Assembly (NCBI GenBank): GCA_018064605.1 | Contig: JAGHUX010000007.1 | Coordinates: forward strand, 1-64,000 | Source: Candidatus Limimorpha caballi | GTDB taxonomy: Bacteria > Bacteroidota > Bacteroidia > Bacteroidales > F082 | Length of the DNA: 64,000 nt | Reading direction: 5' to 3' | Shown here: positions 1-64,000 of the stretch, one piece after another | Layout of the letters: the number at the start of each line of letters is the position of its first letter | How positions within the stretch are numbered: position 1 is the stretch's first letter | Translations under genes and position numbers: made by a program | Notes under the pieces: generated by a model | The model's database searches: none | What the model was told of the DNA's origin: nothing | What the model saw: only the letters and a program-made list of their open reading frames with translations

Positions 1-220
1 GGGAGTCGAGCAATCTCAACTGTTTGCCCTCCCCAATGACGCCGTCCTTGCGAGCGACCGCAGGGAGTCGAGCAATCTCAACTGTTTGCCCTCCCCAATG
101 ATGCCGTCCTTGTGAGCGACCGCAGGGAGTCGAGCAATCTCAACTGTTTGCCCTCCCCAATGACGCCGTCCTTGCGAGCGACCGTAGGGAGTCGAGCAAT
201 CTCATCTGTTTGTCCTCCCA
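1..220. repeat. 62-bp tandem repeat array (3 full units + partial)
   Basis: Units begin at 1, 63, 125 and 187, each opening with GGGAGTCGAGCAATCTCA. The first three are 62 bp long and nearly identical, differing by a few single bases. The fourth stops after about 34 bp, at 220. The array runs off the left edge, so its true copy number is unknown. There are no unique spacers, so it is not a CRISPR. The core CTTGCGAGCGAC...GAGCAATCTC resembles the short GCGAG...GCAATCTC elements dispersed in many bacterial genomes. That likeness is from memory. Confidence 0.9.
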
Positions 221-307
221 AAACTAAAGGCAATGACGCTGTTTGTTCTAAATATAAACTGAAGAGGGCGAAGCCTGTCTCGGCCCCGCCCTCTTTGTTT
301 GTTATCC

Positions 308-327
308 AGACGGTGCATGCACCGTCT
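308..327. terminator. Perfect 20-bp palindrome behind pruA
   Basis: AGACGGTGCA followed by its exact reverse complement TGCACCGTCT, 8 bp past the pruA stop codon. The right side continues CTAC, giving a CGTCTCTAC end like that of the larger palindrome at 9061-9090. It may end pruA transcription as a hairpin, although no T-run follows on the minus strand. It may instead be one member of a dispersed palindromic repeat family. Confidence 0.5.
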
Positions 328-334
328 CTACGTC

Positions 335-1963
335 TTACTTCGCCAGGAAAGGATAGCCGTATTCCGTCGCCGGCACGAATGTCTCCTTGATGGCACGTGG
401 GTTGGTCCAGCGGATGAGGTTCCACAGGCCGCCGGCCTTGTCGTTGGTGCCTGATGCGCGTGAGCCGCCGAACGGCTGGCATCCCACGACGGCGCCCGTC
501 GGCTTGTCGTTGATGTAGAAGTTGCCCGCCGCATATTTCAGCTTGAGGTCCGCGAGCTGGCGTGCCTTCAGGTCGTTCACGAAGATCGCGCCTGTCAGTG
601 CGTATGGCGATGTCGTGTCGCAAAGCTCGAGTGTCTCTTCATATTTTGCATCTTCATAGACGTAGATCGTGATGATCGGCCCGAAGATCTCCTGCGCCAT
701 CGACTCGTATTTAGGTGTCTTGGCGAGGATGACCGTAGGCTCGACGAAGTAACCGACCGACTTGTCGCATTTGCCGCCGAACACAATCTCCGCGTCGGCT
801 GACGCTTTCGCCCTGTCGATGTAACCCTTGCAGTTGTCGAACGATGCCTCGTCGATGACGGCGTTGACGTAGTTGGTGAAGTCGGTCACGTCGCCCATCT
901 TGATGGTGCTGAGCATGTCGCCGACGATGTCCTTGACTTCCTTCCACATGGAGGCCGGGACGTAGGCGCGTGACGCCGCCGAGCATTTCTGTCCTTGATA
1001 TTCAAAGGCTCCGCGGACGATGGCGCATGCCACCTCGCGCGGGTTGGCAGAGCTGTGGGCGAAGATGAAGTCCTTGCCGCCCGTCTCGCCGACGAGACGC
1101 GGGTATGACCTGTAGTTGTTGATGTTCATGCCGACGCCTTTCCAGAGTCCCTGGAACGTGGCTGTCGAGCCGGTGAAGTGTATGCCGGCGAGGTTGGGGT
1201 TGTTCAGCGCGACGTTGCCGATGAGCGAGCCTTTTCCCGGCAGGAAGTTCACGACGCCGGCCGGAAGACCCGCTTCCATGGCGATCTGCATGATATGATA
1301 GTTGGAAAGCAACGCCGTGCCTGACGGTTTCCAGATCGTGGTGTTACCCATCAATGCCGGTGTCATGTTCAGGTTCGACGCGATTGACGTGAAGTTGAAC
1401 GGTGTCACCGCCATGATGAAGCCTTCGAGCGGGCGGTATTCCACGCGGTTGAGCTGGTCGGGCGTTGACGACGGCTGCTCCGAATAGAGGTTGCCGGCGT
1501 AGTAGTTGTTGAAACGGAAGAAGTCGATTGTCTCGCAGGCCGAGTCGATTTCGGCTTGGAAAGCGTTCTTGCTCTGGCCGAGCATGCAGGCCGCGTTGAT
1601 GCGCGCGCGGTATTTCGTCGCGAGGAGCTGCCCGATCTTCGCCATGATGCTGGCGCGTTCGACCCACGGGGTGTTCTCCCAGTCTTTCTTGGCTTTCATG
1701 GCGGCTTCGATGGCCATGTTCACCTCTTTCTCGCTGACTTTGTGGTACTTGGCCACGACATGCTTGTGGTTGTGAGGCATCACCACCTCGCCCATGTCGC
1801 CGGTGCGTACTTCCTTGCCACCTATTATAATAGGTATCTCCACGACTTCGTTCGACTGTTTCTCAAGTTCTTTCACCAAAGCGTCGCGCTCTGGACTGCC
1901 TGGACGGTATTCCTTCACAGGCTCATTTGCCGGATGTGCAAACTGAAATAAAGCGTTGTTCAT
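335..1963 (-). CDS. pruA: L-glutamate gamma-semialdehyde dehydrogenase
   Basis: This cytoplasmic enzyme performs the second step of proline catabolism, oxidising glutamate-gamma-semialdehyde/P5C to glutamate with NAD. The 542-aa protein is a full-length aldehyde dehydrogenase of the stand-alone group-1 P5CDH type. It has the PFNFTSIASN active-site segment near residue 188, general-base Glu293 in VGETGGKDF and catalytic nucleophile Cys327 in EYQGQKCSAAS. The ATG at 1963 lies about 40 nt after a TAACTTTG promoter box. No putA/prodh gene is adjacent; the next gene is divergent. The identification is secure from motif order and length. Confidence 0.95.
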   Translation of the reverse strand: MNNALFQFAHPANEPVKEYRPGSPERDALVKELEKQSNEVVEIPIIIGGKEVRTGDMGEVVMPHNHKHVVAKYHKVSEKEVNMAIEAAMKAKKDWENTPWVERASIMAKIGQLLATKYRARINAACMLGQSKNAFQAEIDSACETIDFFRFNNYYAGNLYSEQPSSTPDQLNRVEYRPLEGFIMAVTPFNFTSIASNLNMTPALMGNTTIWKPSGTALLSNYHIMQIAMEAGLPAGVVNFLPGKGSLIGNVALNNPNLAGIHFTGSTATFQGLWKGVGMNINNYRSYPRLVGETGGKDFIFAHSSANPREVACAIVRGAFEYQGQKCSAASRAYVPASMWKEVKDIVGDMLSTIKMGDVTDFTNYVNAVIDEASFDNCKGYIDRAKASADAEIVFGGKCDKSVGYFVEPTVILAKTPKYESMAQEIFGPIITIYVYEDAKYEETLELCDTTSPYALTGAIFVNDLKARQLADLKLKYAAGNFYINDKPTGAVVGCQPFGGSRASGTNDKAGGLWNLIRWTNPRAIKETFVPATEYGYPFLAK

Positions 1964-2004
1964 TATCAGAATTTTTAGGGTTTGTAATTCAAAAAATAAT
2001 GGCG

Positions 2005-2012
2005 CAAAGTTA
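2005..2012 (-). promoter_or_regulatory. -7 promoter box of pruA
   Basis: The minus strand reads TAACTTTG, matching the Bacteroidota sigma-ABfr -7 consensus TAnnTTTG, about 40 nt before the pruA start. No clear -33 TTTG is seen at the usual 19-21 bp spacing. Confidence 0.6.
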
Positions 2013-2083
2013 ATGGAATTATTTTTAATTGCCTAAATTTTTTTAAATTTTTTGAAAAATAAAAATTCGGTTGATAATATTAA

Positions 2084-2091
2084 TATTTTTG
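2084..2091 (+). promoter_or_regulatory. -7 promoter box of the DNA methyltransferase
   Basis: TATTTTTG followed by C, 15 nt before ATG 2107. The implied transcription start near 2098 lies downstream of the TTG at 2071, so that upstream in-frame codon cannot be the start. Confidence 0.6.
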
Positions 2092-2106
2092 CAAAAATTT
2101 TTGAAA

Positions 2107-3825
2107 ATGAAGCATCCCAAGGCAGATGTCACGATGATTTCGGATGCGACAGTGCGCAACTGGCGTAAATTGAATCCGAATGTCGATGGAAAACTCACTT
2201 CGAGGGCGAACAAACGCCTCTCGAAGAAGTCGGTGCTGCCTGTGGAATATTTCTCGAATAAGGAAAACATCGTTGTGATTCAACGGTTTGTGGATTTCTG
2301 TAAAGAAAAAAAATATGAGATCGGCGACGTGATGTTTTCCGTCGGAATGAACCTGCTGTCGAAATCAAATCGTTGCGAAACTGTAAAGATGGGCAGCAGT
2401 GCGTCTCAAAAAATCGTTGCTTCTTTGCAGTTGGATTACAAAATCATTTCTGAAATCCTTGATTTTCAATTTCCTGATGATGAGACGGACCTTCTCGGAC
2501 TGGTTTATCAGATGCTGCTCACGGAGGGCGAGAAAAACACCATAGGCTCGTATTACACGCCGTTCAACATCGCGAAGAACATGACGAAAGACCTTGATTT
2601 CTCTCGGGGTCAGACGTTTTTTGACCCGTGCTGCGGCAGCGGTGTCTTCATGCTCGCGCTCGAAAACGCGAGGCCCGAACAGATCTTCGGCTGCGACAAC
2701 GACCCGATTGCCGTGATGCTCGCAAAGTTCAACCTTCTCCTGAAATTCCCCGATGAAGACTTTGAACCTCAAATCTTTTGCTGCGACTACCTCAAAACCT
2801 CTTCACCTCAAACACCTGGATACCTCAAACACCTACAAACCTATATCATCTCGAATCCGCCGTGGGGCGCCGCCATCGTTGATGCCGAAAAAAAGACGAT
2901 TTCAAAGAAGGAGAGCTTCTCGCTGTTTTTTGAGAAGTCGTTTCAACAGCTTGAAAATGATGGAGTTGTAAGGTTTCTCCTGCCGGAGTCAATATTAAAT
3001 GTCAGATGTCATAAGGCGTTTCGTGAGTTCCTTCTGAACAACGGTAACCTTGCCTCAATTTCGTTGTATTCGGACGCTTTTTCAGGAGTCCAGACGAAGT
3101 ATGTTGATGTTGAACTGCGCCGTCAAGATGATGATGATCAACGGGTGAAAGTCATCGAAAACGACAAGACACGTTATGTTTCAAAGTCTTCGTTTCTTTT
3201 GACGAAAAACTTGAACTTCAATTTGTTAAGTGGAAATGATGATAGGATTGTGAGAGGGATTTTGTCGAAGGAGAAATACACTTTGGCTGACAGTGTCTGG
3301 GCTTTGGGCGTGATAACCGGCGATAACCGTCGCAAACTCAAAGACAGGCAGGGCAGGGGACTTGAGCCGATTTTCACCGGAAAGGAAATCGAGCCATATA
3401 CCCTGAAAACGCCGAGAAAGTTTATTGAATACAAACGTGATGATTTTCAACAGGTGGCGAAGGATGAGGTTTATCGTGCTGAGGAGAAATTGGTTTACAA
3501 ATTCATCTCAGACAAGCTGGTCTTCGCATACGACAATACGAGAAGTCTTTTCCTGAACAGTGCTAACATCTTGATTCCCAATATTCCTGGAATGTCGGTG
3601 AAAACGGTGCTCGCGTTTCTGAACAGCGACTTGTATGGATTCCTCTACAAATCACTTTTCGGTGAGATTAAGATTTTAAAAGGAAATCTCATGGAACTGC
3701 CTTTCCCTGAAATTACCGAAAAAGAAGATGAACTGTTGCAAAACCTTGTGAATAAGGTGCTTGCAGGCGACAGAAGCCGAATCGTTGAAATTAACAAAGT
3801 CGTTGAAAAAATCCTTCTCTCTTAA
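2107..3825 (+). CDS. Orphan N6-adenine DNA methyltransferase (Eco57I/TaqI type)
   Basis: Predicted to transfer methyl groups from SAM to adenine N6 in DNA. The 572-aa protein (from ATG 2107) starts with an HTH-like segment ISDATVRNWRKLN (residues 11-23) and a helical region. GSYYTP at 147-152 precedes the SAM-binding motif I DPCCGSG (173-179), and the catalytic motif IV NPPWG lies at 250-254. The C-terminal half, with IEPYTLKTP and NSANILIPN, resembles the TaqI-like target-recognition domain. No endonuclease motif is seen in the protein and no restriction gene lies beside it, so it looks like a solitary methylase. A role in defence or in gene regulation cannot be told apart here. The 3' end is convergent with an NlpC/P60 gene. 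Confidence 0.85.
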   Translation: MKHPKADVTMISDATVRNWRKLNPNVDGKLTSRANKRLSKKSVLPVEYFSNKENIVVIQRFVDFCKEKKYEIGDVMFSVGMNLLSKSNRCETVKMGSSASQKIVASLQLDYKIISEILDFQFPDDETDLLGLVYQMLLTEGEKNTIGSYYTPFNIAKNMTKDLDFSRGQTFFDPCCGSGVFMLALENARPEQIFGCDNDPIAVMLAKFNLLLKFPDEDFEPQIFCCDYLKTSSPQTPGYLKHLQTYIISNPPWGAAIVDAEKKTISKKESFSLFFEKSFQQLENDGVVRFLLPESILNVRCHKAFREFLLNNGNLASISLYSDAFSGVQTKYVDVELRRQDDDDQRVKVIENDKTRYVSKSSFLLTKNLNFNLLSGNDDRIVRGILSKEKYTLADSVWALGVITGDNRRKLKDRQGRGLEPIFTGKEIEPYTLKTPRKFIEYKRDDFQQVAKDEVYRAEEKLVYKFISDKLVFAYDNTRSLFLNSANILIPNIPGMSVKTVLAFLNSDLYGFLYKSLFGEIKILKGNLMELPFPEITEKEDELLQNLVNKVLAGDRSRIVEINKVVEKILLS

Positions 3826-3856
3826 CTTTCCTCTCTTAACTCTCCTCTTTTAACTT

Positions 3857-4561
3857 TTAACCAATTCTCTTTATCGCCGCCAGAAAGTGTGTGTGCTGTC
3901 CGGTCTCCTTGTTGAAGATGCCGGTCTGGTCGATGGAGTCAATCCGTACTTTCCCTGAAGCGTGCAGGATTTTCTCGCCTTCGATGATGATTCCGACATG
4001 CACGATGTGATGCTGTTCATTCTCGAAAAACGCGATGTCGCCCGGCTTCGCCTCCGCGAGGAAATACACGTCATCGCCGCATTTCACCTGCTGCGAGGCG
4101 TCGCGCGGCAACTTTATCCCGACGCTCTTCGCGCAGAGCTGCACGAAACCGGAGCAGTCGATACCGAAAACGGTGCGGCCGCCCCAACGATACGGTACGT
4201 CTAACAGCTGCAATCCGTTGGAAATCATCTCGTTAGGGTTGTGGTCTTGGCTGTTGCAGGGTTCTCCGAAAACAGTCGTTCCGAAAGTGAGAATCTTGCA
4301 GTCGAAAATCTCAACAGGCCTGTTGACGATGCGTTTGTCTGTGGAGACCAATGTGTTGAACGCTTCTTCCGGAATCTCCTGATGCTGTTTCCCGCTGATC
4401 CAGCCCTCGTAGCCGTCGTATTCCATCCTGATTTTCATCCAATCATCTTGGTTTTCAGTCACTTCATATAGGTCGTTGAATAAAAGTTCGGTGACGAGTT
4501 CGCTTTGGTGTGACGGTTCTCTTTTAACACAAACACTTGAATATCTGCAAATTCCGTACAT
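3857..4561 (-). CDS. NlpC/P60 peptidoglycan endopeptidase (C40) with SH3 domain
   Basis: Likely cleaves gamma-D-Glu-meso-DAP bonds in peptidoglycan. The 234-aa form starts MYGICRYSS and has a bacterial SH3-like region (about 8-60). The C40 domain follows, with catalytic Cys136 in GIDCSGF, His188 in HHIVHVG and probable third polar residue His200. An in-frame ATG ten codons upstream (4591) is possible. MYGIC is preferred because members of this Bacteroidota family typically begin there and the -7 box at 4607-4614 would leave almost no leader for the longer form. No signal peptide is visible, so it may act in the cytoplasm on recycled peptides or leave by another route. Confidence 0.85.
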   Translation of the reverse strand: MYGICRYSSVCVKREPSHQSELVTELLFNDLYEVTENQDDWMKIRMEYDGYEGWISGKQHQEIPEEAFNTLVSTDKRIVNRPVEIFDCKILTFGTTVFGEPCNSQDHNPNEMISNGLQLLDVPYRWGGRTVFGIDCSGFVQLCAKSVGIKLPRDASQQVKCGDDVYFLAEAKPGDIAFFENEQHHIVHVGIIIEGEKILHASGKVRIDSIDQTGIFNKETGQHTHFLAAIKRIG

Positions 4562-4606
4562 TTTGAAAAGATTTTTAAATTTTTTAGTCAAACATTAACT
4601 TTTTTG

Positions 4607-4614
4607 CAAAAGTA
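4607..4614 (-). promoter_or_regulatory. -7 promoter box of the NlpC/P60 gene
   Basis: The minus strand reads TACTTTTG followed by C, about 46 nt before the preferred start at 4561. Confidence 0.5.
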
Positions 4615-4690
4615 CATGAAAAATTTGTACTTTTACAATTTCTTAAGAATAAATGTCGTTTGAAAAATATTTTTATCTAAGATATTGAAT

Positions 4691-6742
4691 ATGAGTGATT
4701 TGAAAAATATTTTGGAAAAGATAAGACACAGTCGTTTCAGCATATCGAAGTTGTTTATTATGGTTTTCGCCGTTGCCGCCGTCGTGTCCATGATGCCTCG
4801 CAACTCGAAATTCAAGTATGAGTTTCAGAAAATGCGTCCGTGGAGGCACGAGGTGCTGTACGCCCCGTTCGACTTCCCGATTTACAAGTCGGCGGAACAA
4901 TACGAATCGGAACTTGAGGCGGCCGGCGGGAAAGTCCATCCGATTCTCGTGTACGACGTGCAGTCGGCGAGAAACGGCAGGGACCAGATGCTGTACCTGT
5001 TTGAAGAGAACTATTCCGGCAGCGACAAGGAAAAATACAAGGATGTGGCCATGCGTGTGTTCGACTCGATACAGGACATCGGGGTGCTGACGGGCTCCGG
5101 CGCCGTCAACAGCCTGAGACCTGGCGACCTCGTCGATGTCGTGAAGCAAAGGGTGGTGACGGAGATGGACATCGCCGACGTGTTCACCATGACATCGGCG
5201 GCGGGTGCCGTCAGACACATGCTTGACACGGTGAGCGATGACGACAGGAGGGATTTTCTCAACAACCTGGTTCTCAGCTCGTTGCGGCAGAACGTGGCCT
5301 ATTCGGAGAGTCTGACGACGCAGGCGATGGATGTCGCGCAGAGCCGTGTCCTCCCGACGTTCGGCATGGTGCACAAAGACGAGTTGATAATCAGCACAGG
5401 TGATGTCGTGACAGAAGACAAATACATCATAATCAATTCATTGATAGAGGAATACAAGAACCTTTACTCCGACGCTTTCCTGAATAACAACAGTGTCGTC
5501 TTCGGCCAGGTGCTCCTCGTGGCGATAGTGTTCATGATAATGTTTTTCATCGTCAAGATGTATCATCCCGAGCTGTTCGCGCAGACGAAGTTCATACTGA
5601 TGATAGTCACGCTGATGCTGCTGATGATTCTGCTGTCGTTCCTCGTCGTGAGATACATGCATGACTATATGAACGTCGTCCCGATCCCGTTGCTGGCCAT
5701 GCTGCTCGTCTCATTCTACGATTCGCGCGTCGCGATAGCCGTCCAGATCATGTCGGTGCTGCTGATCTGTTTCTCGGTGTCGAATCCGTTCCAGTATTTC
5801 GTCATACACATCATCGTGTCGCTTGTCGCGATTTACATGATGACGAGGAGGCGTGACAGGGCGGGGTTTTTCATGGCGTCGCTGTCGGTTTTCGTCACGT
5901 ATGTCGTGCTGTATTCGGGCTTCACGTTGGTGTTTGACGGCAACTTCGACAGGACGTATTTCAACGACGTTAAGCTTTATGCCGTCGCCTCGATGCTCAC
6001 GATGCTCGCGTTGCCTATAACCTATTTGATCGAGAGGGTCTTCGGCCTCGTCACCGACCTGACACTTGTGGAGCTGAGCAACACCAACAGCCCGCTGCTG
6101 CGGCGTCTGTCGCAGGATGCCCCCGGCACCTTCCAGCACGCCATGCAGGTCGCCGACCTCTGCGAAGACGTGATTTACAACATCGGCGGCGACGCCCTGC
6201 TAGCACGCACCGGCGCGATGTACCACGATGTCGGCAAACTCGCGAACCCCGGCTTTTTCGTCGAGAACCAACGTGGGTACAACCTCCACGAGGACCTCTC
6301 CAACGAGGAGAGCGCGCAAATCATCATCAGCCACGTCATCGACGGCATCGAGATATGCGACAAATATCATGTTCCGGAGCAGATCAAAGACTTCGTGCGC
6401 ACCCACCACGGGACACGCCGCACCGAGTATTTCTACCGCCAGGAGCTGAAGGAGAACCCCGATGTCGATGAGAACGACTTCAAATATCACGGCCCGATAC
6501 CATTCTCGAAAGAGACCGCGGTGCTGATGATGTGCGACGCCGTCGAAGCCGCCGCGAGAAGCCTGCCTGAAAAAACGGAGACAGCCATCAACACATTGAT
6601 TGACAATATAATAGACACACAGGTCAACGCCGGACAGTTCGACAACACCAACATGACTTACCGTGATGTCATGACCGTCAAGAAGGTGCTTAAGAAGAAA
6701 CTGGCCAGCATATATCACGTGAGGATTGCGTATCCTGATTAA
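4691..6742 (+). CDS. 7TM-HD family phosphohydrolase (PgpH/YqfF-like)
   Basis: 683-aa membrane protein from ATG 4691; an in-frame TTG two codons earlier is rejected. One N-terminal transmembrane helix (about 15-35) is followed by about 250 residues of 7TMR-HDED extracytoplasmic domain, then about seven membrane helices. The C-terminal HD domain shows TFQHAMQVADL, YHDVGKL, SHVIDG, HHGTRR and CDAVEAAARSL, so the full HD metal-ligand set is present. Characterised relatives (Listeria PgpH) hydrolyse cyclic di-AMP. Applying that substrate here is inference. It stands upstream of nfnA with a 29-bp gap and may be co-transcribed. Confidence 0.88.
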   Translation: MSDLKNILEKIRHSRFSISKLFIMVFAVAAVVSMMPRNSKFKYEFQKMRPWRHEVLYAPFDFPIYKSAEQYESELEAAGGKVHPILVYDVQSARNGRDQMLYLFEENYSGSDKEKYKDVAMRVFDSIQDIGVLTGSGAVNSLRPGDLVDVVKQRVVTEMDIADVFTMTSAAGAVRHMLDTVSDDDRRDFLNNLVLSSLRQNVAYSESLTTQAMDVAQSRVLPTFGMVHKDELIISTGDVVTEDKYIIINSLIEEYKNLYSDAFLNNNSVVFGQVLLVAIVFMIMFFIVKMYHPELFAQTKFILMIVTLMLLMILLSFLVVRYMHDYMNVVPIPLLAMLLVSFYDSRVAIAVQIMSVLLICFSVSNPFQYFVIHIIVSLVAIYMMTRRRDRAGFFMASLSVFVTYVVLYSGFTLVFDGNFDRTYFNDVKLYAVASMLTMLALPITYLIERVFGLVTDLTLVELSNTNSPLLRRLSQDAPGTFQHAMQVADLCEDVIYNIGGDALLARTGAMYHDVGKLANPGFFVENQRGYNLHEDLSNEESAQIIISHVIDGIEICDKYHVPEQIKDFVRTHHGTRRTEYFYRQELKENPDVDENDFKYHGPIPFSKETAVLMMCDAVEAAARSLPEKTETAINTLIDNIIDTQVNAGQFDNTNMTYRDVMTVKKVLKKKLASIYHVRIAYPD

Positions 6743-6771
6743 TTTGAGTCAATAATGTTAAAAACAAAAAT

Positions 6772-7620
6772 ATGTATAAAATCGCAAGAAAAAAGGAGCT
6801 TAATCCGACTGTGACACAGATGGAGATAGAGGCTCCGATGGTTGCAAGGAAAGCGCTGCCGGGGCAGTTCATCATCCTCCGCGTCAGTGAGGAGGGTGAG
6901 CGCATCCCGTTGACAGTCGCCGGCTGCAACAAGGAAGAAGGAACAGTGAAGGTCATTTTCCAGATTGTGGGAAGCACAACGGAACAGCTCAACCATAAGA
7001 AGGAAGGCGAGTACATCCAGGACTTTGTGGGTCCGCTCGGGAGGGCCACGGAGACGGAGGGCAGGAAGAGAGTGTGCATCGTCGGCGGCGGCGTGGGCAA
7101 CGCCATCGCACTGCCGGTCGCCGAAGAGTTCCACCGTCTCGGAGCCAACGTGACAAGCATCATCGGCTTCCGCGACAAGAACCTCGTGATCCTTGAAGAC
7201 GAATTCAGAGCCTGCTCCGACAGAGTCATCATGATGACGGACGACGGCTCATACGGCCGTCACGGCAACGTCACCGTGCCGCTCAAGGAACTGCTTGAGG
7301 CCGGCGAGACATTCGACGAAGTCATCACAATAGGCCCCGGCATCATGATGAAGTTCGTGGTCGCCACAGTCAAGCCCTTCAACATCCCGGTCACGGTGTC
7401 GATGAACCCAATCATGATCGACGGCACGGGCATGTGCGGCGGCTGCCGTCTCACCCTCAACCAGAACGGAAGGAAAGTCACGAAGTTCGCCTGCGTTGAC
7501 GGCCCCGACTTCAACGGCTATGAGGTCGATTTCGACGAAGCCATGTCACGTGGCAGAATGTATTTCGACTTCGAGCGTCATGCGCATGAAGCCACATGCA
7601 ATCTTTACAAAAAAGCTTAA
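6772..7620 (+). CDS. nfnA: NfnA-like FAD/NAD(P)-binding oxidoreductase subunit
   Basis: 282-aa flavoprotein of the dihydroorotate dehydrogenase electron-transfer/ferredoxin-NADP reductase family. The N-terminal FAD domain carries RIPLTVAG, the central pyridine-nucleotide domain has CIVGGGVGNAIALPVAEE, and the C-terminal [2Fe-2S] region has Cys222, Cys225 and Cys241 (GMCGGC...FACVDGP). With NfnB next door it would form the NADH-dependent reduced ferredoxin:NADP+ oxidoreductase, which makes NADPH by flavin-based bifurcation. Gene pairing supports this over a sulfide dehydrogenase reading, although databases use both names. It is separated from nfnB by 15 bp. Confidence 0.85.
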   Translation: MYKIARKKELNPTVTQMEIEAPMVARKALPGQFIILRVSEEGERIPLTVAGCNKEEGTVKVIFQIVGSTTEQLNHKKEGEYIQDFVGPLGRATETEGRKRVCIVGGGVGNAIALPVAEEFHRLGANVTSIIGFRDKNLVILEDEFRACSDRVIMMTDDGSYGRHGNVTVPLKELLEAGETFDEVITIGPGIMMKFVVATVKPFNIPVTVSMNPIMIDGTGMCGGCRLTLNQNGRKVTKFACVDGPDFNGYEVDFDEAMSRGRMYFDFERHAHEATCNLYKKA

Positions 7621-7628
7621 GGAGGAAA
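7619..7628 (+). promoter_or_regulatory. Strong Shine-Dalgarno before nfnB
   Basis: AAGGAGGAA overlaps the nfnA stop codon and lies about 8 nt before ATG 7636. Such a purine-rich site is uncommon among the genes here, most of which show no Shine-Dalgarno. It suggests deliberate translational matching of the two Nfn subunits. Confidence 0.6.
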
Positions 7629-7635
7629 GAATATC

Positions 7636-9048
7636 ATGGCAATAAATCCCAAGAAACATGAGATGCCTTCGCAGGAACCGAAGGTCAGGGCGCACAACTT
7701 CAACGAGGTGACACTCGGTTACACCATGCAGATTGCGGTTGAAGAGGCGCAGCGGTGCCTGAACTGCAAGAACAGTCCGTGTGTGAGCGGCTGTCCGGTG
7801 AACATTTCGATACCAGAGTTCATAGCCCATATCAAGGAGAGTGATTTCGAAGGTGCATATCAGGTGATTTCCAAGTCGTCATCGCTTCCGGCGGTGTGCG
7901 GTCGTGTCTGCCCGCAGGAGTCGCAGTGCGAGAGCAAGTGCACTCTCGGCGTCAAGTTCGAGCCTGTCGGCATCGGCCGCCTCGAGCGTTTCGTCGCCGA
8001 CTGGCACAACGCCAACAGCAAGGAACAGCCTGTGATGTCGGCACAGAACGGCCATAAGGTGGCTGTCGTCGGCTCCGGCCCGTCAGGTCTGACATGCGCC
8101 GGCGACCTCGCGAAGAAAGGCTATAAGGTCTCGGTGTTCGAGGCGCTTCATACGGCAGGCGGCGTGCTGGTTTACGGCATCCCGGAGTTCCGTCTCCCCA
8201 AAGCCATCGTCGCCAAGGAGGTTGAAGGCCTCAAGACCCTCGGCGTTGACGTTGAGACAAACGTCGTCATCGGCAAGACCCTGACTATCGACGAACTCTT
8301 CGAGCAGGGCTACGAGGCGGTGTTCGTCGGCTCGGGCGCGGGACTTCCGAAGTTCATGGGCATCGAAGGCGAGGCGTTCAAGGGCGTGTATTCAGCCAAT
8401 GAGTTCCTCACGCGTTCCAACCTCATGAAGGCTTACCGCGATGTCGTTGACACCCCGATCATGAAGGGCGGCAAGGTCGTCGTCGTCGGTGGCGGCAACG
8501 TCGCCATGGACGCGGCACGTACGGCTCTCCGTCTCGGCGCGGAGGTCACGATAGTGTATCGCCGTTCGATGACAGAGCTTCCGGCACGTCGCGAGGAAGT
8601 GGAACATGCCCAGGAAGAGGGTGTGGTTTTCAAACTCCTGAACAACCCGACCAAGATCCTCGGATACAACAATCCTGAAAATCCGCGTGACCCGAAGAAC
8701 GGTTTCGTGACAGGCATCGAATGCATCCGCATGGAACTCGGCGAACCCGATGCGAAGGGCCGCCGTCGGCCTATCGAAGTGCCTGGCAGCGAGTTCACGC
8801 TCGAATGCGACACCGTCATCATGGCTCTCGGCACGTCACCGAACCCGTTGATCAAAGACACGACCAAGGGTCTTGAGGTCAACGACCACGGCGGCATCAT
8901 CGTCAACGAAGACGCCCTCACCTCACGTCATGGTGTCTATGCCGGCGGCGACGCGGTGACAGGCGCAGCGACGGTGATCCTCGCCATGGGCGCGGGCAAG
9001 AACGCCGCGCGCGCCATCGACGAATACCTGAGGAGAGAGGAAAGATAA
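7636..9048 (+). CDS. nfnB: NfnB / NADPH-dependent glutamate synthase small-subunit family
   Basis: 470-aa iron-sulfur flavoprotein. N-terminal cysteine clusters CLNCKNSPCVSGCP and CGRVCPQESQCESKC can hold two [4Fe-4S] centres. An FAD Rossmann fold begins VAVVGSGPSGLTCA (about 137) and an NADPH Rossmann fold begins VVVVGGGNVAMDAA (about 278). It is often annotated gltA/gltD. No GltB large subunit is nearby and the partner gene is nfnA, so the transhydrogenase subunit is the better call. Expected role: NADPH supply from NADH plus reduced ferredoxin, as in anaerobic fermenters. Confidence 0.88.
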   Translation: MAINPKKHEMPSQEPKVRAHNFNEVTLGYTMQIAVEEAQRCLNCKNSPCVSGCPVNISIPEFIAHIKESDFEGAYQVISKSSSLPAVCGRVCPQESQCESKCTLGVKFEPVGIGRLERFVADWHNANSKEQPVMSAQNGHKVAVVGSGPSGLTCAGDLAKKGYKVSVFEALHTAGGVLVYGIPEFRLPKAIVAKEVEGLKTLGVDVETNVVIGKTLTIDELFEQGYEAVFVGSGAGLPKFMGIEGEAFKGVYSANEFLTRSNLMKAYRDVVDTPIMKGGKVVVVGGGNVAMDAARTALRLGAEVTIVYRRSMTELPARREEVEHAQEEGVVFKLLNNPTKILGYNNPENPRDPKNGFVTGIECIRMELGEPDAKGRRRPIEVPGSEFTLECDTVIMALGTSPNPLIKDTTKGLEVNDHGGIIVNEDALTSRHGVYAGGDAVTGAATVILAMGAGKNAARAIDEYLRREER

Positions 9049-9060
9049 GAGATGAGAGAA

Positions 9061-9090
9061 TGTGGAGACGCGCCGCGGCGCGTCTCCACA
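9061..9090. repeat. Perfect 30-bp palindrome between nfnB and nadK
   Basis: Two 15-bp arms, TGTGGAGACGCGCCG and CGGCGCGTCTCCACA, meet with no loop base. It starts 12 bp after the nfnB stop. It could form a hairpin in RNA, but no T-run follows, so it is not a standard terminator. The GAGACG...CGTCTC ends match the element at 308-327, suggesting a dispersed palindromic repeat. Confidence 0.9.
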
Positions 9091-9115
9091 ACAAAATAAT
9101 ATTTGTGGTTTTGTG

Positions 9116-9994
9116 ATGAAGATAGCACTCTACGGAAAGACATTACGCGCTGAAAGCGAAGGGCTTTTGAAGGAAGTCATCGGCGTTCTGCATGGAGCCG
9201 GAGCGGAGATTTCTGTTTACGGTCCGTTCCTCGATACAATGGTGCAATGTCTTGACGGAAATGTTAAATATCATATTTTCAACGGCTACGAACAACTGAA
9301 AGGCAATGCCGACATGGTGTTCTCCCTCGGCGGCGACGGCACCGTCCTCGACTGCGTGCCTCTCGTGCGTGACAGCGGCATCCCGGTCTTCGGGATCAAC
9401 CTGGGGCGTCTCGGCTTCCTGTCAAGCGTGTCGTCGGATGAGACGTTGGATGCCGTGTCGAACATACTCGCCGGGAATTATGGGGTGGAACACCGCACTA
9501 TGGTGGAAATCATTGACAATGAAGCTCTTTTTGACGGAATCAACTACGGTCTTAACGAGGTGAGCATACAGCACCGCTCGTATGACAGTCTGATAGAGGT
9601 GCAAGTGTTTATCGGCGACCGGCTTCTCAACAAATACTGGGGTGACGGCGTCCTGCTCTCGACACCGACCGGCTCGACGGCGTATTCGTTGTCTGCCGGC
9701 GGCCCGATCGTTGCGCCTGACGTCACCAGCTTCGTGATAACACCGATAGCCGCGCACAACCTGAGCATGAGGCCTGTCATCATCTCTGACGACAGCAGGG
9801 TGAAAATCAAGGTGAACGGACGCTGCGAGAAATACGCCCTCGGCCTCGACTCACGTATCAGGCTCGTTGACAGGACTTTTGAATTTGAAATTAAAAAGGC
9901 GGATTTCTTTTTCAATATCGTGAAAATGCCTTACCGCGATTTCTTCGGAACTGTGAGGAGCAAACTCCTCTGGGGTAACGATGTCAGAAATTGA
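9116..9994 (+). CDS. nadK: NAD kinase
   Basis: 292-aa cytoplasmic enzyme that phosphorylates NAD to NADP. The signature GGDGTVLD lies near residue 73 and the NAD-binding loop STPTGSTAYSLSAGG near 180. Start ATG 9116 gives the family N-terminus MKIALYGKTL. An upstream in-frame GTG at 9062 would put the 30-bp palindrome inside the coding region and is rejected. Its position after nfnAB groups NADP synthesis with NADP reduction. The downstream transporter starts 4 bp after its stop. Confidence 0.95.
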   Translation: MKIALYGKTLRAESEGLLKEVIGVLHGAGAEISVYGPFLDTMVQCLDGNVKYHIFNGYEQLKGNADMVFSLGGDGTVLDCVPLVRDSGIPVFGINLGRLGFLSSVSSDETLDAVSNILAGNYGVEHRTMVEIIDNEALFDGINYGLNEVSIQHRSYDSLIEVQVFIGDRLLNKYWGDGVLLSTPTGSTAYSLSAGGPIVAPDVTSFVITPIAAHNLSMRPVIISDDSRVKIKVNGRCEKYALGLDSRIRLVDRTFEFEIKKADFFFNIVKMPYRDFFGTVRSKLLWGNDVRN

Positions 9995-9997
9995 ACA

Positions 9998-11266
9998 ATG
10001 ACTTTACATTCTATTTATCTTATTCTGCAACAAGTACTTATCATCACTGCGTTTGTTCTCGGCATGATGATGATAATTGAGTTTATTAACGTGAAGACCG
10101 GCGGCTTGTGGTCGAAACGGCTTCAGACCTCGCCGTGGATCCAGATAATAATCGGCGCGGTGATGGGCGTGATACCGGGCTGTCTCGGCACCTACACCAT
10201 CGTCTCGCTTTACATCCACCGCGTGGTGAACTTCCCCGCGCTGATGGCGACACTTGTCGCGACGGCAGGCGACGAATCGTTTTTCATGTTCTCGCTTTTC
10301 CCAGGTAAAGCGTTGTTAATCACGGCGATTTTGTTTGTGCTGGCAATAGTCGTGGGCGGAATCCTGCAGTCAACGATGAAAAACAAATTCGTCGGACTGA
10401 CGGAGAAATCGTTTCCGTTGCACGAAGGACACGACGTCTGCCATCACCACGGACATCATCATGAAGACGAGAAATGTGAAGTGTGCAACCACCATCATTC
10501 CGTCAAGGAGAACTTCAAAAACCTGACGTTCGTACGCGCCTTGTTGATGACGATGTGCGTGACGATTCTGGCGTTGATTCTCAGCGGCGTCATCGACGGG
10601 CAACACCAACTGAACATGCTGATGGGAGGACAGAGCGAGGAGTCGGTCGTCGAGTCGTTCGGTGTTGAACACCACGAATTGCACGAATCGCACGAAGGAT
10701 GTCACCACGAATTGCACGAATTACACGAAGAGAGTCACCACGAATCACACGAATTGCACGAATCACACGAATGTTTGGGGCATCATCATGATCATGGCGG
10801 CGAGGCTGACTGGATTCGTTATACGCTTATCGCGATGTTCTTGATAATCATGGTGATAGTTGTTGTGGCTGACGAGCATTTCCTTGAAGAGCATTTGTGG
10901 GTGCATGTCATCAAGGTGCATCTTCCTAAGATTGTCTTATGGACGCTCGGTGTCATTGCGGGGTTGACTTTGATAAATCATTTCGTTGATATTCATGGAA
11001 TTGTGACAAAGAATCCGTATGTCGTTTTGGCGGCGGCTTTGTTGATCGGAGTCATTCCGCAGTCGGGGCCGCATTTGATATTCGTGCTGCTGTTCATGCA
11101 GGGGAGCATCCCGATGAGCATTTTGCTGGCGAGTTCGATTGTTCAGGACGGACATGGCGCACTGCCGCTTCTCGCCGAGTCGCGGAAGGCGTTCTTCCTG
11201 TCGAAAGGAATAAGCATATTGCTCGGATTGGCAGTCGGCATCGCCGGCTTGATGATGGGCTTCTGA
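9998..11266 (+). CDS. Putative 10-TM heavy-metal/manganese exporter with His-rich loop
   Basis: 422-aa integral membrane protein of the ArsP_2/putative manganese transporter family (known function uncertain). Paired inner-membrane segments occur at both ends, including the repeats IIIGAVMGVIPGCLGTYTI and LLIGVIPQSGPHLIFVLLF, which look like an inverted-topology duplication. The middle carries two histidine-rich cytosolic or periplasmic stretches, about residues 142-167 and 225-268, the second made of HEL/HES tripeptides. These could bind divalent metal. That tripeptide run is encoded by a 9-bp DNA repeat (10671-10771). The gene follows nadK by 3 bp and is convergent with marC. Confidence 0.75.
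   Translation: MTLHSIYLILQQVLIITAFVLGMMMIIEFINVKTGGLWSKRLQTSPWIQIIIGAVMGVIPGCLGTYTIVSLYIHRVVNFPALMATLVATAGDESFFMFSLFPGKALLITAILFVLAIVVGGILQSTMKNKFVGLTEKSFPLHEGHDVCHHHGHHHEDEKCEVCNHHHSVKENFKNLTFVRALLMTMCVTILALILSGVIDGQHQLNMLMGGQSEESVVESFGVEHHELHESHEGCHHELHELHEESHHESHELHESHECLGHHHDHGGEADWIRYTLIAMFLIIMVIVVVADEHFLEEHLWVHVIKVHLPKIVLWTLGVIAGLTLINHFVDIHGIVTKNPYVVLAAALLIGVIPQSGPHLIFVLLFMQGSIPMSILLASSIVQDGHGALPLLAESRKAFFLSKGISILLGLAVGIAGLMMGF
10671..10771 (+). repeat. 9-bp minisatellite encoding the His/Glu-rich loop
   Basis: Imperfect tandem CACGAATTG / CACGAATCA units, each three codons long and read as His-Glu-Leu or His-Glu-Ser, interrupted by GGATGT and AGAGAGT. The same unit appears in non-coding DNA at 38647-38719. 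Confidence 0.85.
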
Positions 11267-11268
11267 AA

Positions 11269-11862
11269 TTATCTTGAAAGTCCTGAAATTACGATAGATA
11301 GGTTCGAGGCGAAGAGTTTCACCGCGATTGCCAGGAGTATCACGCCGAAGAATTTCCTGAGTATCACCACGAAGTTGCCGCCTATGAGACGTTGTATCTT
11401 GTCAACGGAACGAAGCACGAAATAATCGAATATTATATTGGCTATCAATGCGATCATGATGTTGATGTCGGCGTATTCCGCGCGAAGCGAGAGCAATGTC
11501 GTCAGGGCGCCCGGCCCGGCGATGAGAGGGAAGGCGATAGGCACGATTGACGCGCCTCCGCTCGTGGTGTCGTTCTTGATGATTTCAATTCCCAAAATCA
11601 TCTCCAACGCCAGGATGAAAATCACGAACGAACCTGCCACCGCGAACGACGGCGCATCGACGCTGAAAAGATTCAGCAACCCGTTGCCGGCATAGAAAAA
11701 CGCGACGAAGAAAATCAAGGCCACCAAAGCTGCCTGCCACGCCTTAATCGTCTGATTCTGTGATTTGATGTTGATGAAAATCGGTATCGACCCCAAGATG
11801 TCGATGATGGCGAACATCACGATGAACGCGCTGATTATCTCTTTGAAGTTTATCAAGTCCAT
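11269..11862 (-). CDS. MarC family integral membrane protein
   Basis: 197-aa protein, about six membrane helices, matching the MarC/UPF0056 family: conserved start FIVMFAIIDILGSIPIFI and central FPLIAGPGALTTLLSL. The biochemical function of the family is unknown despite the historical link with multiple antibiotic resistance. The gene ends 2 bp from the convergent transporter stop. Upstream lies an AT-rich repeat (11866-11915) shared with the divergent DUF2147 gene. Confidence 0.85.
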   Translation of the reverse strand: MDLINFKEIISAFIVMFAIIDILGSIPIFINIKSQNQTIKAWQAALVALIFFVAFFYAGNGLLNLFSVDAPSFAVAGSFVIFILALEMILGIEIIKNDTTSGGASIVPIAFPLIAGPGALTTLLSLRAEYADINIMIALIANIIFDYFVLRSVDKIQRLIGGNFVVILRKFFGVILLAIAVKLFASNLSIVISGLSR

Positions 11863-11865
11863 GAG

Positions 11866-11915
11866 GTTAGAAAGTTTGTAAAGTTTATAAAGTTAGAAAG
11901 TTTGTAAAGTTTTAA
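11866..11915. repeat. AAAGTTTATAAAGTT-type short repeat
   Basis: Alternating GTTAGAAAGTTTGTAAAGTT and AGTTTATAA units fill the divergent marC/DUF2147 gap. Similar units recur, inverted, at 41441-41500 and near 35475-35497, always in gaps. No promoter box is evident within it. Confidence 0.6.
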
Positions 11916-11916
11916 G

Positions 11917-12324
11917 ATGAAGAAGGTGTTATTTACGGCGGCGTTGCTGCTTGTCGCGTTGGTTTCCAATGCGCAGGTTGAGAAAATTTTAGGTGAATGG
12001 CGTACGGTCGATGACGTGACCGGCGAGACGAAAGGTGTTGTGCTTTTCTATCAGGATGAGACAAACGGGTTGTATTACGGCAAGTTGACACATGTCTATT
12101 ATCAGGGGCAGGAACTTTTAGACCCGCAGTATGTCGGACTTGTCATCATAAAAGACATGAAAGACGATGACGGCGTGCTGAAAGGCGGCACGTGTTTCGA
12201 GCCGGATTCAGGCAAGACGTATTACGGAAAGATAACGTACAATGCGAAAGACAACACCATCACGTTGCGCGGTTCCATTGACAGGAGGGGCTGGTTGGGC
12301 AGGTCGCAGACGTGGGTCAGGTGA
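11917..12324 (+). CDS. Exported DUF2147 domain protein
   Basis: 135-aa protein with an N-terminal signal peptide (MKKVLFTAALLLVALVSNAQ, cleavage after the Ala before Gln). A compact DUF2147 domain follows: LGEWRTVDD, a GxxYYGKL strand and a C-terminal RGSIDRRGWLGRSQTW. The family is periplasmic and predicted to be a lipocalin-like beta-barrel; its substrate is unknown. It stands alone, with a minus-strand antitoxin gene ending 19 bp downstream. Confidence 0.8.
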   Translation: MKKVLFTAALLLVALVSNAQVEKILGEWRTVDDVTGETKGVVLFYQDETNGLYYGKLTHVYYQGQELLDPQYVGLVIIKDMKDDDGVLKGGTCFEPDSGKTYYGKITYNAKDNTITLRGSIDRRGWLGRSQTWVR

Positions 12325-12343
12325 ACGGTCGAAAAACAATTAG

Positions 12344-12694
12344 TTACACCATTACAGCTTCCAATCGGATTTTCAGATTTAATGCTTCCGCAATTTGTAG
12401 AAAGGACGATAACTGCATATCGGTCTCGCCTTTCTCGATGCGGCTTATGTATGTGCGTTCTTTGCCGATGCGTTCTGCAAGATCCTGTTGGGTGAGTTGA
12501 AGTGATTTGCGTCTGTCGCGAAGAATTTCTCCGTAATACCAGGCTTGCGCTTTGGCATTGAACTCATTGCGACGCTCGCTCCCTTGCACTCCAATTTCTT
12601 TCGACAAAACATCTTCTGCTTCAACGAAACCTTTCGCCTTCGAAAAATCAAATTTTCTCAATTTTTGAATCTCTTCTTCATTCAAGTTTCTCAT
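12344..12694 (-). CDS. higA: HigA-like XRE antitoxin
   Basis: 116-aa protein with a C-terminal helix-turn-helix (LTQQDLAERIGKERTYISRIEKGE, about 75-98), the layout of antitoxins paired with HigB/Gp49-type toxins. Start ATG 12694 overlaps the stop of an upstream toxin remnant as ATGA and is preceded by AAGGAGG, a strong ribosome-binding site inside that remnant. The partner toxin is internally deleted, so this looks like an orphaned antitoxin. It may still repress its own promoter or neutralise related toxins elsewhere. Confidence 0.8.
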   Translation of the reverse strand: MRNLNEEEIQKLRKFDFSKAKGFVEAEDVLSKEIGVQGSERRNEFNAKAQAWYYGEILRDRRKSLQLTQQDLAERIGKERTYISRIEKGETDMQLSSFLQIAEALNLKIRLEAVMV

Positions 12695-12848
12695 AATAAC
12701 CTCCTTAATATGTTTGTTGCTATTTCTATCTGCTTTTTGTAATCTTTCGTGTCTTTCTTAATGCGTAATGCAATTTCTCGCGTACTCGCTCATTCGTACT
12801 CTGTTCAAATGCTTGATATTCAGTTGAATATATTAAAATTCGTTCCAT
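12691..12848 (-). pseudogene. higB: HigB-like toxin, internally deleted remnant
   Basis: From ATG 12848 the minus strand encodes MERILIYSTEYQAFEQ and continues to ...REKLHYALR, the N-terminus of Gp49/HigB-like RNA-cleaving toxins. In a shifted frame the last about 20 codons read KDTKDYKKQIEIATNIL..., the usual C-terminus, ending at TGA 12691-12693 overlapping the antitoxin ATG. Family members are about 110 aa, so roughly half, including the catalytic core, is missing, with a frame change at the junction. In the original frame translation stops after about 40 residues. Recognition rests on family memory of both ends. Confidence 0.75.
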
Positions 12849-12934
12849 AAGTGCGTTGTAGTTTCCAGATTGCAAAGGTAACGAATTAGTTTCATAAAAA
12901 GATATATTTTAAAAATTAATTTTTTTCTATTATG

Positions 12935-12995
12935 GTCCGATAAAAACTGAAAACGTCTGACCGAGACAACATAAACAGGGAGCAAAGACAAAAAA
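12935..12995. repeat. 61-bp dispersed repeat, copy A
   Basis: Starts GTCCGATAAAAACTGAA and ends GGAGCAAAGACAAAAAA. It matches copy B (14004-14064) at 53 of 61 positions without gaps. It lies just past the 3' end of the DUF6922-AbiEii pair, as copy B lies past the MNT-HEPN pair. Confidence 0.9.
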
Positions 12996-13018
12996 TAGTC
13001 AACTTGAATCAGGAAATG

Positions 13019-13645
13019 TTATTGTGCTTTATTCTGGTATTCGTTGACAGCTTTTATAATGAATTTTTTCATTGAATCCCAAGTAGTTGTTGTGAACATC
13101 TTAGGCATTGTTTGTTTCTCTGCATCTTCAAAGTAAATCAAGCTTTTCAGAGCCATAAACATTGAATGGTTTGGATATTTTGAAGCATAAAAACAAAGAA
13201 TCTCATCCAATGAATAATGTTGCAGAAGCAAATAGATGTCGATGAAATCTTTTTTGCTGCCTCGGCCTTCAATGGCATTGATTTTCAATGCCGCGATGTC
13301 TTTGGGAGATGCTAATGTGATACCATCTTCCATAACGGATCCATCAATCCAATCATAATGGTAATCAATGATATCGACCTTGATTTTGCAAATCAAAAGT
13401 TGCAATATCATTCTTGTTCGGTTCAAGATTTTATAGTCAAAATCCAAACGCGAAATCATGTCAATGACTGCATCTTGTGAAACTTGTAATTTGCCGAAAA
13501 AGTCAAGGTCGATTGATTGCCTGTGACCATATTGTAACGCCAATGATGTACCACCAACGAGCCGCAATCCTTGCATTTCAGGTTGTGACATCAAGGTTCT
13601 CAGGAGTTCCAAAGTGTCGGGATTGACTGTCTGATATGATAACAT
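13019..13645 (-). CDS. AbiEii/AbiGii-type nucleotidyltransferase toxin
   Basis: 208-aa nucleotidyltransferase-fold protein from MLSYQTVNP. An upstream ATG at 13681 only adds a lysine/arginine-rich tail and is less likely. The NTase signature is LVGGTSLALQYGHRQSIDLDFF (G-S/T, D-x-D) near residues 29-50, and KDIAALKINAIEGRGSKKDFIDIYLLL is typical of AbiEii-like toxins. Characterised relatives add nucleotides to tRNA or otherwise block growth during phage infection. The start overlaps the DUF6922 gene by 46 bp, implying translational coupling. AT-rich compared with core genes. Confidence 0.85.
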   Translation of the reverse strand: MLSYQTVNPDTLELLRTLMSQPEMQGLRLVGGTSLALQYGHRQSIDLDFFGKLQVSQDAVIDMISRLDFDYKILNRTRMILQLLICKIKVDIIDYHYDWIDGSVMEDGITLASPKDIAALKINAIEGRGSKKDFIDIYLLLQHYSLDEILCFYASKYPNHSMFMALKSLIYFEDAEKQTMPKMFTTTTWDSMKKFIIKAVNEYQNKAQ

Positions 13646-13914
13646 CTGTAGTCTTCTTTTTTTGTTCCGGTGATTGCACAAACGAACGACAGGGCTTTGG
13701 GATTCAGCGAACGTAATCTTTTACAGTCGTTAACGATGCGTTCCAAACCGTAAAAATCCCTTATTTTCCGCCAATCGTCAAGTTCGCCGTATTCCAAAAC
13801 TCTCTGAATCACTTGAGCTGAATTGCTCTCCACATCAAGCAAACTCAAATCAATATCCCAAAAAAGATATTGTGATAGCTGATTTGTAAGATTTAGAGAA
13901 TTTACGTTGTTCAT
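13600..13914 (-). CDS. DUF6922 protein, probable partner of AbiEii
   Basis: 104-aa protein from ATG 13914. The pattern YLFWDIDLSLLD...VIQRVLEYGELDDWRKIRDFYG followed by RSLNPKALSFVCAI matches DUF6922, a small Bacteroidota family that regularly precedes AbiEii-like genes. It probably serves as the antitoxin or regulator, inferred from position. A -7 box at 13934-13941 precedes it. The 3' end runs 46 bp into the AbiEii frame. Confidence 0.75.
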   Translation of the reverse strand: MNNVNSLNLTNQLSQYLFWDIDLSLLDVESNSAQVIQRVLEYGELDDWRKIRDFYGLERIVNDCKRLRSLNPKALSFVCAITGTKKEDYRCYHIRQSIPTLWNS

Positions 13915-13933
13915 TTGCAATGAATTTCAGCCG

Positions 13934-13941
13934 CAAAATTA
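13934..13941 (-). promoter_or_regulatory. -7 promoter box of DUF6922-AbiEii
   Basis: Minus strand TAATTTTG followed by C, 20 nt before ATG 13914. Confidence 0.6.
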
Positions 13942-14003
13942 CAAAATATTTTTTAGCATGACTTAGAAAGTGAAAGAAAAAATCAGTTTTGTTAATTGTT
14001 GCC

Positions 14004-14064
14004 GTCCGATAAAAACTGAAGACGTTTAACAGAGACGACAGGAACAAGGAGCAAAGACAAAAAA
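14004..14064. repeat. 61-bp dispersed repeat, copy B
   Basis: Gap-free partner of copy A (12935-12995), 8 differences in 61. It lies between the end of the HEPN gene and the promoter of the DUF6922-AbiEii pair. Confidence 0.9.
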
Positions 14065-14101
14065 CTGTAAAACTAAATCATGAGATGACAAAAACAAATC
14101 A

Positions 14102-14497
14102 TCATTTTATCATTGCTAATATTTTTTCGATAAACTCTCCGGTTAATGTTATCAGCGGAGCTATCTCTTCTTCTGTGGCATTGTAAGTGCAATTGTAGTC
14201 ACTTTGTTCTCTCATGGTCTGAAGTCGTGAATAAAGAGTGCCGTATTTCTTTTCAAGAATGCCTGTTTTGATATAATGCTGATGCAACATAATCACTGCG
14301 CCTTGATGTGTTCCAACAATATGTCCGTTGCTTATCAGCAATGCACTGACCGCATGAAATGCTGCATAATACATCCGGTTGGCGATGTTGTCCCACAGTC
14401 CTGCTTGGCGTAAGATTTCGATTTCAGCGAAAGTTTTCCTTGCTTTCTCGGTCTCCAAACCAATAACAATTTTTCTTTCTTCATCACTTAAGCTCAT
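14102..14497 (-). CDS. HEPN domain protein (MNT-HEPN toxin-antitoxin)
   Basis: 131-aa all-helical HEPN protein of the PF05168-like type: ANRMYYAAFHAVSALLISNGH (about 45-65) and a late R-E-Q-S-D-Y segment in place of the classical R-x4-6-H RNase motif. It overlaps the upstream nucleotidyltransferase gene by 4 bp (ATGA), the standard MNT-HEPN arrangement. In characterised pairs the HEPN member is an RNase toxin that the MNT partner inactivates by AMPylation. The lack of a clean RxxxxH motif leaves its nuclease activity uncertain. Confidence 0.8.
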   Translation of the reverse strand: MSLSDEERKIVIGLETEKARKTFAEIEILRQAGLWDNIANRMYYAAFHAVSALLISNGHIVGTHQGAVIMLHQHYIKTGILEKKYGTLYSRLQTMREQSDYNCTYNATEEEIAPLITLTGEFIEKILAMIK

Positions 14498-14808
14498 ACT
14501 AATGCTATTTTATCACGTTCCACATTTTTGAAAAATGGCAAAGACGACATTCTGTCCCATTCGTCTTTTGAATAGGTGTGCACACTGAAATATTGCCCTA
14601 AATCAAAGCCCAATTCTATCAACGGATATGCTATTTTTTCATAATCGTCATTTTGTTTAGGACGATTGAGTAGCAGGAGCAGATCCCAATCGGAATTTTC
14701 GTTATAATCACCACGGGCACGCGAACCATAAAGAAACAACCGAGCTTCGGGTGGAAGAATTTTTTCACCCAGTTTGCGCAACATTTTTATGATTTCGATA
14801 TAATCCAT
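14494..14808 (-). CDS. MNT-type nucleotidyltransferase (antitoxin)
   Basis: 104-aa minimal nucleotidyltransferase. Catalytic signature GSRARGDYNENSDWDLLLLL (G-S-x10-D-x-D) near residues 27-46. Start ATG 14808 (MDYIEIIKML) is set by the -7 box at 14824-14831; the longer in-frame extension would start upstream of the transcription start. It forms a two-gene operon with the HEPN gene. Relatives such as MntA transfer AMP to the HEPN toxin. Confidence 0.85.
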   Translation of the reverse strand: MDYIEIIKMLRKLGEKILPPEARLFLYGSRARGDYNENSDWDLLLLLNRPKQNDDYEKIAYPLIELGFDLGQYFSVHTYSKDEWDRMSSLPFFKNVERDKIALV

Positions 14809-14823
14809 GCAAAAACATTTTTG

Positions 14824-14831
14824 CAAAATTA
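14824..14831 (-). promoter_or_regulatory. -7 promoter box of MNT-HEPN
   Basis: Minus strand TAATTTTG followed by C, about 16 nt before ATG 14808, giving a near-leaderless transcript. Confidence 0.6.
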
Positions 14832-14878
14832 CATAAAATTCAATACAAGAGCTGCATTTCAAGAAAAATTTCAGTGAT

Positions 14879-15094
14879 TTATTGTATTTGGCAGGATTTG
14901 TCTCTCTGATTTAGGTTGATTCTGATTGAGTTTAGTTTTTGTGAGAAAACCTTGTTTCGGCGGGCTGTGATTATGTCATAACGAGTCTGCATTGCCAATG
15001 CACGTTGCGAAATGCCGCGGTATTCTATTTCATCCTTGATGATTTCACCGGGGTGAGTCGGGATGAACGGCTCTAAATCAAACAAAACACGCAT
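14879..15094 (-). pseudogene. HigA family antidote, internally deleted
   Basis: 71-aa open frame from ATG 15094. The N-terminus FIPTHPGEIIKDEIEYRGIS and QRALAMQ is the start of HigA-family XRE antidotes. It then jumps to TRYDIITARRNK...LNSIRI, their usual C-terminus. The recognition helix and most of the domain (about 35-40 residues) are absent, without frame loss. In intact relatives both deletion ends tend to read MQT, so a short direct repeat could have driven the loss. No toxin gene is visible beside it. It is likely non-functional. Confidence 0.7.
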
Positions 15095-15133
15095 AATTAA
15101 AAATGTAAAAAAACACGTGCAAACAGTATGAAT

Positions 15134-15173
15134 AAATTTTTTATGGTGGGTTAAAACCCACCATAAAAAATTT
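15134..15173. terminator. Bidirectional hairpin terminator, 19-bp arms
   Basis: A perfect inverted repeat with 19-bp arms (15134-15152, 15155-15173), a GGTGGGTT/AACCCACC core and a 2-nt loop, flanked by A and T tracts on both strands. It abuts the stop codon of the secreted-protein gene at 15174, ending that minus-strand transcript. Confidence 0.8.
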
Positions 15174-15776
15174 TCATTGTTCAATTGTCTCCTCAATTGT
15201 AACCTCTGATATCTTAAGTGAGTTTTTGCCCTCAATAATACATCCGAAAGTATTGTATTTCACTTCTTTGGAAATGGTAAAAACATCCATGTCATCAACT
15301 AAAAAGCTCAATTTTTTAGACTTTTTAATTAATTCGATTTTTACTTGTTTTTCCTTTCCTTTCTTTAGAATAATGGGGATTTTTTTACTTATACTCTCTT
15401 TTCCATTTCTACGATTTATTAAACGAGAATTCTTTTCTTGGACAATGAATTTACTGTAATTATTTTCATCTTCAAAATCAAATAAAATTCCAAACCAAGT
15501 TTCATCGTTTATCTTTTCTGGGCATAAGTTGAAAGTAATTTCAAAATTTCCTTCCGCATCTATTGGAAATTCAACCGAAGTCCAAACTATAAAATTTTCA
15601 TCCTTGTTTTCCAATAACAGGTAACCATCTCTAATACCGCATGAGTAGTTCTTTTCATAATACTCATCCCATTGGAAAGTGTTGTTTTCAAAATTTTCTT
15701 TAATGACTCTTTTTTCTTGTGCTTCTATCAAGTCACAAAATAAAAGGCAAACAACAATTGCTAATATTTTTTTCAT
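15174..15776 (-). CDS. Secreted protein, possible jelly-roll domain
   Basis: 200-aa protein with a signal peptide (MKKILAIVVCLLFCDLIEAQ). The rest is strand-rich: FENNTFQWDEYY, GYLLLENKDE, EGNFEITFNL, WFGILFDFEDENNYSKFIV, VKIELIKKSKKLSFLVDD and FGCIIEGKNSLKISEVTIEE. This pattern resembles the concanavalin-like/DUF1080 sandwich common in secreted Bacteroidota proteins. The function is unknown. Strongly AT-rich. It follows the next upstream gene (15789) by 12 bp, so the two likely share a transcript starting at the structured leader near 16889. Confidence 0.65.
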   Translation of the reverse strand: MKKILAIVVCLLFCDLIEAQEKRVIKENFENNTFQWDEYYEKNYSCGIRDGYLLLENKDENFIVWTSVEFPIDAEGNFEITFNLCPEKINDETWFGILFDFEDENNYSKFIVQEKNSRLINRRNGKESISKKIPIILKKGKEKQVKIELIKKSKKLSFLVDDMDVFTISKEVKYNTFGCIIEGKNSLKISEVTIEETIEQ

Positions 15777-15788
15777 ACGTTACAAAGA

Positions 15789-16475
15789 TTAAAAGTTACT
15801 CCCTAAAGATGTTTGTATTTCAGATATAAGTTGCTCATATTTTCTTAAAATTCTGTCATATTTTGAGAAGCATTGGTCGCTTGCTCCACAATCTTTATCT
15901 GCTATTTCAGAAGAAAGTTTTACATCATACGAAAGTTTGTCGCTGTCGGTGAATGCCAAACGAATTTCCAAACGAGTTCTTACTACTTGGTAGGCAAACG
16001 AAGTTCTATTCCATCCTGTTTTTATCCATCCTGCACTTTTGTCACGGACTTCTACATTCTCAAAATATCTTATAGCAATATTCATTAGACGTTTCCAAAC
16101 GATATCTTGGTCCATTCCATCCTTACAAGTAATTGTAAATGTTTTGTTTGCAACATCAACACCTTCGTCTCCACCGACAGAACTCAGCATCGCTTCATCT
16201 TCTGATAATGTGTAAGATACTGTCTTATTTGGATTGTTTTTGAACAATTTAACTGTTTTGGTAATATACCCTGGAGCTTCAAATTTTAAAATTACAAAGT
16301 CCTCATTCTTGCTGAATTTTATATCATAACTGCCATTTCCAACCTCTTGCCCATTATAGAAAATTTTGGCGTTCTCCGGAATAACAAAGACTTTCTTCCG
16401 TTGCGCAGAGGCAATATTTGGTATTGAAGTCAAAAAAAGTAAAGAAGTGAAAATCAATATCAATTTGTTTTTCAT
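15789..16475 (-). CDS. Secreted protein with PEGA-like N-terminus
   Basis: 228-aa exported protein; signal peptide ends at ASAQ (about residue 24). Residues 30-90 (IPENAKIFYNGQEVGNGSYDI...LKFEAPGYITKTV) look like a PEGA surface repeat. The C-terminal part (IVWKRLMNIAIRYFENVEVRDKSAGWIKTGW...) is mixed alpha/beta and resembles DUF4136/DUF4468-like modules, with two Cys residues (KDCGASDQC). The function is unknown. The start codon is the edge of a 357-bp repeat shared with the 18402-19154 gene and is preceded by structured-leader copy 1. Confidence 0.65.
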   Translation of the reverse strand: MKNKLILIFTSLLFLTSIPNIASAQRKKVFVIPENAKIFYNGQEVGNGSYDIKFSKNEDFVILKFEAPGYITKTVKLFKNNPNKTVSYTLSEDEAMLSSVGGDEGVDVANKTFTITCKDGMDQDIVWKRLMNIAIRYFENVEVRDKSAGWIKTGWNRTSFAYQVVRTRLEIRLAFTDSDKLSYDVKLSSEIADKDCGASDQCFSKYDRILRKYEQLISEIQTSLGSNF

Positions 16476-16829
16476 TAAACATTTTTGCCAGTTCTATCCC
16501 ATCGGCTCATCGGTTTTTTTTGTTAAATTAATTGAAATTAATTAGTGCCGAAGGTTTCGCTGTGAACTGCACACAAAAAAAGCGTGGCACTTTTTCGCCT
16601 TCATTGGAATCTTTGAGGTCTTCGACTACCTTTGACATTCCCAATTACAACGAGTAAAGCCCACGCCTGTTGGCGGGAGCGCCGTTGCTTTACTCCGGGA
16701 ATGTCATGTTTGAAAGTGTCGAAGTTTCAAAGATTCCAGTGCAAGCTACTTCGCTTTTTCCTATTCTATGATGTGCATACCGCTTAATGCGTCTATCTCA
16801 TAGGCCAAATGTTTGGTTAATAATCAGTT
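16473..16829. repeat. 357-bp duplication, copy 1
   Basis: Aligns without gaps to 19152-19508, 21 differences in 357 (94%). One edge is exactly the start codon of the secreted-protein gene. The other lies 52 bp beyond the outer helix and leaves the promoter outside the repeat. Confidence 0.95.
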
Positions 16830-16889
16830 ATAAGACTCCGTGATTATCAATATGATAATCTGTTTCGGATAAATCCCATAAGGATTTTT
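16476..16889 (-). ncRNA. Structured 5' leader RNA, copy 1
   Basis: Predicted leader from the -7 box at 16895-16902 to the start codon at 16475. The core is one long rod, pairing from outside in: 16568-16573/16772-16777, 16577-16584/16752-16759, 16587-16591/16738-16742, 16606-16616/16727-16737, 16620-16626/16718-16724, 16634-16642/16697-16705, 16652-16659/16688-16695, and a GC tip hairpin near 16661-16676. A short hairpin (ATCC/GGGAT) follows the predicted 5' end. Copy 2 carries compensating changes. The strand is inferred from the downstream gene and the promoter. No known class recognised. Confidence 0.75.
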
Positions 16890-16894
16890 CTGCG

Positions 16895-16902
16895 CAAAAA
16901 TA
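16895..16902 (-). promoter_or_regulatory. -7 promoter box of leader copy 1
   Basis: Minus strand TATTTTTG followed by CGC. It lies 118 nt before the outermost helix base at 16777, the same distance as in copy 3 (24305 to 24187). Confidence 0.65.
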
Positions 16903-17003
16903 CAAAAATTTAAATAAATATTCGCAAAAAGTGAATATTTGTTTTTTCGTGCAGAAGATCCACTATCCTGTTATCCCCGCACGCGGAGAAGTCATTATGA
17001 TTA

Positions 17004-18329
17004 TTATTCTTTCACCAGTTTGAAAAATACCGAAATCTCTTCTTGGTCTAAAATCATTCTGACATCGAATTCTTTTTCTTGAGGCAGGTATCCGTCTTTT
17101 TCGCAACGCAGGATTATTCTGACATTGCCGGCCGTCTGACGAGTCAAGCCGTTGATGTCTAATGATTTGGTTGACTCGTATGGTGTAGTTTGCATATAAT
17201 TGTTGTTCGTGCTTTTCACGTTAGGCGTTGTGCTGACGACTCTCCAAAACACATCAGCTCCTTGCGGTCTTGACTGTATGTCCCAACGAACAATGACATC
17301 TTTTAATGACTGCGTGTCTGCCGGGTTTTCGGCTTTTCCGGCAGCAACATGTCCGGTCGAATAGCTCGAATTATTGTAATTATTTTGGTTGTTGTGATTA
17401 TCTATATTGTAATTGCTACTATGGTCATTGTCATTGTTACTGCTTGTTTTGGTGAATGTCAATTCATCAAATAATTTTTGTGAATTGTCTTCGAACACGA
17501 ATGTGTTAATATCTCCGTATGGTTTTAAGACGATGTCTTTATATTCATATCCGTTTGGTTCAATGATCATGATGTTGGTGGCGTCTTCCGGTATTGTTTC
17601 AAAAAACAGCGAGTATTCCCATACGCCTTTGTTGATTGTTTTCCCGTTTTTTCCTGTCGCATCTATAATATTGATGTTTGATGTGTTTATCAACGAGTAT
17701 TGGCTGCCATTCGACACATCTTCGATATATGTCTGCCTTGAGATTCCGATTTGTTGGGATGGTTCTGTCACAACGATTTTCAAGGTGACTTTTGTGTAGG
17801 CTTCTCTGTTCTCTATCTTTGTGATGAATGTTCGGTTTTCTTTGTTGTCTCCATTTGCGTATGTCGATAATTCTTTTGTGTTGCCGAACAGCTCGTTTGC
17901 CAACGCCTCCGAGACTCCGACCAGTTCTCCGAGCGAGGATAATCTTGAATATTTTCTTGATGTCTTCCACACTCTTGAAGTTTTGATGTCCAACAATCTC
18001 GCGACAATATAATATTCGTCTCCGAATTTGGTGATTTCAGCCACACACACGTTGCTGGCACCATATTTCTTCCCTAAATCATATAGTTTGGCATCGTCGA
18101 TTTCGTAATTTTCACGTTCCTGCTCGACCTGTGACATGAAGTCGGCAGTGCGTTCGACGGCGATATAATCGTTGGCGTTGGTGATGGCAGACACCAATTC
18201 GCTGCCTAAAATGGTTTTGGTTTCGGGCGATATTCCTTCGGCAGATGTGACGTAAACCGCCACGGTTTTTTGGCTGAATGCCATCAGAGGCAACATTAGT
18301 CCGATTATGATTGCTGAGATTTTCTTCAT
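17004..18329 (-). CDS. Secreted CsgG/LpoB-like protein with shared C-terminal domain
   Basis: 441-aa exported protein (signal peptide ends MAFSQ). Residues 20-150 (KTVAVYVTSAEGISPETKTILGSELV...ASNVCVAEITKFGDEYYIVARLLDI) fit the CsgG/LpoB nucleotide-binding-like fold of periplasmic secretion or penicillin-binding-protein activators. A strand-rich middle and an Asn/Ser-rich linker (about 300-330) follow. The last about 100 residues (VRWDIQSRPQGADVFWRVVS...LDQEEISVFFKLVKE) are about 75% identical to the C-terminus of the upstream protein at 18402-19154. No lipobox. Role unknown; an envelope-stress or secretion-related function is possible. Confidence 0.7.
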   Translation of the reverse strand: MKKISAIIIGLMLPLMAFSQKTVAVYVTSAEGISPETKTILGSELVSAITNANDYIAVERTADFMSQVEQERENYEIDDAKLYDLGKKYGASNVCVAEITKFGDEYYIVARLLDIKTSRVWKTSRKYSRLSSLGELVGVSEALANELFGNTKELSTYANGDNKENRTFITKIENREAYTKVTLKIVVTEPSQQIGISRQTYIEDVSNGSQYSLINTSNINIIDATGKNGKTINKGVWEYSLFFETIPEDATNIMIIEPNGYEYKDIVLKPYGDINTFVFEDNSQKLFDELTFTKTSSNNDNDHSSNYNIDNHNNQNNYNNSSYSTGHVAAGKAENPADTQSLKDVIVRWDIQSRPQGADVFWRVVSTTPNVKSTNNNYMQTTPYESTKSLDINGLTRQTAGNVRIILRCEKDGYLPQEKEFDVRMILDQEEISVFFKLVKE

Positions 18330-18348
18330 GATATTAAATGAATAATAA

Positions 18349-18383
18349 GATGTTAAAGTGTGTCTTTAACACACTTTAACATC
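18349..18383 (-). terminator. Hairpin between the paralogous secreted genes
   Basis: Perfect 14-bp arms GATGTTAAAGTGTG / CACACTTTAACATC with a 7-nt loop, 19 nt after the stop at 18402. TTATTATTCATTT follows on the minus strand. Likely terminator or attenuator before the 17004-18329 gene. Confidence 0.7.
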
Positions 18384-18401
18384 ATAATACAACAATAGTT
18401 A

Positions 18402-19154
18402 CTATTCGCCTTCTTTTATAAGTCTGAAAAAAGCTGAAATTTCTTCCTGGTCTAAAACCATTCTGACATTAAATTCTTTTTCTTGTGGCATATAACCTTC
18501 TTTCTCGCAACGTATTATTATACTAACATTGCTGGCTGCTTCTGCTGTCAAACCCTTGATGTCCAAAGCTTTAGTTGCTTCGTAAGGTGTGGTCTGCAAA
18601 TATTTGTTGTTGGTGCTTTTTACTTCCGGTGTTCTACTCACCACGCGCCAGAATAAATCTGCACCTTGCGGACGTGACTGCACATCCCAACGGACAATTG
18701 CATTTTCCAAATCGGTATCACCATTCCCTTGAACAACTTTTTTCGGTTCCTCTTTCTTAGGTTCCTCTCTCTTAGGTTGATTATTCTTTGCCTGCATGAA
18801 AATTGTGACCGCTTTAGCATTGGGTTTGGTAATGGCACCAGAGATGCCATCAATAACATAGCCTGGAATTGAAAATAGGTTAAGCAGTGTGATTGGGTTA
18901 AATGTCTTGCTGATTTCTGCAGAACCATATTTATTCTCACTTTCCGCCACAATCTGTGATTTTTTGAATCCTCTACGAACTTTCACGTCAGTGGGACCCA
19001 TCACGTTAAAATAAGTTTGTTCCCCGTCAACTTTTAGGTTCACTGGTTCTCCTGCGTTTGTTGATACGGTCACCTTCGCTGTGGTCCCCGAAAAGATTGT
19101 TGCACAAGATGCCATCATCACTGACAACATCATAATTAATAGTAATTTTTTCAT
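18402..19154 (-). CDS. Exported protein with C-terminal domain shared with 17004-18329
   Basis: 250-aa protein. The N-terminus MKKLLLIMMLSVMMASCATIFSG has a lipobox (MASC), so a lipoprotein is expected. Residues 20-120 (TTAKVTVSTNAGEPVNLKVDGEQ...ISGAITKPNAKAVTIFMQ) resemble PEGA-like proteins of the CATIFSGT lipoprotein family. A Lys/Glu/Pro linker (about 128-140) leads to the shared C-terminal domain beginning IVRWDVQSRPQGADLFW. Function unknown. The gene is preceded by leader copy 2, which lacks its own promoter box, so transcription may continue from kbl and the epimerase gene. Confidence 0.7.
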   Translation of the reverse strand: MKKLLLIMMLSVMMASCATIFSGTTAKVTVSTNAGEPVNLKVDGEQTYFNVMGPTDVKVRRGFKKSQIVAESENKYGSAEISKTFNPITLLNLFSIPGYVIDGISGAITKPNAKAVTIFMQAKNNQPKREEPKKEEPKKVVQGNGDTDLENAIVRWDVQSRPQGADLFWRVVSRTPEVKSTNNKYLQTTPYEATKALDIKGLTAEAASNVSIIIRCEKEGYMPQEKEFNVRMVLDQEEISAFFRLIKEGE

Positions 19155-19508
19155 TAAACATTTTTGCCAGTTCTATCCCATCGGCTCATCGGTTTTTTTT
19201 GTTAAACTAATTGCAATTAATTAGTGCCGAAGGTCTCATTGTGATATGCACACAAAAAAAGCGTGGCACTTTTTCGCTTTCATCGGAACTTTTGAGGTCT
19301 TGGACTACCTTTGACATTCCCAATTACAACGAGTAAAGCCCACGCCTATTGGCGGGAGCGCCGTTGCTTTACTCTGGGAATGTCCTCTTTGAAAGTGTCC
19401 AAGTTTCAAAAGTTCCAGTGCAAGCTACTTCGCTTTTTCCTATTCTATGATGTGCATACTACTTAATGCGTCTATCTCATAGGCCAAATGTTTGGTTAAT
19501 AATCAGTT
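19152..19508. repeat. 357-bp duplication, copy 2
   Basis: Gap-free partner of 16473-16829. Begins exactly at the start codon of the CATIFSG lipoprotein gene. Confidence 0.95.
19155..19508 (-). ncRNA. Structured 5' leader RNA, copy 2
   Basis: Same helices as copy 1 at the same spacing. Differences from copy 1 include double compensation in the 11-bp helix (GGAATCTTTGA/TCAAAGATTCC becomes GGAACTTTTGA/TCAAAAGTTCC) and C-G to G-C in the next helix (CTTCGAC/GTCGAAG becomes CTTGGAC/GTCCAAG). The outer helix is extended to 8 bp (TATGCACA/TGTGCATA). The promoter and 5' hairpin of copies 1 and 3 are missing, because the duplicated block ends 11 bp from the upstream gene's stop. Confidence 0.75.
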
Positions 19509-19519
19509 TGTTATTTTTT

Positions 19520-20470
19520 TTACTTCAGCAGTTTCACCTTCAGCGTCTCAATCATATCGACGGTCATCTTGTCGAGGTCGTACTTCGGGTTCCAGCCCCA
19601 CTCGTTGCGTGCGCAGCTGTCGTCCATCTTGTTCGGCCACGAGTCGGCGATGGCCTGACGGATCGGGTCGAACTTGTACTCCATCTCGAAGTTCGGATAG
19701 TACTTCTTGATGGCGTTGTAGATGATTTCCGGGTCGAAGCTCATGCTCGTGACGTTGAACGAGTTGCGGTGGACGAGCTTTTTCGGGTCGGCCTCCATGA
19801 TGTTGACCATCGCGTCGAGAGCGTCAGGCATGTACATCATGTCCATGAACGTTCCTTTCGCTATCGGGCAGATGAACTTCTCGCCCTTGACGGCCGAATA
19901 ATAGATCTCGACGGCGTAATCCGTGGTGCCTCCGCCTGGAAGTGTCAGGTTGGAGATGAGTCCCGGGAATCTGACGGAACGTGTGTCAACGCCGAAACGC
20001 GTGAAGTAATAGTCGCTCAACAGCTCGCCTGTCACCTTTGTGACGCCGTAGATCGTGTTAGGACGCTGGATGGTGTCCTGAGGCGTGTTGTCGCGCGGTG
20101 TCGATGTGCCGAAAGCGCCGATTGACGACGGCGTGAACACGGCGCAGCCGAAGAGACGCGCCACCTCAAGGCAGTTCACGAGGCTGCCGATGCCGACGTT
20201 CCAGCCGAGCATCGGGTTCTTCTCCGCCGTGGCGGAAAGGATCGCCGCGAGGTTGTAGATGGTGTCGATGTTATATCTCTTCACCACTTCAGCGATCTGC
20301 ATGATCTGCGTCGAGTCGATGCGCTCGAACGGGCCGTTCTCGACGATTTCACCTGTCAAAGGGCGAAGGTCGCTGGCGACGACGTTCTCGTTGCCGTAAA
20401 CACCGCGGAGCTTCTTCACCAATTCTGTTCCGATCTGACCGCCGGAACCAACGATTAATATCTTCTTCAT
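19520..20470 (-). CDS. SDR-type L-threonine 3-dehydrogenase
   Basis: 316-aa NAD-dependent epimerase-fold protein from ATG 20470 (MKKILIVGSGGQIGTELV); the six-codon upstream extension is not family-like. It has a GxxGxxG Rossmann motif at 8-14 and the catalytic YGVTKVTGE (Tyr-x3-Lys). In this fold, proteins encoded beside kbl act as L-threonine 3-dehydrogenases, making 2-amino-3-ketobutyrate. The 48-bp gap to kbl, on the same strand, supports a two-step threonine-to-glycine pathway. Without that neighbour it would be called only an NAD-dependent epimerase. Confidence 0.85.
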   Translation of the reverse strand: MKKILIVGSGGQIGTELVKKLRGVYGNENVVASDLRPLTGEIVENGPFERIDSTQIMQIAEVVKRYNIDTIYNLAAILSATAEKNPMLGWNVGIGSLVNCLEVARLFGCAVFTPSSIGAFGTSTPRDNTPQDTIQRPNTIYGVTKVTGELLSDYYFTRFGVDTRSVRFPGLISNLTLPGGGTTDYAVEIYYSAVKGEKFICPIAKGTFMDMMYMPDALDAMVNIMEADPKKLVHRNSFNVTSMSFDPEIIYNAIKKYYPNFEMEYKFDPIRQAIADSWPNKMDDSCARNEWGWNPKYDLDKMTVDMIETLKVKLLK

Positions 20471-20518
20471 ATTGAAACGTGACCGCAATGCGGTTCTTTA
20501 AAATCTTTAAACTTTAAA

Positions 20519-21706
20519 CTATTTGATAACTCCAAGTTCTTTGCCGATCTTCACGAATGCTGCGATGCACTTGTCGAGATGTTCTTTCTCGTGTGCCGCC
20601 GAGATCTGGACGCGGATGCGTGCCTGGCCTTTCGGGACGACAGGGTAGTAGAAGCCTGTCACGAAGATGCCTTCTTCCTGCATCTTGGCGGCGAACTTCT
20701 GTGAGAGCGGAGCGTCGTAGAGCATGACGGCGCAGATGGCTGACTCTGACGGTTTGCAGTCGAAGCCGGCTGCGAGCATCTGTTTGATGAAGTAGTCGGT
20801 GTTGGCGTGGAGCTTGTCCTGGAGCTCGTTGGTCTCTGTCATCATCTCGAACATACGGATGCCGGCTGCCACGAGGCCCGGCGCCATTGAGTTGGAGAAA
20901 AGGTACGGACGTGAGCGCTGACGGAGCATGTCGATGATTTCCTTGCGGCCTGTCGTGAAGCCGCCCATCGCGCCGCCGAACGCCTTGCCGAGTGTGCCGG
21001 TGAGGATTTCGATCTTGCCGCGGAGGTTGTAGCGTTCTGTCACGCCACGGCCTGTCTTGCCGACGACACCTGCCGAGTGGCTTTCGTCAACCATGACCAT
21101 CGCGTCGTATTTCTGTGCGAGTTCGTATATCTTGTCGAGAGGGCAGACGTTGCCGTCCATTGAGAACACGCCGTCGGTGACGATGAGGCGGAAGCGGCAT
21201 TTCTGCGCGTCCTGGAGTTGCTTTTCGAGGTCGGCCATGTCGGCGTTGGCGTAGCGGAAACGCTGTGCCTTGCAGAGACGGACGCCGTCGATGATGGAGG
21301 CGTGGTTCAGCGAGTCGCTGATGATGGCGTCGTCGGCGCCGAGCAACGGCTCGAACACGCCGCCGTTCGCGTCGAAACATGCTGCATATAAGATGGTGTC
21401 TTCAGTACCGAAGAACTCGGCGATCTTCTGTTCGAGTTTCTTGTGCAGGTCCTGGCAACCGCAGATGAAACGCACCGAGGCCATGCCGAAGCCGCGCTCG
21501 TCCATGCCTTTCTTCGCCGCTGCGATGAGCTCGGGGTTGTTGCCCAAACCGAGGTAGTTGTTCGCGCAGAAGTTCAGGCATTTCTTGCCCTTCACGAGGA
21601 TTTCAGCACCCTGAGGGCTTTCGATGATACGTTCATTCTTGTACAGTCCGTCGGCTTCAATCTGAGCCAATTCCTGCTGTAAGTACTTTTGGAAATTTGT
21701 GTACAT
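20519..21706 (-). CDS. kbl: Glycine C-acetyltransferase (2-amino-3-ketobutyrate CoA ligase)
   Basis: 395-aa PLP enzyme of the alpha-oxoamine synthase family. PLP lysine in GTLGKAFGGAMGG (about residue 240), DESHSAGVVGKTGRG aspartate loop, and CANNYLGLGNNPE near the N-terminus. It converts 2-amino-3-ketobutyrate plus CoA to glycine and acetyl-CoA. Full length for the family. A -7 box at 21738-21745 precedes it. First gene of a likely operon with the threonine dehydrogenase. Confidence 0.95.
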   Translation of the reverse strand: MYTNFQKYLQQELAQIEADGLYKNERIIESPQGAEILVKGKKCLNFCANNYLGLGNNPELIAAAKKGMDERGFGMASVRFICGCQDLHKKLEQKIAEFFGTEDTILYAACFDANGGVFEPLLGADDAIISDSLNHASIIDGVRLCKAQRFRYANADMADLEKQLQDAQKCRFRLIVTDGVFSMDGNVCPLDKIYELAQKYDAMVMVDESHSAGVVGKTGRGVTERYNLRGKIEILTGTLGKAFGGAMGGFTTGRKEIIDMLRQRSRPYLFSNSMAPGLVAAGIRMFEMMTETNELQDKLHANTDYFIKQMLAAGFDCKPSESAICAVMLYDAPLSQKFAAKMQEEGIFVTGFYYPVVPKGQARIRVQISAAHEKEHLDKCIAAFVKIGKELGVIK

Positions 21707-21737
21707 GATATGTGTATTTTAAAAATTTTCTTGGGCG

Positions 21738-21745
21738 CAAAAATA
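21738..21745 (-). promoter_or_regulatory. -7 promoter box of kbl
   Basis: Minus strand TATTTTTG followed by CGCC, 32 nt before the kbl start. Confidence 0.6.
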
Positions 21746-21839
21746 CAAAATCCGTTGGAAAAATGTACTGGTTTTTTTAATTTATTTTACATGTTTAAAA
21801 CTGACGGGAAAATGTGCTTTTATCTGTCAAAATAACAGT

Positions 21840-21874
21840 GGTACAAATTTTCGATTCAATGCTAAATTTGTACC
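21840..21874. repeat. Palindromic direct repeat, downstream of the DUF4143 ATPase
   Basis: GGTACAAATTT...AAATTTGTACC has 11-bp perfect arms. Its inner 32 bp (21843-21874) recur identically at 23058-23089, on the other side of the ATPase gene. It begins 3 bp past that gene's stop. Confidence 0.95.
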
Positions 21875-21877
21875 AAG

Positions 21878-23029
21878 TTATTCTATATCGTTTAATGTTA
21901 ATAAGTTACAATCGGACATTTGCAATGATTTGTCACCTGAATATATCACATTGCATTGTTCCGTTGTCGCCGATGACAAACTTGCCCAATAGCGTAAACC
22001 TTTGGTGAAGTCGGATGAAAACGTTTTTCCTGATTTGATTTCGTATGCGAATTGTCTGTCGCCGACGGTCTTTATCAAGTCTATTTCATGCCCTTTGCTG
22101 TCGCGCCAAAACGACAGGCCGGATTCTTCGCCTTGATTATACGCTTTTTTCAGGAACTGATTTATCACGTAATTTTCAAACAATCCGCCTCGGAGATAAT
22201 GATTTTCAAGTTGTTGTGGATTGCTAATTTCGAGGAGTGAACAGGCGAGACCTGTGTCGTGGAAATACAGTTTTGGCGATTTCACGAGTCTTTTTGAGAA
22301 ATTATTAAAATCAGGGCGAAGAACATAAACGATGTAGCTTGTCTCCAGTACACTCAGCCACGCTTGAGCCGTTGTGACGGCAATGCCGCAATCGTTGGCG
22401 AGCGAGGAAAAGTTGACAATTTGTCCGATTCGTCCTGCGCAAAATTTTATGAATTTCACAAACAACCCTAAATCGGAGATGTTTTTCAGTTGCCTGATGT
22501 CGCGTTCAACGTATGTCCTTATGTAGTAAGGGTAATATTCCGTCGGCAGCATTTTTTTGTCGTGAAGACGAGGGTATCCGCCTTCAAATATTTCCTCTTC
22601 GACTGTTTCTGCCAAGATGCCGCCATTAATCAATTCTTTTCTGGAGAAAGGCAGTAGCTCGAGAATCGCCACACGTCCCGCCAAAGACTGTGAGATTTGT
22701 TGCATCAATGAGAAATTCTGCGAGCCTGACAGGATGTACATCCCGTCTTTTCTATACATATCTACATGCGTTTGCAGGTAGGAAAAAAGACTTGGCACCA
22801 ACTGGGCTTCGTCGATTATCGTCTTGTCGGGGTGCGATGCCATGAAACCTCGCGGGTCGTCATTGGCAAACGCCCTTTGGTCCAAATCTTCCAATGAAAC
22901 GTATTGGTAGTCAGGGAATACGTGCTGCAGTAATGTCGATTTCCCCGATTGCCTTGGTCCTGTCAGCAACACAATGGGGTAGATCTCCATCATTCTGCGC
23001 AGCTTTGCGGTAATAAGTCGTTCTATCAT
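21878..23029 (-). CDS. AAA ATPase with DUF4143 (AAA_14 family)
   Basis: 383-aa protein. Walker A GPRQSGKST (about residues 24-32), Walker B KTIIDEAQL (about 70), sensor-type YILSGSQNFSLM, and a C-terminal DUF4143 with ISDLGLFVKFIKFCAGRIGQIVNFSSLAND and a nuclease-like HEIDLIKTVGDRQFAYEIKSG (D-x-E-x-K pattern). The family is very common in Bacteroidota and of unknown function, perhaps mobile or defence-related. It is exactly framed by 32-bp direct repeats, which overlap its promoter and its 3' end. Confidence 0.85.
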   Translation of the reverse strand: MIERLITAKLRRMMEIYPIVLLTGPRQSGKSTLLQHVFPDYQYVSLEDLDQRAFANDDPRGFMASHPDKTIIDEAQLVPSLFSYLQTHVDMYRKDGMYILSGSQNFSLMQQISQSLAGRVAILELLPFSRKELINGGILAETVEEEIFEGGYPRLHDKKMLPTEYYPYYIRTYVERDIRQLKNISDLGLFVKFIKFCAGRIGQIVNFSSLANDCGIAVTTAQAWLSVLETSYIVYVLRPDFNNFSKRLVKSPKLYFHDTGLACSLLEISNPQQLENHYLRGGLFENYVINQFLKKAYNQGEESGLSFWRDSKGHEIDLIKTVGDRQFAYEIKSGKTFSSDFTKGLRYWASLSSATTEQCNVIYSGDKSLQMSDCNLLTLNDIE

Positions 23030-23047
23030 GGCAAACTAAATTTTCCG

Positions 23048-23055
23048 CAAAGATA
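23048..23055 (-). promoter_or_regulatory. -7 promoter box of the DUF4143 ATPase
   Basis: Minus strand TATCTTTG followed by CGG, 19 nt before ATG 23029. The adjoining repeat supplies a TTTAG about 21 bp further upstream that could act as the -33 element. The repeat is therefore placed where an operator would be. Confidence 0.6.
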
Positions 23056-23057
23056 GC

Positions 23058-23089
23058 ACAAATTTTCGATTCAATGCTAAATTTGTACC
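23058..23089. repeat. 32-bp direct repeat, upstream of the DUF4143 ATPase
   Basis: Identical to 21843-21874. The flanking arm is less perfect here, so the palindrome is shorter (CAAATTT...AAATTTG). Confidence 0.95.
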
Positions 23090-23157
23090 GAAAAAAAATG
23101 TTTCTTCCATCTGCACGGCAATCTTTTGAAGCAAATTATAAACTCAAACTAATAAAA

Positions 23158-23182
23158 AAGCGGCCTTGTATCAAGACCGCTT
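23158..23182 (-). terminator. Rho-independent terminator
   Basis: Minus strand AAGCGG-T-CTTG-ATA-CAAG-G-CCGCTT followed by TTTTATT. It probably ends the lipoprotein transcript whose stop is at 23352. Confidence 0.8.
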
Positions 23183-23351
23183 GTGTTGTGATTATCAATA
23201 AATTGTTGGTTCTTCTTCTCAATATTGACATATTTATTGGCCTGTGCGTCTCTCACTAATGCCAAATTGATAACGGCAGATTGATTTTCAACAGGTCTTT
23301 TGTAAGTTTGATTGAGGGTGAAATACTAACTTGTTAAAACAACACTGAGGC
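23183..23351. other. Non-coding 3' region
   Basis: The stretch between the terminator and the lipoprotein stop. No convincing gene is seen; short open frames lack starts and family-like composition. It is probably the 3' untranslated part of the lipoprotein mRNA. Confidence 0.4.
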
Positions 23352-23894
23352 TTATTTATCTGTGTTGATTTTCACAACTTTAGCAGTGACTGTCGTTTTA
23401 TAGATTGTATTATCTCCCTGCTGTTCGATGCTTGTGTCCACAACAGGTGCTATGAGTGCGTCTCCGCCGGCAGCTCTGCATTGGTTTATTAGGCGATAGA
23501 AAGCGATATGGCGCGAGTAATACTCGGGATCCAAACTCAAAGACATGTTTTCGTGGTCATTTGACAGATAGCCGAAACATAAGACACCATCAATTTTATC
23601 AACCCAGAATGGCTCAAACCTCCGCCCTGTGTTGTAGTAAAAAGCAATTGAAAACTCTCCGTTTTGCTCTGAAATGTAACGGCGGTTATCATTTGTAGTT
23701 GGTCCTTTGTAAGCAATCACTGCTTCAGCAGTCACATTTTTCAGGATTGTGTAGTCGTTTCTTTTCAAGTTCAGTTCGTCAAAATCGACAGTGTTAACCG
23801 TGTTGTGTACCATAGGAACAACCTTTTTACTCACAACACACGAAGTCAGGAATGCTGCACTCAAAATAACAGCTAAGTAAACTAATTTTTTCAT
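23352..23894 (-). CDS. Uncharacterised lipoprotein
   Basis: 180-aa protein with a signal peptide and lipobox LTSC (Cys19), so an outer- or inner-membrane lipoprotein. The mature part has VDFDELNLKRNDYTILKNVTAEAVI, a variable middle, and QCRAAGGDALIAPVVDTSIE near the C-terminus. AGADALI-type motifs recur in small Bacteroidota lipoproteins of unknown role. It carries structured-leader copy 3 upstream, like the exported protein genes at 15789 and 18402. The 5' region of about 400 nt is unusually long for this genome. Confidence 0.7.
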   Translation of the reverse strand: MKKLVYLAVILSAAFLTSCVVSKKVVPMVHNTVNTVDFDELNLKRNDYTILKNVTAEAVIAYKGPTTNDNRRYISEQNGEFSIAFYYNTGRRFEPFWVDKIDGVLCFGYLSNDHENMSLSLDPEYYSRHIAFYRLINQCRAAGGDALIAPVVDTSIEQQGDNTIYKTTVTAKVVKINTDK

Positions 23895-24298
23895 TTTGAA
23901 CTAATTTTGTCTGTTTTTCTTACTCACTTGTCGGCTTTTCAGATACTCCGTATGCTCCGAAAAGGTAAAAAGCATATACACGAAAAAAGCGTGGAGCAAT
24001 TTAGCCGTATTTGACATTTTGAGGTCCTGAACTTACCTTAACGAATCAAATTACGCACAAATGCCCACGCAATCGCGTGAGCGTCAACAGGCATGTGCTT
24101 GATTCGTTAAACATTTGAAATTGTTCAGGTTCCAAAATGTCAAGTAATGCTTATAACGCTAATTTTCTATTTCATGGTGTGTATGCTGATACTCGTGTTT
24201 ATCTCATAGGCAAAACAATAGGACTTCTGTTTTCATCTATTCCACGCCGTACCTCTGAATTTCACGAAGTCCGTCAAACAAAATCCCGAGGGGAAACG
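23895..24298 (-). ncRNA. Structured 5' leader RNA, copy 3 (divergent)
   Basis: Same helix order as copies 1 and 2 with mostly different sequence: 23971-23981/24177-24187 (11 bp), 23988-23992/24156-24160, 24011-24021/24133-24143 (11 bp perfect), 24026-24032/24123-24129, 24039-24049/24099-24109 (11 bp), 24061-24065/24090-24094, and tip hairpin 24066-24070/24075-24079. Shared unpaired or tip blocks on the + strand are TTGAGGTC, TACCTT/TTACCTTA, GCCCACGC, GAGCG and TATCTCATAGG. A TCCC/GGGA hairpin follows the predicted 5' end, as in copy 1. Confidence 0.75.
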
Positions 24299-24304
24299 GC
24301 ACCG

Positions 24305-24312
24305 CAAAGTTA
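24305..24312 (-). promoter_or_regulatory. -7 promoter box of leader copy 3
   Basis: Minus strand TAACTTTG followed by CGG, 118 nt before the outermost helix base at 24187. Confidence 0.65.
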
Positions 24313-24480
24313 CAAATTATTTCTCATTTCCGGCAGATTTGCGTTTTTTTTTTTATTGATGATTTCGTGAGAGAGTGATATTTTGTTGGTGTTCAGTCAG
24401 TTAGTTTTGTGCCATACACCCAAATGAAGATGCTCCCTGGCGGTGTGTTGATTCGCATTTTCCAATCATCACTGCGGCCG
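24313..24480. other. Intergenic DNA, nothing recognised
   Basis: AT-rich gap between the leader promoter and the end of the MauE-thioredoxin gene. I see no gene or clear terminator. Confidence 0.4.
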
Positions 24481-25491
24481 TCAGTGTCCTGGATTGTGTC
24501 GTTGCTTCAGGAAATCCCTGATTCTGTCCTCATCGAGGTCGCGCATGTCGCCGGAACCGACTATTTCGCCGCCGTCAACCCAGACGTAAACCGGGAATCT
24601 GCCGTGGGTTATGTCGAGCGACTTCAATGGGTCGATGAACCAATAACCATGCCCCGCGGTGTTCGTCTCTCTCATGAATCCAACAATATCAGCGTCGTAA
24701 CCCCATGCGAAGACCTTTATCAGTGACGGGTCGATGCCGTTCTTCTCAACCATCGCAGCCAGTTTCTTCGCCCCCGTCTTGCAGAAGCCGCACCCCGCCG
24801 AGATGAAACTCACGATGTGACGGCCGTCCGACAAGTCGGGTGCCGCGATGGTGTCGCGGACGACGGCCGTGGAGTCGCCGTGCGATTCGAAACGTAACAG
24901 TTTCAACGACTTCCTGTCGTCAAGCACGTTTTCAAACTCGACGGTGTCGATCTCGTCGCTCTTGGAGAACAGCCTGTTGTATAAGCTGTCTGTCGGGAAG
25001 GCCGCGAACGGAGTGATCACGGCGGCGGCGATGGAGATGCCGGTGAGCCATCGCCTTGTCACCGGCTTGTAGGCGTGGTCGCTTTCTCTTCTGACAAACA
25101 GCAGGATAAATATCGATATGATGTTTTTGTATATTGATTCTGAAGGGTTTAGACTTATCAGATCGCCGAAGCAATGGCAGTTGTCATCGCTCCTGAAGAT
25201 GATGACGTATCCGAGAAACAGCGTGAATCCTGTCATCATCAGCATGGTGAGACGCCACGTCTGCCTGTAAAAAATCTTGAGCGTAAGGCCGGAACCCAAC
25301 AGGATCTCGGCGGCTATCACCATCCTCGCGATGACGGCGGAGAAGGCGTAGCTGAAGATGTTGAAACTGTATATGTAAATCTCGAAAAGGTCGATTGACA
25401 TCAGTTTGAGCACGGCGGCGGCAATCATCATCATGCCGAGAAGCATCCTGGATGTCATCCTCGCCGTGGAAACTGTCTTGTCTCTGTCCAT
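24481..25491 (-). CDS. MauE/DoxX-like membrane protein fused to a thioredoxin-like domain
   Basis: 336-aa protein. The first about 150 residues hold four to five membrane helices in a MauE/DoxX-like pattern (MTSRMLLGMMMIAAAVLKL, VIARMVIAAEILLGSGLTLK, LTMLMMTGFTLFLGYVII, with NCHCFGDL between). After one more helix (about 160-175), a thioredoxin-like domain carries CGFC in FISAGCGFCKTGAKKL (about 245), WFIDPLKSLDITHGRFPVYVW and a cis-Pro. The fusion predicts electron transfer or disulfide handling at the membrane, with the thioredoxin part outside. The partner proteins are unknown. It lies 32 bp after the symporter gene, same strand. Confidence 0.7.
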   Translation of the reverse strand: MDRDKTVSTARMTSRMLLGMMMIAAAVLKLMSIDLFEIYIYSFNIFSYAFSAVIARMVIAAEILLGSGLTLKIFYRQTWRLTMLMMTGFTLFLGYVIIFRSDDNCHCFGDLISLNPSESIYKNIISIFILLFVRRESDHAYKPVTRRWLTGISIAAAVITPFAAFPTDSLYNRLFSKSDEIDTVEFENVLDDRKSLKLLRFESHGDSTAVVRDTIAAPDLSDGRHIVSFISAGCGFCKTGAKKLAAMVEKNGIDPSLIKVFAWGYDADIVGFMRETNTAGHGYWFIDPLKSLDITHGRFPVYVWVDGGEIVGSGDMRDLDEDRIRDFLKQRHNPGH

Positions 25492-25523
25492 TTGTCAGAA
25501 TGTCAACGCGTTCTGTTGAATAT

Positions 25524-26759
25524 CTACTGGTTTCCTACCTGTCGCGTGTGTGTCTGGTCAGGCTTCTTCTCTTTCGTCCAGGCATCGACGATCATCATCA
25601 GCGCTCCGTCGCCGCAGACGTTGACGGCTGTGCCGAGGCTATCGAGGGCGATGCTCAGCGAGACCGTGATGGCGATCATGTCGGGGCTGAAGCCGAGCAT
25701 GACCTCAATCATCCCGACGGCGGCCATGATGACACCGCCAGGGATGCCAGGCGCGGCGAGCACGGTTATCGAGAATATCATGACGAAGCCGAGGAATTGC
25801 ATCGTGGTGTATGGCACGCCGAACATCAGCATCGTGGCGACGGTGATCGCCACAGTCCTGACAGCGGCGCCGCTCAAGTGGATGTTGGCGCACATCGGGA
25901 TGACGAAATCGACGACGTTCTTGCGCGCGCCCATCTTCCCGGCGCATCGCAGCGTAACGGGGAGCGTCGCCGCCGACGACGATGACGCGAGTGCCGTTAT
26001 CAGTGCAGGGAACATGATTTTCAATAACTTAAATGGATTTTTGTGGCTCACTATGCCGGCGATGGCGTATTGTGCAAGAAGCACCACGATGAAGAGAATG
26101 ACCATGACGACAATCACCTTTAAATATACGTGCGTCACCATCTTCATCTCACCCGAGACCTGCATCTTCATAAACATCCCGAAGATATACACTGGCAGCA
26201 GCGGCAGCACGACCTTCGTGATAATCATCATCACGACGTCGCGAAGCTCGGTGACGAAGCCTTTTATCACAGGCATTTTGAATTTCAGTATGGCGAGGCC
26301 GAACATGAAGCTGAGCAGCAGGGCCGACATCGTGTCCATTATCGGGGGGAAGGAGAACGTGAAATACGGCGCGAGGTCCTCGGCGGAGACGGCCCCTCCG
26401 AAGGAGCTTCCCGTCTCGGCGTTCATCGTGACAATCTTCGGGAAGACGATGTCGCTCACTCCGTATGTGAACATCCCGGCGAGGACGGTCGATACGTATG
26501 CTAACAAAACGGTGATTACCAGCATCTTCCCGGCGCCGTTGCCGGTGTCGGCGATGGCGACTGTGACAAGTGCCAGGATGAGTAACGGCACCGTGAAGCT
26601 CAGAAGCGATGAGAATATCGTGTTGAACGTGGTGAAGATCCTGACGAACCACAGCGGCGCGAACAGCCCGAATACAATTCCGAGGGCGATCATCGTCACC
26701 ACGGCCACGATGAGATTGCGGGAGAAAAACCCCCAGATTTTCAATAGTTTCTCTTTCAT
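25524..26759 (-). CDS. Dicarboxylate/amino acid:cation symporter (DAACS)
   Basis: 411-aa inner-membrane transporter of the GltP/SstT family. It shows the Ser-rich re-entrant loop ASSSSAATLPVTLRCAGKMG (about residue 295), MCANIHLSGAA and a C-terminal GVIMAAVGMIEV...SLDSLGTAVNVCGDGALMMIVD. Expected substrates are glutamate, aspartate, serine or dicarboxylates with Na+; the exact one cannot be read here. The start codon immediately follows the stop of the AGCS symporter gene, so the two are translationally linked and probably form an amino-acid uptake operon. Confidence 0.88.
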   Translation of the reverse strand: MKEKLLKIWGFFSRNLIVAVVTMIALGIVFGLFAPLWFVRIFTTFNTIFSSLLSFTVPLLILALVTVAIADTGNGAGKMLVITVLLAYVSTVLAGMFTYGVSDIVFPKIVTMNAETGSSFGGAVSAEDLAPYFTFSFPPIMDTMSALLLSFMFGLAILKFKMPVIKGFVTELRDVVMMIITKVVLPLLPVYIFGMFMKMQVSGEMKMVTHVYLKVIVVMVILFIVVLLAQYAIAGIVSHKNPFKLLKIMFPALITALASSSSAATLPVTLRCAGKMGARKNVVDFVIPMCANIHLSGAAVRTVAITVATMLMFGVPYTTMQFLGFVMIFSITVLAAPGIPGGVIMAAVGMIEVMLGFSPDMIAITVSLSIALDSLGTAVNVCGDGALMMIVDAWTKEKKPDQTHTRQVGNQ

Positions 26760-28214
26760 TTATTTTTCGTTTTTATGTTTCCAGAAATCGGCGTTTTTTA
26801 TGTTTAACTCATTAGGGTCGAAAACAGGCTCTTCGCCTTCTTTCTCTTGTTTTTCGTACGAGCGCAGGCAGCGGAACACGACGGGCGAGAGCAGCAGAAT
26901 GGCGATGATGTTTATCCATGCCATCATGCCGACGCCGATGTCGGCGAGGTTCCAGATGGTGCCGGCTTCAATGACGGTGCCTAAGAACACCATGATGATG
27001 ATGACTGCGCGGAAGATGTTGATTACGAGATGTTCATGTCTGCCTTTGCGAAACAGATATGAGATGTTGGTTTCGGAATTGTAGTAATACGCCAGCACTG
27101 TCGTGAATGCGAAGAACAGCAGCGCTATCGAAATGACGATTCCTGCGGCGTAGTCACCTGTCAGTGTGGCGACGGCCGATGTGGTGTACGACACATCCGG
27201 CTCGCCGAGTTCGGCGACGGGCGAGTTGAAAATGATGTTGCCCTGCGGGTCGATGACGTTGTAGGTCTGGCATGCCAAGATCATGACGGCTGTTGCCGTG
27301 CAGACCATCAGGGTGTCGATATATACCGAAAACGCCTGGACGAGACCTTGTTTCACGGGGTGTGACACGTTTGCGGAAGCCGAGACGATGGCGCCCGAGC
27401 CTTGTCCTGCCTCGTTGGAGTACAGCCCGCGTTTCACGCCCATGGAGATGGTCCAGCCCAGAATACCTGCGAACGCCTCGTTGAACCCGAAGGCGCTTCT
27501 TATCATGTTTGAAAATGCCGCCGGCACTTCGGAAGCGTTGACGACCAAAATCACTATTGAAAGTGTTATGTATCCTATCGCCATGAAAGGTGTCACGATC
27601 TCCGCAATCTTGGCGATTCGCTTCACGCCGCCGATGATTATCAGCGCCAAAAGCACTGCCAATACGACACCTACAATCCACTTTTCAACTCCGAACGTGT
27701 TGTGAAATGATGTCGCTATCCCGTTTGATTGTATTTGTGGCGACAGGAAGCCGAGTCCGATGACGGCGGCGACGGCGAAAACCGTGGCGAACACTTTGGA
27801 ACGGAGCCCTTTCTCGATGTAATAGGCCGGGCCGCCACGGAACTGCCCGTCGTGCTCGTCCTTGAAGACCTGCGCCAATGTCGATTCCGCGAAGGCGGTA
27901 GAGGCCCCGAAGAACGCCACAATCCACATCCACACTATCGCGCCCGGCCCGCCGAACCCGATGGCGGTGGCCACTCCCATGATGTTGCCCGTGCCGACCC
28001 GCCCCGACAAGGCCATGGCGAAAGCCTGAAACGACGTAACGCCGTCTTTTTTGTTCTTGTTCTCGGATGAGAAAAGCAGACGCACCATCGTTTTCATACG
28101 CCTTATCTGCACAAAACGCAGCCCGAACGAAAAGTACAAGCCCGTCAGGAGACATAAAATGACCAATACCGGACTCCAAATCCAACCGCATATTAAATCT
28201 ATTGCATGACTCAT
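26760..28214 (-). CDS. Sodium:alanine symporter family protein (AGCS)
   Basis: 484-aa polytopic transporter. Family motifs are GRVGTGNIMGVATAIGFGGPGAIVWMWIVAFFG (about 70-102), GGPAYYIEKGL and the central SMGVKRGLYSNEAGQGSGAI. It imports alanine or glycine with Na+ in characterised members. A -7 box about 90 nt upstream gives a leader of around 80 nt. Divergent from cysS. The C-terminus (EKQEKEGEEPVFDPNELN) is a soluble tail. Confidence 0.92.
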   Translation of the reverse strand: MSHAIDLICGWIWSPVLVILCLLTGLYFSFGLRFVQIRRMKTMVRLLFSSENKNKKDGVTSFQAFAMALSGRVGTGNIMGVATAIGFGGPGAIVWMWIVAFFGASTAFAESTLAQVFKDEHDGQFRGGPAYYIEKGLRSKVFATVFAVAAVIGLGFLSPQIQSNGIATSFHNTFGVEKWIVGVVLAVLLALIIIGGVKRIAKIAEIVTPFMAIGYITLSIVILVVNASEVPAAFSNMIRSAFGFNEAFAGILGWTISMGVKRGLYSNEAGQGSGAIVSASANVSHPVKQGLVQAFSVYIDTLMVCTATAVMILACQTYNVIDPQGNIIFNSPVAELGEPDVSYTTSAVATLTGDYAAGIVISIALLFFAFTTVLAYYYNSETNISYLFRKGRHEHLVINIFRAVIIIMVFLGTVIEAGTIWNLADIGVGMMAWINIIAILLLSPVVFRCLRSYEKQEKEGEEPVFDPNELNIKNADFWKHKNEK

Positions 28215-28301
28215 GTTACTGATTTATAAAACGTTACATTAAATTTTCATCATATATCCCGCACATGTCATTAATCTTGACGATGAAAGGAATTTGAGCT
28301 G

Positions 28302-28309
28302 CAAATTTA
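28302..28309 (-). promoter_or_regulatory. -7 promoter box of the AGCS symporter
   Basis: Minus strand TAAATTTG followed by C, about 88 nt before the start at 28214. Confidence 0.5.
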
Positions 28310-28372
28310 TATAATTTTTCAAATGAAATTATTTAAAAAAAATCTGTTTTCCGTTTGTTGGAAAATAAATAT

Positions 28373-28380
28373 TATCTTTG
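28373..28380 (+). promoter_or_regulatory. -7 promoter box of cysS
   Basis: TATCTTTG followed by C, 17 nt before ATG 28398. The upstream in-frame ATG at 28323 lies before this box and is rejected as a start. Confidence 0.65.
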
Positions 28381-28397
28381 CAAAAATTTTTCAAAAA

Positions 28398-29888
28398 ATG
28401 GAAGACGCATTATACATTTACAATAGTTTGAAAAGAATCAAAGAGCCTTTCAAACCGATTCATGAAGGACATGTCGGCATGTACGTCTGCGGCCCGACCG
28501 TCTATGGCGACGCACATCTCGGCCACGCTCGTCCGGCGATAACTTTCGATTTGGTTTTCAGATACCTGAAACATCTCGGATATAAAGTCCGCTACGTGCG
28601 CAACATCACCGATGTCGGGCATCTCGAACACGACGCCGATGAAGGCGAGGACAAGATCGCGAAGAAAGCCCGCCTCGAAGACCTCGAGCCGATGGAGGTG
28701 GCACAGTATTACACCGTCAGGTACCATCAGGCGATGGACCGACTCAACGTCCTGCGTCCTTCGATAGAGCCTCACGCCTCAGGCCATATCATCGAGCAGA
28801 TTGCGATGATACAGAAGATCTTGGATGCAGGCTTCGCTTACGTCGAGAACGGCTCGGTCTATTTCGACATCAAGAAATACAGCGAGAAATATCATTACGG
28901 CATCCTTTCGGGAAGAAACATCGAGGAGATGCTCAACAACACGCGTGAACTCGCCGGGCAGAGCGAGAAGCACAACCAGATTGACTTCGCCTTGTGGAAG
29001 AAGGCCGAGCCGAAACACATCATGCGCTGGCCTTCGCCGTGGAGCGACGGCTTCCCGGGCTGGCACATGGAATGCTCGGCGATGGGCTGCAAATACCTCG
29101 GCGAGGAGTTCGACATCCACGGCGGCGGCATGGACCTCATGTTCCCGCACCACGAGTCGGAGATAGCGCAGTCGATGGCCGCCAACGGCAAGGCGCCGGT
29201 GCGCTACTGGATGCATAACAACATGATTACCATCGCAGGACAGAAGATGGGCAAGTCGCTCGGCAACTTCATCACGCTGCCGGAGTTCTTCGCCGGAAGC
29301 CACAAGAACGCGAAAGGCGAGGAGATGCTCGCGCAGCCTTACAGCCCGATGACGATCCGTTTCTTCATCCTCCAGGCGCAGTACCGCAGCACCGTCGATT
29401 TCTCCAACGAGGCGCTCCAGGCCGCCGAAAAAGGCTACAAACGCCTCATGGAAGCCGTTGACCTCCTCGATAGACTTTCGGCCACTGACGGCGCGGAAGA
29501 CCTTGGCGTCCGGAAGATTATGGATGCCTGCTACGACGCGATGAACGACGACTTCAACAGCCCAATCGTGATAGCGAACCTCTTCGAGGCGGCACGTATC
29601 ATCAATTCTGTCAAAGACGGTCACTCGAAGATTAATCAAGCTGAACTCGACCTTTTGAAGAAGCTTATCCAAACGTTCGTGTTCGACATCCTCGGTCTCG
29701 TGAAGGCTGACGGCGGCAACGACGGCGACGGCATCGTTGACGGCTTGATGAACACCATCATCGACATCAGGAAGGAAGCCCGCGCGAAGAAAGACTGGGC
29801 GACATCCGACCTCATCCGCGACAAGCTCGCCGCCCTCGACATCGTGCTGAAAGACGGGAAAGAGGGGACGACGTGGAGCAGGAAATAG
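28398..29888 (+). CDS. cysS: Cysteinyl-tRNA synthetase
   Basis: 496-aa class I aminoacyl-tRNA synthetase that charges tRNA-Cys. HIGH-type motif [15 protein letters not shown] (about residues 32-46). Zinc ligands: the motif-adjacent CGPTV Cys, [13 protein letters not shown] and FPHHESE. KMSKS variant KMGKS in [10 protein letters not shown]. Start [13 protein letters not shown] fits the family. An upstream ATG (28323) would precede the -7 box. Solitary transcription unit. Confidence 0.95.
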
Positions 29889-29920
29889 TCTTTAGTTGTT
29901 AGTCTTTAGTCGTTAGTTAT
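29887..29920. repeat. TCTTTAGT/GTTAGT repeat, left of the four-helix-bundle gene
   Basis: AGTCTTTAGTTGTTAGTC-type repeats right after the cysS stop. Their reverse complement (ACTAAAGACT-like) lies on the other side of the next gene at 30344-30406. Confidence 0.75.
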
Positions 29921-29980
29921 CGGATGCTGATGAAGCTGAAGGCTAACAACTGATTTTGATAAATTCCAAAAACTGAAAAT

Positions 29981-30343
29981 ATGAAATCTAGTGATTACAA
30001 ACAGCTTATAGTATGGCAGAAAGCAATGGATTTGGTTGTGGAGGTTTATTCTCTGGTGAAATTATTGCCTAAAGAAGAATTATATTCGTTATCAGATCAA
30101 ATGAGACGGGCTGTTGTATCGATTCCATCTAATATTGCGGAAGGATTAGGACGTAATTCTGATAAAGAATTCATTCAATTTTTATCAATATCTCGAGGCT
30201 CATTGTGGGAACTTGAAACTCAGATAGAAGTTTGTGAAAAACTCAATTATATCGATAGTTACAAAACTTCTAAAACCAAGATTTTGATTACAGAAATAAG
30301 CAAAATGCTAAATTCGTTATCTAACTCATTAATAAAAAAATAG
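29981..30343 (+). CDS. Four-helix-bundle protein (23S rRNA intervening-sequence family)
   Basis: 120-aa helical protein matching the IVP/TIGR02436 family: YKQLIVWQKAMDLVVEVY at the start, the core SDQMRRAVVSIPSNIAEGLGR (about 39-59), FLSISRGSLWELETQIEV near 70-87. Homologues are encoded in 23S rRNA intervening sequences and as stand-alone genes of unknown role. AT-rich relative to cysS and infB on either side and bracketed by inverted repeats, which suggests a late insertion. Confidence 0.85.
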   Translation: MKSSDYKQLIVWQKAMDLVVEVYSLVKLLPKEELYSLSDQMRRAVVSIPSNIAEGLGRNSDKEFIQFLSISRGSLWELETQIEVCEKLNYIDSYKTSKTKILITEISKMLNSLSNSLIKK

Positions 30344-30406
30344 ACTTTAGCTTTTAGCTATAACACTAAAAACTAAAGTCTAAAGACTATCGACTAAAGT
30401 CTAAAG
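30344..30406. repeat. Inverted TAGACTTTAG/CTAAAGTC repeats, right side
   Basis: GACTTTAGCTTTTAG pairs with CTAAAAACTAAAGTC (one mismatch), followed by two more CTAAAGTCTAAAG units. The last forms the infB stop codon. May serve as a terminator for both the four-helix-bundle gene and infB. Confidence 0.7.
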
Positions 30407-33394
30407 TTTCCTTGAGATTTCTTTCTCCTGGTATCCTTCGATGATGTCGCCGACCTTGATGTCGTTGAAGCTCTCGATGTTGAGGCCGCATTCGAAGCCC
30501 GCGCTGACTTCCTTGACGTCGTCCTTGAAGCGTTTCAGCGAGCCGAGTGCGCCAGTGTGGATCACGATGCCGTCGCGGATGACGCGCACCTTCGTCTGGC
30601 GGTTGACCTTTCCGTCGAGGACCATGCAGCCGGCGATGTTCCCCACCTTGCTGATGTGGAACACCTCGCGTATCTCGATGTTGCAGGTGACAACCTCCTG
30701 GATCTCAGGGGCGAGCATGCCTTCGATGGCCGACTTGATCTCCTCGATGGCTGTGTAGATGATGGAGTAGAGGCGGATGTCGATCTGCTCGCGTTCCGCG
30801 ATCCTGCGTGCCTGCATCGTCGGGCGCACGTTGAAGCCCACGATGACCGCGTTGGATGCCGACGCCAGCATGATGTCGGCTTCGCTGATGGCGCCCACCG
30901 ACTTGTGGATGATGTTCACCTGCACCTCTTCCGACGAGAGTTTCAGCAACGAGTCGGACAGAGCCTCGACGGAGCCGTCAACATCGGCCTTGACGATGAT
31001 GTTGAGTTCCTTGAAGTCGCCGATGGCGATGCGGCGTCCGATCTCGTCCAGTGTGATGTGTTTCTGCGTGCGTATGCCCTGTTCGCGTTGCAGCTGCTGG
31101 CGGCGGCCCGCTATGGTCTTCACCTCGCGCTCGTCGGTCATGACGTTGAAGTTGTCGCCTGCCTGCGGTGCGCCGTTGAGTCCGAGCAGCAGCAGCGGCG
31201 TTGACGGGCCTGCCTCCTTGAGGGCCTGGTTGCGTTCGTTGAACATGGCCTTGACCTTGCCGTATGTGGTGCCGGCGAGCACCATGTCGCCGACGTGCAG
31301 CGTGCCTTCCTGCACGAGGACCTTGGCCACATAGCCGCGCCCCTTGTCGAGCGCCGACTCTATGACTGAGCCCTTGGCCAGACGGTTCGGGTTGCTCTTC
31401 AGGTCGAGCATCTCGGCTTCGAGAAGCACCTTCTCAAGAAGGTCGTCGACGCCGATGCCTTGCTTGGCCGAGATCTCCTGCGACTGCACCTTGCCGCCCC
31501 ATTCCTCCACGAGGATGTTCATGTCGGCGAGCTGACGGTAGATCTTCTGCGGGTCTGCGGTCGGCTTGTCTATCTTGTTGATCGCAAATACGATAGGCAC
31601 GTTGGCTGCATGTGCGTGGTTGATGGCCTCGATGGTCTGCGGCATGACGCTGTCGTCGGCCGCGATGACGATGATGGCGACGTCGGTGATCTTGGCACCG
31701 CGGGCACGCATGGCGGTGAACGCCTCGTGACCCGGGGTGTCGAGGAACGTGACCTTCTTGCCTGAGCGTGTCTTGACCTCGTATGCTCCGATGTGCTGGG
31801 TGATGCCGCCGGCCTCGCCCGCCGCCACGTTGGTGCTGCGGATGTAGTCGAGGAGCTTGGTCTTGCCATGGTCAACGTGTCCCATCACGGTGACCACCGG
31901 CGCTCTCGGCACCAGGTCCTCAGGGTTGTCGGGCTCGTCGCTCTCGGCCAGGGCCTCCTGCACGTCGATGCTCGTGAACTCGATGCTGAAGCCGAACTCC
32001 TCTGCCACGACCTGCAGGATCTCGGCGTCGAGACGCTGGTTGATGGAGACGAACATGCCGAGGCTCATGCACGTGGCGATGACCTTCGTCACCGGGATGT
32101 TCATCATCGTGGCCAATTCGTTGGCGGTGACGAACTCCGTGACCTTGAGGACTTTCTTCTCCTCCATTTCGTGCATTCTCTCCTCCTCAAGCTCGTTCTG
32201 GATGTTCTGACGTTTCTCGCGGCGGTGCTTGGAGGTCTTCGACTTCCCGAGCGGGCTGAGCCGTGCCAGTGTCTCCTTGATCTGGTTCTTGATCTCCTCG
32301 TCGGAGAGCTCGACTTTCTCCTCAATCAACGGCTGCTTGCCTTTCTTGAAACGGTCCTTCTTGCCGGTCGGCTTGTTCGGGTTACCGCCTTGACCCTGCG
32401 GCTTCCCGCCCTGACCCTGCGGTTTGCCGCCCTGACCCTGCGGCTTCCCGTTCTTCTGCTTGTCCTGATTGGCGATCTCGTCGGGGTTGACGGGGCCGTT
32501 GCCTATGCGTTTGCGTTTTTTCTTCTTGTCTTTCGAGAATTTGTCATCACCTGACGATGCCACCGGCTGCTTGCCTTTCGGCTTGCGTTCCGACGGGAGT
32601 TCTATCTTGCCGAGGATGTTCGGCCCTTCGAGCTTCTTCACCTTGGTGGGTATGAAGTTGACTGGGTTCTCGGTGTTCGCCGCCTGCGCTGCCAGGGCTT
32701 TCTGCTCGGCCGGTGAAGGTTGCGGCTGAGCAGGCTTCTGCTGCTGGTGGTTCTCTTTCTTCTTGCCTTCGTTCTTGGGCTGTCCGTTGCCTTTCCCACT
32801 ACTGGCTTTCTTGGCATCAGGAATGTCAATCTTCCCGACCACGTTCAGTTTCACCGCCTCGGCCGCCGGCCTTTTCTCTTCTTTCTGCCCTTTCGCCACC
32901 TCGGCTGCAGCGGCTTTCTCCGCAGGCTTCTCCGCGGCTTTCTCCACGGCTTTCTCCACGGGCTTCTCAACCTCTTCGGCGGTCGGCTCGGCTTTCGGCT
33001 CGGCTTTCGGCTCGGCTTTCGGCTCCTTCGCGGCTGTCTCTTTCACCGGCGTCTCTCTGGCGGGAATCTTGATGTCGTCAGCCGGGATGCTGTTTGTCTT
33101 GATGGTGACGATTTCGTCGTCTTTCTCCTCCTTCTTGACGGCGGTGTCCTTCTCGTCAACGCTGATGGTCGTGCCCTTGAAGGCCATGATGTTGAGCTGG
33201 TCGGCGTTTTTCTTGACTTCTTTCTCACCCTGGTATTCCTTCACGACCAAGGCATATTGTTCCGCTGTGAGTTTCGTGTTCGGTGACGGGTCGATGTTCT
33301 GGCCTTTCTTGGCTAAGAATTCCACAATGGTCGATGCACCCACATTGAACTCGCGTGCGGCTTTTGATAATCTGATGGTTTTTTCTTCGGACAT
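30401..33394 (-). CDS. infB: Translation initiation factor IF-2
   Basis: 997-aa translational GTPase that delivers initiator tRNA to the 30S subunit. N-terminal IF2N module ([20 protein letters not shown]). A long low-complexity linker, about residues 90-380, is rich in Lys/Glu/Ala/Pro and holds tandem EPKA and PQGQGGK repeats. The G domain has [14 protein letters not shown] and NKID, and C-terminal domains follow. Part of rimP-nusA-infB on the minus strand. Its stop lies within a small repeat (30395-30406). Full length for Bacteroidota IF-2. Confidence 0.97.
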
Positions 33395-33457
33395 AGAAAT
33401 TTATTTAGTTGGTGATGATTCTTTTTCGTGTCTTTGTATTGTCTTTTTCACTTGATG

Positions 33458-34708
33458 TTAATCGTCGGCGAATTCTGCCTCGAGGATCTTGAACACTTCC
33501 TCTACGGTCTCTATCTCGAGGTCGGCGCGGGTGGCCACCTCGTCAGGTGTGTACGCCAGCACGTTCTTGGCCGTGTCGCACCCCATTTTCTTGAGTGCCT
33601 CGATGACCCATTCGTCGATTTCGTCCTTGAATTCCACGAGCTCGACGTCGTCCTCCATGTCAACCTCGTCGGAGTTGCGGTAAACGTCGATGTCGTAGCC
33701 TGTGAGTCGTCCGGCGAGCTTGATGTTGTATCCGCCCTTGCCGATGGCGAGGCTGACCTGGTCGTTCTCCATATACACCTCGGCGAGTTTCTTGGCTTCG
33801 TGAAGCACTATCGACGTGATCTTCGCCGGGCTGAGCGCTCTTGTGATGAACAGGTCGGGCTTGGTGGTGAAGTTGATGACGTCGATGTTCTCGTTGCGCA
33901 GTTCCCTGACGATGCCGTGGATGCGTGAGCCCTTCATGCCGACGCACGCGCCGACCGGGTCGATCCTGTCGTCGTACGACTCGACGGCGATCTTCGCCCT
34001 CTGACCCGGCTCGCGGACGATCTTGCGGATGGTGATGAGACCGTCGCAGACCTCCGGCACCTCCTGCTCGAACAGGCGTTGCAGGAAGATCTCCGACGTC
34101 CTCGACAACGTGATGACCGGCGAGCCGTTCTTGCTCTCCACGCTCTTCACGATGGCGCGGATGCTGTCGCCTTTCTTGTAGATGTCGGCCGGGATCTGCT
34201 CCGCCTTCGGGACGACAAGCTCTATGCCTTCCTCATCGACGGCGATGATCTCCTTGCGCCATGCCTGCGTGACCTCCGCGTTGATGAGCTCGCCGACTTT
34301 GTCCTTGTATTTCAGATAGATGTTCTCCTTCTCGTATTCCTGAATCTTCGCCTGGAGGTTCTGGCGGATCGCCAAAATCTCGCGGCGGCCGAAGTTGTGG
34401 TAGTTCTCTATCTCCGTCACCTCGTCGCCGACCTCGAAGTCAGGCTCGATCTTGATGGCCTCCGAGTACTCTATCTCGGCGAGGCTGTCCTCCACGTGGC
34501 CATCTTCCACGACAGTGCGCGTGTGGTAAATCTCAAGGTCGCCCTTGTCGATGTTGACGATGATGTCGAAGAACTCGTCACTGCCGTATTTCTTGGCGAG
34601 CATCGCCTTGAAAACGTCACTCAAAATGCGCATCATGGCTTCACGGTCGATGTTCTTGAATTCCTTGAATTCTGAGAAGGTGTCGATTAAATTGTTAATG
34701 GTATCCAT
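33458..34708 (-). CDS. nusA: Transcription termination/antitermination factor NusA
   Basis: 416-aa RNA polymerase-binding factor: NusA N-terminal domain, S1 domain (about 135-200), then two KH domains including DPVGACVGMKGSRIHGIVREL (about 248-268) and SLAIGKGGYNIKLAGRL. The C-terminus (NVLAYTPDEVATRADLEIETVEEVF) has a short helix-hairpin-helix. The gene starts 4 bp after rimP ends and precedes infB by 63 bp, the conserved operon order. Confidence 0.97.
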   Translation of the reverse strand: MDTINNLIDTFSEFKEFKNIDREAMMRILSDVFKAMLAKKYGSDEFFDIIVNIDKGDLEIYHTRTVVEDGHVEDSLAEIEYSEAIKIEPDFEVGDEVTEIENYHNFGRREILAIRQNLQAKIQEYEKENIYLKYKDKVGELINAEVTQAWRKEIIAVDEEGIELVVPKAEQIPADIYKKGDSIRAIVKSVESKNGSPVITLSRTSEIFLQRLFEQEVPEVCDGLITIRKIVREPGQRAKIAVESYDDRIDPVGACVGMKGSRIHGIVRELRNENIDVINFTTKPDLFITRALSPAKITSIVLHEAKKLAEVYMENDQVSLAIGKGGYNIKLAGRLTGYDIDVYRNSDEVDMEDDVELVEFKDEIDEWVIEALKKMGCDTAKNVLAYTPDEVATRADLEIETVEEVFKILEAEFADD

Positions 34709-34712
34709 CTTT

Positions 34713-35174
34713 TTAGAATTTTATGTATGGTCTTATTTCTTTGATTTCCTCTACAGGTATGGTCTCGCTGTCGTGATACAACGTCTTCGTCAACTTGCCG
34801 TATCTCTTCTGCTCCGCCTCCTGAACCTCAATCTGCAAATCGCTGACACTGACGAGCTTATACATCTTCTTTACCCCATCATTCTTTGTGATGAAAAGGT
34901 CCTTGCCGATGTGTTTGACGTACTGCCTCGCGACCAGGAGCGGCTCGTCGATGCCCGCCGACGACACGCTCAGCTCGAAGTCCTCGACGTCCCTGTCGAG
35001 GCGCTCCTCAATGTATCGGCTCAACTCCACGCAGTCGTCAATCGTCACCGCGCTGTCTGAATCAATGTACAACTCTATCACGTTGTCGCGGCTGACACTC
35101 ACGCTCACAACGTATCGGTCGGTGCCCCTCAGGGCCTCTCCGGCCAGACTGATGATAATTCCCTTGTCTGTCAT
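34713..35174 (-). CDS. rimP: Ribosome maturation factor RimP
   Basis: 153-aa 30S assembly factor. Start MTDKGIIISLAGEAL (ATG 35174). A longer form from 35198 would begin inside the terminator that follows tRNA-Gln, so the shorter is chosen. N-terminal domain with LYIDSDSAVTIDDCVELSRYIEERLD, then ELSVSSAGIDEPLLVARQYVKHIGK, matching RimP. First protein gene of the rimP-nusA-infB operon. Confidence 0.93.
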   Translation of the reverse strand: MTDKGIIISLAGEALRGTDRYVVSVSVSRDNVIELYIDSDSAVTIDDCVELSRYIEERLDRDVEDFELSVSSAGIDEPLLVARQYVKHIGKDLFITKNDGVKKMYKLVSVSDLQIEVQEAEQKRYGKLTKTLYHDSETIPVEEIKEIRPYIKF

Positions 35175-35186
35175 GTTCTTTATAAC

Positions 35187-35218
35187 AAAAAAACCCACTA
35201 CTCCTGTAGCAGGTCTTC
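35187..35218 (-). terminator. Terminator between tRNA-Gln and rimP
   Basis: Minus strand CCTGCT-ACAGG-AGTAG hairpin (one G-U) followed by TGGGTTTTTTT. It separates the tRNA-Gln transcript from rimP. Confidence 0.6.
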
Positions 35219-35233
35219 TCGATTAGTCTTGTG

Positions 35234-35304
35234 TTGTCGAGCAAGGATTCGAACCTTGACAGGCAGAACCAAAATCTGCAGTGCTGCCATTACACCACTC
35301 GACA
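35234..35304 (-). tRNA. tRNA-Gln (TTG)
   Basis: 71-nt cloverleaf. Acceptor TGTCGAG/CTCGACA with discriminator A; anticodon stem GCAGA/TCTGC around loop TTTTGGT, giving anticodon TTG for CAA codons; T arm AAGGTTCGAATCCTT. CCA is not encoded. A TACTTTTG box lies 22 nt upstream, at 35326-35333. Confidence 0.97.
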
Positions 35305-35325
35305 GAGTCTTTTCAAAAAGCGCTG

Positions 35326-35333
35326 CAAAAGTA
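35326..35333 (-). promoter_or_regulatory. -7 promoter box of tRNA-Gln
   Basis: Minus strand TACTTTTG followed by C, 22 nt before the tRNA 5' end. Confidence 0.55.
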
Positions 35334-35424
35334 CTAATTTTTTTCATACGCCGATTATTTTGGTCAAAATTTTTTGCAAAACGCAATAATTTCAAAAAAA
35401 CTGCATTTGCTTTTGAAAAAACAT

Positions 35425-35432
35425 TACTTTTG
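35425..35432 (+). promoter_or_regulatory. -7 promoter box of the GT117 gene
   Basis: TACTTTTG followed by C, about 73 nt before ATG 35505, divergent from the tRNA-Gln promoter. Confidence 0.55.
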
Positions 35433-35504
35433 CAACTTCTATAAGGAATGTGAAAAAAGTACTTTTTCACTTTATGAACTTTCAAACTTTATAAACTAAA
35501 ACAA

Positions 35505-38500
35505 ATGAGTTTCAAGAAGTTAAACAACATTGTGGCGTGGTGTGTCTTTCTGGTCGCAACCATCGTCTATTTTCTCACCATGGAGCCTACTGCGAGTTGG
35601 TGGGACTGCGGTGAGTACATTTCAACAGCGTTTAAGTTGCAGGTGGGGCATCCGCCGGGAGCACCTCTCTTCCAGCTCATAGGCCGGTTTTTCTCGCTTT
35701 TCGCTTTCGGTGACGTCACCAAAGTGGCGATGATGATAAACATAATGTCGTGCCTCTGCAGCAGCCTCACGATTTTCTTCCTGTATCTCACAATCTCGAT
35801 GCTCGCGAAGAAAATATGGATGAGAGACGGCGACAACTCGCCGAGAGTCAACCAGATAGGCGTGATGGCAGCCGCTGCGGTCGGGGCGCTGGCTTACACG
35901 TTCACCGACTCGTTCTGGTTCAACGCCGTCGAGGGTGAGGTATATGCGATGTCGTCGTTCCTCACGGCGATAACGTTCTGGGCAATCCTGAAATGGGAGG
36001 AATCCGCTGATACTGAACGGCATTGGCGTTGGATAATATTCATAGCATACATCATAGGACTGTCGATAGGCGTTCACCTTTTGAACCTGCTCGCAATCCC
36101 GGCAATCGTGTATGTCGTGTATTTCAAGAAATACAAGTTCTCGTGGAAAGGCTTCTTCTGGTCGGGTGTCATCTCTGTTGCGCTCGTCGGATTCATCCAG
36201 GTGCTTCTCATCCCCGCAATCGTCTCCCTTGCCGGGAAGTTTGAGCTTTTCTTCGTTAACACAATCGGGCTGCCGTTCAATTTCGGCACGATATTCTATT
36301 TCTTGCTGCTCGCCGCGTTGATTGTCTGGGGCCTGTGGGTTACAACCAAGAACAACCGCGTCATCCTGAACACCGCGGTGCTTTGCTTCATGTTCATCGT
36401 GATTGGGTATTCTTCGTTCTTCATGCTGGCGATCCGCGCCAATGCGAATACACCTATTAATGAAAATGAGCCGAAAGACGCAATCTCGATGCTCTCTTAT
36501 TTGAAACGTGAGCAATACGGCAGCTGGCCGCTGGTTTACGGGGCCTATTACACCGGGAAATATTACGATGTGACCGAAGGCTCTCCGGTCTATAAGAAAG
36601 ACAAGGTGAAAGGAAAATATGTCGAGATAGCCAAAAACCCAGGCGAGCCTGTGTATGACGACAACGTCAAGACCTTGTTCCCGCGCATGTGGAACGGGTC
36701 GAGGGCGCAGTACAAGAACACATACGAGCGTTATATCGACAAGTCGAAGATGCGCGTCACGACGCAGATGACGCCCAACGGCACGCGGGAACGTGTCCTT
36801 ATCCCGACATTCGGGCAGAATTTGAAGTATTTTATTGACTATCAATGTGGTTGGATGTTCTGGCGTTACTTCATGTGGAACTTCGTCGGACGTCAGAACG
36901 ACACCGAGGGACAGGGCGAGATCGAGAACGGCAACTGGGTCAGCGGCATAGGCTTCATCGACAACGCGAGGCTCGGACGTCAGGACAACCTGCCGAGAAG
37001 CATGCAGAACGCGGCTCATACCGAATATTATTTCCTGCCGCTGATTCTCGGACTCGTGGGCCTGTTCTTCCAGATAAAACGCGACCCGAAGAACTGCTGG
37101 GTCGTGTTCCTGCTATTCTTCATGACAGGCATCGCCATCATCATGTATCTGAACCAGACCCCGTATCAGCCGCGTGAACGTGACTACTCGTACGCGGGCT
37201 CGTTCTATGCTTTCGCGATATGGATCGGCTTCGGCGTCCTCGGACTCCTTGACCTTCTTCAGAAAGTTGTTAATAATAAGAAAGTTGCGACAGCAGTCGT
37301 GTCAATACTCTGTCTTGGACTGCCGGTCTTGATGGCGTCGCAGGGCTGGGAGGGACACAACCGTGCCGGCAAGACATCGGCACGCGACTGGGGTAAGAAT
37401 TATCTCACGCAGCTGCCTGAGAACGCGGTCATCTTCACGCGCGGCGACAACGACACTTTCCCGCTCTGGTACGTCCAGGAGGTCGAAGGCTACCGCACCG
37501 ACGTCCGCGTGTGCAACTTCATGCTTTCGTCAGGCTATTGGTATGTCCATCAGATGGGCCGTAAGATATACGAATCGGAGAAACTTCCGCTTTCATTGAC
37601 ACCGGCTCAGTACGACAACGGCGTCAACGAGCAGATCCTCATCCAGGAGGTGTTTGAAGGCCCCGTCGAGCTTAAGGATGTGATCGACTTCGTGAGAAGC
37701 GACAACCCCCGCACCAAAGGCACCGACATGGCCGGAAACAGAGTCAATTATTTCCCGACAAGGAAGCTGAAACTCACCGTTGACAAGGAGAAGGTCATCG
37801 CCAACGGCATAGTGCCGGAAAGCATGAAAGACCAGATTGTCGATGAGATTGTCTGGACCATACCGTCAAGCACACGTGTCATCGTGAAGAATGAGCTCAT
37901 GCTTCTCGATTTCATGGCGACCAACGACTGGGAGAGAGTGGTGTATTTCACGAGCCTGAGCGACATCTCCGACATCCTCGGCATCGACAGGTATCTGCAT
38001 CAGGAAGGCCCGTCGCACCGCTTCATGCCTGTCCTGGCGAAGGACTATTACAAAGGCGCTGGCGGCGTTTTCATCGACGGGTCGTACGACCTTCTCGTCA
38101 ACAAGGCCAGATGGGGCAACCTCAACGACCCTGACGTCACCGTCGATCCGGAAAGCGCACGTAACGTGCTGTTCGCGAAGCAGGCTTACATGCGTCTCGC
38201 ACAGGCCCTCGTCAACGACGGACAGGATGACAAGGCGGTCGAGACACTCGACAAGTGCATCTATTTCTTCCCCGACGAGAAGATCCCGTTCGATATTTAC
38301 ATGATATATTATCCCGAGATCTACTACACGGCCGGCGCGATGGAGAAAGGCGACGCGATGGTGGAGAAACTCCTCGCCAATTCGTTGGACAACCTGCGTT
38401 ACTTCAAGTCGCTCGAACCGAAGTACAAGGAATATTACAGTGAGGAGATCCGCGACAACCTGCGTATAATCAGCCAGTTGTCAGAAGCCGTCAAGAAGGC

Positions 38501-38576
38501 GAAACGCGACGGGCTGAAGGAAGTCCTCGACAAGGCTTTTGATGAGGCGATAAACGATTTCCTGAGCGTGCTGTAG
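35505..38576 (+). CDS. Glycosyltransferase family 117 (DUF2723) membrane protein
   Basis: 1023-aa protein. The N-terminal half holds about ten to twelve membrane helices; the diagnostic start is AWCVFLVATIVYFLTMEPTASWWDCGEYISTAFKLQVGHPPGAPLF-like (residues 10-55, only key parts given). The WDCGE acidic site is typical of GT-C folds. The C-terminal half (after NNKKVATAVVSILCLGLPVL, about 590-605) is soluble and extracytoplasmic, containing FTRGDNDTFPLWYVQEVEGYRTDVRVCN. Members are thought to use polyprenyl-phosphate sugars; the substrate is unknown. Strong terminator downstream. Confidence 0.85.
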   Translation: MSFKKLNNIVAWCVFLVATIVYFLTMEPTASWWDCGEYISTAFKLQVGHPPGAPLFQLIGRFFSLFAFGDVTKVAMMINIMSCLCSSLTIFFLYLTISMLAKKIWMRDGDNSPRVNQIGVMAAAAVGALAYTFTDSFWFNAVEGEVYAMSSFLTAITFWAILKWEESADTERHWRWIIFIAYIIGLSIGVHLLNLLAIPAIVYVVYFKKYKFSWKGFFWSGVISVALVGFIQVLLIPAIVSLAGKFELFFVNTIGLPFNFGTIFYFLLLAALIVWGLWVTTKNNRVILNTAVLCFMFIVIGYSSFFMLAIRANANTPINENEPKDAISMLSYLKREQYGSWPLVYGAYYTGKYYDVTEGSPVYKKDKVKGKYVEIAKNPGEPVYDDNVKTLFPRMWNGSRAQYKNTYERYIDKSKMRVTTQMTPNGTRERVLIPTFGQNLKYFIDYQCGWMFWRYFMWNFVGRQNDTEGQGEIENGNWVSGIGFIDNARLGRQDNLPRSMQNAAHTEYYFLPLILGLVGLFFQIKRDPKNCWVVFLLFFMTGIAIIMYLNQTPYQPRERDYSYAGSFYAFAIWIGFGVLGLLDLLQKVVNNKKVATAVVSILCLGLPVLMASQGWEGHNRAGKTSARDWGKNYLTQLPENAVIFTRGDNDTFPLWYVQEVEGYRTDVRVCNFMLSSGYWYVHQMGRKIYESEKLPLSLTPAQYDNGVNEQILIQEVFEGPVELKDVIDFVRSDNPRTKGTDMAGNRVNYFPTRKLKLTVDKEKVIANGIVPESMKDQIVDEIVWTIPSSTRVIVKNELMLLDFMATNDWERVVYFTSLSDISDILGIDRYLHQEGPSHRFMPVLAKDYYKGAGGVFIDGSYDLLVNKARWGNLNDPDVTVDPESARNVLFAKQAYMRLAQALVNDGQDDKAVETLDKCIYFFPDEKIPFDIYMIYYPEIYYTAGAMEKGDAMVEKLLANSLDNLRYFKSLEPKYKEYYSEEIRDNLRIISQLSEAVKKAKRDGLKEVLDKAFDEAINDFLSVL

Positions 38577-38607
38577 CCTTGGCTGTCAATGGCCGTCACG
38601 ACATTGA

Positions 38608-38644
38608 TTCGCCCCGCAGTGTTTGAACACATCTGCGGGGCGAA
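38608..38644 (+). terminator. GC-rich hairpin after the GT117 gene
   Basis: Perfect 12-bp arms TTCGCCCCGCAG / CTGCGGGGCGAA with a 13-nt loop, 31 bp past the stop. Confidence 0.8.
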
Positions 38645-38646
38645 AT

Positions 38647-38719
38647 CATTCGTGAAATTCGTGTGATTCGTGTGATTCGTGCAATTCGTGGTGAAAAATC
38701 ATTCGTGAAATTCGTGGTC
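38647..38719. repeat. 9-bp ATTCGTGTG-type repeats, intergenic
   Basis: Tandem TTCGTGTGA / TTCGTGCAA units between the GT117 terminator and the end of the polyprenyl synthase gene. On the minus strand they read CACGAATCA / CACGAATTG, the same unit that encodes the His-Glu repeats at 10671-10771. Confidence 0.85.
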
Positions 38720-39694
38720 TTATTTCACCCTTGTGTAGAGGTATCTCGCGTATTCCCTCAGCACCGCCTTGTTCTCTTCGGGAACTGCAATCTCATCGAG
38801 ACGTCTCACCGCGCTCTCGTAATAGCTTTTCATCAGTTCGGTGACGATTCCGCGGACGTCGTACTTGGCGTAGATGTCGAGCACGGCCTTCATCTTGTCG
38901 TCGTCGCGGCCTTTCGGCATGGTGAAGTATTTGTTGAGGAGAGTCTTGTCGTCGGGTGACGCGAGTTGCAAGGCTTTGAGATACAGGTATGTCTTCTTGT
39001 TGTCGGCTATGTCGCCGCCCGGCATCTTGCCGAAGACCTTCACGTCGCCGTAGCAGTCGAAGAGGTCGTCCTGGAGCTGGAACGCGATGCCGAGGTCGAT
39101 GCCGAAGTCATAGACGGCCTGCCTGCCCGTCTCCGGGGCGTCGGCCATGATGGCGCCGATTCTCAGGACGGAGCCGAGCAGCACTGCGGTCTTGAGGCGT
39201 ATCATCTCGATGTATTGCTCGAGTGTCACGTCGTCGGTGGTCTCGAAATTGAGGTCGTGCTGCTGCCCTTCGCACACCTCCAAGGCCACTTTTACAAGCT
39301 CGTGGAGGATGTCGGGGGAGTGCTTGCTGTCGGTCTTCAGAGCGTATTGGAACGCCTTGATGAGCATGGTGTCGCCCGAGAGCAGAGCGATGTTGGAGTT
39401 CCATTTGTGATACACCGTCTCGAGTCCGCGGCGCAGCGGCGCCTCGTCCATGATGTCGTCGTGTATCAGCGTGAAGTTGTGGAATATCTCGGCGGCGACG
39501 GCCGGCGTGAGGCACGCCTCGACATCGCCGCCGAACATCTCGCAGGCGAGAAGGCACAGCGTCGGACGCATGCGCTTCCCCCTCTGCTTCATCGTGTACT
39601 CGATCGGCGCGTAAAGCTCGTCGGGTGTCCCCGTGAAGTCCTGGCTCTCAATAAACCTGGTGATCAGGTCTTGTATCTTTTCTACTGATGTCAT
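38720..39694 (-). CDS. Polyprenyl (geranylgeranyl/farnesyl-type) diphosphate synthase
   Basis: 324-aa trans-isoprenyl diphosphate synthase. First aspartate-rich motif HDDIMDEAPLRRG (about 82-94), second QLQDDLFDCYGD (about 208-219), RGKRMRP substrate loop near 37-43. Start ATG 39694 (MTSVEKIQDL) is supported by the -7 box at 39719-39726; the longer open frame upstream of it is unlikely. Product length (C15, C20 or longer) cannot be decided by eye. Monocistronic, between the GT117 gene and the araC remnant. Confidence 0.92.
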   Translation of the reverse strand: MTSVEKIQDLITRFIESQDFTGTPDELYAPIEYTMKQRGKRMRPTLCLLACEMFGGDVEACLTPAVAAEIFHNFTLIHDDIMDEAPLRRGLETVYHKWNSNIALLSGDTMLIKAFQYALKTDSKHSPDILHELVKVALEVCEGQQHDLNFETTDDVTLEQYIEMIRLKTAVLLGSVLRIGAIMADAPETGRQAVYDFGIDLGIAFQLQDDLFDCYGDVKVFGKMPGGDIADNKKTYLYLKALQLASPDDKTLLNKYFTMPKGRDDDKMKAVLDIYAKYDVRGIVTELMKSYYESAVRRLDEIAVPEENKAVLREYARYLYTRVK

Positions 39695-39718
39695 GACATT
39701 ATATGATTTTTGAAGCCG

Positions 39719-39726
39719 CAAATATA
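39719..39726 (-). promoter_or_regulatory. -7 promoter box of the polyprenyl synthase
   Basis: Minus strand TATATTTG followed by C, 25 nt before ATG 39694. Confidence 0.6.
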
Positions 39727-39937
39727 CGGTTTTTTCACGGAATCGAAGAGCGTCCTGCCAAAAAAAATATATGCCGTGACATGTGGGAAACCGCTCTGCG
39801 CCGGAGACAGTCCGCCGTAAGTACATGTGTGACCAAAATGTGATTTTGTCGAAAATAATTATCTAAAAGAGAAATTTTGACAAACAAAGGTGTTGTGTCA
39901 GCGAAAATATATGTATTCTTGTCGAAATATTAGTGAG

Positions 39938-40659
39938 ATGGGAAACGGCATATATAACGATTCCACGCTGTCTAAGGTGAAGGAGCTTTTCCTGACAGAC
40001 GACATCATCAACCTCGGCGACGACTTCATTCTGGCGCGGCAGAACAACATTGATGTGCAGCTGCTGAGGTATCCGAGCAAGATTAATGGGTTCATAGCCG
40101 CGTATTGCAAGAAGGGCATGGCCCGCTGGAGATGACCATTCTCGCGGTCTCTCCGCAGCTCATGACGCCGTGGCGTTCCGACCTGAACAGGATATTCATC
40201 GACGCCATAACAGTGTTGAGAAACCCGATCATCGAGTTGCTCCCCGAAGAGGTTGACCTTGCATCAAGCTATTTCGCGCTTGCCGACAAGATAGTGGGCG
40301 GCAAGCCCACCTATAAGATGGACGGCATCGGCTATCTGATGACCTCGTTTTTCTACCTGGTAGGCGGCTTCATAAAGAAACGCCTCTCTGACGGGACGGG
40401 GAATGGCACGGTCAACACACGGCATGGCATGATGTTCAATTCATTCCTCGAACTCGTCGAGAAACATCACACTAAGGAGCGGATGGTGAGTTTCTACGCC
40501 GACAAGCACGTGGCTCTCGAAGCGCAGCATCTGCTGCGTCACACCGACTTGACTGTCAAGGAGATAGCCGCCAGGCTGAATTTCACCAACCAGTCGTTTT
40601 GCCATAAATATTTCAAGTCGCACACGGGCATGACGCCTAATGAATACAGGATGAAGTGA
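39938..40659 (+). pseudogene. AraC family regulator, frameshifted and internally deleted
   Basis: The first frame (MGNGIYNDSTLSKVKELFL ... GFIAAYCKKG) is the N-terminus of a Bacteroidota AraC regulator but stops at 40133-40135. Translation would resume one frame over as GHGPLEM-TILAVSPQLM; a lost G in the GGG at 40114-40116 explains the shift. About 35 residues of the cupin region are missing between GPLEM and TILAVSPQ. A second gap joins SFYADK to HVALEAQ, removing the first helix-turn-helix. The second helix-turn-helix (TVKEIAARLNFTNQSFCHKYF) and MTPNEYR end are intact. Probably dead as a regulator. The target is unknown. Confidence 0.75.
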
Positions 40660-40694
40660 GAGTCGCCTTCCGTGCCAGTCGTTCCACGGAGGTG

Positions 40695-41432
40695 TCAATA
40701 TTCTTTTTTGTGCAGTTCGAAGTTGCTTCCGAGATAGTGGCTTCTCACGACGGGGTCGTTGGCCAGTTCTTCGGATGTGCCGGCTTTCAGGAGGCTTCCT
40801 TCGAACACGAGGTAGGCGCGGTCTGTGATTGACAGTGTCTCGTTGGCGTTGTGGTCGGTGATGAGCACTCCGATGTTCTTGTTTTTCAGTTTGGCCACGA
40901 CACGTTGGATGTCCTCCACGGCTATCGGGTCAACGCCGGCGAAAGGCTCGTCGAGGAGTATGAACTTGGGGTCGATGGCGAGTGCGCGGGCTATCTCGCA
41001 GCGGCGGCGTTCTCCGCCCGACAGCTGTATGCCCTTGCTCTTGCGGATGTGCTGGAGGCCGAACTCGTCGAGCAGCGACTCGAGCTTAGCCGAACGTTGC
41101 TCCTTCGTCATGTCCTTCTTGAACTGCATCACGGAATAGATGTTGTCTTCGACCGACAACTGGCGGAACACCGACGCCTCCTGCGCGAGATACCCGATGC
41201 CGAGTTGAGCGCGTCTGTACATCGGGAAGGTCGTGATCTCCTGACTGTCAAGATATACATGCCCGGAGAACGGCTTGATGAGTCCGACAATCATGTAAAA
41301 CGTGGTGGTCTTTCCGGCGCCGTTAGGCCCGAGGAGTCCGACTATCTCGCCCTGCTTCACTTCCACGCTCACGCCCTTCACAACGGTGCGCTGCTTGTAT
41401 TTCTTGACTAACTCTTCAGTTCTTAAAATCAT
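40695..41432 (-). CDS. lptB: LPS export ABC transporter ATP-binding protein
   Basis: 245-aa cytoplasmic ATPase that powers lipopolysaccharide extraction with LptFG. Walker A GPNGAGKTT, Q-loop, signature LSGGERRR, Walker B FILLDEPFAGVDPIAVEDI and the LptB-typical GIGYLAQEASVFRQLSVEDN (about 75-95). Downstream on the same strand of the KpsF-type isomerase (KDO precursor), which fits LPS assembly. The gap at 41433-41496 is AT-rich repeat. Confidence 0.95.
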   Translation of the reverse strand: MILRTEELVKKYKQRTVVKGVSVEVKQGEIVGLLGPNGAGKTTTFYMIVGLIKPFSGHVYLDSQEITTFPMYRRAQLGIGYLAQEASVFRQLSVEDNIYSVMQFKKDMTKEQRSAKLESLLDEFGLQHIRKSKGIQLSGGERRRCEIARALAIDPKFILLDEPFAGVDPIAVEDIQRVVAKLKNKNIGVLITDHNANETLSITDRAYLVFEGSLLKAGTSEELANDPVVRSHYLGSNFELHKKEY

Positions 41433-41440
41433 CCTATTTG

Positions 41441-41500
41441 ACTTTCAACTTTTAACTTTATAAACTTTTAACTTTATAAACTTTCTAACTTTCAAACTAT
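41441..41500. repeat. TTTAACTTTATAAAC-type repeat
   Basis: Tandem CTTTTAACTTTATAAA units between the isomerase and lptB genes, the inverse of those at 11866-11915. Confidence 0.6.
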
Positions 41501-42453
41501 ATAATTCCTTCTTTTATTATGTCGTGAATGTGGATCATCCCGACGTATCTCCCGTTGTCCATCACCGGGAGCACGGATATTTTCTTGTGTTGCATGGTGT
41601 TCAGCGCGTCGGCGACCAATGTGGTGCGTTCGACGGTCGTCGGGTTCTTTGTCATGATGTCCGACACTCTGACCGTCTCGATGTTGGGGTGTCTCATGAG
41701 CATGCGTCGCAGGTCGCCGTCGGTGACGATGCCTTTGAGGGTGTCGTCTTCGATGACGGCGGCGGCGCCGAGCATCTTCTCCGAGATCTCGATTATCGCC
41801 CGGGTCATGATGTCGTCGGGTCTGATTTGCGGGACGCCGTTTTTCACGCAGACGTCGCCGACTGTGAGGTAGAGACGTTTGCCGAGTGCGCCGCCGGGGT
41901 GGAACCGTGCGAAGTCCTGCGCCGTGAAGCCGCGCATCTTTAGCAGCGCCACCGCCATGGCGTCGCCCATGACGAGCTGCGCCGTCGTGCTGCTCGTCGG
42001 CGCGAGGTTGTTCGGACACGCCTCGCGCGGCACCGTCGTGTCGAGCACGAAGTCGGCCTGGCTCGCCAGGTACGAGTCCCTGTTCCCGACTATGGCGACC
42101 AGTTTGTTGCTCCTTATCTTAATGAGCGGGATGAGGACCTTTATCTCCGGAGTCTCGCCGCTTTTCGACACCACAACGACAATGTCATTGTCGCGGATGA
42201 TGCCCAAATCGCCGTGAATGGCATCGGCCGCATGCATGAAAACAGCAGTCGTTCCTGTGGAATTTAGCGTGGCGACAATCTTTTGGGCGATGTTTGCGCT
42301 CTTCCCGATGCCCGAAACAACGACGTTTCCGCTCGAATTATATATCAATTCAACAACTTTGTCGAAGTCTTCAGTCAGTAGTTCTTTCAGACCTAATATT
42401 GAATTGGCTTCATTATCAATGACTTGTAAAGCTGTCTCGCGAATGCTCTCCAT
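41497..42453 (-). CDS. kdsD: Arabinose-5-phosphate isomerase (KpsF/GutQ family)
   Basis: 318-aa enzyme that interconverts ribulose-5-P and arabinose-5-P, the first step to KDO for LPS. SIS domain (about 38-180) with SGIGKSANIAQKIVATLNSTGT, HGDLGIIRDNDIV and SKSGETPEI. Two C-terminal CBS domains (about 200-318), ending GRYVGMIHIHDIIKEGII. Same strand as lptB. Divergent from recQ. Confidence 0.92.
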   Translation of the reverse strand: MESIRETALQVIDNEANSILGLKELLTEDFDKVVELIYNSSGNVVVSGIGKSANIAQKIVATLNSTGTTAVFMHAADAIHGDLGIIRDNDIVVVVSKSGETPEIKVLIPLIKIRSNKLVAIVGNRDSYLASQADFVLDTTVPREACPNNLAPTSSTTAQLVMGDAMAVALLKMRGFTAQDFARFHPGGALGKRLYLTVGDVCVKNGVPQIRPDDIMTRAIIEISEKMLGAAAVIEDDTLKGIVTDGDLRRMLMRHPNIETVRVSDIMTKNPTTVERTTLVADALNTMQHKKISVLPVMDNGRYVGMIHIHDIIKEGII

Positions 42454-42583
42454 TGTTGAAATTTTTTTATTTTTTTTCTTGCTTTGTTAGAAGTAAAAGA
42501 TATAAATTTGTGTTTTGAACGGGCTTGAAAAATCTTGCCGAAAAACTTTGCAAAAATAATCAAATTTTCACAAATAAGTCAAG

Positions 42584-44788
42584 ATGGCAAAAATTGATGA
42601 AAAAAGTTTACAAGACCTTCTGAAGAACGTCTTCGGGTTCGAACAATTCAAGGGCAATCAGAAGGCCATCATAAAAAGTATTCTTGGTGGAAACAACACT
42701 TTCGTGCTTATGCCGACTGGCGGCGGGAAGTCGCTGTGCTATCAGCTGCCCGCGCTGATGAGCGAGGGGACGACCATCGTGGTGTCGCCTCTCATCGCGC
42801 TCATGAAGAACCAGGTTGACATGCTGCGCAACTTCGGGACGGACAGCGGGATTGCCCACGTGATGAATTCGTCGCTGTCGAAGGCCGAGTTGGTGCAGGT
42901 GAGGGAGGACCTCGTGAAGCAGAAGACCAAGCTGCTGTATGTGGCGCCGGAGTCGCTGACGAAGGAGGAGACGCTCGAGTTCCTGCGAGGGCTGCAGATA
43001 TCATTTTTTGCCATTGATGAGGCTCACTGCATATCCGAATGGGGGCACGACTTCCGTCCTGAATACCGCCGTCTGCGCCCGATTATCAATGCGATAAACC
43101 CGGAGCTGCCCATCATAGCGCTCACCGCAACGGCGACGGTCAAGGTGCAGCAGGACATAATGAAGAACCTCGAGATCACCGACGCGAAGGTGTTCAAGTC
43201 GTCGTTTGACAGGCCCAACCTTTACTACGAGGTGAGGCCGAAGACAAAAGACGTCTTCAAGGACATCGTCAAATACATAAAGAGCAACCCAGGCAAGTCG
43301 GGCATCGTCTACTGCCTGAGCCGCAAGAAGGTGGAGGAGCTCGCCGAGGCGTTGCAGGTCAACGGCATCAAGGCGCTGCCGTACCACGCCGGGCTGGACA
43401 GCCAGACGCGCCGCGAGAACCAGGACAAGTTCCTGATGGAGGAGGCCGACGTCATAGTGGCGACCATCGCATTCGGCATGGGCATCGACAAGCCCGACGT
43501 GCGTTTCGTCATCCACCACGACATCCCGAAGAGCCTCGAGGGCTATTACCAGGAGACGGGCCGCGCCGGACGCGACGGGGGCGAGGGCAACTGCATCGCG
43601 TTCTACGACTACGAGGACATCCACAAGCTGGAGAAATTCAACAGGGGCAAGAACGTCGCCGAACAGGAGATCGCACGCGAGCTGCTCAACGAGACGGTCA
43701 CTTACGCCGAGTCGCCGGTGTGCCGCCACAAACTGCTCCTGCATTATTTCGGCGAAGAATACAACAGGGAGAACTGCGGCTGCTGCGACAACTGCCTCAA
43801 CCCCAAGGTGCGCTTCGACGGACAGGAAGACATCAAGCTCGCCATCGAGGCGGTGCTCGCCACCAAACAACTGTTCAAGACGAAACACATAGCCGAACTT
43901 ATAGCAGGGAAGGAGACCGGCGACATCAAGACGGCGAAACACGACACGAATGAGTATTTCGGCTCCGGCGATGACCACGACGAGAAATACTGGACGTCAA
44001 TCATCCGTCAGGCGGTCGTCAACAAACTGCTGGTGAAGGACATCGACAATTACGGAATCCTCAAGGTGCCTAAGGAAGGCCGCGACTTCGTGAAGAAACC
44101 CTACACTGTCATGGTGGCCATGGACCACGACTTCGACAAGACCGATGACGATGACTTCGACGAGGAGAGAGTGGCCCTGTCGAAGGACTCCGGCACCGAC
44201 AAGATCCTGTTCACGATGCTGAAAGACCTGCGCAAGACCATAGCGAAGAAGAAAAACCTGCCGCCGTTCGTCATCTTCCAGGACCCGTCGCTCGAAGACA
44301 TGGCGATACAATATCCCATCACGAAGGAGGAACTGCAACAGATCTCGGGCGTCGGCGCCGGAAAGGCTCTGAAATTCGGACAGCCATTCCTCGACCTTAT
44401 CAAGGAATACGTCGAGGAAAACGACATCACCCGCCCGAATGATATGGTCGTGAAGTCGGTCGTCAACAAGTCGGCACTGAAAATCAGTATCATACAGAAT
44501 ATCGACAAGCAGGTCCCGCTCGAGGACATCGCCTACGGCAAGAACCTCGACTTCGACGAGCTCCTCACCGAAATCGAAAGCATAGTGGCGAGCGGAACAC
44601 ATATCGACATAAAATACTACACCCGCGACAACATCGATGAATATCATCAGGAAGACATCATCGAGTATTTCAAGACGGCGGAGTCGGACGACCTTGAAAC
44701 GGCGATGAAAGCGCTCGGCGAAAACGAATACGAGGAGGAGGAGGTTCGCCTCATGAGGATACAATTCATGTCGGAGGTCGGAAACTAA
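42584..44788 (+). CDS. recQ: ATP-dependent DNA helicase RecQ
   Basis: 734-aa superfamily 2 helicase for recombination repair. Walker [14 protein letters not shown] (about 46-58), DEAH box [16 protein letters not shown], motif VI GRAGRDG. The zinc region has Cys in [11 protein letters not shown] and ENCGCCDNC (about 378-405). A winged helix follows, and an HRDC domain ([19 protein letters not shown], about 547-565). A long acidic C-terminus ends EEEEVRLM. Full length for Bacteroidota RecQ. Followed closely by a DUF4296 lipoprotein gene. Confidence 0.96.
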
Positions 44789-44800
44789 CGCATTACGCAG

Positions 44801-45139
44801 ATGAAAAAGAGCCTTGTCCTTTTGATGTCGGCATTGGCGTTCGTCGTCGCGGGATGTGTCAGCCGCCCGGAGAAAACGGTGCCGTCGGTGCTTCTGACCG
44901 AGACTCAGATGGTTGACGTGATGACCGATGTCCAGATAATGGAAAGCGCGATATCATACAAGAAGAGTGCCGGCGGGCAGACATCGTATCTGAAAACGCG
45001 CGGATTCGACACCATATTTGCACATTATGGCATCAACGACAGCATCTTCAGGGAGAATTACGACTACTACATCGAGGATATGGATGCGATGCAGCGCATT
45101 CTCGACTCCGTTGTCGTCCGCCTCAACGCGCTGAAATAA
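44801..45139 (+). CDS. DUF4296 domain lipoprotein
   Basis: 112-aa exported protein. Lipobox VAGC at about residue 19. The mature part matches DUF4296: TETQMVDVMTDVQIMESAI, GFDTIFAHYGINDSIFRENYDYY (Tyr-rich) and IEDMDAMQRILDSVVVRL. Function unknown. It starts 12 bp after recQ and likely shares its mRNA. Convergent with lplA. Confidence 0.85.
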   Translation: MKKSLVLLMSALAFVVAGCVSRPEKTVPSVLLTETQMVDVMTDVQIMESAISYKKSAGGQTSYLKTRGFDTIFAHYGINDSIFRENYDYYIEDMDAMQRILDSVVVRLNALK

Positions 45140-45160
45140 TATCGGAAGTATGCTTGGATT

Positions 45161-46117
45161 TCAATAGATTAAACCGGCTATGTCGCGTGCGATGCTGTTG
45201 CCGCCGCAGTCGGGCAACTCCTGGATGCTCGCGCCGGTGAGGATGCGTTCCGCGTCTTCAATCAGCTCGGGCTCGAGCCCGTCGGAGGCGATGGAGATGC
45301 TCTCAATGACACCTTCCGCCTCGTTGACGTTCAGGTCTATCTCTGCAAGCCCCCACTGGAATTGTGCGCTTTTCCTCGCGTGGAAGTTGCGCCATTTGCC
45401 GAAAAGATATTCGTCGCTCGCGAAAACGTCCCTGGTCTTCAGGACGTCGTCTGTCAGCAACTCGTCGAATCCGGCGGCTTCAGGCCTCGTCTCATAGACC
45501 TGCTCGAAAGCCCTGATGAGGTGCGGCATGATCGTGTCGGATGTGACATCGACGACTTCGGAGAGGTTTATTATTCTGCTCGCCACTGATTTCACGCCGT
45601 GTTTCTGCAGTTTTGCCGGATTGACTTTCAGATATTTCGACAGTTTCTCTGTGTCTGTCTTGATGAGTATCGTGCCGTGATGCAGACGGCGTTCCTTGTA
45701 GAACCCGAATGCGTTGCCGGAAAACTTGCGGCCGTCGCAGGTGAGGTCGTTCCTGCCCGAAATCTCGGTGTCGAGGCCCAAAAAACCCAATGCGGTCTGT
45801 ATCACCTTGAGCTGTCTCCTGACGTCGTAGTTGTCTTTGTGCGCCACGAAGGAGAAATTGAGGTTCCCGAGGTCGTGATAGACCGCGCCGCCGCCTGTCC
45901 TGCGCCGCGCCGCATGTCCGCCCTCTGACAGTAGTGTGTCAACATTGCATTCCGTGAACGGATTCTGGTTGTAGCCGTAAACGACGGTCTGCTGGTTCTT
46001 CCAGAGAAACATCGTCACGGTGTCGTCACTGCCGTCGTTCAGAAGCGAGCTTTCGACCGCGAGGTTTAAAAAAGGATTGTATTGATTCCCAATGATGATC
46101 TGTGTCTTGTAACTCAT
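45161..46117 (-). CDS. lplA: Lipoate-protein ligase A
   Basis: 318-aa enzyme that activates lipoate with ATP and attaches it to lipoyl domains. Conserved RRRTGGGAVYHDLGNLNFSF (about 72-91), NDLTCDGRKFSGNAFGF with the lipoyl-AMP loop, and a C-terminal accessory domain (about 230-318). Single-chain form. The stop of the upstream barrel gene is 3 bp before its start. Confidence 0.93.
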   Translation of the reverse strand: MSYKTQIIIGNQYNPFLNLAVESSLLNDGSDDTVTMFLWKNQQTVVYGYNQNPFTECNVDTLLSEGGHAARRRTGGGAVYHDLGNLNFSFVAHKDNYDVRRQLKVIQTALGFLGLDTEISGRNDLTCDGRKFSGNAFGFYKERRLHHGTILIKTDTEKLSKYLKVNPAKLQKHGVKSVASRIINLSEVVDVTSDTIMPHLIRAFEQVYETRPEAAGFDELLTDDVLKTRDVFASDEYLFGKWRNFHARKSAQFQWGLAEIDLNVNEAEGVIESISIASDGLEPELIEDAERILTGASIQELPDCGGNSIARDIAGLIY

Positions 46118-46120
46118 AAA

Positions 46121-46792
46121 TTATTCCCCGATGATATAACCGATGCCGAGCTGTATGCAGATGTTCTTGTTGCTCCCCTCGTCTTTCATGACATTTGTCA
46201 GCCCGAAATATATGCGGAGGCCGACTGAAAAATCGCTTTCCTGCGCCATGTCGTTGGTGTAAATACCTGCCAGGATGCCGCAGTCGAAGACGTGGTAGTC
46301 TGACTGGCTGAGCTTTTTCGACTCCCATCTCTCGTTCCCTTCCCTGGTTCTTTCTTTTCCGCCAAGGCAGACCCCGAACCGCGGGCCGACCTCAATGCCC
46401 AGAACATCAGTGAAATAATATTGATACAACACCGGAATGGCGAGGTAATGAAGGTGCGTCTTGTCGTAAATCTTGACTTTCACGTCAGTCAGTTCGATGG
46501 TCCTGTTCGAGCTCATGCCGCCGGTGGTGTAAAGCAGCTCGGCTGAAAGGTTGCTTTTCATCGATAGCGTGTATTTGCCCACGGCGCCGACTGTCAGCCC
46601 GACTGTCAGTCCTGATGACTCGATGCCGCCTATTGTCGTCATGTTCAGCCCGGCCCTGAGCCCGAAATCGACGTTGCCGGTGAATTTCTGCGCACCCATC
46701 TCAAATGTGGAGATGAGTATGAAAAACAAGAAAAAGCAAGACGAGCGTCTGACCTTGGGATTCACCTTGATATGTATAATTTTTTTCGGCAT
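46121..46792 (-). CDS. PorT-like outer-membrane beta-barrel protein
   Basis: 223-aa protein with an N-terminal hydrophobic segment (SSCFFLFFILISTFEMGAQ) and then alternating amphipathic strands: VDFGLRAGLNMTTI, LTVGLTVGAVGKYTL, LSAELLYTTGGM, HYLAIPVLYQYYFTDVLGIEVGPRFG, CIQLGIGYIIGE. This is the PF13568 outer-membrane barrel pattern. Function unknown. It lies 3 bp upstream of lplA in the same orientation; the association is probably incidental. Confidence 0.75.
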   Translation of the reverse strand: MPKKIIHIKVNPKVRRSSCFFLFFILISTFEMGAQKFTGNVDFGLRAGLNMTTIGGIESSGLTVGLTVGAVGKYTLSMKSNLSAELLYTTGGMSSNRTIELTDVKVKIYDKTHLHYLAIPVLYQYYFTDVLGIEVGPRFGVCLGGKERTREGNERWESKKLSQSDYHVFDCGILAGIYTNDMAQESDFSVGLRIYFGLTNVMKDEGSNKNICIQLGIGYIIGE

Positions 46793-46881
46793 CTGTCATC
46801 TACATACAAAAATCAGAAAACAAACGTCATCGCTTCGAGCTAAAACTTCTGTCTTCTGAAATTCAATATTCAACAAACTTG

Positions 46882-46955
46882 TAGTCTCTCCGGGATTTGA
46901 ACCCGAGTTACCAGGATGAAAACCTGACGTCCTAACCAGACTAGACGAAGAGACC
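46882..46955 (-). tRNA. tRNA-Glu (TTC), copy 1
   Basis: 74-nt cloverleaf. Acceptor GGTCTCT/AGAGACT with discriminator A; anticodon loop TTTTCAT, anticodon TTC; T arm CGGGTTTGAATCCCG. Identical to the copy at 46995-47068. Confidence 0.97.
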
Positions 46956-46994
46956 CCTTACATCTATCCACTCTATCCACTTCCACCTCACTTG

Positions 46995-47068
46995 TAGTCT
47001 CTCCGGGATTTGAACCCGAGTTACCAGGATGAAAACCTGACGTCCTAACCAGACTAGACGAAGAGACC
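46995..47068 (-). tRNA. tRNA-Glu (TTC), copy 2
   Basis: Same sequence as the downstream copy, offset by 113 bp with a 39-bp spacer. A TACCTTTG box is 23 nt upstream, so both are probably cut from one transcript. Confidence 0.97.
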
Positions 47069-47090
47069 CCCGTTCATTTTTTTGACGCTG

Positions 47091-47098
47091 CAAAGGTA
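47091..47098 (-). promoter_or_regulatory. -7 promoter box of the tRNA-Glu pair
   Basis: Minus strand TACCTTTG followed by C, 23 nt before the first tRNA-Glu. Confidence 0.6.
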
Positions 47099-47194
47099 CA
47101 ATTTTTTTTGATACGCCAAAGAAAATTCGCAAAAAAAATATTAATATGATAAAATATTGAAAGTCAGACTGTTGTTGGGAATGTTAAAGTCAAA

Positions 47195-48019
47195 TTATTC
47201 AAAAGTGAATGAAATCTGGAACGTGTTGTTGCTCAGCTTGTCGAAACTGCTGTCCAGGATTTGATTTTCTTTCTTCAGTAAGTTCACAAGTCCGAACCCC
47301 ATTTTCACTTCGACCCCGAATTTGAAATAGTTGTTGTAGAAATCGAGTCCGGCGCCGATTTCGACTGCGAAGTCAACCGGTTTGGTCTTGACCTTGATGA
47401 TCTGGTCGGCGTCGGTCTTGTTTGTGTTTTTCTTGCCGCTCGCGTCGAATTTCAGGTTTCCGCCTCCGATGACATACGCGCCGAAGTTGCTGCATCTTTT
47501 CGACTTGTACTTTATGTGAAGGGGGAGTTCTATGACGACGGCGTCCCATGTCGCGTTGCCGCCGTCGATGACATAGAAGCCGTTGTCGGTCTTCGGGCTG
47601 TCAACGAGGTCGGGGCTGTACATGTAATATTCGAGTTCGCGCCGTCCGAAACTCAGCGACGGTATCAGCCGCAGGTCGAAATACCTGCCGAGCCTCAGGT
47701 TCCCGACGATGCCCACGGTGAAGCCGGGCGACGGCTCGCACGACACGCCGACGACACGGTATGTGTAGCCCTCGTTCCAGTTGTCGTCCCACGCGTTGTT
47801 CGACATCGCGCCGCTGTACGACTGCATCTGGTAGTTCTCGATGAAGTCGATGTCGAACGACATCTGGTTGAAGGCAAGTATGAAGCCGAAATGGAACAGC
47901 TGGTTGTCGTATGTCGGCAGCCTGAGCGGTTGTCGTTGGGCCTCAACAACCTGGAGCGACAAAATCATGACAACCACTGTCGCGATGAATTTCCTTATCG
48001 GCGAAAATCTCAGTCTCAT
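47195..48019 (-). CDS. porT: PorT-like protein (possible type IX secretion component)
   Basis: 274-aa outer-membrane barrel. Signal peptide ends VVEAQ (about 28). The mature part begins LFHFGFILAFNQMSFDIDF, like PorT proteins whose first strand reads FGFxLGxNxMDF. Further strands are CEPSPGFTVGIVGNLRLGRYFDLRLIPSLSFGRRELEYY-like (key part), VIELPLHIKYKSKR and FAVEIGAGLDFYNNYFKFGVEVK. PorT is required for type IX secretion in Porphyromonas and Flavobacterium. The assignment rests on this pattern only and could be a generic PF13568 barrel. Confidence 0.65.
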   Translation of the reverse strand: MRLRFSPIRKFIATVVVMILSLQVVEAQRQPLRLPTYDNQLFHFGFILAFNQMSFDIDFIENYQMQSYSGAMSNNAWDDNWNEGYTYRVVGVSCEPSPGFTVGIVGNLRLGRYFDLRLIPSLSFGRRELEYYMYSPDLVDSPKTDNGFYVIDGGNATWDAVVIELPLHIKYKSKRCSNFGAYVIGGGNLKFDASGKKNTNKTDADQIIKVKTKPVDFAVEIGAGLDFYNNYFKFGVEVKMGFGLVNLLKKENQILDSSFDKLSNNTFQISFTFE

Positions 48020-48046
48020 AAAGTGCTTAACGCAAATGTCATGCTG

Positions 48047-49051
48047 TTAGTATAATCTTTCTGTTTCTTCCAACAGACGTTCTTTGTTGATTGGCACCGC
48101 GCCGATCTCCTCGCACACCAGGCCGCCTGCAAGGTTCGAGATGGCCGCGATGTTGAATGCGTCCTCCTGGCAGACAAGGCACAGCATCGCCACAGACAGT
48201 ACCGTGTCGCCGGCCCCCGACACGTCGGCGATCTTGCGCAGATGCGCCGGGATGTGCCAGTGTCTCACCGTGTCGCCGCATCGCTCCTGTATGATGACGC
48301 CGCGTTCCGACAGCGTGTTCATCACGAAGCGGCACTGCAGCCTCTCTTGCAGCGCGCTCACGCCGACAAGGATGTCGTCGATGGTGTCGGTCTTGAAACT
48401 GACACTGATGCCTTCCTTCAGCTCTTTCAGGTTAGGCTTGAAGAGCGTGCAGTTGCGGTATGCCAGGAAGTTGTTCTTCTTGGGGTCCACGCCGACAGGG
48501 ATGCCTCTCTCGTTCGCGACCGAGATCACGTGGCCGATGAGCTGCTCGGTGAGCACGCCCTTGTTGTAGTCCTGAAGGATTATGCCGTCGATTTTCTCGT
48601 TGTCAATTATGCCGTCGATTTTCTGGCGGAGCGTGACATATTCGTTGTCAGAAAGGTTGTCGGTGTCTTCCTCGTCAACCCTGAGCATTTGCGCGTTGTT
48701 GCCTATTATGCGGTATTTCGTTGTCGTCCGGCGTTGCGTGCTTCTCACTATGCCGTCTTTGGGCATCTGATGCTCGTCGAGCATGTTGAGGAAGTCGTCC
48801 GCTTTCGAGTCGTCGCCGATGACGGAGCACAAGACGGGCACTGCGCCGAGTGCCCTGATGTTCTGCGCGACGTTGGCTGCGCCGCCGAGACGCGCGAAAC
48901 GCCTCCTGACGGCCACTATCGGGACCGGGGCCTCGGGCGAGATGCGCTCGACCTTCCCGTCAAGGTAAAGGTCGAGCATGACATCGCCTATTATCATGAC
49001 TCTCTTGCCGTTGAAGGAGTCGAAGAGCCTTGCGAACTTGTCTCCCGGCAT
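48047..49051 (-). CDS. D-glycero-beta-D-manno-heptose-7-phosphate kinase (RfaE/HldA-like)
   Basis: 334-aa PfkB-family sugar kinase: VMIIGDVMLDLYLDGKVERISPEAPVPIV-type start (key: GDVMLD, RISPEAPVP), GGAANVAQNIRALG, LRVDEED and the catalytic GAGDTVLSVAMLCL (about 284-297). It phosphorylates heptose-7-P for LPS core synthesis in the RfaE family. The nucleotidyltransferase half of fused HldE is absent, so it is the kinase-only form. No other ADP-heptose gene lies here. Located 1 bp after the aminotransferase stop on the same strand. Confidence 0.85.
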   Translation of the reverse strand: MPGDKFARLFDSFNGKRVMIIGDVMLDLYLDGKVERISPEAPVPIVAVRRRFARLGGAANVAQNIRALGAVPVLCSVIGDDSKADDFLNMLDEHQMPKDGIVRSTQRRTTTKYRIIGNNAQMLRVDEEDTDNLSDNEYVTLRQKIDGIIDNEKIDGIILQDYNKGVLTEQLIGHVISVANERGIPVGVDPKKNNFLAYRNCTLFKPNLKELKEGISVSFKTDTIDDILVGVSALQERLQCRFVMNTLSERGVIIQERCGDTVRHWHIPAHLRKIADVSGAGDTVLSVAMLCLVCQEDAFNIAAISNLAGGLVCEEIGAVPINKERLLEETERLY

Positions 49052-49052
49052 C

Positions 49053-50261
49053 TTATTTCAGTTTTGCAAGTGCTTCCTTGATGCGTCTCGCGGCTTCGAT
49101 GAGCTTGTCCTCCGATGTCGCGTATGACAGTCTGATGCAGTCGTCGTTGCCGAACGGGCCGCCGGCCACGCAGGCCACGTGGGCGTTGTAGAGCAGGTAC
49201 ATGCAGAGGTCGTCGCTGTTGCTGATGACGTTGTCGCCGTCACGTTTCCCGTAATAGTATGTCACTTCAGGGAACATGTAGAACGCGCCCGCCGGCATGC
49301 TCAGGTTGACGCCCGGGATGGCAGTGAGCAGTTCGTAGAACATGTCGCGGCGGTGTCTGAACGCCTTGATCATGTTGCTCACCTCCTCCGAGTTCTCAGG
49401 GTTGAGCTGCATCGCCTCCAATGCCGCCGCCTGCGCGATTGTGCAGATGCCTGAGGTGTACTGGCCCTGGATCTTGTTGCAGGCCTTGACGATCTCCTTC
49501 GGCGCCGCGATGTAGCCGATTCTCCAGCCTGTCATCGCGTAGCCTTTCGCGATGCCGTTCACGATGACGAGACGGTCCTTCAACTCGGTGAACTGGCCCA
49601 TCGACTCGTGCTTGTGCTCGTACTGTATGAATTCGTAAATCTCGTCTGAGATGATGATGACTCTCGGGTGCCTCTTGAAAACCTCGACAAGTGAGGCGAG
49701 CTCCTCCTTCGTGTAAACCGAACCGCTCGGGTTGCAGGGCGTGCTGAAAATGAACGCCTTGGTGTTTGGCGTGATGGCTTCTTCGAGCTGCTTCGCGTTG
49801 ATCTTGAAGTGCTGCTCGGCCGTCGTCTTGATGAAGACAGGTGTCCCGTCCGCCAACTTCACCATCTCTGGATACGAGACCCAGAACGGGGCCGGGATGA
49901 TGACTTCGTCGCCCTTGTCGAGGATGGCGAGGAATGTGTTGGTGATCGCCTGCTTCGCGCCGTTCGAAACGATGATGTTGGCGTCGGTATAGTCAAGGTT
50001 GTTGTCGCGTCTCAGCTTCTCGGCGATGGCCTTGCGCAGCTTCGGCGTGCCGGGGACCGGCGGATAGTGCGTGTCGTTGCCGTTGATGGCCGCAATGCCG
50101 CCCTGCTTCGCGACCTCCGGCGTGTTGAAGTCCGGCTCGCCTATGCTCAACGAAATGATGTCAATACCCTGAGCCTTCAGTTCACGGCTCTTTTCGGTCA
50201 TTTTCAATGTGGCTGATTCCGCCATGTTGACCACTCTCTGTGATAAAATACCTTTTTCCAT
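49053..50261 (-). CDS. Class I pyridoxal-phosphate aminotransferase (AspC family)
   Basis: 402-aa enzyme. Conserved SIGEPDFNTPE near the N-terminus, NPSGSVYTKEE, DEIYEFIQYEH and the PLP lysine in VNGIAKGYAMTGWRIGY (about 232-248), C-terminal IRLSYATS with substrate-carboxylate Arg. It matches the aspartate aminotransferase subgroup Ib. The exact substrate cannot be read. It has a leader of about 80 nt with two hairpins, after the -7 box at 50345-50352. Confidence 0.92.
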   Translation of the reverse strand: MEKGILSQRVVNMAESATLKMTEKSRELKAQGIDIISLSIGEPDFNTPEVAKQGGIAAINGNDTHYPPVPGTPKLRKAIAEKLRRDNNLDYTDANIIVSNGAKQAITNTFLAILDKGDEVIIPAPFWVSYPEMVKLADGTPVFIKTTAEQHFKINAKQLEEAITPNTKAFIFSTPCNPSGSVYTKEELASLVEVFKRHPRVIIISDEIYEFIQYEHKHESMGQFTELKDRLVIVNGIAKGYAMTGWRIGYIAAPKEIVKACNKIQGQYTSGICTIAQAAALEAMQLNPENSEEVSNMIKAFRHRRDMFYELLTAIPGVNLSMPAGAFYMFPEVTYYYGKRDGDNVISNSDDLCMYLLYNAHVACVAGGPFGNDDCIRLSYATSEDKLIEAARRIKEALAKLK

Positions 50262-50295
50262 GTTGAAACCTATTTTTTTATTTTATTGTAAATCC

Positions 50296-50325
50296 CTGAT
50301 AATCAGATTGTCGTGCAACGACAAT
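50296..50325 (-). promoter_or_regulatory. Hairpins in the aminotransferase 5' leader
   Basis: ATTGTCGT-TGC-ACGACAAT (8-bp arms, 50307-50325) next to CTGATAATCAG (50296-50306). On the opposite strand the larger hairpin is followed by AGTTCTTTTTTT, so it could also end + strand transcription. Regulatory role unproven. Confidence 0.45.
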
Positions 50326-50344
50326 AGTTCTTTTTTTAAAAGTA

Positions 50345-50352
50345 CAAAGTTA
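50345..50352 (-). promoter_or_regulatory. -7 promoter box of the aminotransferase
   Basis: Minus strand TAACTTTG followed by T, 84 nt before the start at 50261. Confidence 0.55.
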
Positions 50353-50433
50353 CTCTTTTTTTTGTATCGAACGACGAATTTTTTTATTTCGTATTATTGT
50401 TGAAAAAATGTGTCAACATCTCAAATAAATGAT

Positions 50434-50441
50434 TAAATTTG
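50434..50441 (+). promoter_or_regulatory. -7 promoter box of the 50459 gene
   Basis: TAAATTTG followed by C, 18 nt before ATG 50459. It lies downstream of the in-frame ATG at 50429, which is therefore not the start. Confidence 0.6.
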
Positions 50442-50458
50442 CAGGTTGTTTTTCGGAT

Positions 50459-50995
50459 ATGAGTACGTTTACATGGATATTGTTGGCGGTGATGTCTCTG
50501 GTTTTCATAATCGGGATTTACTGGCCAAAGAAAAATGAAGAGAAGCCCCTTGTCAAGGGGAAGAACCAGAAGACGGATGACTTGGTTGAAAAGGCTGATA
50601 ATCTTAAGGTTGCGTCTTACAACATCATCGTTCCCCTGCGCATTCAGGCGTGTGAGCGTCTGCTCCTGTTCTTGGAAAGGATACAGTTCCCTGTCCTGGT
50701 GAAACGTGTTTACCAGCCAGGGATTTCGCGTGGCGACTTCCAGTTTCTGCTGATACAGAACGTCAGTGATGAGTTTGAACACAACCTTGCGCAGCGCTTG
50801 TATGTCACTGAAAAGACATGGAGACTTGTCAGCCTCGCCAAAGAAGACGTGCTAAACGGCATCAACGCGCTTTTTTCCGGGAATCAGGATGCCGATGTGG
50901 CGAGGGTGGCGGCGATCCTTGGCTCGAGCCGTGATGATGTTGTAGAAGAGGCGATAATCAGTATCAAGCGTGAGTTTGACTGTTTTTTGATTTAG
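50459..50995 (+). CDS. Conserved membrane-anchored protein, function unknown
   Basis: 178-aa protein from MSTFTWILLAVMSLVFIIGIYW, one N-terminal membrane anchor. The rest is cytoplasmic and mostly helical: LKVASYNIIVPLRIQACERLLLFLERI, GISRGDFQFLLIQNVSDEFEHNLAQRLYV, TWRLVSLAKEDVLNGINALF. The pattern resembles a small Bacteroidota-restricted family (DUF7935-like, from memory). The neighbouring lpxD-lpxC genes suggest an envelope link but nothing more. Confidence 0.6.
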   Translation: MSTFTWILLAVMSLVFIIGIYWPKKNEEKPLVKGKNQKTDDLVEKADNLKVASYNIIVPLRIQACERLLLFLERIQFPVLVKRVYQPGISRGDFQFLLIQNVSDEFEHNLAQRLYVTEKTWRLVSLAKEDVLNGINALFSGNQDADVARVAAILGSSRDDVVEEAIISIKREFDCFLI

Positions 50996-51027
50996 AATAG
51001 TTTTTTTGATTTAAAATATTGAAAATC

Positions 51028-52071
51028 ATGAAGATGGAATTTTCAGCCGCTCAGGTGGCGACAATGTTGGGCGGAAAGGTCGAGGGCGACCCGGATGTGA
51101 GAGTGTGGAACGTGGCGCGTATAGAAGACGGCGCACCGGGAATGCTCAGTTTTCTCTCCAATATGAAGTATGCACATTACATATACGATACGAAATCGTC
51201 GGTGGTGCTCGTGAATGACGACTTCGCGCCGACGGCTCCCGTCAAGGCCACGATGATACGAGTGCCAGACGCATACGAGTCGTTCGCGCAGCTTCTCGCT
51301 GTCTATCAGGAATATACGAACAACAAGGTGGGTGTCTCACAGCTCGCTTTCGTCTCCGACGACGCCGAATACGGCGAAAACTGCTACATCGGCGAGTTCG
51401 CATTCATCGGCAACAGGGTTAGACTCGGCAAGAATGTCAAGATCTATCCGCAGGCATATATCGGCGATGATGCCGTGGTCGGCGACAATACGGTGGTTTA
51501 CGCCGGCGTGAAAATATACGCCATGACACACATCGGAAAAAATTGCATAGTGCATTCCGGCGCGGTGCTTGGCGCCGACGGATTCGGCTTCGTCCCACAA
51601 CCTGACGGCACATACAAGAAAATCCCGCAGATCGGCAATGTCCTCATCGGTGATAACGTCGAAATCGGCGCGAACACCACAATCGACCGCTCCACAATGG
51701 ATTCGACGAAGATCCATGACGGCGTGAAACTCGACAACCTCATTCAAATAGCTCATAACGTGGAACTTGGCGAGAACACCGTCATCGCCGCACAGTCAGG
51801 TGTCGCCGGTTCAGCACATCTCGGGAAAAACTGCGTCGTGGCTGGACAGGTCGGCATAAGCGGACACCTTCACATCGCCGACCGCACGACTTTCGGGGCG
51901 CAGACCGGTGTCATGGGCGGCGTCAATGAACCTGGCAAAATGTTGATGGGCTCGCCGGCATACGACTACAAAACCTATCTGAGAGATACCGTCAGGCAAC
52001 GCAACATTCCGAAACTTGAGAAACGCATCGCGGAACTTGAAAAAAAACTTGAAACTTTGTTGTCGAAGTAA
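51028..52071 (+). CDS. lpxD: UDP-3-O-(acyl)glucosamine N-acyltransferase
   Basis: 347-aa lipid A enzyme adding the second acyl chain. N-terminal uridine-binding domain (MEFSAAQVATMLGGKVEGDPD), then left-handed beta-helix hexapeptide repeats (about 105-310) with the catalytic region NVELGENTVIAAQSGVAGSA and a C-terminal helix. Start ATG 51028; an in-frame TTG three codons earlier is unnecessary. The last step before it, LpxC, is encoded next, 49 bp downstream. Confidence 0.95.
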   Translation: MKMEFSAAQVATMLGGKVEGDPDVRVWNVARIEDGAPGMLSFLSNMKYAHYIYDTKSSVVLVNDDFAPTAPVKATMIRVPDAYESFAQLLAVYQEYTNNKVGVSQLAFVSDDAEYGENCYIGEFAFIGNRVRLGKNVKIYPQAYIGDDAVVGDNTVVYAGVKIYAMTHIGKNCIVHSGAVLGADGFGFVPQPDGTYKKIPQIGNVLIGDNVEIGANTTIDRSTMDSTKIHDGVKLDNLIQIAHNVELGENTVIAAQSGVAGSAHLGKNCVVAGQVGISGHLHIADRTTFGAQTGVMGGVNEPGKMLMGSPAYDYKTYLRDTVRQRNIPKLEKRIAELEKKLETLLSK

Positions 52072-52084
52072 TCAAATATATTCA

Positions 52085-52092
52085 TATCTTTG
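52085..52092 (+). promoter_or_regulatory. -7 promoter box of lpxC
   Basis: TATCTTTG followed by CGCC, 28 nt before ATG 52121, between lpxD and lpxC. Confidence 0.6.
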
Positions 52093-52120
52093 CGCCTTGA
52101 TTTAATATAAGGTGAAATCA

Positions 52121-53035
52121 ATGGCTGAAAGACAACACACAATCGCTAAAAGTGTGAGTATCAGCGGGACAGGGCTGCATACAGGACAGGTTGGTACTCT
52201 CACGTTTCATCCGGCGCTGCCGAATTCCGGCATCAAATTCAGAAGAATAGATGTTGAAGGATGCCCGATAGTTGATGCCCGCGTCGAAAATGTTGTCGAT
52301 ACTTCTCGCGGAACGACAATCGCAAAGGACAACGTCAAGGTTTATACTATTGAACATATCATGGCTGCTCTGAGGGGCCTGAATGTCGATAATGTCCTTA
52401 TCGATATAGATTGCGAGGAGTCTCCAATCCTCGACGGAAGTTCGAAGATAGTGATTAGTGTTCTGAAAGAGTCTGGAATCGTTGAACAAGATTTTGACCG
52501 TAAGTTTTTGAAAATCAATAAAAAGATTGTCTATACGCATCCAAAAGTCGGCTGTAAGCTGATAGTCGAACCGGCCGATAACTTCTCTGTTGATGTGAAA
52601 GTTGACTATAACTCGCAGGTACTTAACGTTCAGGAAGCCCATCTTAATGACATCAGTGAATTTGAAAGCGAATTTGCGCCGTGCCGCACATTCGTGTTTT
52701 TCCAGGAACTTGAGATGTTGCTCAATTACAATCTGATAAAGGGCGGCGACCTGTCAAATGCCATTGTTTTTGTTGAGAAACAGGTTTCTGAAGATGATTT
52801 GAGACGCGTCGCTTCTCTTTTCCATAAGGAGATGGTGAGTGTGCATGAAGGCGGAATCCTCAACAATGCGACACTTCGTTTCGAAAACGAACCGGCACGT
52901 CACAAACTGCTCGACCTGTTAGGCGACATGACACTGCTTGGAATGCCTGTAATCGGGAAGGTGACGGCTTATAAACCAGGTCATTTCGCAAACACAGAGT
53001 TCGTGAAGAGGATTGTCAAAGAGATGAATCTGTAG
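52121..53035 (+). CDS. lpxC: UDP-3-O-acyl-N-acetylglucosamine deacetylase
   Basis: 304-aa zinc deacetylase, the committed step of lipid A synthesis. SISGTGLHTG near the start, TIEHIMAAL with the first zinc His, and C-terminal RHKLLDLLGDMTLLG with zinc His and Asp, GHFANTEFVK with the catalytic His. Many Bacteroidales carry an lpxC-fabZ fusion of about 460 aa; this one ends at the LpxC part. The stop lies 20 bp inside the 3' end of an opposite-strand glycosyltransferase gene. It has its own promoter although it follows lpxD. Confidence 0.93.
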   Translation: MAERQHTIAKSVSISGTGLHTGQVGTLTFHPALPNSGIKFRRIDVEGCPIVDARVENVVDTSRGTTIAKDNVKVYTIEHIMAALRGLNVDNVLIDIDCEESPILDGSSKIVISVLKESGIVEQDFDRKFLKINKKIVYTHPKVGCKLIVEPADNFSVDVKVDYNSQVLNVQEAHLNDISEFESEFAPCRTFVFFQELEMLLNYNLIKGGDLSNAIVFVEKQVSEDDLRRVASLFHKEMVSVHEGGILNNATLRFENEPARHKLLDLLGDMTLLGMPVIGKVTAYKPGHFANTEFVKRIVKEMNL

Positions 53036-54146
53036 TGCCTCTGTAAATGCCGTCAAGGAATCTGGCGACGGCTTCGTAAGAATATTTTCGTAAAACCTTG
53101 TCCCTCAATATTTCAGGGTCGTATTCGCGTCTGCTTGCCATTTCTTGTATCGCTTCCGCGAGTCTCCCCGTGTCTTTCGCCGGCACAAGAATGCCGCAGT
53201 TCTCGTCAATCATCTCTTTTATCCCGCCGACATCGGTGCTTACGACGGGCAGTCCGCACGCCAACGCTTCGAGAATCACAACGGGCATGTTCTCGTAATT
53301 GCTGGAAAGGACAAGAAAGTCGCCCGACGCGAGTTCGTCGGCAAGTGCCTGACCTTGCAATAGCCCGGTGAAAAGGATGTTTTCATGGTTCAATCTTGAA
53401 AAGGCATATTGTTTCAATGTCTCAAAATCTATGCCTTCTCCGATGAAAATACATTGATATTCAATGTTTTTACTTTCGAGAATCGCCAAGGCATCGATGA
53501 GTCCGCTGATGTTTTTCGATTTGTCCTCAAAACATGAGACGTGAACGATTTTGGTTTTTTCGTTGTGTCTTTCAACCGGTTTGAAAAGATTTACATCAAC
53601 GACATTCGGCAGTACCACGTAGTTTTTGTTCCTTAACCCGTGGCTCTGCATCGCTTTCGCGAGATTTTCCGTCACGGTGGTCACCGTCTCCGCATTTTTC
53701 ACTACGATTCTCGTCGCATTTTTCCTCAAAAATCCTCCGAAATCATTTCCTGGCAGATAACGCGACCAATGCTCTGTAATAATATAAGGTGTGCCGTGAA
53801 TTATTTTATGCCATAGCGCGACGACGCCGCAGCGTGTCAGAATGTGGACATGAATCAAGTCTGGTTTAGGTAACTGCTTCAGTGCCAATCTATTGGCTTT
53901 GAAAAAGCGGATGAGTGAGATGATTTTCGACTTTGGTTTACGGTAATATACCTTGATTTCGTCGATGCCGTTTCTTCTCGAGCGTTCAACATCGAATTTT
54001 CCGGTCGTTTTTTCGTCGGCGTGGACGTAAACAACGCTGACATCGTTGCACAATGCCGCCGCTTCCGCGTGACGTTGCACGAACAGCCCGAACATCGGAT
54101 CATAACGATGCGGATACCAACGCGCCAAAAAAATCACCTTGCTCAT
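53016..54146 (-). CDS. Glycosyltransferase family 4
   Basis: 376-aa GT-B sugar transferase. KVIFLARWYPHRYDPMFGLFVQRHAEAA-type N-terminus (key: ARWYP, GxFVQRHAEA) and C-terminal donor site SGDFLVLSSNYENMPVVILEALACGLPVVSTDVGG (E-x7-E, about 283-310, key residues only). No signal peptide; acts at the cytoplasmic membrane on surface glycans. It overlaps the lolA-like gene by 4 bp and lpxC by 20 bp at their 3' ends. Last gene of the parA-to-glycosyltransferase run. Confidence 0.88.
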   Translation of the reverse strand: MSKVIFLARWYPHRYDPMFGLFVQRHAEAAALCNDVSVVYVHADEKTTGKFDVERSRRNGIDEIKVYYRKPKSKIISLIRFFKANRLALKQLPKPDLIHVHILTRCGVVALWHKIIHGTPYIITEHWSRYLPGNDFGGFLRKNATRIVVKNAETVTTVTENLAKAMQSHGLRNKNYVVLPNVVDVNLFKPVERHNEKTKIVHVSCFEDKSKNISGLIDALAILESKNIEYQCIFIGEGIDFETLKQYAFSRLNHENILFTGLLQGQALADELASGDFLVLSSNYENMPVVILEALACGLPVVSTDVGGIKEMIDENCGILVPAKDTGRLAEAIQEMASRREYDPEILRDKVLRKYSYEAVARFLDGIYRGTTDSSL

Positions 54147-54766
54147 CTCATGTCAATCACTTCAACATTCGGATAATCATCTTCGTTGAAAATGAATGTG
54201 TTGGCGGGCAACTCCTGGTCTGTCACAAATTTGGTGATTTTGTAAACAAATTCGCTGCCGTTGTTGTCGAAGACATGGACTTCATTCAGATTCAGCGTCT
54301 TGCTGTCGATGACGACGAGCAGTTTTGAGAAACTGTTGTCGTCTTCTTTGGGTGTGATTTCAATGCTTTTCAGTGTGTTGTCTGCGTTTCCGGTGAATTC
54401 CGCGTTGACGTTGTCGTAATACGATGTTATCGTTGCCAACGGGGAGCTTTCGCCGTCCGGATCCACTGAACTAATCATAACTTCTTCTGAATCAATAATA
54501 TGAGTCCATAAGGTCGTGCCGTCACATATCATATCCTGTCCGGCGACGTTGAGCCGGTACGCATCGCCTTGCATGAAACCGGTGCCGGTCATGGTCTCGT
54601 CAATGCCCGCTTCTTCGTTTCTCATCTGGTAGTCAAAGGCGATCTCTATGGTTTTATATGCTTTGAGTTTATCGACCGCCGACTTGAAAATCTGTTCGGC
54701 ATCTTGGGCCTTGGTGCAGAAATTTAATGTTAATATACTGATTATCAATAAAATAATCTTTCTCAT
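54143..54766 (-). CDS. LolA-like outer-membrane lipoprotein carrier
   Basis: 207-aa periplasmic protein; signal peptide ends FCTKAQ (about 21). Body: AEQIFKSAVDKLKAYKTIEIAFDYQMR, GTGFMQGDAYRLNVAGQDMICDGTTLWTH and SFSKLLVVIDSKTLNLNEVHVFDNNG, matching the LolA fold. Expected to ferry lipoproteins to the outer membrane. It overlaps ftsK and the glycosyltransferase gene by 4 bp each (ATGA), so the three are translationally coupled. Confidence 0.85.
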   Translation of the reverse strand: MRKIILLIISILTLNFCTKAQDAEQIFKSAVDKLKAYKTIEIAFDYQMRNEEAGIDETMTGTGFMQGDAYRLNVAGQDMICDGTTLWTHIIDSEEVMISSVDPDGESSPLATITSYYDNVNAEFTGNADNTLKSIEITPKEDDNSFSKLLVVIDSKTLNLNEVHVFDNNGSEFVYKITKFVTDQELPANTFIFNEDDYPNVEVIDMR

Positions 54767-57402
54767 AATATTCCGTTATTTTTGATGTTTTCTTCTAAGT
54801 CCAAATCTTTCAGGAACTGTTCGAGTGCGAATTCCGTTGCTACTTTCACTTCGCGTTGCTTGCTTCCGGCGAATGGTCCGACGATTCCTGCTTTCTCAAG
54901 TTGGTCGATGATGCGGCCTGCTCGGTTGTATCCGAGTTTGAGTTTGCGTTGCAGCATTGATGTCGAGCCTTGCTGAGTCTGGACGATGATTCTTGCGGCT
55001 TCTTCGAACAGCGGGTCGCGTTCGTCGGAGTCGATGTTTTCTTTCGACGAGCCGCTGTCTTCTTGTTCGTCAGGGCAGTCGGGCAGCAGGAATGCTTCCG
55101 GGTATCCGCGTTGTGTGCCGATGTATTCGCATATCGCCTCGACTTCCGGAGTGTCGATGAACGGACATTGCAGGCGCACGAAGTCGTTGCCGGTGGAGAT
55201 GAGCATGTCTCCGCGTCCGACGAGTTGGTCGGCGCCGTTGCTGTCGAGGATTGTCATCGAGTCGATGCGTGAGAACACGCGGAACGCGATACGCCCCGGG
55301 AAGTTGGCTTTGATCAGACCGGTGATGACGTTGACGGAAGGACGTTGTGTCGCGATGATGAGGTGTATGCCGATGGCACGCGCCAGCTGCGCCAGTCGTG
55401 TGATAGGTGTCTCGACTTCCTTTCCCGCCGTGATTATGAGGTCGGCGAACTCGTCGATGACAAGCACGATGTACGGCATGAAATGGTGGCCGTCGTAAGG
55501 GTTCAGCTTGCGGCTCACGAATTTGGCGTTGTATTCCTTGATGTTGCGGACGCCGGCGTCTTTGAGAAGCAGGTAACGGTTGTCCATCTCGATGCACAGC
55601 GAGTTGAGTGTGCGCACTACGTTCTTCACATTTGTGATGATGGCCTCTTCCGCATCAGGAAGTTTCGCGAGGTAGTGACGTTCTATTTTCTGGTAGAGAC
55701 TCAACTCGACCTTTTTCGGGTCAACGAGCACGAATTTCAGTTCTGACGGATGCTTGCAGTAGAGTAGGGAGGCTATTATTGCATTGATGCCCACCGACTT
55801 ACCTTGTCCTGTCGCGCCGGCCATCAGGATGTGAGGCATCTTGGCGAGGTCGGCGACGTAGCTCTCGTTGGTGATTGTCTTGCCGATGCCGAACGGCAGC
55901 TCGTATGTGCTTTTCTGGAATTTCTCCGAGCTGATGATTGAACGCATGGATACGATCTGCGGCTTCTGGTTCGGCACCTCGATGCCAACGGTGCCCTTGC
56001 CCGGGATCGGCGCGATGATGCGTATGCCTATTGCCGAGAGGCAGAGCGCGATGTCGTCCTGCAACCCTTTGATCTTCGAGATCCTGACGCCGGCCGCCGG
56101 CACGATCTCGTACAGTGTGACGGTCGGGCCAATCGTCGCCTTGATCTTGTCGATGGCGATGTTGTAGTTTTTCAACGTCTCGACGATGCGGTTCTTGTTG
56201 GCTTCCAATTCGTCGCGGTTCACCACCGCGTTGCCGTCACCGTAGTCTTTGAGGAGGTCTAACGGCGGGAGCTTGAATGTCGATAGCTCGAATTTCGGGT
56301 CGTACAAGGTGTCGAGGCCGAAGTGCTCGCCGTTCTTGTTCACAACCTTCTCCTCTTTATTCTCAGTGACTTCCATCGTGATACCGTCATCTTTCTTCTC
56401 TCCGCTCTCGTCTTGCCTTACGGTTTCAAAACCGTTTTCTTCTTCCTTTTCAATGCCCGGCTCCGTGTCGTCCGTCTCCAGCTCAATGACATCGGCATCG
56501 TGGTTCTCCTCTGTCACGGTTATTTCAACGTCATCGGTCTGCTGCCGCACCGGTTTCCTGATCACGGTTATTTCAACGTCATCTTCATCCTCAACGTCGT
56601 CTTCATCCTCGTCAATCTTCAGCTCAATCTCATTTGGATTGTCAATCAGTTTGTTATGATTGTAAACCGGTTCGTTTTCTTCTTGCTTGGGTTCAGACTC
56701 AAATTCAGACTCGGGTTCGGGTTCAGATTCAGGTTCAGATTCAGGTTCTTGGTTCTGCTCCTTACCTTGGTTTCTGAGGAAGTCGAATTTTATGTCAAAA
56801 GTGAAGATGACAAATATCAAAGCACTGAAAATCAATATCAGGATTATGCCGATGGTGCCGATGTAAGGCCATAGATAGTCGTTGAACAGTGTTGCGCCGA
56901 AACGTCCGATGTAGATGTTGTGTTCGGGGTTGTTGGTATTGAGTATCAATGCCATGAAAAGCGGGATCCAGACGAGCGACACCAAGGCGTATTTCCACAG
57001 CGTCCAGCCGCTTATTGATATTTTTTTGATTAAAAGTTTGATGCTGAAGTAAATCCACAGGAATATGATGTATATTGTGCCGATGCCGAACATCTCTTCG
57101 CTCATGAATTTCCCGATGCCGACAATGAATTTCCCGATGCCTTCGGTCTCTGTCCTGCCGAAATATGGTCTCAGGTAGGCGATTAGGAAGAACAGTCCGA
57201 CCAGAACGAGAAACAGTCCGGTGCAGATTCTCGCCCTGCCGTCGGATTCTTTCTTGCGTTTCGCCACTTTGTTGGGCTTTTTCGCGGTCTTCGCTCCGTC
57301 TTTGTCTTTGGATTTGACTTTGTCTTTCCCTTTGATCTCAACCTTGGGCGTCTCCTCCTCGACAGTCTCCACTTTCCTCAGTCTGTTTTTGTTTTCTGCC
57401 AT
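54763..57402 (-). CDS. ftsK: DNA translocase FtsK/SpoIIIE
   Basis: 879-aa septal DNA pump for chromosome segregation. N-terminal membrane domain with about four helices (about 65-205). Linker rich in Glu/Asp/Pro (about 215-365, with tandem SEPE-type repeats). RecA-like motor with Walker A GATGQGKSVG (about 535) and Walker B LVIDEFADLI. The gamma domain at the C-terminus (QQGSTSMLQRKLKLGYNRAGRIIDQLE) reads polar sequence motifs. It starts 6 bp from the lepB stop on the same strand. Confidence 0.96.
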   Translation of the reverse strand: MAENKNRLRKVETVEEETPKVEIKGKDKVKSKDKDGAKTAKKPNKVAKRKKESDGRARICTGLFLVLVGLFFLIAYLRPYFGRTETEGIGKFIVGIGKFMSEEMFGIGTIYIIFLWIYFSIKLLIKKISISGWTLWKYALVSLVWIPLFMALILNTNNPEHNIYIGRFGATLFNDYLWPYIGTIGIILILIFSALIFVIFTFDIKFDFLRNQGKEQNQEPESEPESEPEPESEFESEPKQEENEPVYNHNKLIDNPNEIELKIDEDEDDVEDEDDVEITVIRKPVRQQTDDVEITVTEENHDADVIELETDDTEPGIEKEEENGFETVRQDESGEKKDDGITMEVTENKEEKVVNKNGEHFGLDTLYDPKFELSTFKLPPLDLLKDYGDGNAVVNRDELEANKNRIVETLKNYNIAIDKIKATIGPTVTLYEIVPAAGVRISKIKGLQDDIALCLSAIGIRIIAPIPGKGTVGIEVPNQKPQIVSMRSIISSEKFQKSTYELPFGIGKTITNESYVADLAKMPHILMAGATGQGKSVGINAIIASLLYCKHPSELKFVLVDPKKVELSLYQKIERHYLAKLPDAEEAIITNVKNVVRTLNSLCIEMDNRYLLLKDAGVRNIKEYNAKFVSRKLNPYDGHHFMPYIVLVIDEFADLIITAGKEVETPITRLAQLARAIGIHLIIATQRPSVNVITGLIKANFPGRIAFRVFSRIDSMTILDSNGADQLVGRGDMLISTGNDFVRLQCPFIDTPEVEAICEYIGTQRGYPEAFLLPDCPDEQEDSGSSKENIDSDERDPLFEEAARIIVQTQQGSTSMLQRKLKLGYNRAGRIIDQLEKAGIVGPFAGSKQREVKVATEFALEQFLKDLDLEENIKNNGIL

Positions 57403-57408
57403 TTCAAT

Positions 57409-58923
57409 TTATTTTGGAAATTTGAAAAATCTGTCAAAACGTATCTTCCCTGATTTTAAATCTCTTGAAAGCCAGACGAATAGCGGTTTGCCAACTATGT
57501 GGTCGATAGGCACATAACCCCAGAAACGTGAGTCTTGTGAGTTGTGGCGGTTGTCGCCCATCATCCAATAATAATCCATTGCGAACGTGTATTCGTCGGT
57601 CTCCTGTCCGTTGATGAATATCTTTCCGTCTTTGACAGTCAACGTGTTATGTTCATAAGCCGTTATGCAGCGCGAATAGAGTGCTATGTTTTCTGGCGAG
57701 AGTTTCACCGTGGCGCCTTCCTGCGGGATCACAATGGGGCCGTAGTTGTCCACGTTCCACCTGAAATGCAGGGTGTCGTTCGGGAAGATCTCCTGCGACA
57801 CTTCGGTGCCTGCCGGCGCGCATACCTTGGTCACATCAGTGACGAACGGCTGTTTCGCGAACTCTTCTGCAGTCCTCGCGTTCATGTTGAGGATGAATTC
57901 GTTAGGGATCATGGTCCTGTATCCTTCGCTGATGTTGTACTTGTCGAGGATCCGCTGGTTTATCGCCGTGCCGTTGATCTTCACCAGATAGTTGTGCTGC
58001 ATGTGTTCAGGCTGGTAGCCCACCTCGTCGTTTATGTACACCACGCCGTCGATGATCTGCACCTTGTCGCCGGGCATCCCGATGAGACGTTTCACATAGT
58101 TCTCGCGTTTGTCAACCGGACGTGTCATGATCTCGCCGAACTGCACTTTGTTGTTGTTCACGTAGTTTTTCCCGTATGCCCTGACAAGCTGATAATAAGT
58201 CACGTTGCTTTGATAGACCTCGCTCAGTGTGTCTCCTGCCGGGAAGTTGAAGACGATAGGGTCGTTGCGTTTTATTTTCGAGAAGCCAGGTAGCCTGTGG
58301 TATCCGATCTGCGGGTGTTCGATGTACGACTTCGCGGTCTTCGACCACGGCAATGTGTTGTGCATGAACGGGATTGACAGCGGCGTGTTCGGGATACGCG
58401 GCCCGTAGCCGATCTTGCTCACCATCAGGTGGTCGCCTGTCATGAGCGTGCCTTCCATACTCGACGACGGGATTTTATAAGCCTCGAAGACGAATGTCCT
58501 GACGATGAAGGCGGCTACGACGGCCCACAGAATCGCGTCGAGCCAGTCGCGGACCCAGCCTTTCGGCGGCCTCACCGTCGTCTTCGGGTCGTGGTATTTA
58601 AGCTCGTTCCTGCTCAATATCGGGAAGTAAACGTATGGGAAAAGTGCTGCGGCGACGATTTCGCCGATGTCATATCTCTCGTAACATTTCGCCAACTCGA
58701 TGAACATCAACATTATCATGAAAAAATTCATGTATGGGAATATCAACAGGAGGTAGCACCACCATTTGTCCCATCTGATAATCTTTGCCAAGACGTGCAG
58801 GTTGTAATATGGGATGAACGCCTCGATGCGCCTGCGCCCCGCCTTCTCGAAAAACGTCGCGCATGTCATCGTGATGACTGAAAAAATCAGCGGCAGAAGT
58901 ATTATTGTCAAAGTCATATTCAT
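57409..58923 (-). CDS. lepB: Signal peptidase I
   Basis: 504-aa membrane protease that removes Sec signal peptides. Extra N-terminal membrane helices (about 5-95, DUF5684-like). Catalytic Ser in KIPSSSMEGTLMTGDHLMVSK (about 153-173), general-base Lys in ENYVKRLIGMPGDKVQIIDG (about 280), and a large insert of about 120 residues before WMMGDNRHNSQDSRFWG. The long form is usual in Bacteroidota. In the parA-to-glycosyltransferase run, between dapB and ftsK. Confidence 0.94.
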   Translation of the reverse strand: MNMTLTIILLPLIFSVITMTCATFFEKAGRRRIEAFIPYYNLHVLAKIIRWDKWWCYLLLIFPYMNFFMIMLMFIELAKCYERYDIGEIVAAALFPYVYFPILSRNELKYHDPKTTVRPPKGWVRDWLDAILWAVVAAFIVRTFVFEAYKIPSSSMEGTLMTGDHLMVSKIGYGPRIPNTPLSIPFMHNTLPWSKTAKSYIEHPQIGYHRLPGFSKIKRNDPIVFNFPAGDTLSEVYQSNVTYYQLVRAYGKNYVNNNKVQFGEIMTRPVDKRENYVKRLIGMPGDKVQIIDGVVYINDEVGYQPEHMQHNYLVKINGTAINQRILDKYNISEGYRTMIPNEFILNMNARTAEEFAKQPFVTDVTKVCAPAGTEVSQEIFPNDTLHFRWNVDNYGPIVIPQEGATVKLSPENIALYSRCITAYEHNTLTVKDGKIFINGQETDEYTFAMDYYWMMGDNRHNSQDSRFWGYVPIDHIVGKPLFVWLSRDLKSGKIRFDRFFKFPK

Positions 58924-58956
58924 ATTCGTAGATTTTATTTCGTTATTAATCGTGTC

Positions 58957-59673
58957 CTAATCTCTAATCTCTATCAGGTCGTCCATCGTGAAAACCCCTG
59001 TTTTCCCTTTCAGGAACTCGGCGGCTACGACGGCGCCGGTCGCGAATCCTTCCCTGCTTGAAGCCTCATGTGTCAGTGTGATGCTGTCGCATGGCGAAAT
59101 CGCCTTGATTTCATGTATCCCGAAGACTTCTCCTTTTCTGATGGCGTTGACTTTCAGTGCATTCTTGCCGTCCTCGTCAAGTCTCCACGATTTGTAGTTG
59201 CTGTTTTCGGCGATGATGTCGTTTGCCAATTTCACGGCGGTGCCGCTTGGCCTGTCGAGTTTGTGTATGTGATGTGTCTCGCTTATTTCCATTTCATAAC
59301 CAAACTGTCGGGCGAATCTTGCCATCTGTCTGTTGAGTTGGAAGACGAAATTCATCCCTATGCTGAAATTCGGGGCGTAGAACATGGTGTGTCCGCCGTC
59401 CTCGCATCTTTTTTTGATCTCTGCGAGTGAGTCGTACCAGCCTGTTGTCCCTACGACAACCGGGACGTTGAGGTCGAAGCATTTGTTGATGTTCCCGATG
59501 ACGGTCGTCGGCGTGCTGAATTCGATGACGGCGTCGCATTTCGAGACGGCTTCTTTGTTTGCGTGCCATTCTAACTCTGTGTCGATATGACACATGACTT
59601 CGTGGCCGCGTGAAATGGCGATGCGTTCCACTTCGTGCCCCATTTTCCCATAACCTGAAATTACTATCTTCAT
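58957..59673 (-). CDS. dapB: 4-hydroxy-tetrahydrodipicolinate reductase
   Basis: 238-aa enzyme of lysine/diaminopimelate synthesis. N-terminal nucleotide-binding VISGYGKMGHEVERIA, catalytic loop ETHHIHKLDRPSGTAVKLA with the His pair and Lys (about 152-170), C-terminal SREGFATGAVVAAEFL. Short for the family but complete. Between the DUF5683 gene (4 bp) and lepB (33 bp). Confidence 0.94.
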   Translation of the reverse strand: MKIVISGYGKMGHEVERIAISRGHEVMCHIDTELEWHANKEAVSKCDAVIEFSTPTTVIGNINKCFDLNVPVVVGTTGWYDSLAEIKKRCEDGGHTMFYAPNFSIGMNFVFQLNRQMARFARQFGYEMEISETHHIHKLDRPSGTAVKLANDIIAENSNYKSWRLDEDGKNALKVNAIRKGEVFGIHEIKAISPCDSITLTHEASSREGFATGAVVAAEFLKGKTGVFTMDDLIEIRD

Positions 59674-59677
59674 GTTT

Positions 59678-60307
59678 TCAAAAATTCAGTTTAACACTAA
59701 GTCCTGCGGTGCCGCAGCCGTACGCGAAGTCGTTGGCCGGCTCCCATTTCGGTTCGACATGCAGTGTCAGGTCGTCGTCTATCTCGTAATACAGGAAATT
59801 GGCGTCGACGCAGGCGTCGATTATCTGCACTGCGTACCATCCTGCCATGACGATCCAGCTGAGTTCCATGTTGCGGCGGTAGAAGTCGCGCAGGGTGACG
59901 AGATTCTCGCCGGTGTATTTCTCCGCCTCACGTTTCGCCTTGTCGCTCACGTCGGGGTCGGTCCCCATCTTGTAGTTGTATGCGTCGCGGTACAGGTGGT
60001 AGTCGTCGCCGTTGGTGATGGCGAAATAGCCGCAGGCCGCGAAGCCGGCGTAAACCACGGGCATCTTCCAGTATTTGCGGTTGTAGGCCTGTCCCGCACC
60101 GGGTATCAGGGCGATCCACGTCGCTGTCTTCGGGTTGTGGTTCGGCGGCACGACCTGACGTTTCGTCTTTTCTTTTCTGTCTTTTTCTCTCGGCGTCTTG
60201 ATCAGGATCTCCGGTGTGTCCGGACGTTCAAACGCCGTCGTGTCCTGAGCCTTCAGGCTCGGGGCGGCGATTGCGAATGTCAGTAGCAGGATCCAGAAAC
60301 GCTTCAT
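59678..60307 (-). CDS. DUF5683 domain exported protein
   Basis: 209-aa protein from ATG 60307 (MKRFWILLLTFAIAAPSLKAQ, signal peptide). A longer in-frame opening upstream would run inside parB and is rejected. The DUF5683 core is KTATWIALIPGAGQAYNRKYWKMPVVYAGF (about 60-89, key part) then NGDDYHLYRDAYNYK and SWIVMAGWYAVQIIDACVDANF. Function unknown; it regularly sits between parB and dapB in this phylum. It starts 2 bp after parB ends. Confidence 0.85.
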   Translation of the reverse strand: MKRFWILLLTFAIAAPSLKAQDTTAFERPDTPEILIKTPREKDRKEKTKRQVVPPNHNPKTATWIALIPGAGQAYNRKYWKMPVVYAGFAACGYFAITNGDDYHLYRDAYNYKMGTDPDVSDKAKREAEKYTGENLVTLRDFYRRNMELSWIVMAGWYAVQIIDACVDANFLYYEIDDDLTLHVEPKWEPANDFAYGCGTAGLSVKLNF

Positions 60308-60309
60308 GA

Positions 60310-61212
60310 TCAGTTGCCTTTGTTGATATATTCCATCAGCCGGTCGAACTCCTTGTCGTTCTTGAAGTTTATTGTGAGGCTCCCGCGGCCGCGGCTGTTG
60401 CGGTTTATGCTCACGTCCATGTCGAGTGCCTTCGAGAGGCTGCTGGCGTGTTGCCTGAAGCTCTCCGGCACCACATTCTGGCTCTTCGACGGCTTCTTCG
60501 CGTCTTTCTTGTTGAGGTTTCTCACCATCTCCTCGACTTGCCGCACGTTGAGGCCGTTGTCGATTATCTTCTTGAGTATCAGGAGCTGTTGTGTCTTGTC
60601 TTCTATCGTGATGATGGCTCTGGCGTGACCCATTGAGATGAATCCGTCGCGGATGGCGATTTGTATCTCTGCCGGTAACTTCAACAGTCTCAGGAAGTTG
60701 GTGACTGTCGAGCGGTCTTTCCCCACTTTCTCGCTGAGTTGTTCCTGTGTGAGGTTGCATTCGTCCACGAGACGTTGGTAGGAGATGGCCACTTCGATGG
60801 CGTTGAGGCTCTCGCGGTGTATGTTCTCGATGAGTGCCATCTCGAGCATCTGTTCGTCGTTGGCGACGCGGATGAACACCGGTATTCTCGTCATCCCGGC
60901 AAGTCTCGATGCGCGGAGGCGTCGTTCGCCTGAGATGAGCTGATACCTGTCGTAACCCATCTTGCGGACGGTCACCGGCTGTATGACGCCCTGGGTCCTG
61001 ATGGATTCCGCGAGTTCTTGCAGGGCTGTCTCGTCGAAGTCGGCACGTGGCTGGAACGGGTTCGTCTCAATCTTGTCGATGTCGAGTTCCGCTATCGCGC
61101 CTGCCACGTAGTTGCCGGAGATGTCGGCCGACGTGATGTCGGTGTCGGGGCTTTGGAGGATGGCGTCGAGACCGCGCCCGAGGCCTCTTTTCTTATTGCT
61201 GTTCGTTGTCAT
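60310..61212 (-). CDS. parB: Chromosome partitioning protein ParB
   Basis: 300-aa parS-binding CTPase. N-terminal KRGLGRGLDAIL, ParB/Sulfiredoxin motif GERRLRASRLAG (about 92-103), central helix-turn-helix LTQEQLSEKVGKDRSTVTNFLRLL (about 155-178), C-terminal dimer domain with NSRGRGSLTINFKNDKEFDRLMEYI. It overlaps parA by 20 bp, so translation is coupled. Confidence 0.96.
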   Translation of the reverse strand: MTTNSNKKRGLGRGLDAILQSPDTDITSADISGNYVAGAIAELDIDKIETNPFQPRADFDETALQELAESIRTQGVIQPVTVRKMGYDRYQLISGERRLRASRLAGMTRIPVFIRVANDEQMLEMALIENIHRESLNAIEVAISYQRLVDECNLTQEQLSEKVGKDRSTVTNFLRLLKLPAEIQIAIRDGFISMGHARAIITIEDKTQQLLILKKIIDNGLNVRQVEEMVRNLNKKDAKKPSKSQNVVPESFRQHASSLSKALDMDVSINRNSRGRGSLTINFKNDKEFDRLMEYINKGN

Positions 61213-61981
61213 TGTCGATGTTGTTGCGTTTTAGGATTTCCCTTGCGAGGTTGAGGTGGTTGATGGCTCCGGAACTCGCCGCGTCGTGCATGATGATGGT
61301 CTGCCCGTAGCTCGGCGCCTCGCTGAGACGTGTGTTCACGTTGATGATGGTGTCGAAGACCATCGACTGGAAGTGCGTCTTGACCTCATCGACGACCTGC
61401 TTCGAGATCCTCGTGCGGCTGTCGAACATTGTGAGCAGTATGCCTTCGATGTCAAGGTCGCGGTTGAAGCGCGACTGTACTATCTTGATGGTGTTCAATA
61501 ACTTGCCGAGGCCTTCGAGTGCGAAGTACTGGCACTGCACCGGGATTATCACCGAGTCGGCGGCGGTCAGCGCGTTGACGGTGATCAGGCCGAGCGACGG
61601 CGAGCAGTCGATGATTATGAAGTCGTATTCGTCTTTTATCGGGTCGAGCGATTTGCGCATCATTTGTTCGCGCTGCGGCAGGTTGATGATCTCTATCTCC
61701 GCCCCGACGAGGTCGATGTGCGCCGGCAGCAGGTCGAGGTTCGGAGTCTCCGTCTCCTTGATTGTCGTCCGCGGGTCTGTGCCGTCGATTATGCATTCGT
61801 ATATGCTGCTCTCGATGGTGTTCGGGTCGAAGCCCACACCCGAAGTGGAGTTCGCCTGCGGGTCAGCATCAATCAGTAAAGTCTTGTGCTCCAGTACTGC
61901 AAGGCTCGCCGCCAGGTTGATCGCCGTCGTGGTCTTGCCGACTCCGCCCTTCTGATTTGCTATTGCGATAATCTTTCCCAT
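61193..61981 (-). CDS. parA: Chromosome partitioning ATPase ParA/Soj
   Basis: 262-aa deviant-Walker ATPase. Walker A KGGVGKTTTAINLAA (about 11-25), switch DADPQANSTSGVG, Walker B FIIIDCSPSLG. First gene of the parA-to-glycosyltransferase run. A -7 box lies 29-36 nt upstream. No parS site was searched for base by base. Confidence 0.96.
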   Translation of the reverse strand: MGKIIAIANQKGGVGKTTTAINLAASLAVLEHKTLLIDADPQANSTSGVGFDPNTIESSIYECIIDGTDPRTTIKETETPNLDLLPAHIDLVGAEIEIINLPQREQMMRKSLDPIKDEYDFIIIDCSPSLGLITVNALTAADSVIIPVQCQYFALEGLGKLLNTIKIVQSRFNRDLDIEGILLTMFDSRTRISKQVVDEVKTHFQSMVFDTIINVNTRLSEAPSYGQTIIMHDAASSGAINHLNLAREILKRNNIDNDNEQQ

Positions 61982-62009
61982 TCTCTTTGATTTTACTTGA
62001 AAAAACGCA

Positions 62010-62017
62010 CAAAGATA
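62010..62017 (-). promoter_or_regulatory. -7 promoter box of parA
   Basis: Minus strand TATCTTTG followed by T, 29 nt before ATG 61981. Confidence 0.6.
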
Positions 62018-62075
62018 TATAAAATTTTGAATCGGGGCTATTATTTTTTATGCAAGTTTTCAACTTTTTGAAACA

Positions 62076-62118
62076 TAAAAAAAGGATTTCCGGAACTGTC
62101 GTCAATCCCGGAAATCCT
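62076..62118 (-). terminator. Rho-independent terminator of the DUF3276 gene
   Basis: Perfect 11-bp arms AGGATTTCCGG / CCGGAAATCCT (62083-62118) with TTTTTTTATG after them on the minus strand, 20 bp past the stop at 62139. Confidence 0.85.
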
Positions 62119-62138
62119 CTGCCGTTATCGTGACTTTA

Positions 62139-62495
62139 TTACTTCTCGCCGAGTTTGTCGAACCAGTCCTCAACGTCGTCTTTCGGCTCGTCGTGACCTT
62201 CGTATTCCTTCGGCTCGTCGAAGTAACCTTCCGGATATTCGCCGGTCTCAATGTAGTTCAACGTCTCCTTCAACGCTGTGGCGAATTTCTCGAAGTCTTC
62301 TTTATAAAGGAAAATCTTGTGCTTCTCGTAGGTGAAGTGTGTCTGATCTTCGTTGAAACGACGCTTGCTCTCCGTGATAGTGATATATTTCTCGTCACTT
62401 CTTGTGGTTTTCACATCGAAAAAATAAGTGCGTTTCCCTGCACGTACCGGTCTTGAAAACAATTCCTCGCGGCTCATCTTGTCTTTTTCTTCCAT
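62139..62495 (-). CDS. DUF3276 PUR-alpha-like nucleic acid-binding protein
   Basis: 118-aa protein from ATG 62495 (MEEKDKMSREELFSRPVRAG). Matches DUF3276: KRTYFFDVKTTRSDEKYITITESK, THFTYEKHKIFLYKEDFEKF and an acidic tail DEPKDDVEDWFDKLGEK. The family has a PUR repeat fold that binds single-stranded nucleic acid; its cellular role is poorly known. Own promoter (62524-62531) and terminator. Confidence 0.88.
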   Translation of the reverse strand: MEEKDKMSREELFSRPVRAGKRTYFFDVKTTRSDEKYITITESKRRFNEDQTHFTYEKHKIFLYKEDFEKFATALKETLNYIETGEYPEGYFDEPKEYEGHDEPKDDVEDWFDKLGEK

Positions 62496-62523
62496 ACTGT
62501 TCCTGTTTGATGTAAATTGGCTG

Positions 62524-62531
62524 CAAAAGTA
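62524..62531 (-). promoter_or_regulatory. -7 promoter box of the DUF3276 gene
   Basis: Minus strand TACTTTTG followed by C, 29 nt before ATG 62495. Confidence 0.6.
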
Positions 62532-62661
62532 GAAAAAATTTGAATATGCAAACAAAAAAAATCAATCTTCCTGAAATTTTTTTACCGTTGCTTCTTTTAT
62601 TCCGGATGTTTCCACAACATGTTGATTTTGACTTCTTTCGTGTTTCGCCGATGTGATATGG

Positions 62662-63474
62662 CTAAAATGAAATGTTCCTGTCGGGGTACCTCAATTTCGT
62701 CACGACACGTTTGGTGTATTCCGGGAAGTCGCTTTTCATGATCCAGTCGTAGTACTGCGGCTCTTTCCTGAAGACGTCCTCCACGCGCTCGTCTTTGTGC
62801 TTGCCGAACTTGAACACCGCCTTGCCGGCGTCGTCATACACGATCTGCCCCATCAGGTCAACGTTCTGGTGATGTGATGAGAAATGCGCGAGTTCTGACA
62901 TGTCGTTCACTACCGGTTTTGTCGTAACTCCTTTGTTGTCAGTGTATTCAGTGTCTTTGTATTTGTCGAGCATAGCCATGAGAACTTCGTATGTGGCCAT
63001 GGTGTCGGCGTTGGCGGAGTGCGCGTTGTCGAAGTCTTTGTGCATGAAGAACCTGTATGCGCCGCGCAGTGTCCTCGGCTCCATCTTCATGAAAATGTTC
63101 ATCACGTCGATGAGCTGGCGTTCCTTCAGGTCGAAGTTCACGCCGGCGCGGATGAACTCCTCAACCAACATCGGAAGGTCGAATTTCAGGATGTTGTATC
63201 CGGCAAGGTCACAGTTGCCGAAAAACCTCGAAATCTCCGGCGCAAGCTGCCTGAAAGTCCTTTCTTTCGACACATCTTCATTCGTTATCCCATGCACCGC
63301 CGTCGTCTCCGGCGGAATCGGACACTCCGGGTTGATGCGCCACGTGCGCTGCTCCTCCTCACCGTTTACATTGACTCTCAATACACTTACTTCTACAATT
63401 CTGTCATGAACCGGATTCAGCCCGGTCGTCTCCAAATCAAAAAATGCGATAGGTCGCTTCAAATTTAACTTCAT
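62662..63474 (-). CDS. DEDDh 3'-5' exonuclease (DnaQ-like)
   Basis: 270-aa nuclease. Exo I FFDLETTGLNP (Asp-x-Glu, about 13-23), Exo II GYNILKFDLPML, Exo III HSANADTMATYEVL with catalytic His and Asp (about 152-165). The last about 90 residues, GKHKDERVEDVFRKEPQYYDWIMKSDFP, form an extra C-terminal module seen in Bacteroidota homologues. It may be a DNA polymerase III epsilon-like or stand-alone repair exonuclease. Solitary gene, divergent from the Tricorn-like gene. Confidence 0.88.
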   Translation of the reverse strand: MKLNLKRPIAFFDLETTGLNPVHDRIVEVSVLRVNVNGEEEQRTWRINPECPIPPETTAVHGITNEDVSKERTFRQLAPEISRFFGNCDLAGYNILKFDLPMLVEEFIRAGVNFDLKERQLIDVMNIFMKMEPRTLRGAYRFFMHKDFDNAHSANADTMATYEVLMAMLDKYKDTEYTDNKGVTTKPVVNDMSELAHFSSHHQNVDLMGQIVYDDAGKAVFKFGKHKDERVEDVFRKEPQYYDWIMKSDFPEYTKRVVTKLRYPDRNISF

Positions 63475-63565
63475 TTCAAATGTTTTGTTTCACATCGTAA
63501 AAGTACGTTTTTTTTCAAAATGTTACATCTTTGGTGAAATTTTTTTTTCGCTCGCTAAAAATACT

Positions 63566-63573
63566 TAATTTTG
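63566..63573 (+). promoter_or_regulatory. -7 promoter box of the Tricorn-like gene
   Basis: TAATTTTG followed by CGG, 20 nt before ATG 63594. Confidence 0.6.
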
Positions 63574-63593
63574 CGGCTGTAAATTTTAGAAAT

Positions 63594-64000
63594 ATGAGAA
63601 AGATTTTAACGACTCTCGCTGTCATTTTCCTTTCAATGTCAGCTTTTTCACAGCCTCTCTGGATGCGTTACAACAAAATCTCACCTGATGGTGAGAAAAT
63701 AGCCTTTTCATATAAAGGTGATGTCTATGTGGTTGATTCTAAAGGCGGTACGGCTGTTCAACTGACCACCAACCCGTCTTACGACTATTGTCCGGTCTGG
63801 TCGCACGACGGCAAGACGATAGCTTTCGCCACCGACCGCAACGGCAATTTCGACATCTACGTCGTCCCGGTGAACGGCGGCGTGGCGAAGCGTGTCACGA
63901 CAAACTCGGCGTCGGAGACCCCGCTCGCGTTCTCGCCTGACGATACTGAAATATATTATTCTGCATACATCCAGAAAGACGCCGCCGACGCGCAGTTCGC
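63594..64000 (+). CDS. Tricorn-like/PD40 beta-propeller exported protein (partial)
   Basis: The open frame from ATG 63594 runs off the window. Signal peptide MRKILTTLAVIFLSMSAFSQ. Then PD40 propeller blades: ISPDGEKIAFSYKGDVYVVD, TNPSYDYCPVWSHDGKTIAFATDRNGNFDIYVV, TTNSASETPLAFSPDDTEIYYSA. This start fits Bacteroidota S41-type Tricorn protease homologues of about 1,080 aa. Only the propeller start is visible, so the protease call is inference. Confidence 0.75.
   Translation, partial: MRKILTTLAVIFLSMSAFSQPLWMRYNKISPDGEKIAFSYKGDVYVVDSKGGTAVQLTTNPSYDYCPVWSHDGKTIAFATDRNGNFDIYVVPVNGGVAKRVTTNSASETPLAFSPDDTEIYYSAYIQKDAADAQF

Follow-up and report, generated by a model that had tools for sequence, protein, structure and literature searches.

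What is the role of a 357-bp sequence that stands, nearly unchanged, in front of two different genes for exported proteins? In the window, the 64,000-nucleotide stretch of Candidatus Limimorpha caballi DNA that was analysed, the blocks at 16473–16829 and 19152–19508 were realigned without gaps over 357 columns with 21 differences, in agreement with an earlier note made from the letters of the DNA. Since each block begins with the ATG complement of a minus-strand gene (16475 for block 1, 19154 for block 2), the minus strand is taken as the sense strand, and every feature given below lies on it. Block 1 leads into gene A (15789–16475, 228 aa), which has a signal-like start and is followed by a second exported-protein gene, gene B (15174–15776). 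Block 2 begins 11 nt past an epimerase gene and leads into gene C (18402–19154, 250 aa), which is lipoprotein-like; an exported product had been claimed for the gene after each block and this holds. The same note knew of two copies only. A third is present in the window, followed by a lipoprotein-like gene (23352–23894, 180 aa), and with two further copies elsewhere the genome has five, 5/5 upstream of exported-protein genes. None of genes A to D, nor the gene after copy 3, has a domain that passes the Pfam cut-off; below it, gene B had a weak match to DUF1961 and the copy 3 gene a weak match to DUF6567.

The differences between the two blocks are the first indication that a fold is maintained. 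None of the 52 pairs tested is broken by them, and six of the 21 form the three compensated pairs already described, two within one helix (T-A to C-G; C-G to T-A) and the third within the next (C-G to G-C). At least three pairs changed on both sides were found at a frequency of 0.0003 among 20,000 random draws. The minus strand of the block folds at −109.3 kcal/mol compared to a shuffle mean of −78.8 kcal/mol (z = −5.2); however, the strand cannot be assigned by energy alone because the plus strand is equally unusual (z = −5.5). A covariance model built from 25 sequences, R1, does separate the strands with a score of 150 for sense and 35 for antisense. R1 places the rod cores at 16600–16741 (copy 1, 150.4 bits), 19279–19420 (copy 2, 152.9 bits) and 24006–24146 (copy 3, 82.7 bits).

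Pairing is also retained among homologues, as the compensated pairs had suggested, where the controls for these related rows are shuffles and slides that ignore kinship. In the 25-sequence alignment, 19 of 38 pairs have two-sided changes (133 cells vs 41.6 in shuffles). In an alignment of 103 sequences the corresponding values are 26 of 40 pairs (15.8 in shuffles) and 353 cells (99.1 in shuffles), and the structure is 93.2% paired compared to at most 53.6% when slid. The computed fold consists of an outer helix, a variable helix, two hairpins with pairing loops and an apical hairpin. The two hairpins, A and B, have two-sided changes in 6 of 8 pairs (0.8 in shuffles), and the helix formed between their loops is 98.1% paired, its most variable pair being CG in 73, GC in 28 and AU in 2 of the 103 sequences. 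Since hairpins A and B and also a long-range pairing show covariation, a simple rod is incomplete as a description and was rejected; the rod proposed in the earlier note stands as the frame to which these elements are added. Hairpin A and the variable helix contend for one base, and an A-C occurs at one hairpin A pair in 15/103 rows. Towards its outer end the apical stem is paired in only 62–88% of rows as aligned, and this portion was excluded from the counted structure. The conserved core has 11 invariant columns and many more that are nearly invariant.

Covariation of this kind could also arise in a DNA element, either a folded recombination site or a non-autonomous mobile repeat responsible for relocating exported-protein genes, through palindrome repair or folding of single-stranded DNA. 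In the sense polarity, G-U outnumbers A-C in the apical helix (142 to 10) and in the long-range pairing (31 to 3), which argues against a DNA element, as do the R1 strand preference, the promoter box and the preserved mini-ORF frame described below, and the wide taxonomic spread. No such excess is present in two helices (32 G-U vs 27 A-C; 1 vs 2) or in hairpin A (16 vs 16), and this would speak for DNA; DNA-level palindrome repair would also leave these three helices without an excess. A shared tdh locus was considered as an explanation and rejected: among 12 tdh regions, taken from a set picked for rod or M2 matches, the exact rod motif lies within 600 bp of tdh in seven but not in the other five. 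The first genes after the seven tdh-near rods fall into four unrelated groups, where 4/7 share at least a C-terminal stretch and three match none, and a mobile element would account for such an arrangement. With copy 1 as query, blastn at E 1e-5 matched no plasmid or phage record. Taken together, a DNA element is very unlikely. With the gene A protein as query, the viral contigs scanned yielded no relative, and an unsystematic glance by eye at the ORFs of 18 of 20 regions recognised no recombinase.

The rod is common in the order Bacteroidales. R1 detected it in 87 of the 99 genomes belonging to the genus and, among the best matches listed, in 98 of the 393 genomes (62 of 206 genera) of the order sample; matches were also present, more weakly, in other orders when a phylum sample of 395 genomes was searched. 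A scan of named genomes gave at least 118 stretches, with Barnesiella and Muribaculaceae among the taxa represented; 80 of the stretches were put to R1 with 77 matching. Many of the rod loci come from metagenome-assembled genomes, the form in which the carrier lineages were mostly met. The absence of a known RNA class was upheld with Rfam 15. At the gathering score the whole window contained three tRNAs only, and the element alone at E 10 gave only two sub-threshold snoRNA matches. Nothing was found over the rod in 20 loci of the order at E 1 or in nine class-level loci at E 5. Among the titles listed by literature searches, none shows a description of this rod RNA.

A downstream ORF was lacking in just 4 of the 129 copies with enough flank, and the median distance from rod to next gene is 97 nt (IQR 81–121 nt). 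Signal-peptide-like starts were assigned to 111 of 125 next genes compared to 150 of 381 background ORFs by a home-made hydrophobicity rule that is generous, since 39% of the background passes it, and with a size floor of 120 aa for the background where next genes could be as short as 60 aa. The remaining 14 next genes have no signal-like start. There is dependence between these copies, and some loci, few in number, were entered twice under two ids; after clustering at 50% identity, signal-like genes form the majority in 88 of 101 clusters and in 63 of 74 loose families. The set used for clustering amounts to 126 genes because copy 2 of the window is in it twice, and the count of 111 of 125 is therefore the one to rely on. 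A common function of the next genes was sought and abandoned, there being no shared pathway seen among the 74 families. Inspection by eye of nine loci outside Bacteroidales suggests an exported product for only about four of the next genes.

A Bacteroidetes −7 box (consensus TAnnTTTG as given in PMC9723704) was sought upstream of the rod. An exact box is present in 56 of 97 copies, where permuting the bases inside 50-nt blocks gave a mean of 6.1 and a maximum of 14 over 200 shuffles, and is absent in the other 41. Copy 1 has TATTTTTG at 16895–16902, assigned by its match and by the enrichment in the family, and copy 3 has TAACTTTG at 24305–24312. Copy 2 has none of its own; the nearest exact box upstream on the minus strand is at 21738–21745, before kbl. 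A sigma-70 promoter scan gave nothing useful. From the position of the box, the leader would be about 300–400 nt in length, which is unusual against the median 5' UTRs of 24 bp for F. psychrophilum and 32 bp for B. thetaiotaomicron quoted in PMC9723704.

With the covariation, the upstream box and the signal-like next genes, the earlier proposal of a 5' leader RNA for secreted-protein genes is supported, and the rod RNA very probably acts in cis as a leader. The box close upstream, the compact fold and a conserved U-run would also suit a small RNA derived from the 5' UTR, with the transcript ended or cut at the U-run, the rod acting elsewhere and read-through giving the mRNA. The rarity of copies that lack a downstream ORF, the narrow spacing to the gene and the start-proximal modules that follow the rod in 21 of 98 cases are not what such an RNA predicts; this alternative is weaker than a leader and is judged improbable. 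A rod placed near the promoter with a very stable fold, before genes this diverse, could instead protect or process the mRNA, setting the half-life of exported-protein messages and sensing nothing. The conserved loops, the stop codon of the mini-ORF and the alternative pairing exceed what stability needs, and a purely protective role appears improbable as well.

Near its 5' end the leader has a conserved GCCTATG block with a minimal ORF. In copy 1 the mini-ORF reads ATG AGA TAG (16793–16801), as in copy 2 (19472–19480), and in copy 3 it reads ATG AGA TAA (24199–24207). The AUG block occurs in 64 of 100 rows. In 63 of these 64 the frame of the AUG is closed by a stop codon within five codons, compared to 21/64 and 30/64 when the two alternative frames are read; in a shuffle control the count was 61/62 against a mean of 26.8 and a maximum of 39. 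The mini-ORF has 0–5 codons after the AUG, with Met-X-stop the commonest form. These rows share with leader-peptide attenuators a short ORF in the leader, which may be translated; the block is missing from the other 36 rows. The leader peptide of tetQ is reportedly three codons long.

The apical GCGUGG (16661–16666, 19340–19345 and 24065–24070 in copies 1 to 3) is conserved and has alternative partners. It can pair with a CCACGC that directly precedes the U-run, found as GTGCCACGC followed by seven T in copy 1 (16575–16590), as GTGCCACGC with its U-run in copy 2 (19254–19269) and as CTCCACGC with its U-run in copy 3 (23983–23996). The U-run is at least five long in 80 of 103 rows. The GCGUGG:CCACGC helix is 96.8% paired, compared to 65.3% for the best slide, with 19 two-sided cells vs 4.8 in shuffles; the number of its pairs with two-sided change (2) is not above shuffles (1.8). 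It encloses a loop of about 90 nt, which is long for an intrinsic terminator, and a terminator scan covering loops of 3–8 nt flagged nothing on the sense strand.

The alternative pairings overlap in their bases and each is conserved. Two segments would have a choice of partner: for CGUGGG this is the apical hairpin's 5' arm or CCACGC, and for CGC with the U-run it is the outer helix or GCGUGG. In the OFF state, GCGUGG:CCACGC-UUUUUU would be formed and be terminator-like or blocking, the ON state would comprise the other pairing states, and the choice would be made by a ribosome on the mini-ORF or by a bound factor. We consider it fairly likely that the leader is located at the 5' ends of mRNAs, mostly for exported proteins and lipoproteins in Bacteroidales, with its fold chosen by a ribosome or factor. 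It probably switches its genes on or off, and the switch is perhaps coupled to the ribosome. That two states operate through precisely these pairings may be true, at a little less than an even chance. The ribosome at the mini-ORF as the sensor is doubtful, and the fullest version, a Bacteroidota translation-state sensor devoted to surface and secreted proteins, in which the ribosome on the minimal ORF sets the loop–loop pseudoknotted fold and gates exported-protein genes, is unlikely as a whole. The same core invites another reading, a riboswitch-type leader in which the loop–loop core senses a small molecule or protein and the mini-ORF is idle. The large, strongly conserved core, the existence of alternative pairings and the 36 of 100 rows that keep the core without the AUG block point towards it; the dispersed next-gene families suggest no ligand, and an idle ORF would not be expected to keep its in-frame stop. 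It is a distinct possibility, short of a probable one. If the switch leader preferred here is true, a single fold before many unrelated exported-protein genes would unite surface proteins of a gut order in one post-transcriptional regulon.

A second, start-proximal module, M2, follows the rod in copy 1 (CCGATGAGCCGATGGGATAGAACTGGC, 16487–16513, pseudoknot-like by eye) and in copy 2 (19166–19192). Among M2 instances with an ORF, 48 of 50 lie upstream of a signal-like start, and the start codon is 13–16 nt past the AAC of the motif in 47 of 50. A candidate GCCn/nGGC pairing was noticed by eye among 53 M2 instances. The closest likeness in Rfam is DUF805b RNA (RF02914), a cis-regulatory family with a 35-position model, which was reportedly described in a 2017 paper. 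It matched 3' of the rod in three of the 20 loci, L124 (42 bits, above the gathering score of 35.6, 74 nt after the rod), L109 (27.3 bits) and L117 (22.5 bits). When 20 rod-bearing genomes were searched at E 0.001, 61 matches were spread over 18 of them, with 12 genomes having a match that exceeds the cut-off, and at least 10 of the 61 sit 53–98 nt after a rod among the rods listed. By eye, M2 of the window resembles the same type of small pseudoknot and both stand before a start codon, although RF02914 did not match M2 in a search of 16460–16900 at E 10; copy 3 has a DUF805b-like module at 23919–23949 as a pattern match, not an Rfam match. DUF805b differs in that it is a short start-proximal module only and does not cover the rod, and many of its matches have no nearby rod among those listed.

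Other RNAs of the phylum provide further comparison. Flavo-1 RNA is a computed motif of no known function that is widespread in Flavobacteriaceae (PMC9723704); it is absent from the Rfam matches of the window, the 20 order loci and the nine class-level loci. The large-scale search of Fremin and Bhatt (2021; PMC8040213) produced cis and palindromic RNA candidates, some from Bacteroidetes; examples quoted from it are 38–132 bp in size, and its candidates may overlap with the rod RNA. The tetQ leader of Bacteroides (Wang et al. 2005) is listed as an attenuator that controls translation (PMC5418344). It too is a leader in Bacteroidetes, and the likeness to the rod RNA is drawn at that level; the gene it precedes is a different one.

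The two blocks at 16473-16829 (copy 1) and 19152-19508 (copy 2) align over 357 columns without gaps and with 21 differences, as the earlier note had claimed. The compensated pairs described there were also borne out: three base pairs are changed on both sides with pairing retained, the 21 differences leave all 52 tested pairs intact, and random placement matched this level of compensation in 0.0003 of draws. Both blocks start with the initiation codon of a minus-strand gene, gene A (15789..16475) for copy 1 and gene C (18402..19154) for copy 2, and the blocks are therefore taken to be 5' leaders. Folding energy cannot decide the strand since both strands of the block fold unusually well.

A covariance model of the kind proposed by the earlier note was built from these copies and their homologues. 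This model (R1) was made from 25 aligned copies, the window copies among them, in which 19 of 38 pairs changed on both sides (133 two-sided cells; shuffles averaged 41.6). A wider alignment was drawn from 147 entries, some being one locus entered twice; six were left out for short flanks or as weak second matches, and the remainder was cut to 101 dissimilar rows to which window copies 1 and 2 were added (n = 103). The composite fold, S1, consists of an outer helix, a variable helix, hairpins A and B, a loop-loop helix and an apical hairpin. Within S1, 93.2% of cells were paired over the 103 rows (slid control at most 53.6%) and 26 of 40 pairs had a two-sided change compared to 15.8 in shuffles.

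The 5' strand of the rod, the folded core of the leader, reads UGAAA-CUUCGACAA-UUUCA and the 3' strand reads AGGU-AGUCGAAG-ACCU. Each is able to close a small hairpin, and the loops of the two hairpins are complementary to each other. Hairpins A and B alone had two-sided changes in 6 of 8 pairs (0.8 in shuffles), while the loop-loop helix was 98.1% paired, its most variable pair being CG in 73 rows, GC in 28 and AU in 2. All of these helices may form simultaneously, although one base is contested between hairpin A and the variable helix, and hairpin A presents A-C at one pair in 15 of 103 rows. The helix adjoining the apex was 94.7% paired with 7 of 10 pairs two-sided, as counted in the 25 sequences only; the outer apical stem, paired in 62-88% of rows as aligned, was excluded from the S1 counts. 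G-U pairs outnumbered A-C, which is how a G-U pair reads on the opposite strand, by 142 to 10 in the apical helix, 46 to 21 in the outer helix, 9 to 0 in hairpin B and 31 to 3 in the long-range pairing discussed below. This polarity favours an element acting as RNA over one acting as DNA. Three helices lack such an excess, with G-U and A-C counts of 32 and 27 in the variable helix, 1 and 2 in the loop-loop helix and 16 each in hairpin A.

A DNA search matched 33 of 100 related genomes, from 2 of 41 genera. R1 matched 87 of the 99 genomes searched within the genus, 98 of 393 genomes (62 of 206 genera) of an order sample and 28 of 395 genomes (12 of 171 genera) of a phylum sample; 26 of these 28 belong to other orders of the class, at 30-59 bits. 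A pattern scan of named genomes returned at least 118 stretches, and R1 matched 77 of the 80 that were listed. Among the matches listed, nearly all are Bacteroidales or its families, mostly metagenome-assembled, including Paludibacteraceae, Muribaculaceae, Lentimicrobiaceae, Salinivirgaceae, Dysgonamonadaceae, Barnesiella and Alistipes; one bears the title Synergistales. In the window, R1 identified a third copy at 24006-24146 (minus strand, 82.7 bits). Since a sixth match in the source genome is only the antisense shadow of copy 3, the known copies there number five.

All five stand before genes for exported proteins: genes A and C, a lipoprotein gene after copy 3 and, by eye, a lipoprotein gene on contig C5 and a gene for a 717-aa protein on C19. 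From 139 copies, 10 were short of flank and 4 had no ORF, leaving 125 with a next ORF. Signal-peptide-like sequences were present in 111 of the 125 next genes versus 150 of 381 background ORFs, and lipoprotein-like sequences in 37 versus 32. Clustering (126 genes, window copy 2 entered twice) gave 101 clusters at 50% identity, 88 of them signal-majority, and 74 families when grouped loosely, 63 of them signal-majority; the median distance to the next gene in this set was 97 nt. At nine class-level loci inspected by eye, about four next genes look exported and the others include response-regulator-like or cytosolic-looking ones, so the link to export is established for the order only.

Genes D and C of the window have a common C-terminal stretch (17007-17302 and 18411-18706, DNA 76% identical). 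The kbl-tdh site (window 19500-20500; loci L037-L039, L046, L049, L053, L056, L063, L068, L070 and L073) is a variable hotspot where gene content after tdh differs among close genomes, the variants being a rod with differing exported genes or, by eye, a nucleotidyltransferase-like gene first. The first genes at this site in the window, L070, L053 and L056 have about 100-127 aa in common at 69-86% identity; longer alignments were found only for L070/L053 (52%, 306 aa) and window/L070 (53%, 210 aa).

Of 97 copies with flanking sequence, 56 carry a TAnnTTTG box 60-160 nt upstream of the core (shuffles mean 6.1, maximum 14; antisense pattern 14), a further point in favour of RNA, with minus-strand pattern matches at 16895-16902 for copy 1 and 24305-24312 for copy 3. 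Copy 2, whose block starts 11 nt past an epimerase gene, has no box of its own. Since the nearest exact box upstream (21738-21745, minus strand) is before kbl, copy 2 may be transcribed together with kbl-tdh.

The apical GCGUGG (columns 260-265) is complementary to CCACGC (columns 358-363), and in 80 of 103 rows CCACGC runs directly into a stretch of five or more U. This long-range pairing retains five or more of its six pairs in 101 of 103 rows, and the apical hairpin does so in 97. The long-range pairing had 19 two-sided cells versus 4.8 in shuffles; pairs with a two-sided change numbered two, no more than chance (1.8). The CGC of CCACGC also pairs with a conserved GCG of the outer helix. 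As all three pairings are kept, CGUGGG and CGC have two conserved partners each, through which the leader would act as a switch, although a cause other than switching could also conserve double partners.

A conserved 5' block, GCCUAUG, includes an AUG and is present in 64 of 100 rows with enough flank, window copies counted, and absent in 36. An in-frame stop follows within five codons in 63 of the 64 (other frames, 21 and 30), with one intervening codon in 37, four in 14, two in 9, none in 2 and five in 1; the sole exception has nine. Without the two added window copies the count is 61 of 62, all UAA or UAG, compared to a mean of 26.8 and a maximum of 39 when the following bases were shuffled, and to 165 of 544 for other AUGs in the same stretches. 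The window mini-ORFs read AUG AGA UAG in copies 1 and 2 and AUG AGA UAA in copy 3. The mini-ORF is presumably translated. A switch with the ribosome as its sensor is proposed from these sequence features as the reading that puts the conserved parts to use most economically. That the rods form a new class of leader RNAs acting in cis is very likely; in the portions of the literature consulted, including parts of PMC8040213, PMC9723704, PMC10994844 and PMC5418344, no paper was found that names this RNA.

Other repeats occur nearby. An AAA_14-DUF4143 ATPase gene (21878-23029) sits between identical 32-bp direct repeats (21843-21874 and 23058-23089) that are in part complementary to one another as well. 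An 84-bp repeat (12935-13018 and 14004-14087, 81% identical) lies among HTH, HEPN and nucleotidyltransferase genes, and a palindrome, GATGTTAAAGTGTG...CACACTTTAACATC, was seen by eye between genes C and D at about 18347-18382. At another locus, a long hairpin (L126:2029-2147) matches a plant microRNA model on either strand, though below the gathering score, and is most likely no more than a strong inverted repeat.

In this genus and some others, a start-proximal module (M2), CCGAnG..GCC..AUGGGAUAnAAC..GGC, lies at a near-constant distance upstream of start codons. The collected loci hold 53 unique instances, 50 with an ORF of which 48 are signal-like, and no instance of the reversed pattern. 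The start codon is 13-16 nt past AAC in 47 instances; by a rough flag, 23 of the 53 follow a rod and 30 do not. Matches to the Rfam family DUF805b cluster in places, with four in 5.4 kb (G025:C19:2216-7609) and three in 2 kb (G000:C58:844-2854); no rod is present on the latter contig, nor on the former among the matches listed. Among 98 dissimilar rods with flank, M2 was found in 10, a DUF805b-like match in 13 and either in 21, with both controls at 0. The position of M2 is occupied in other genera by matches to DUF805b.
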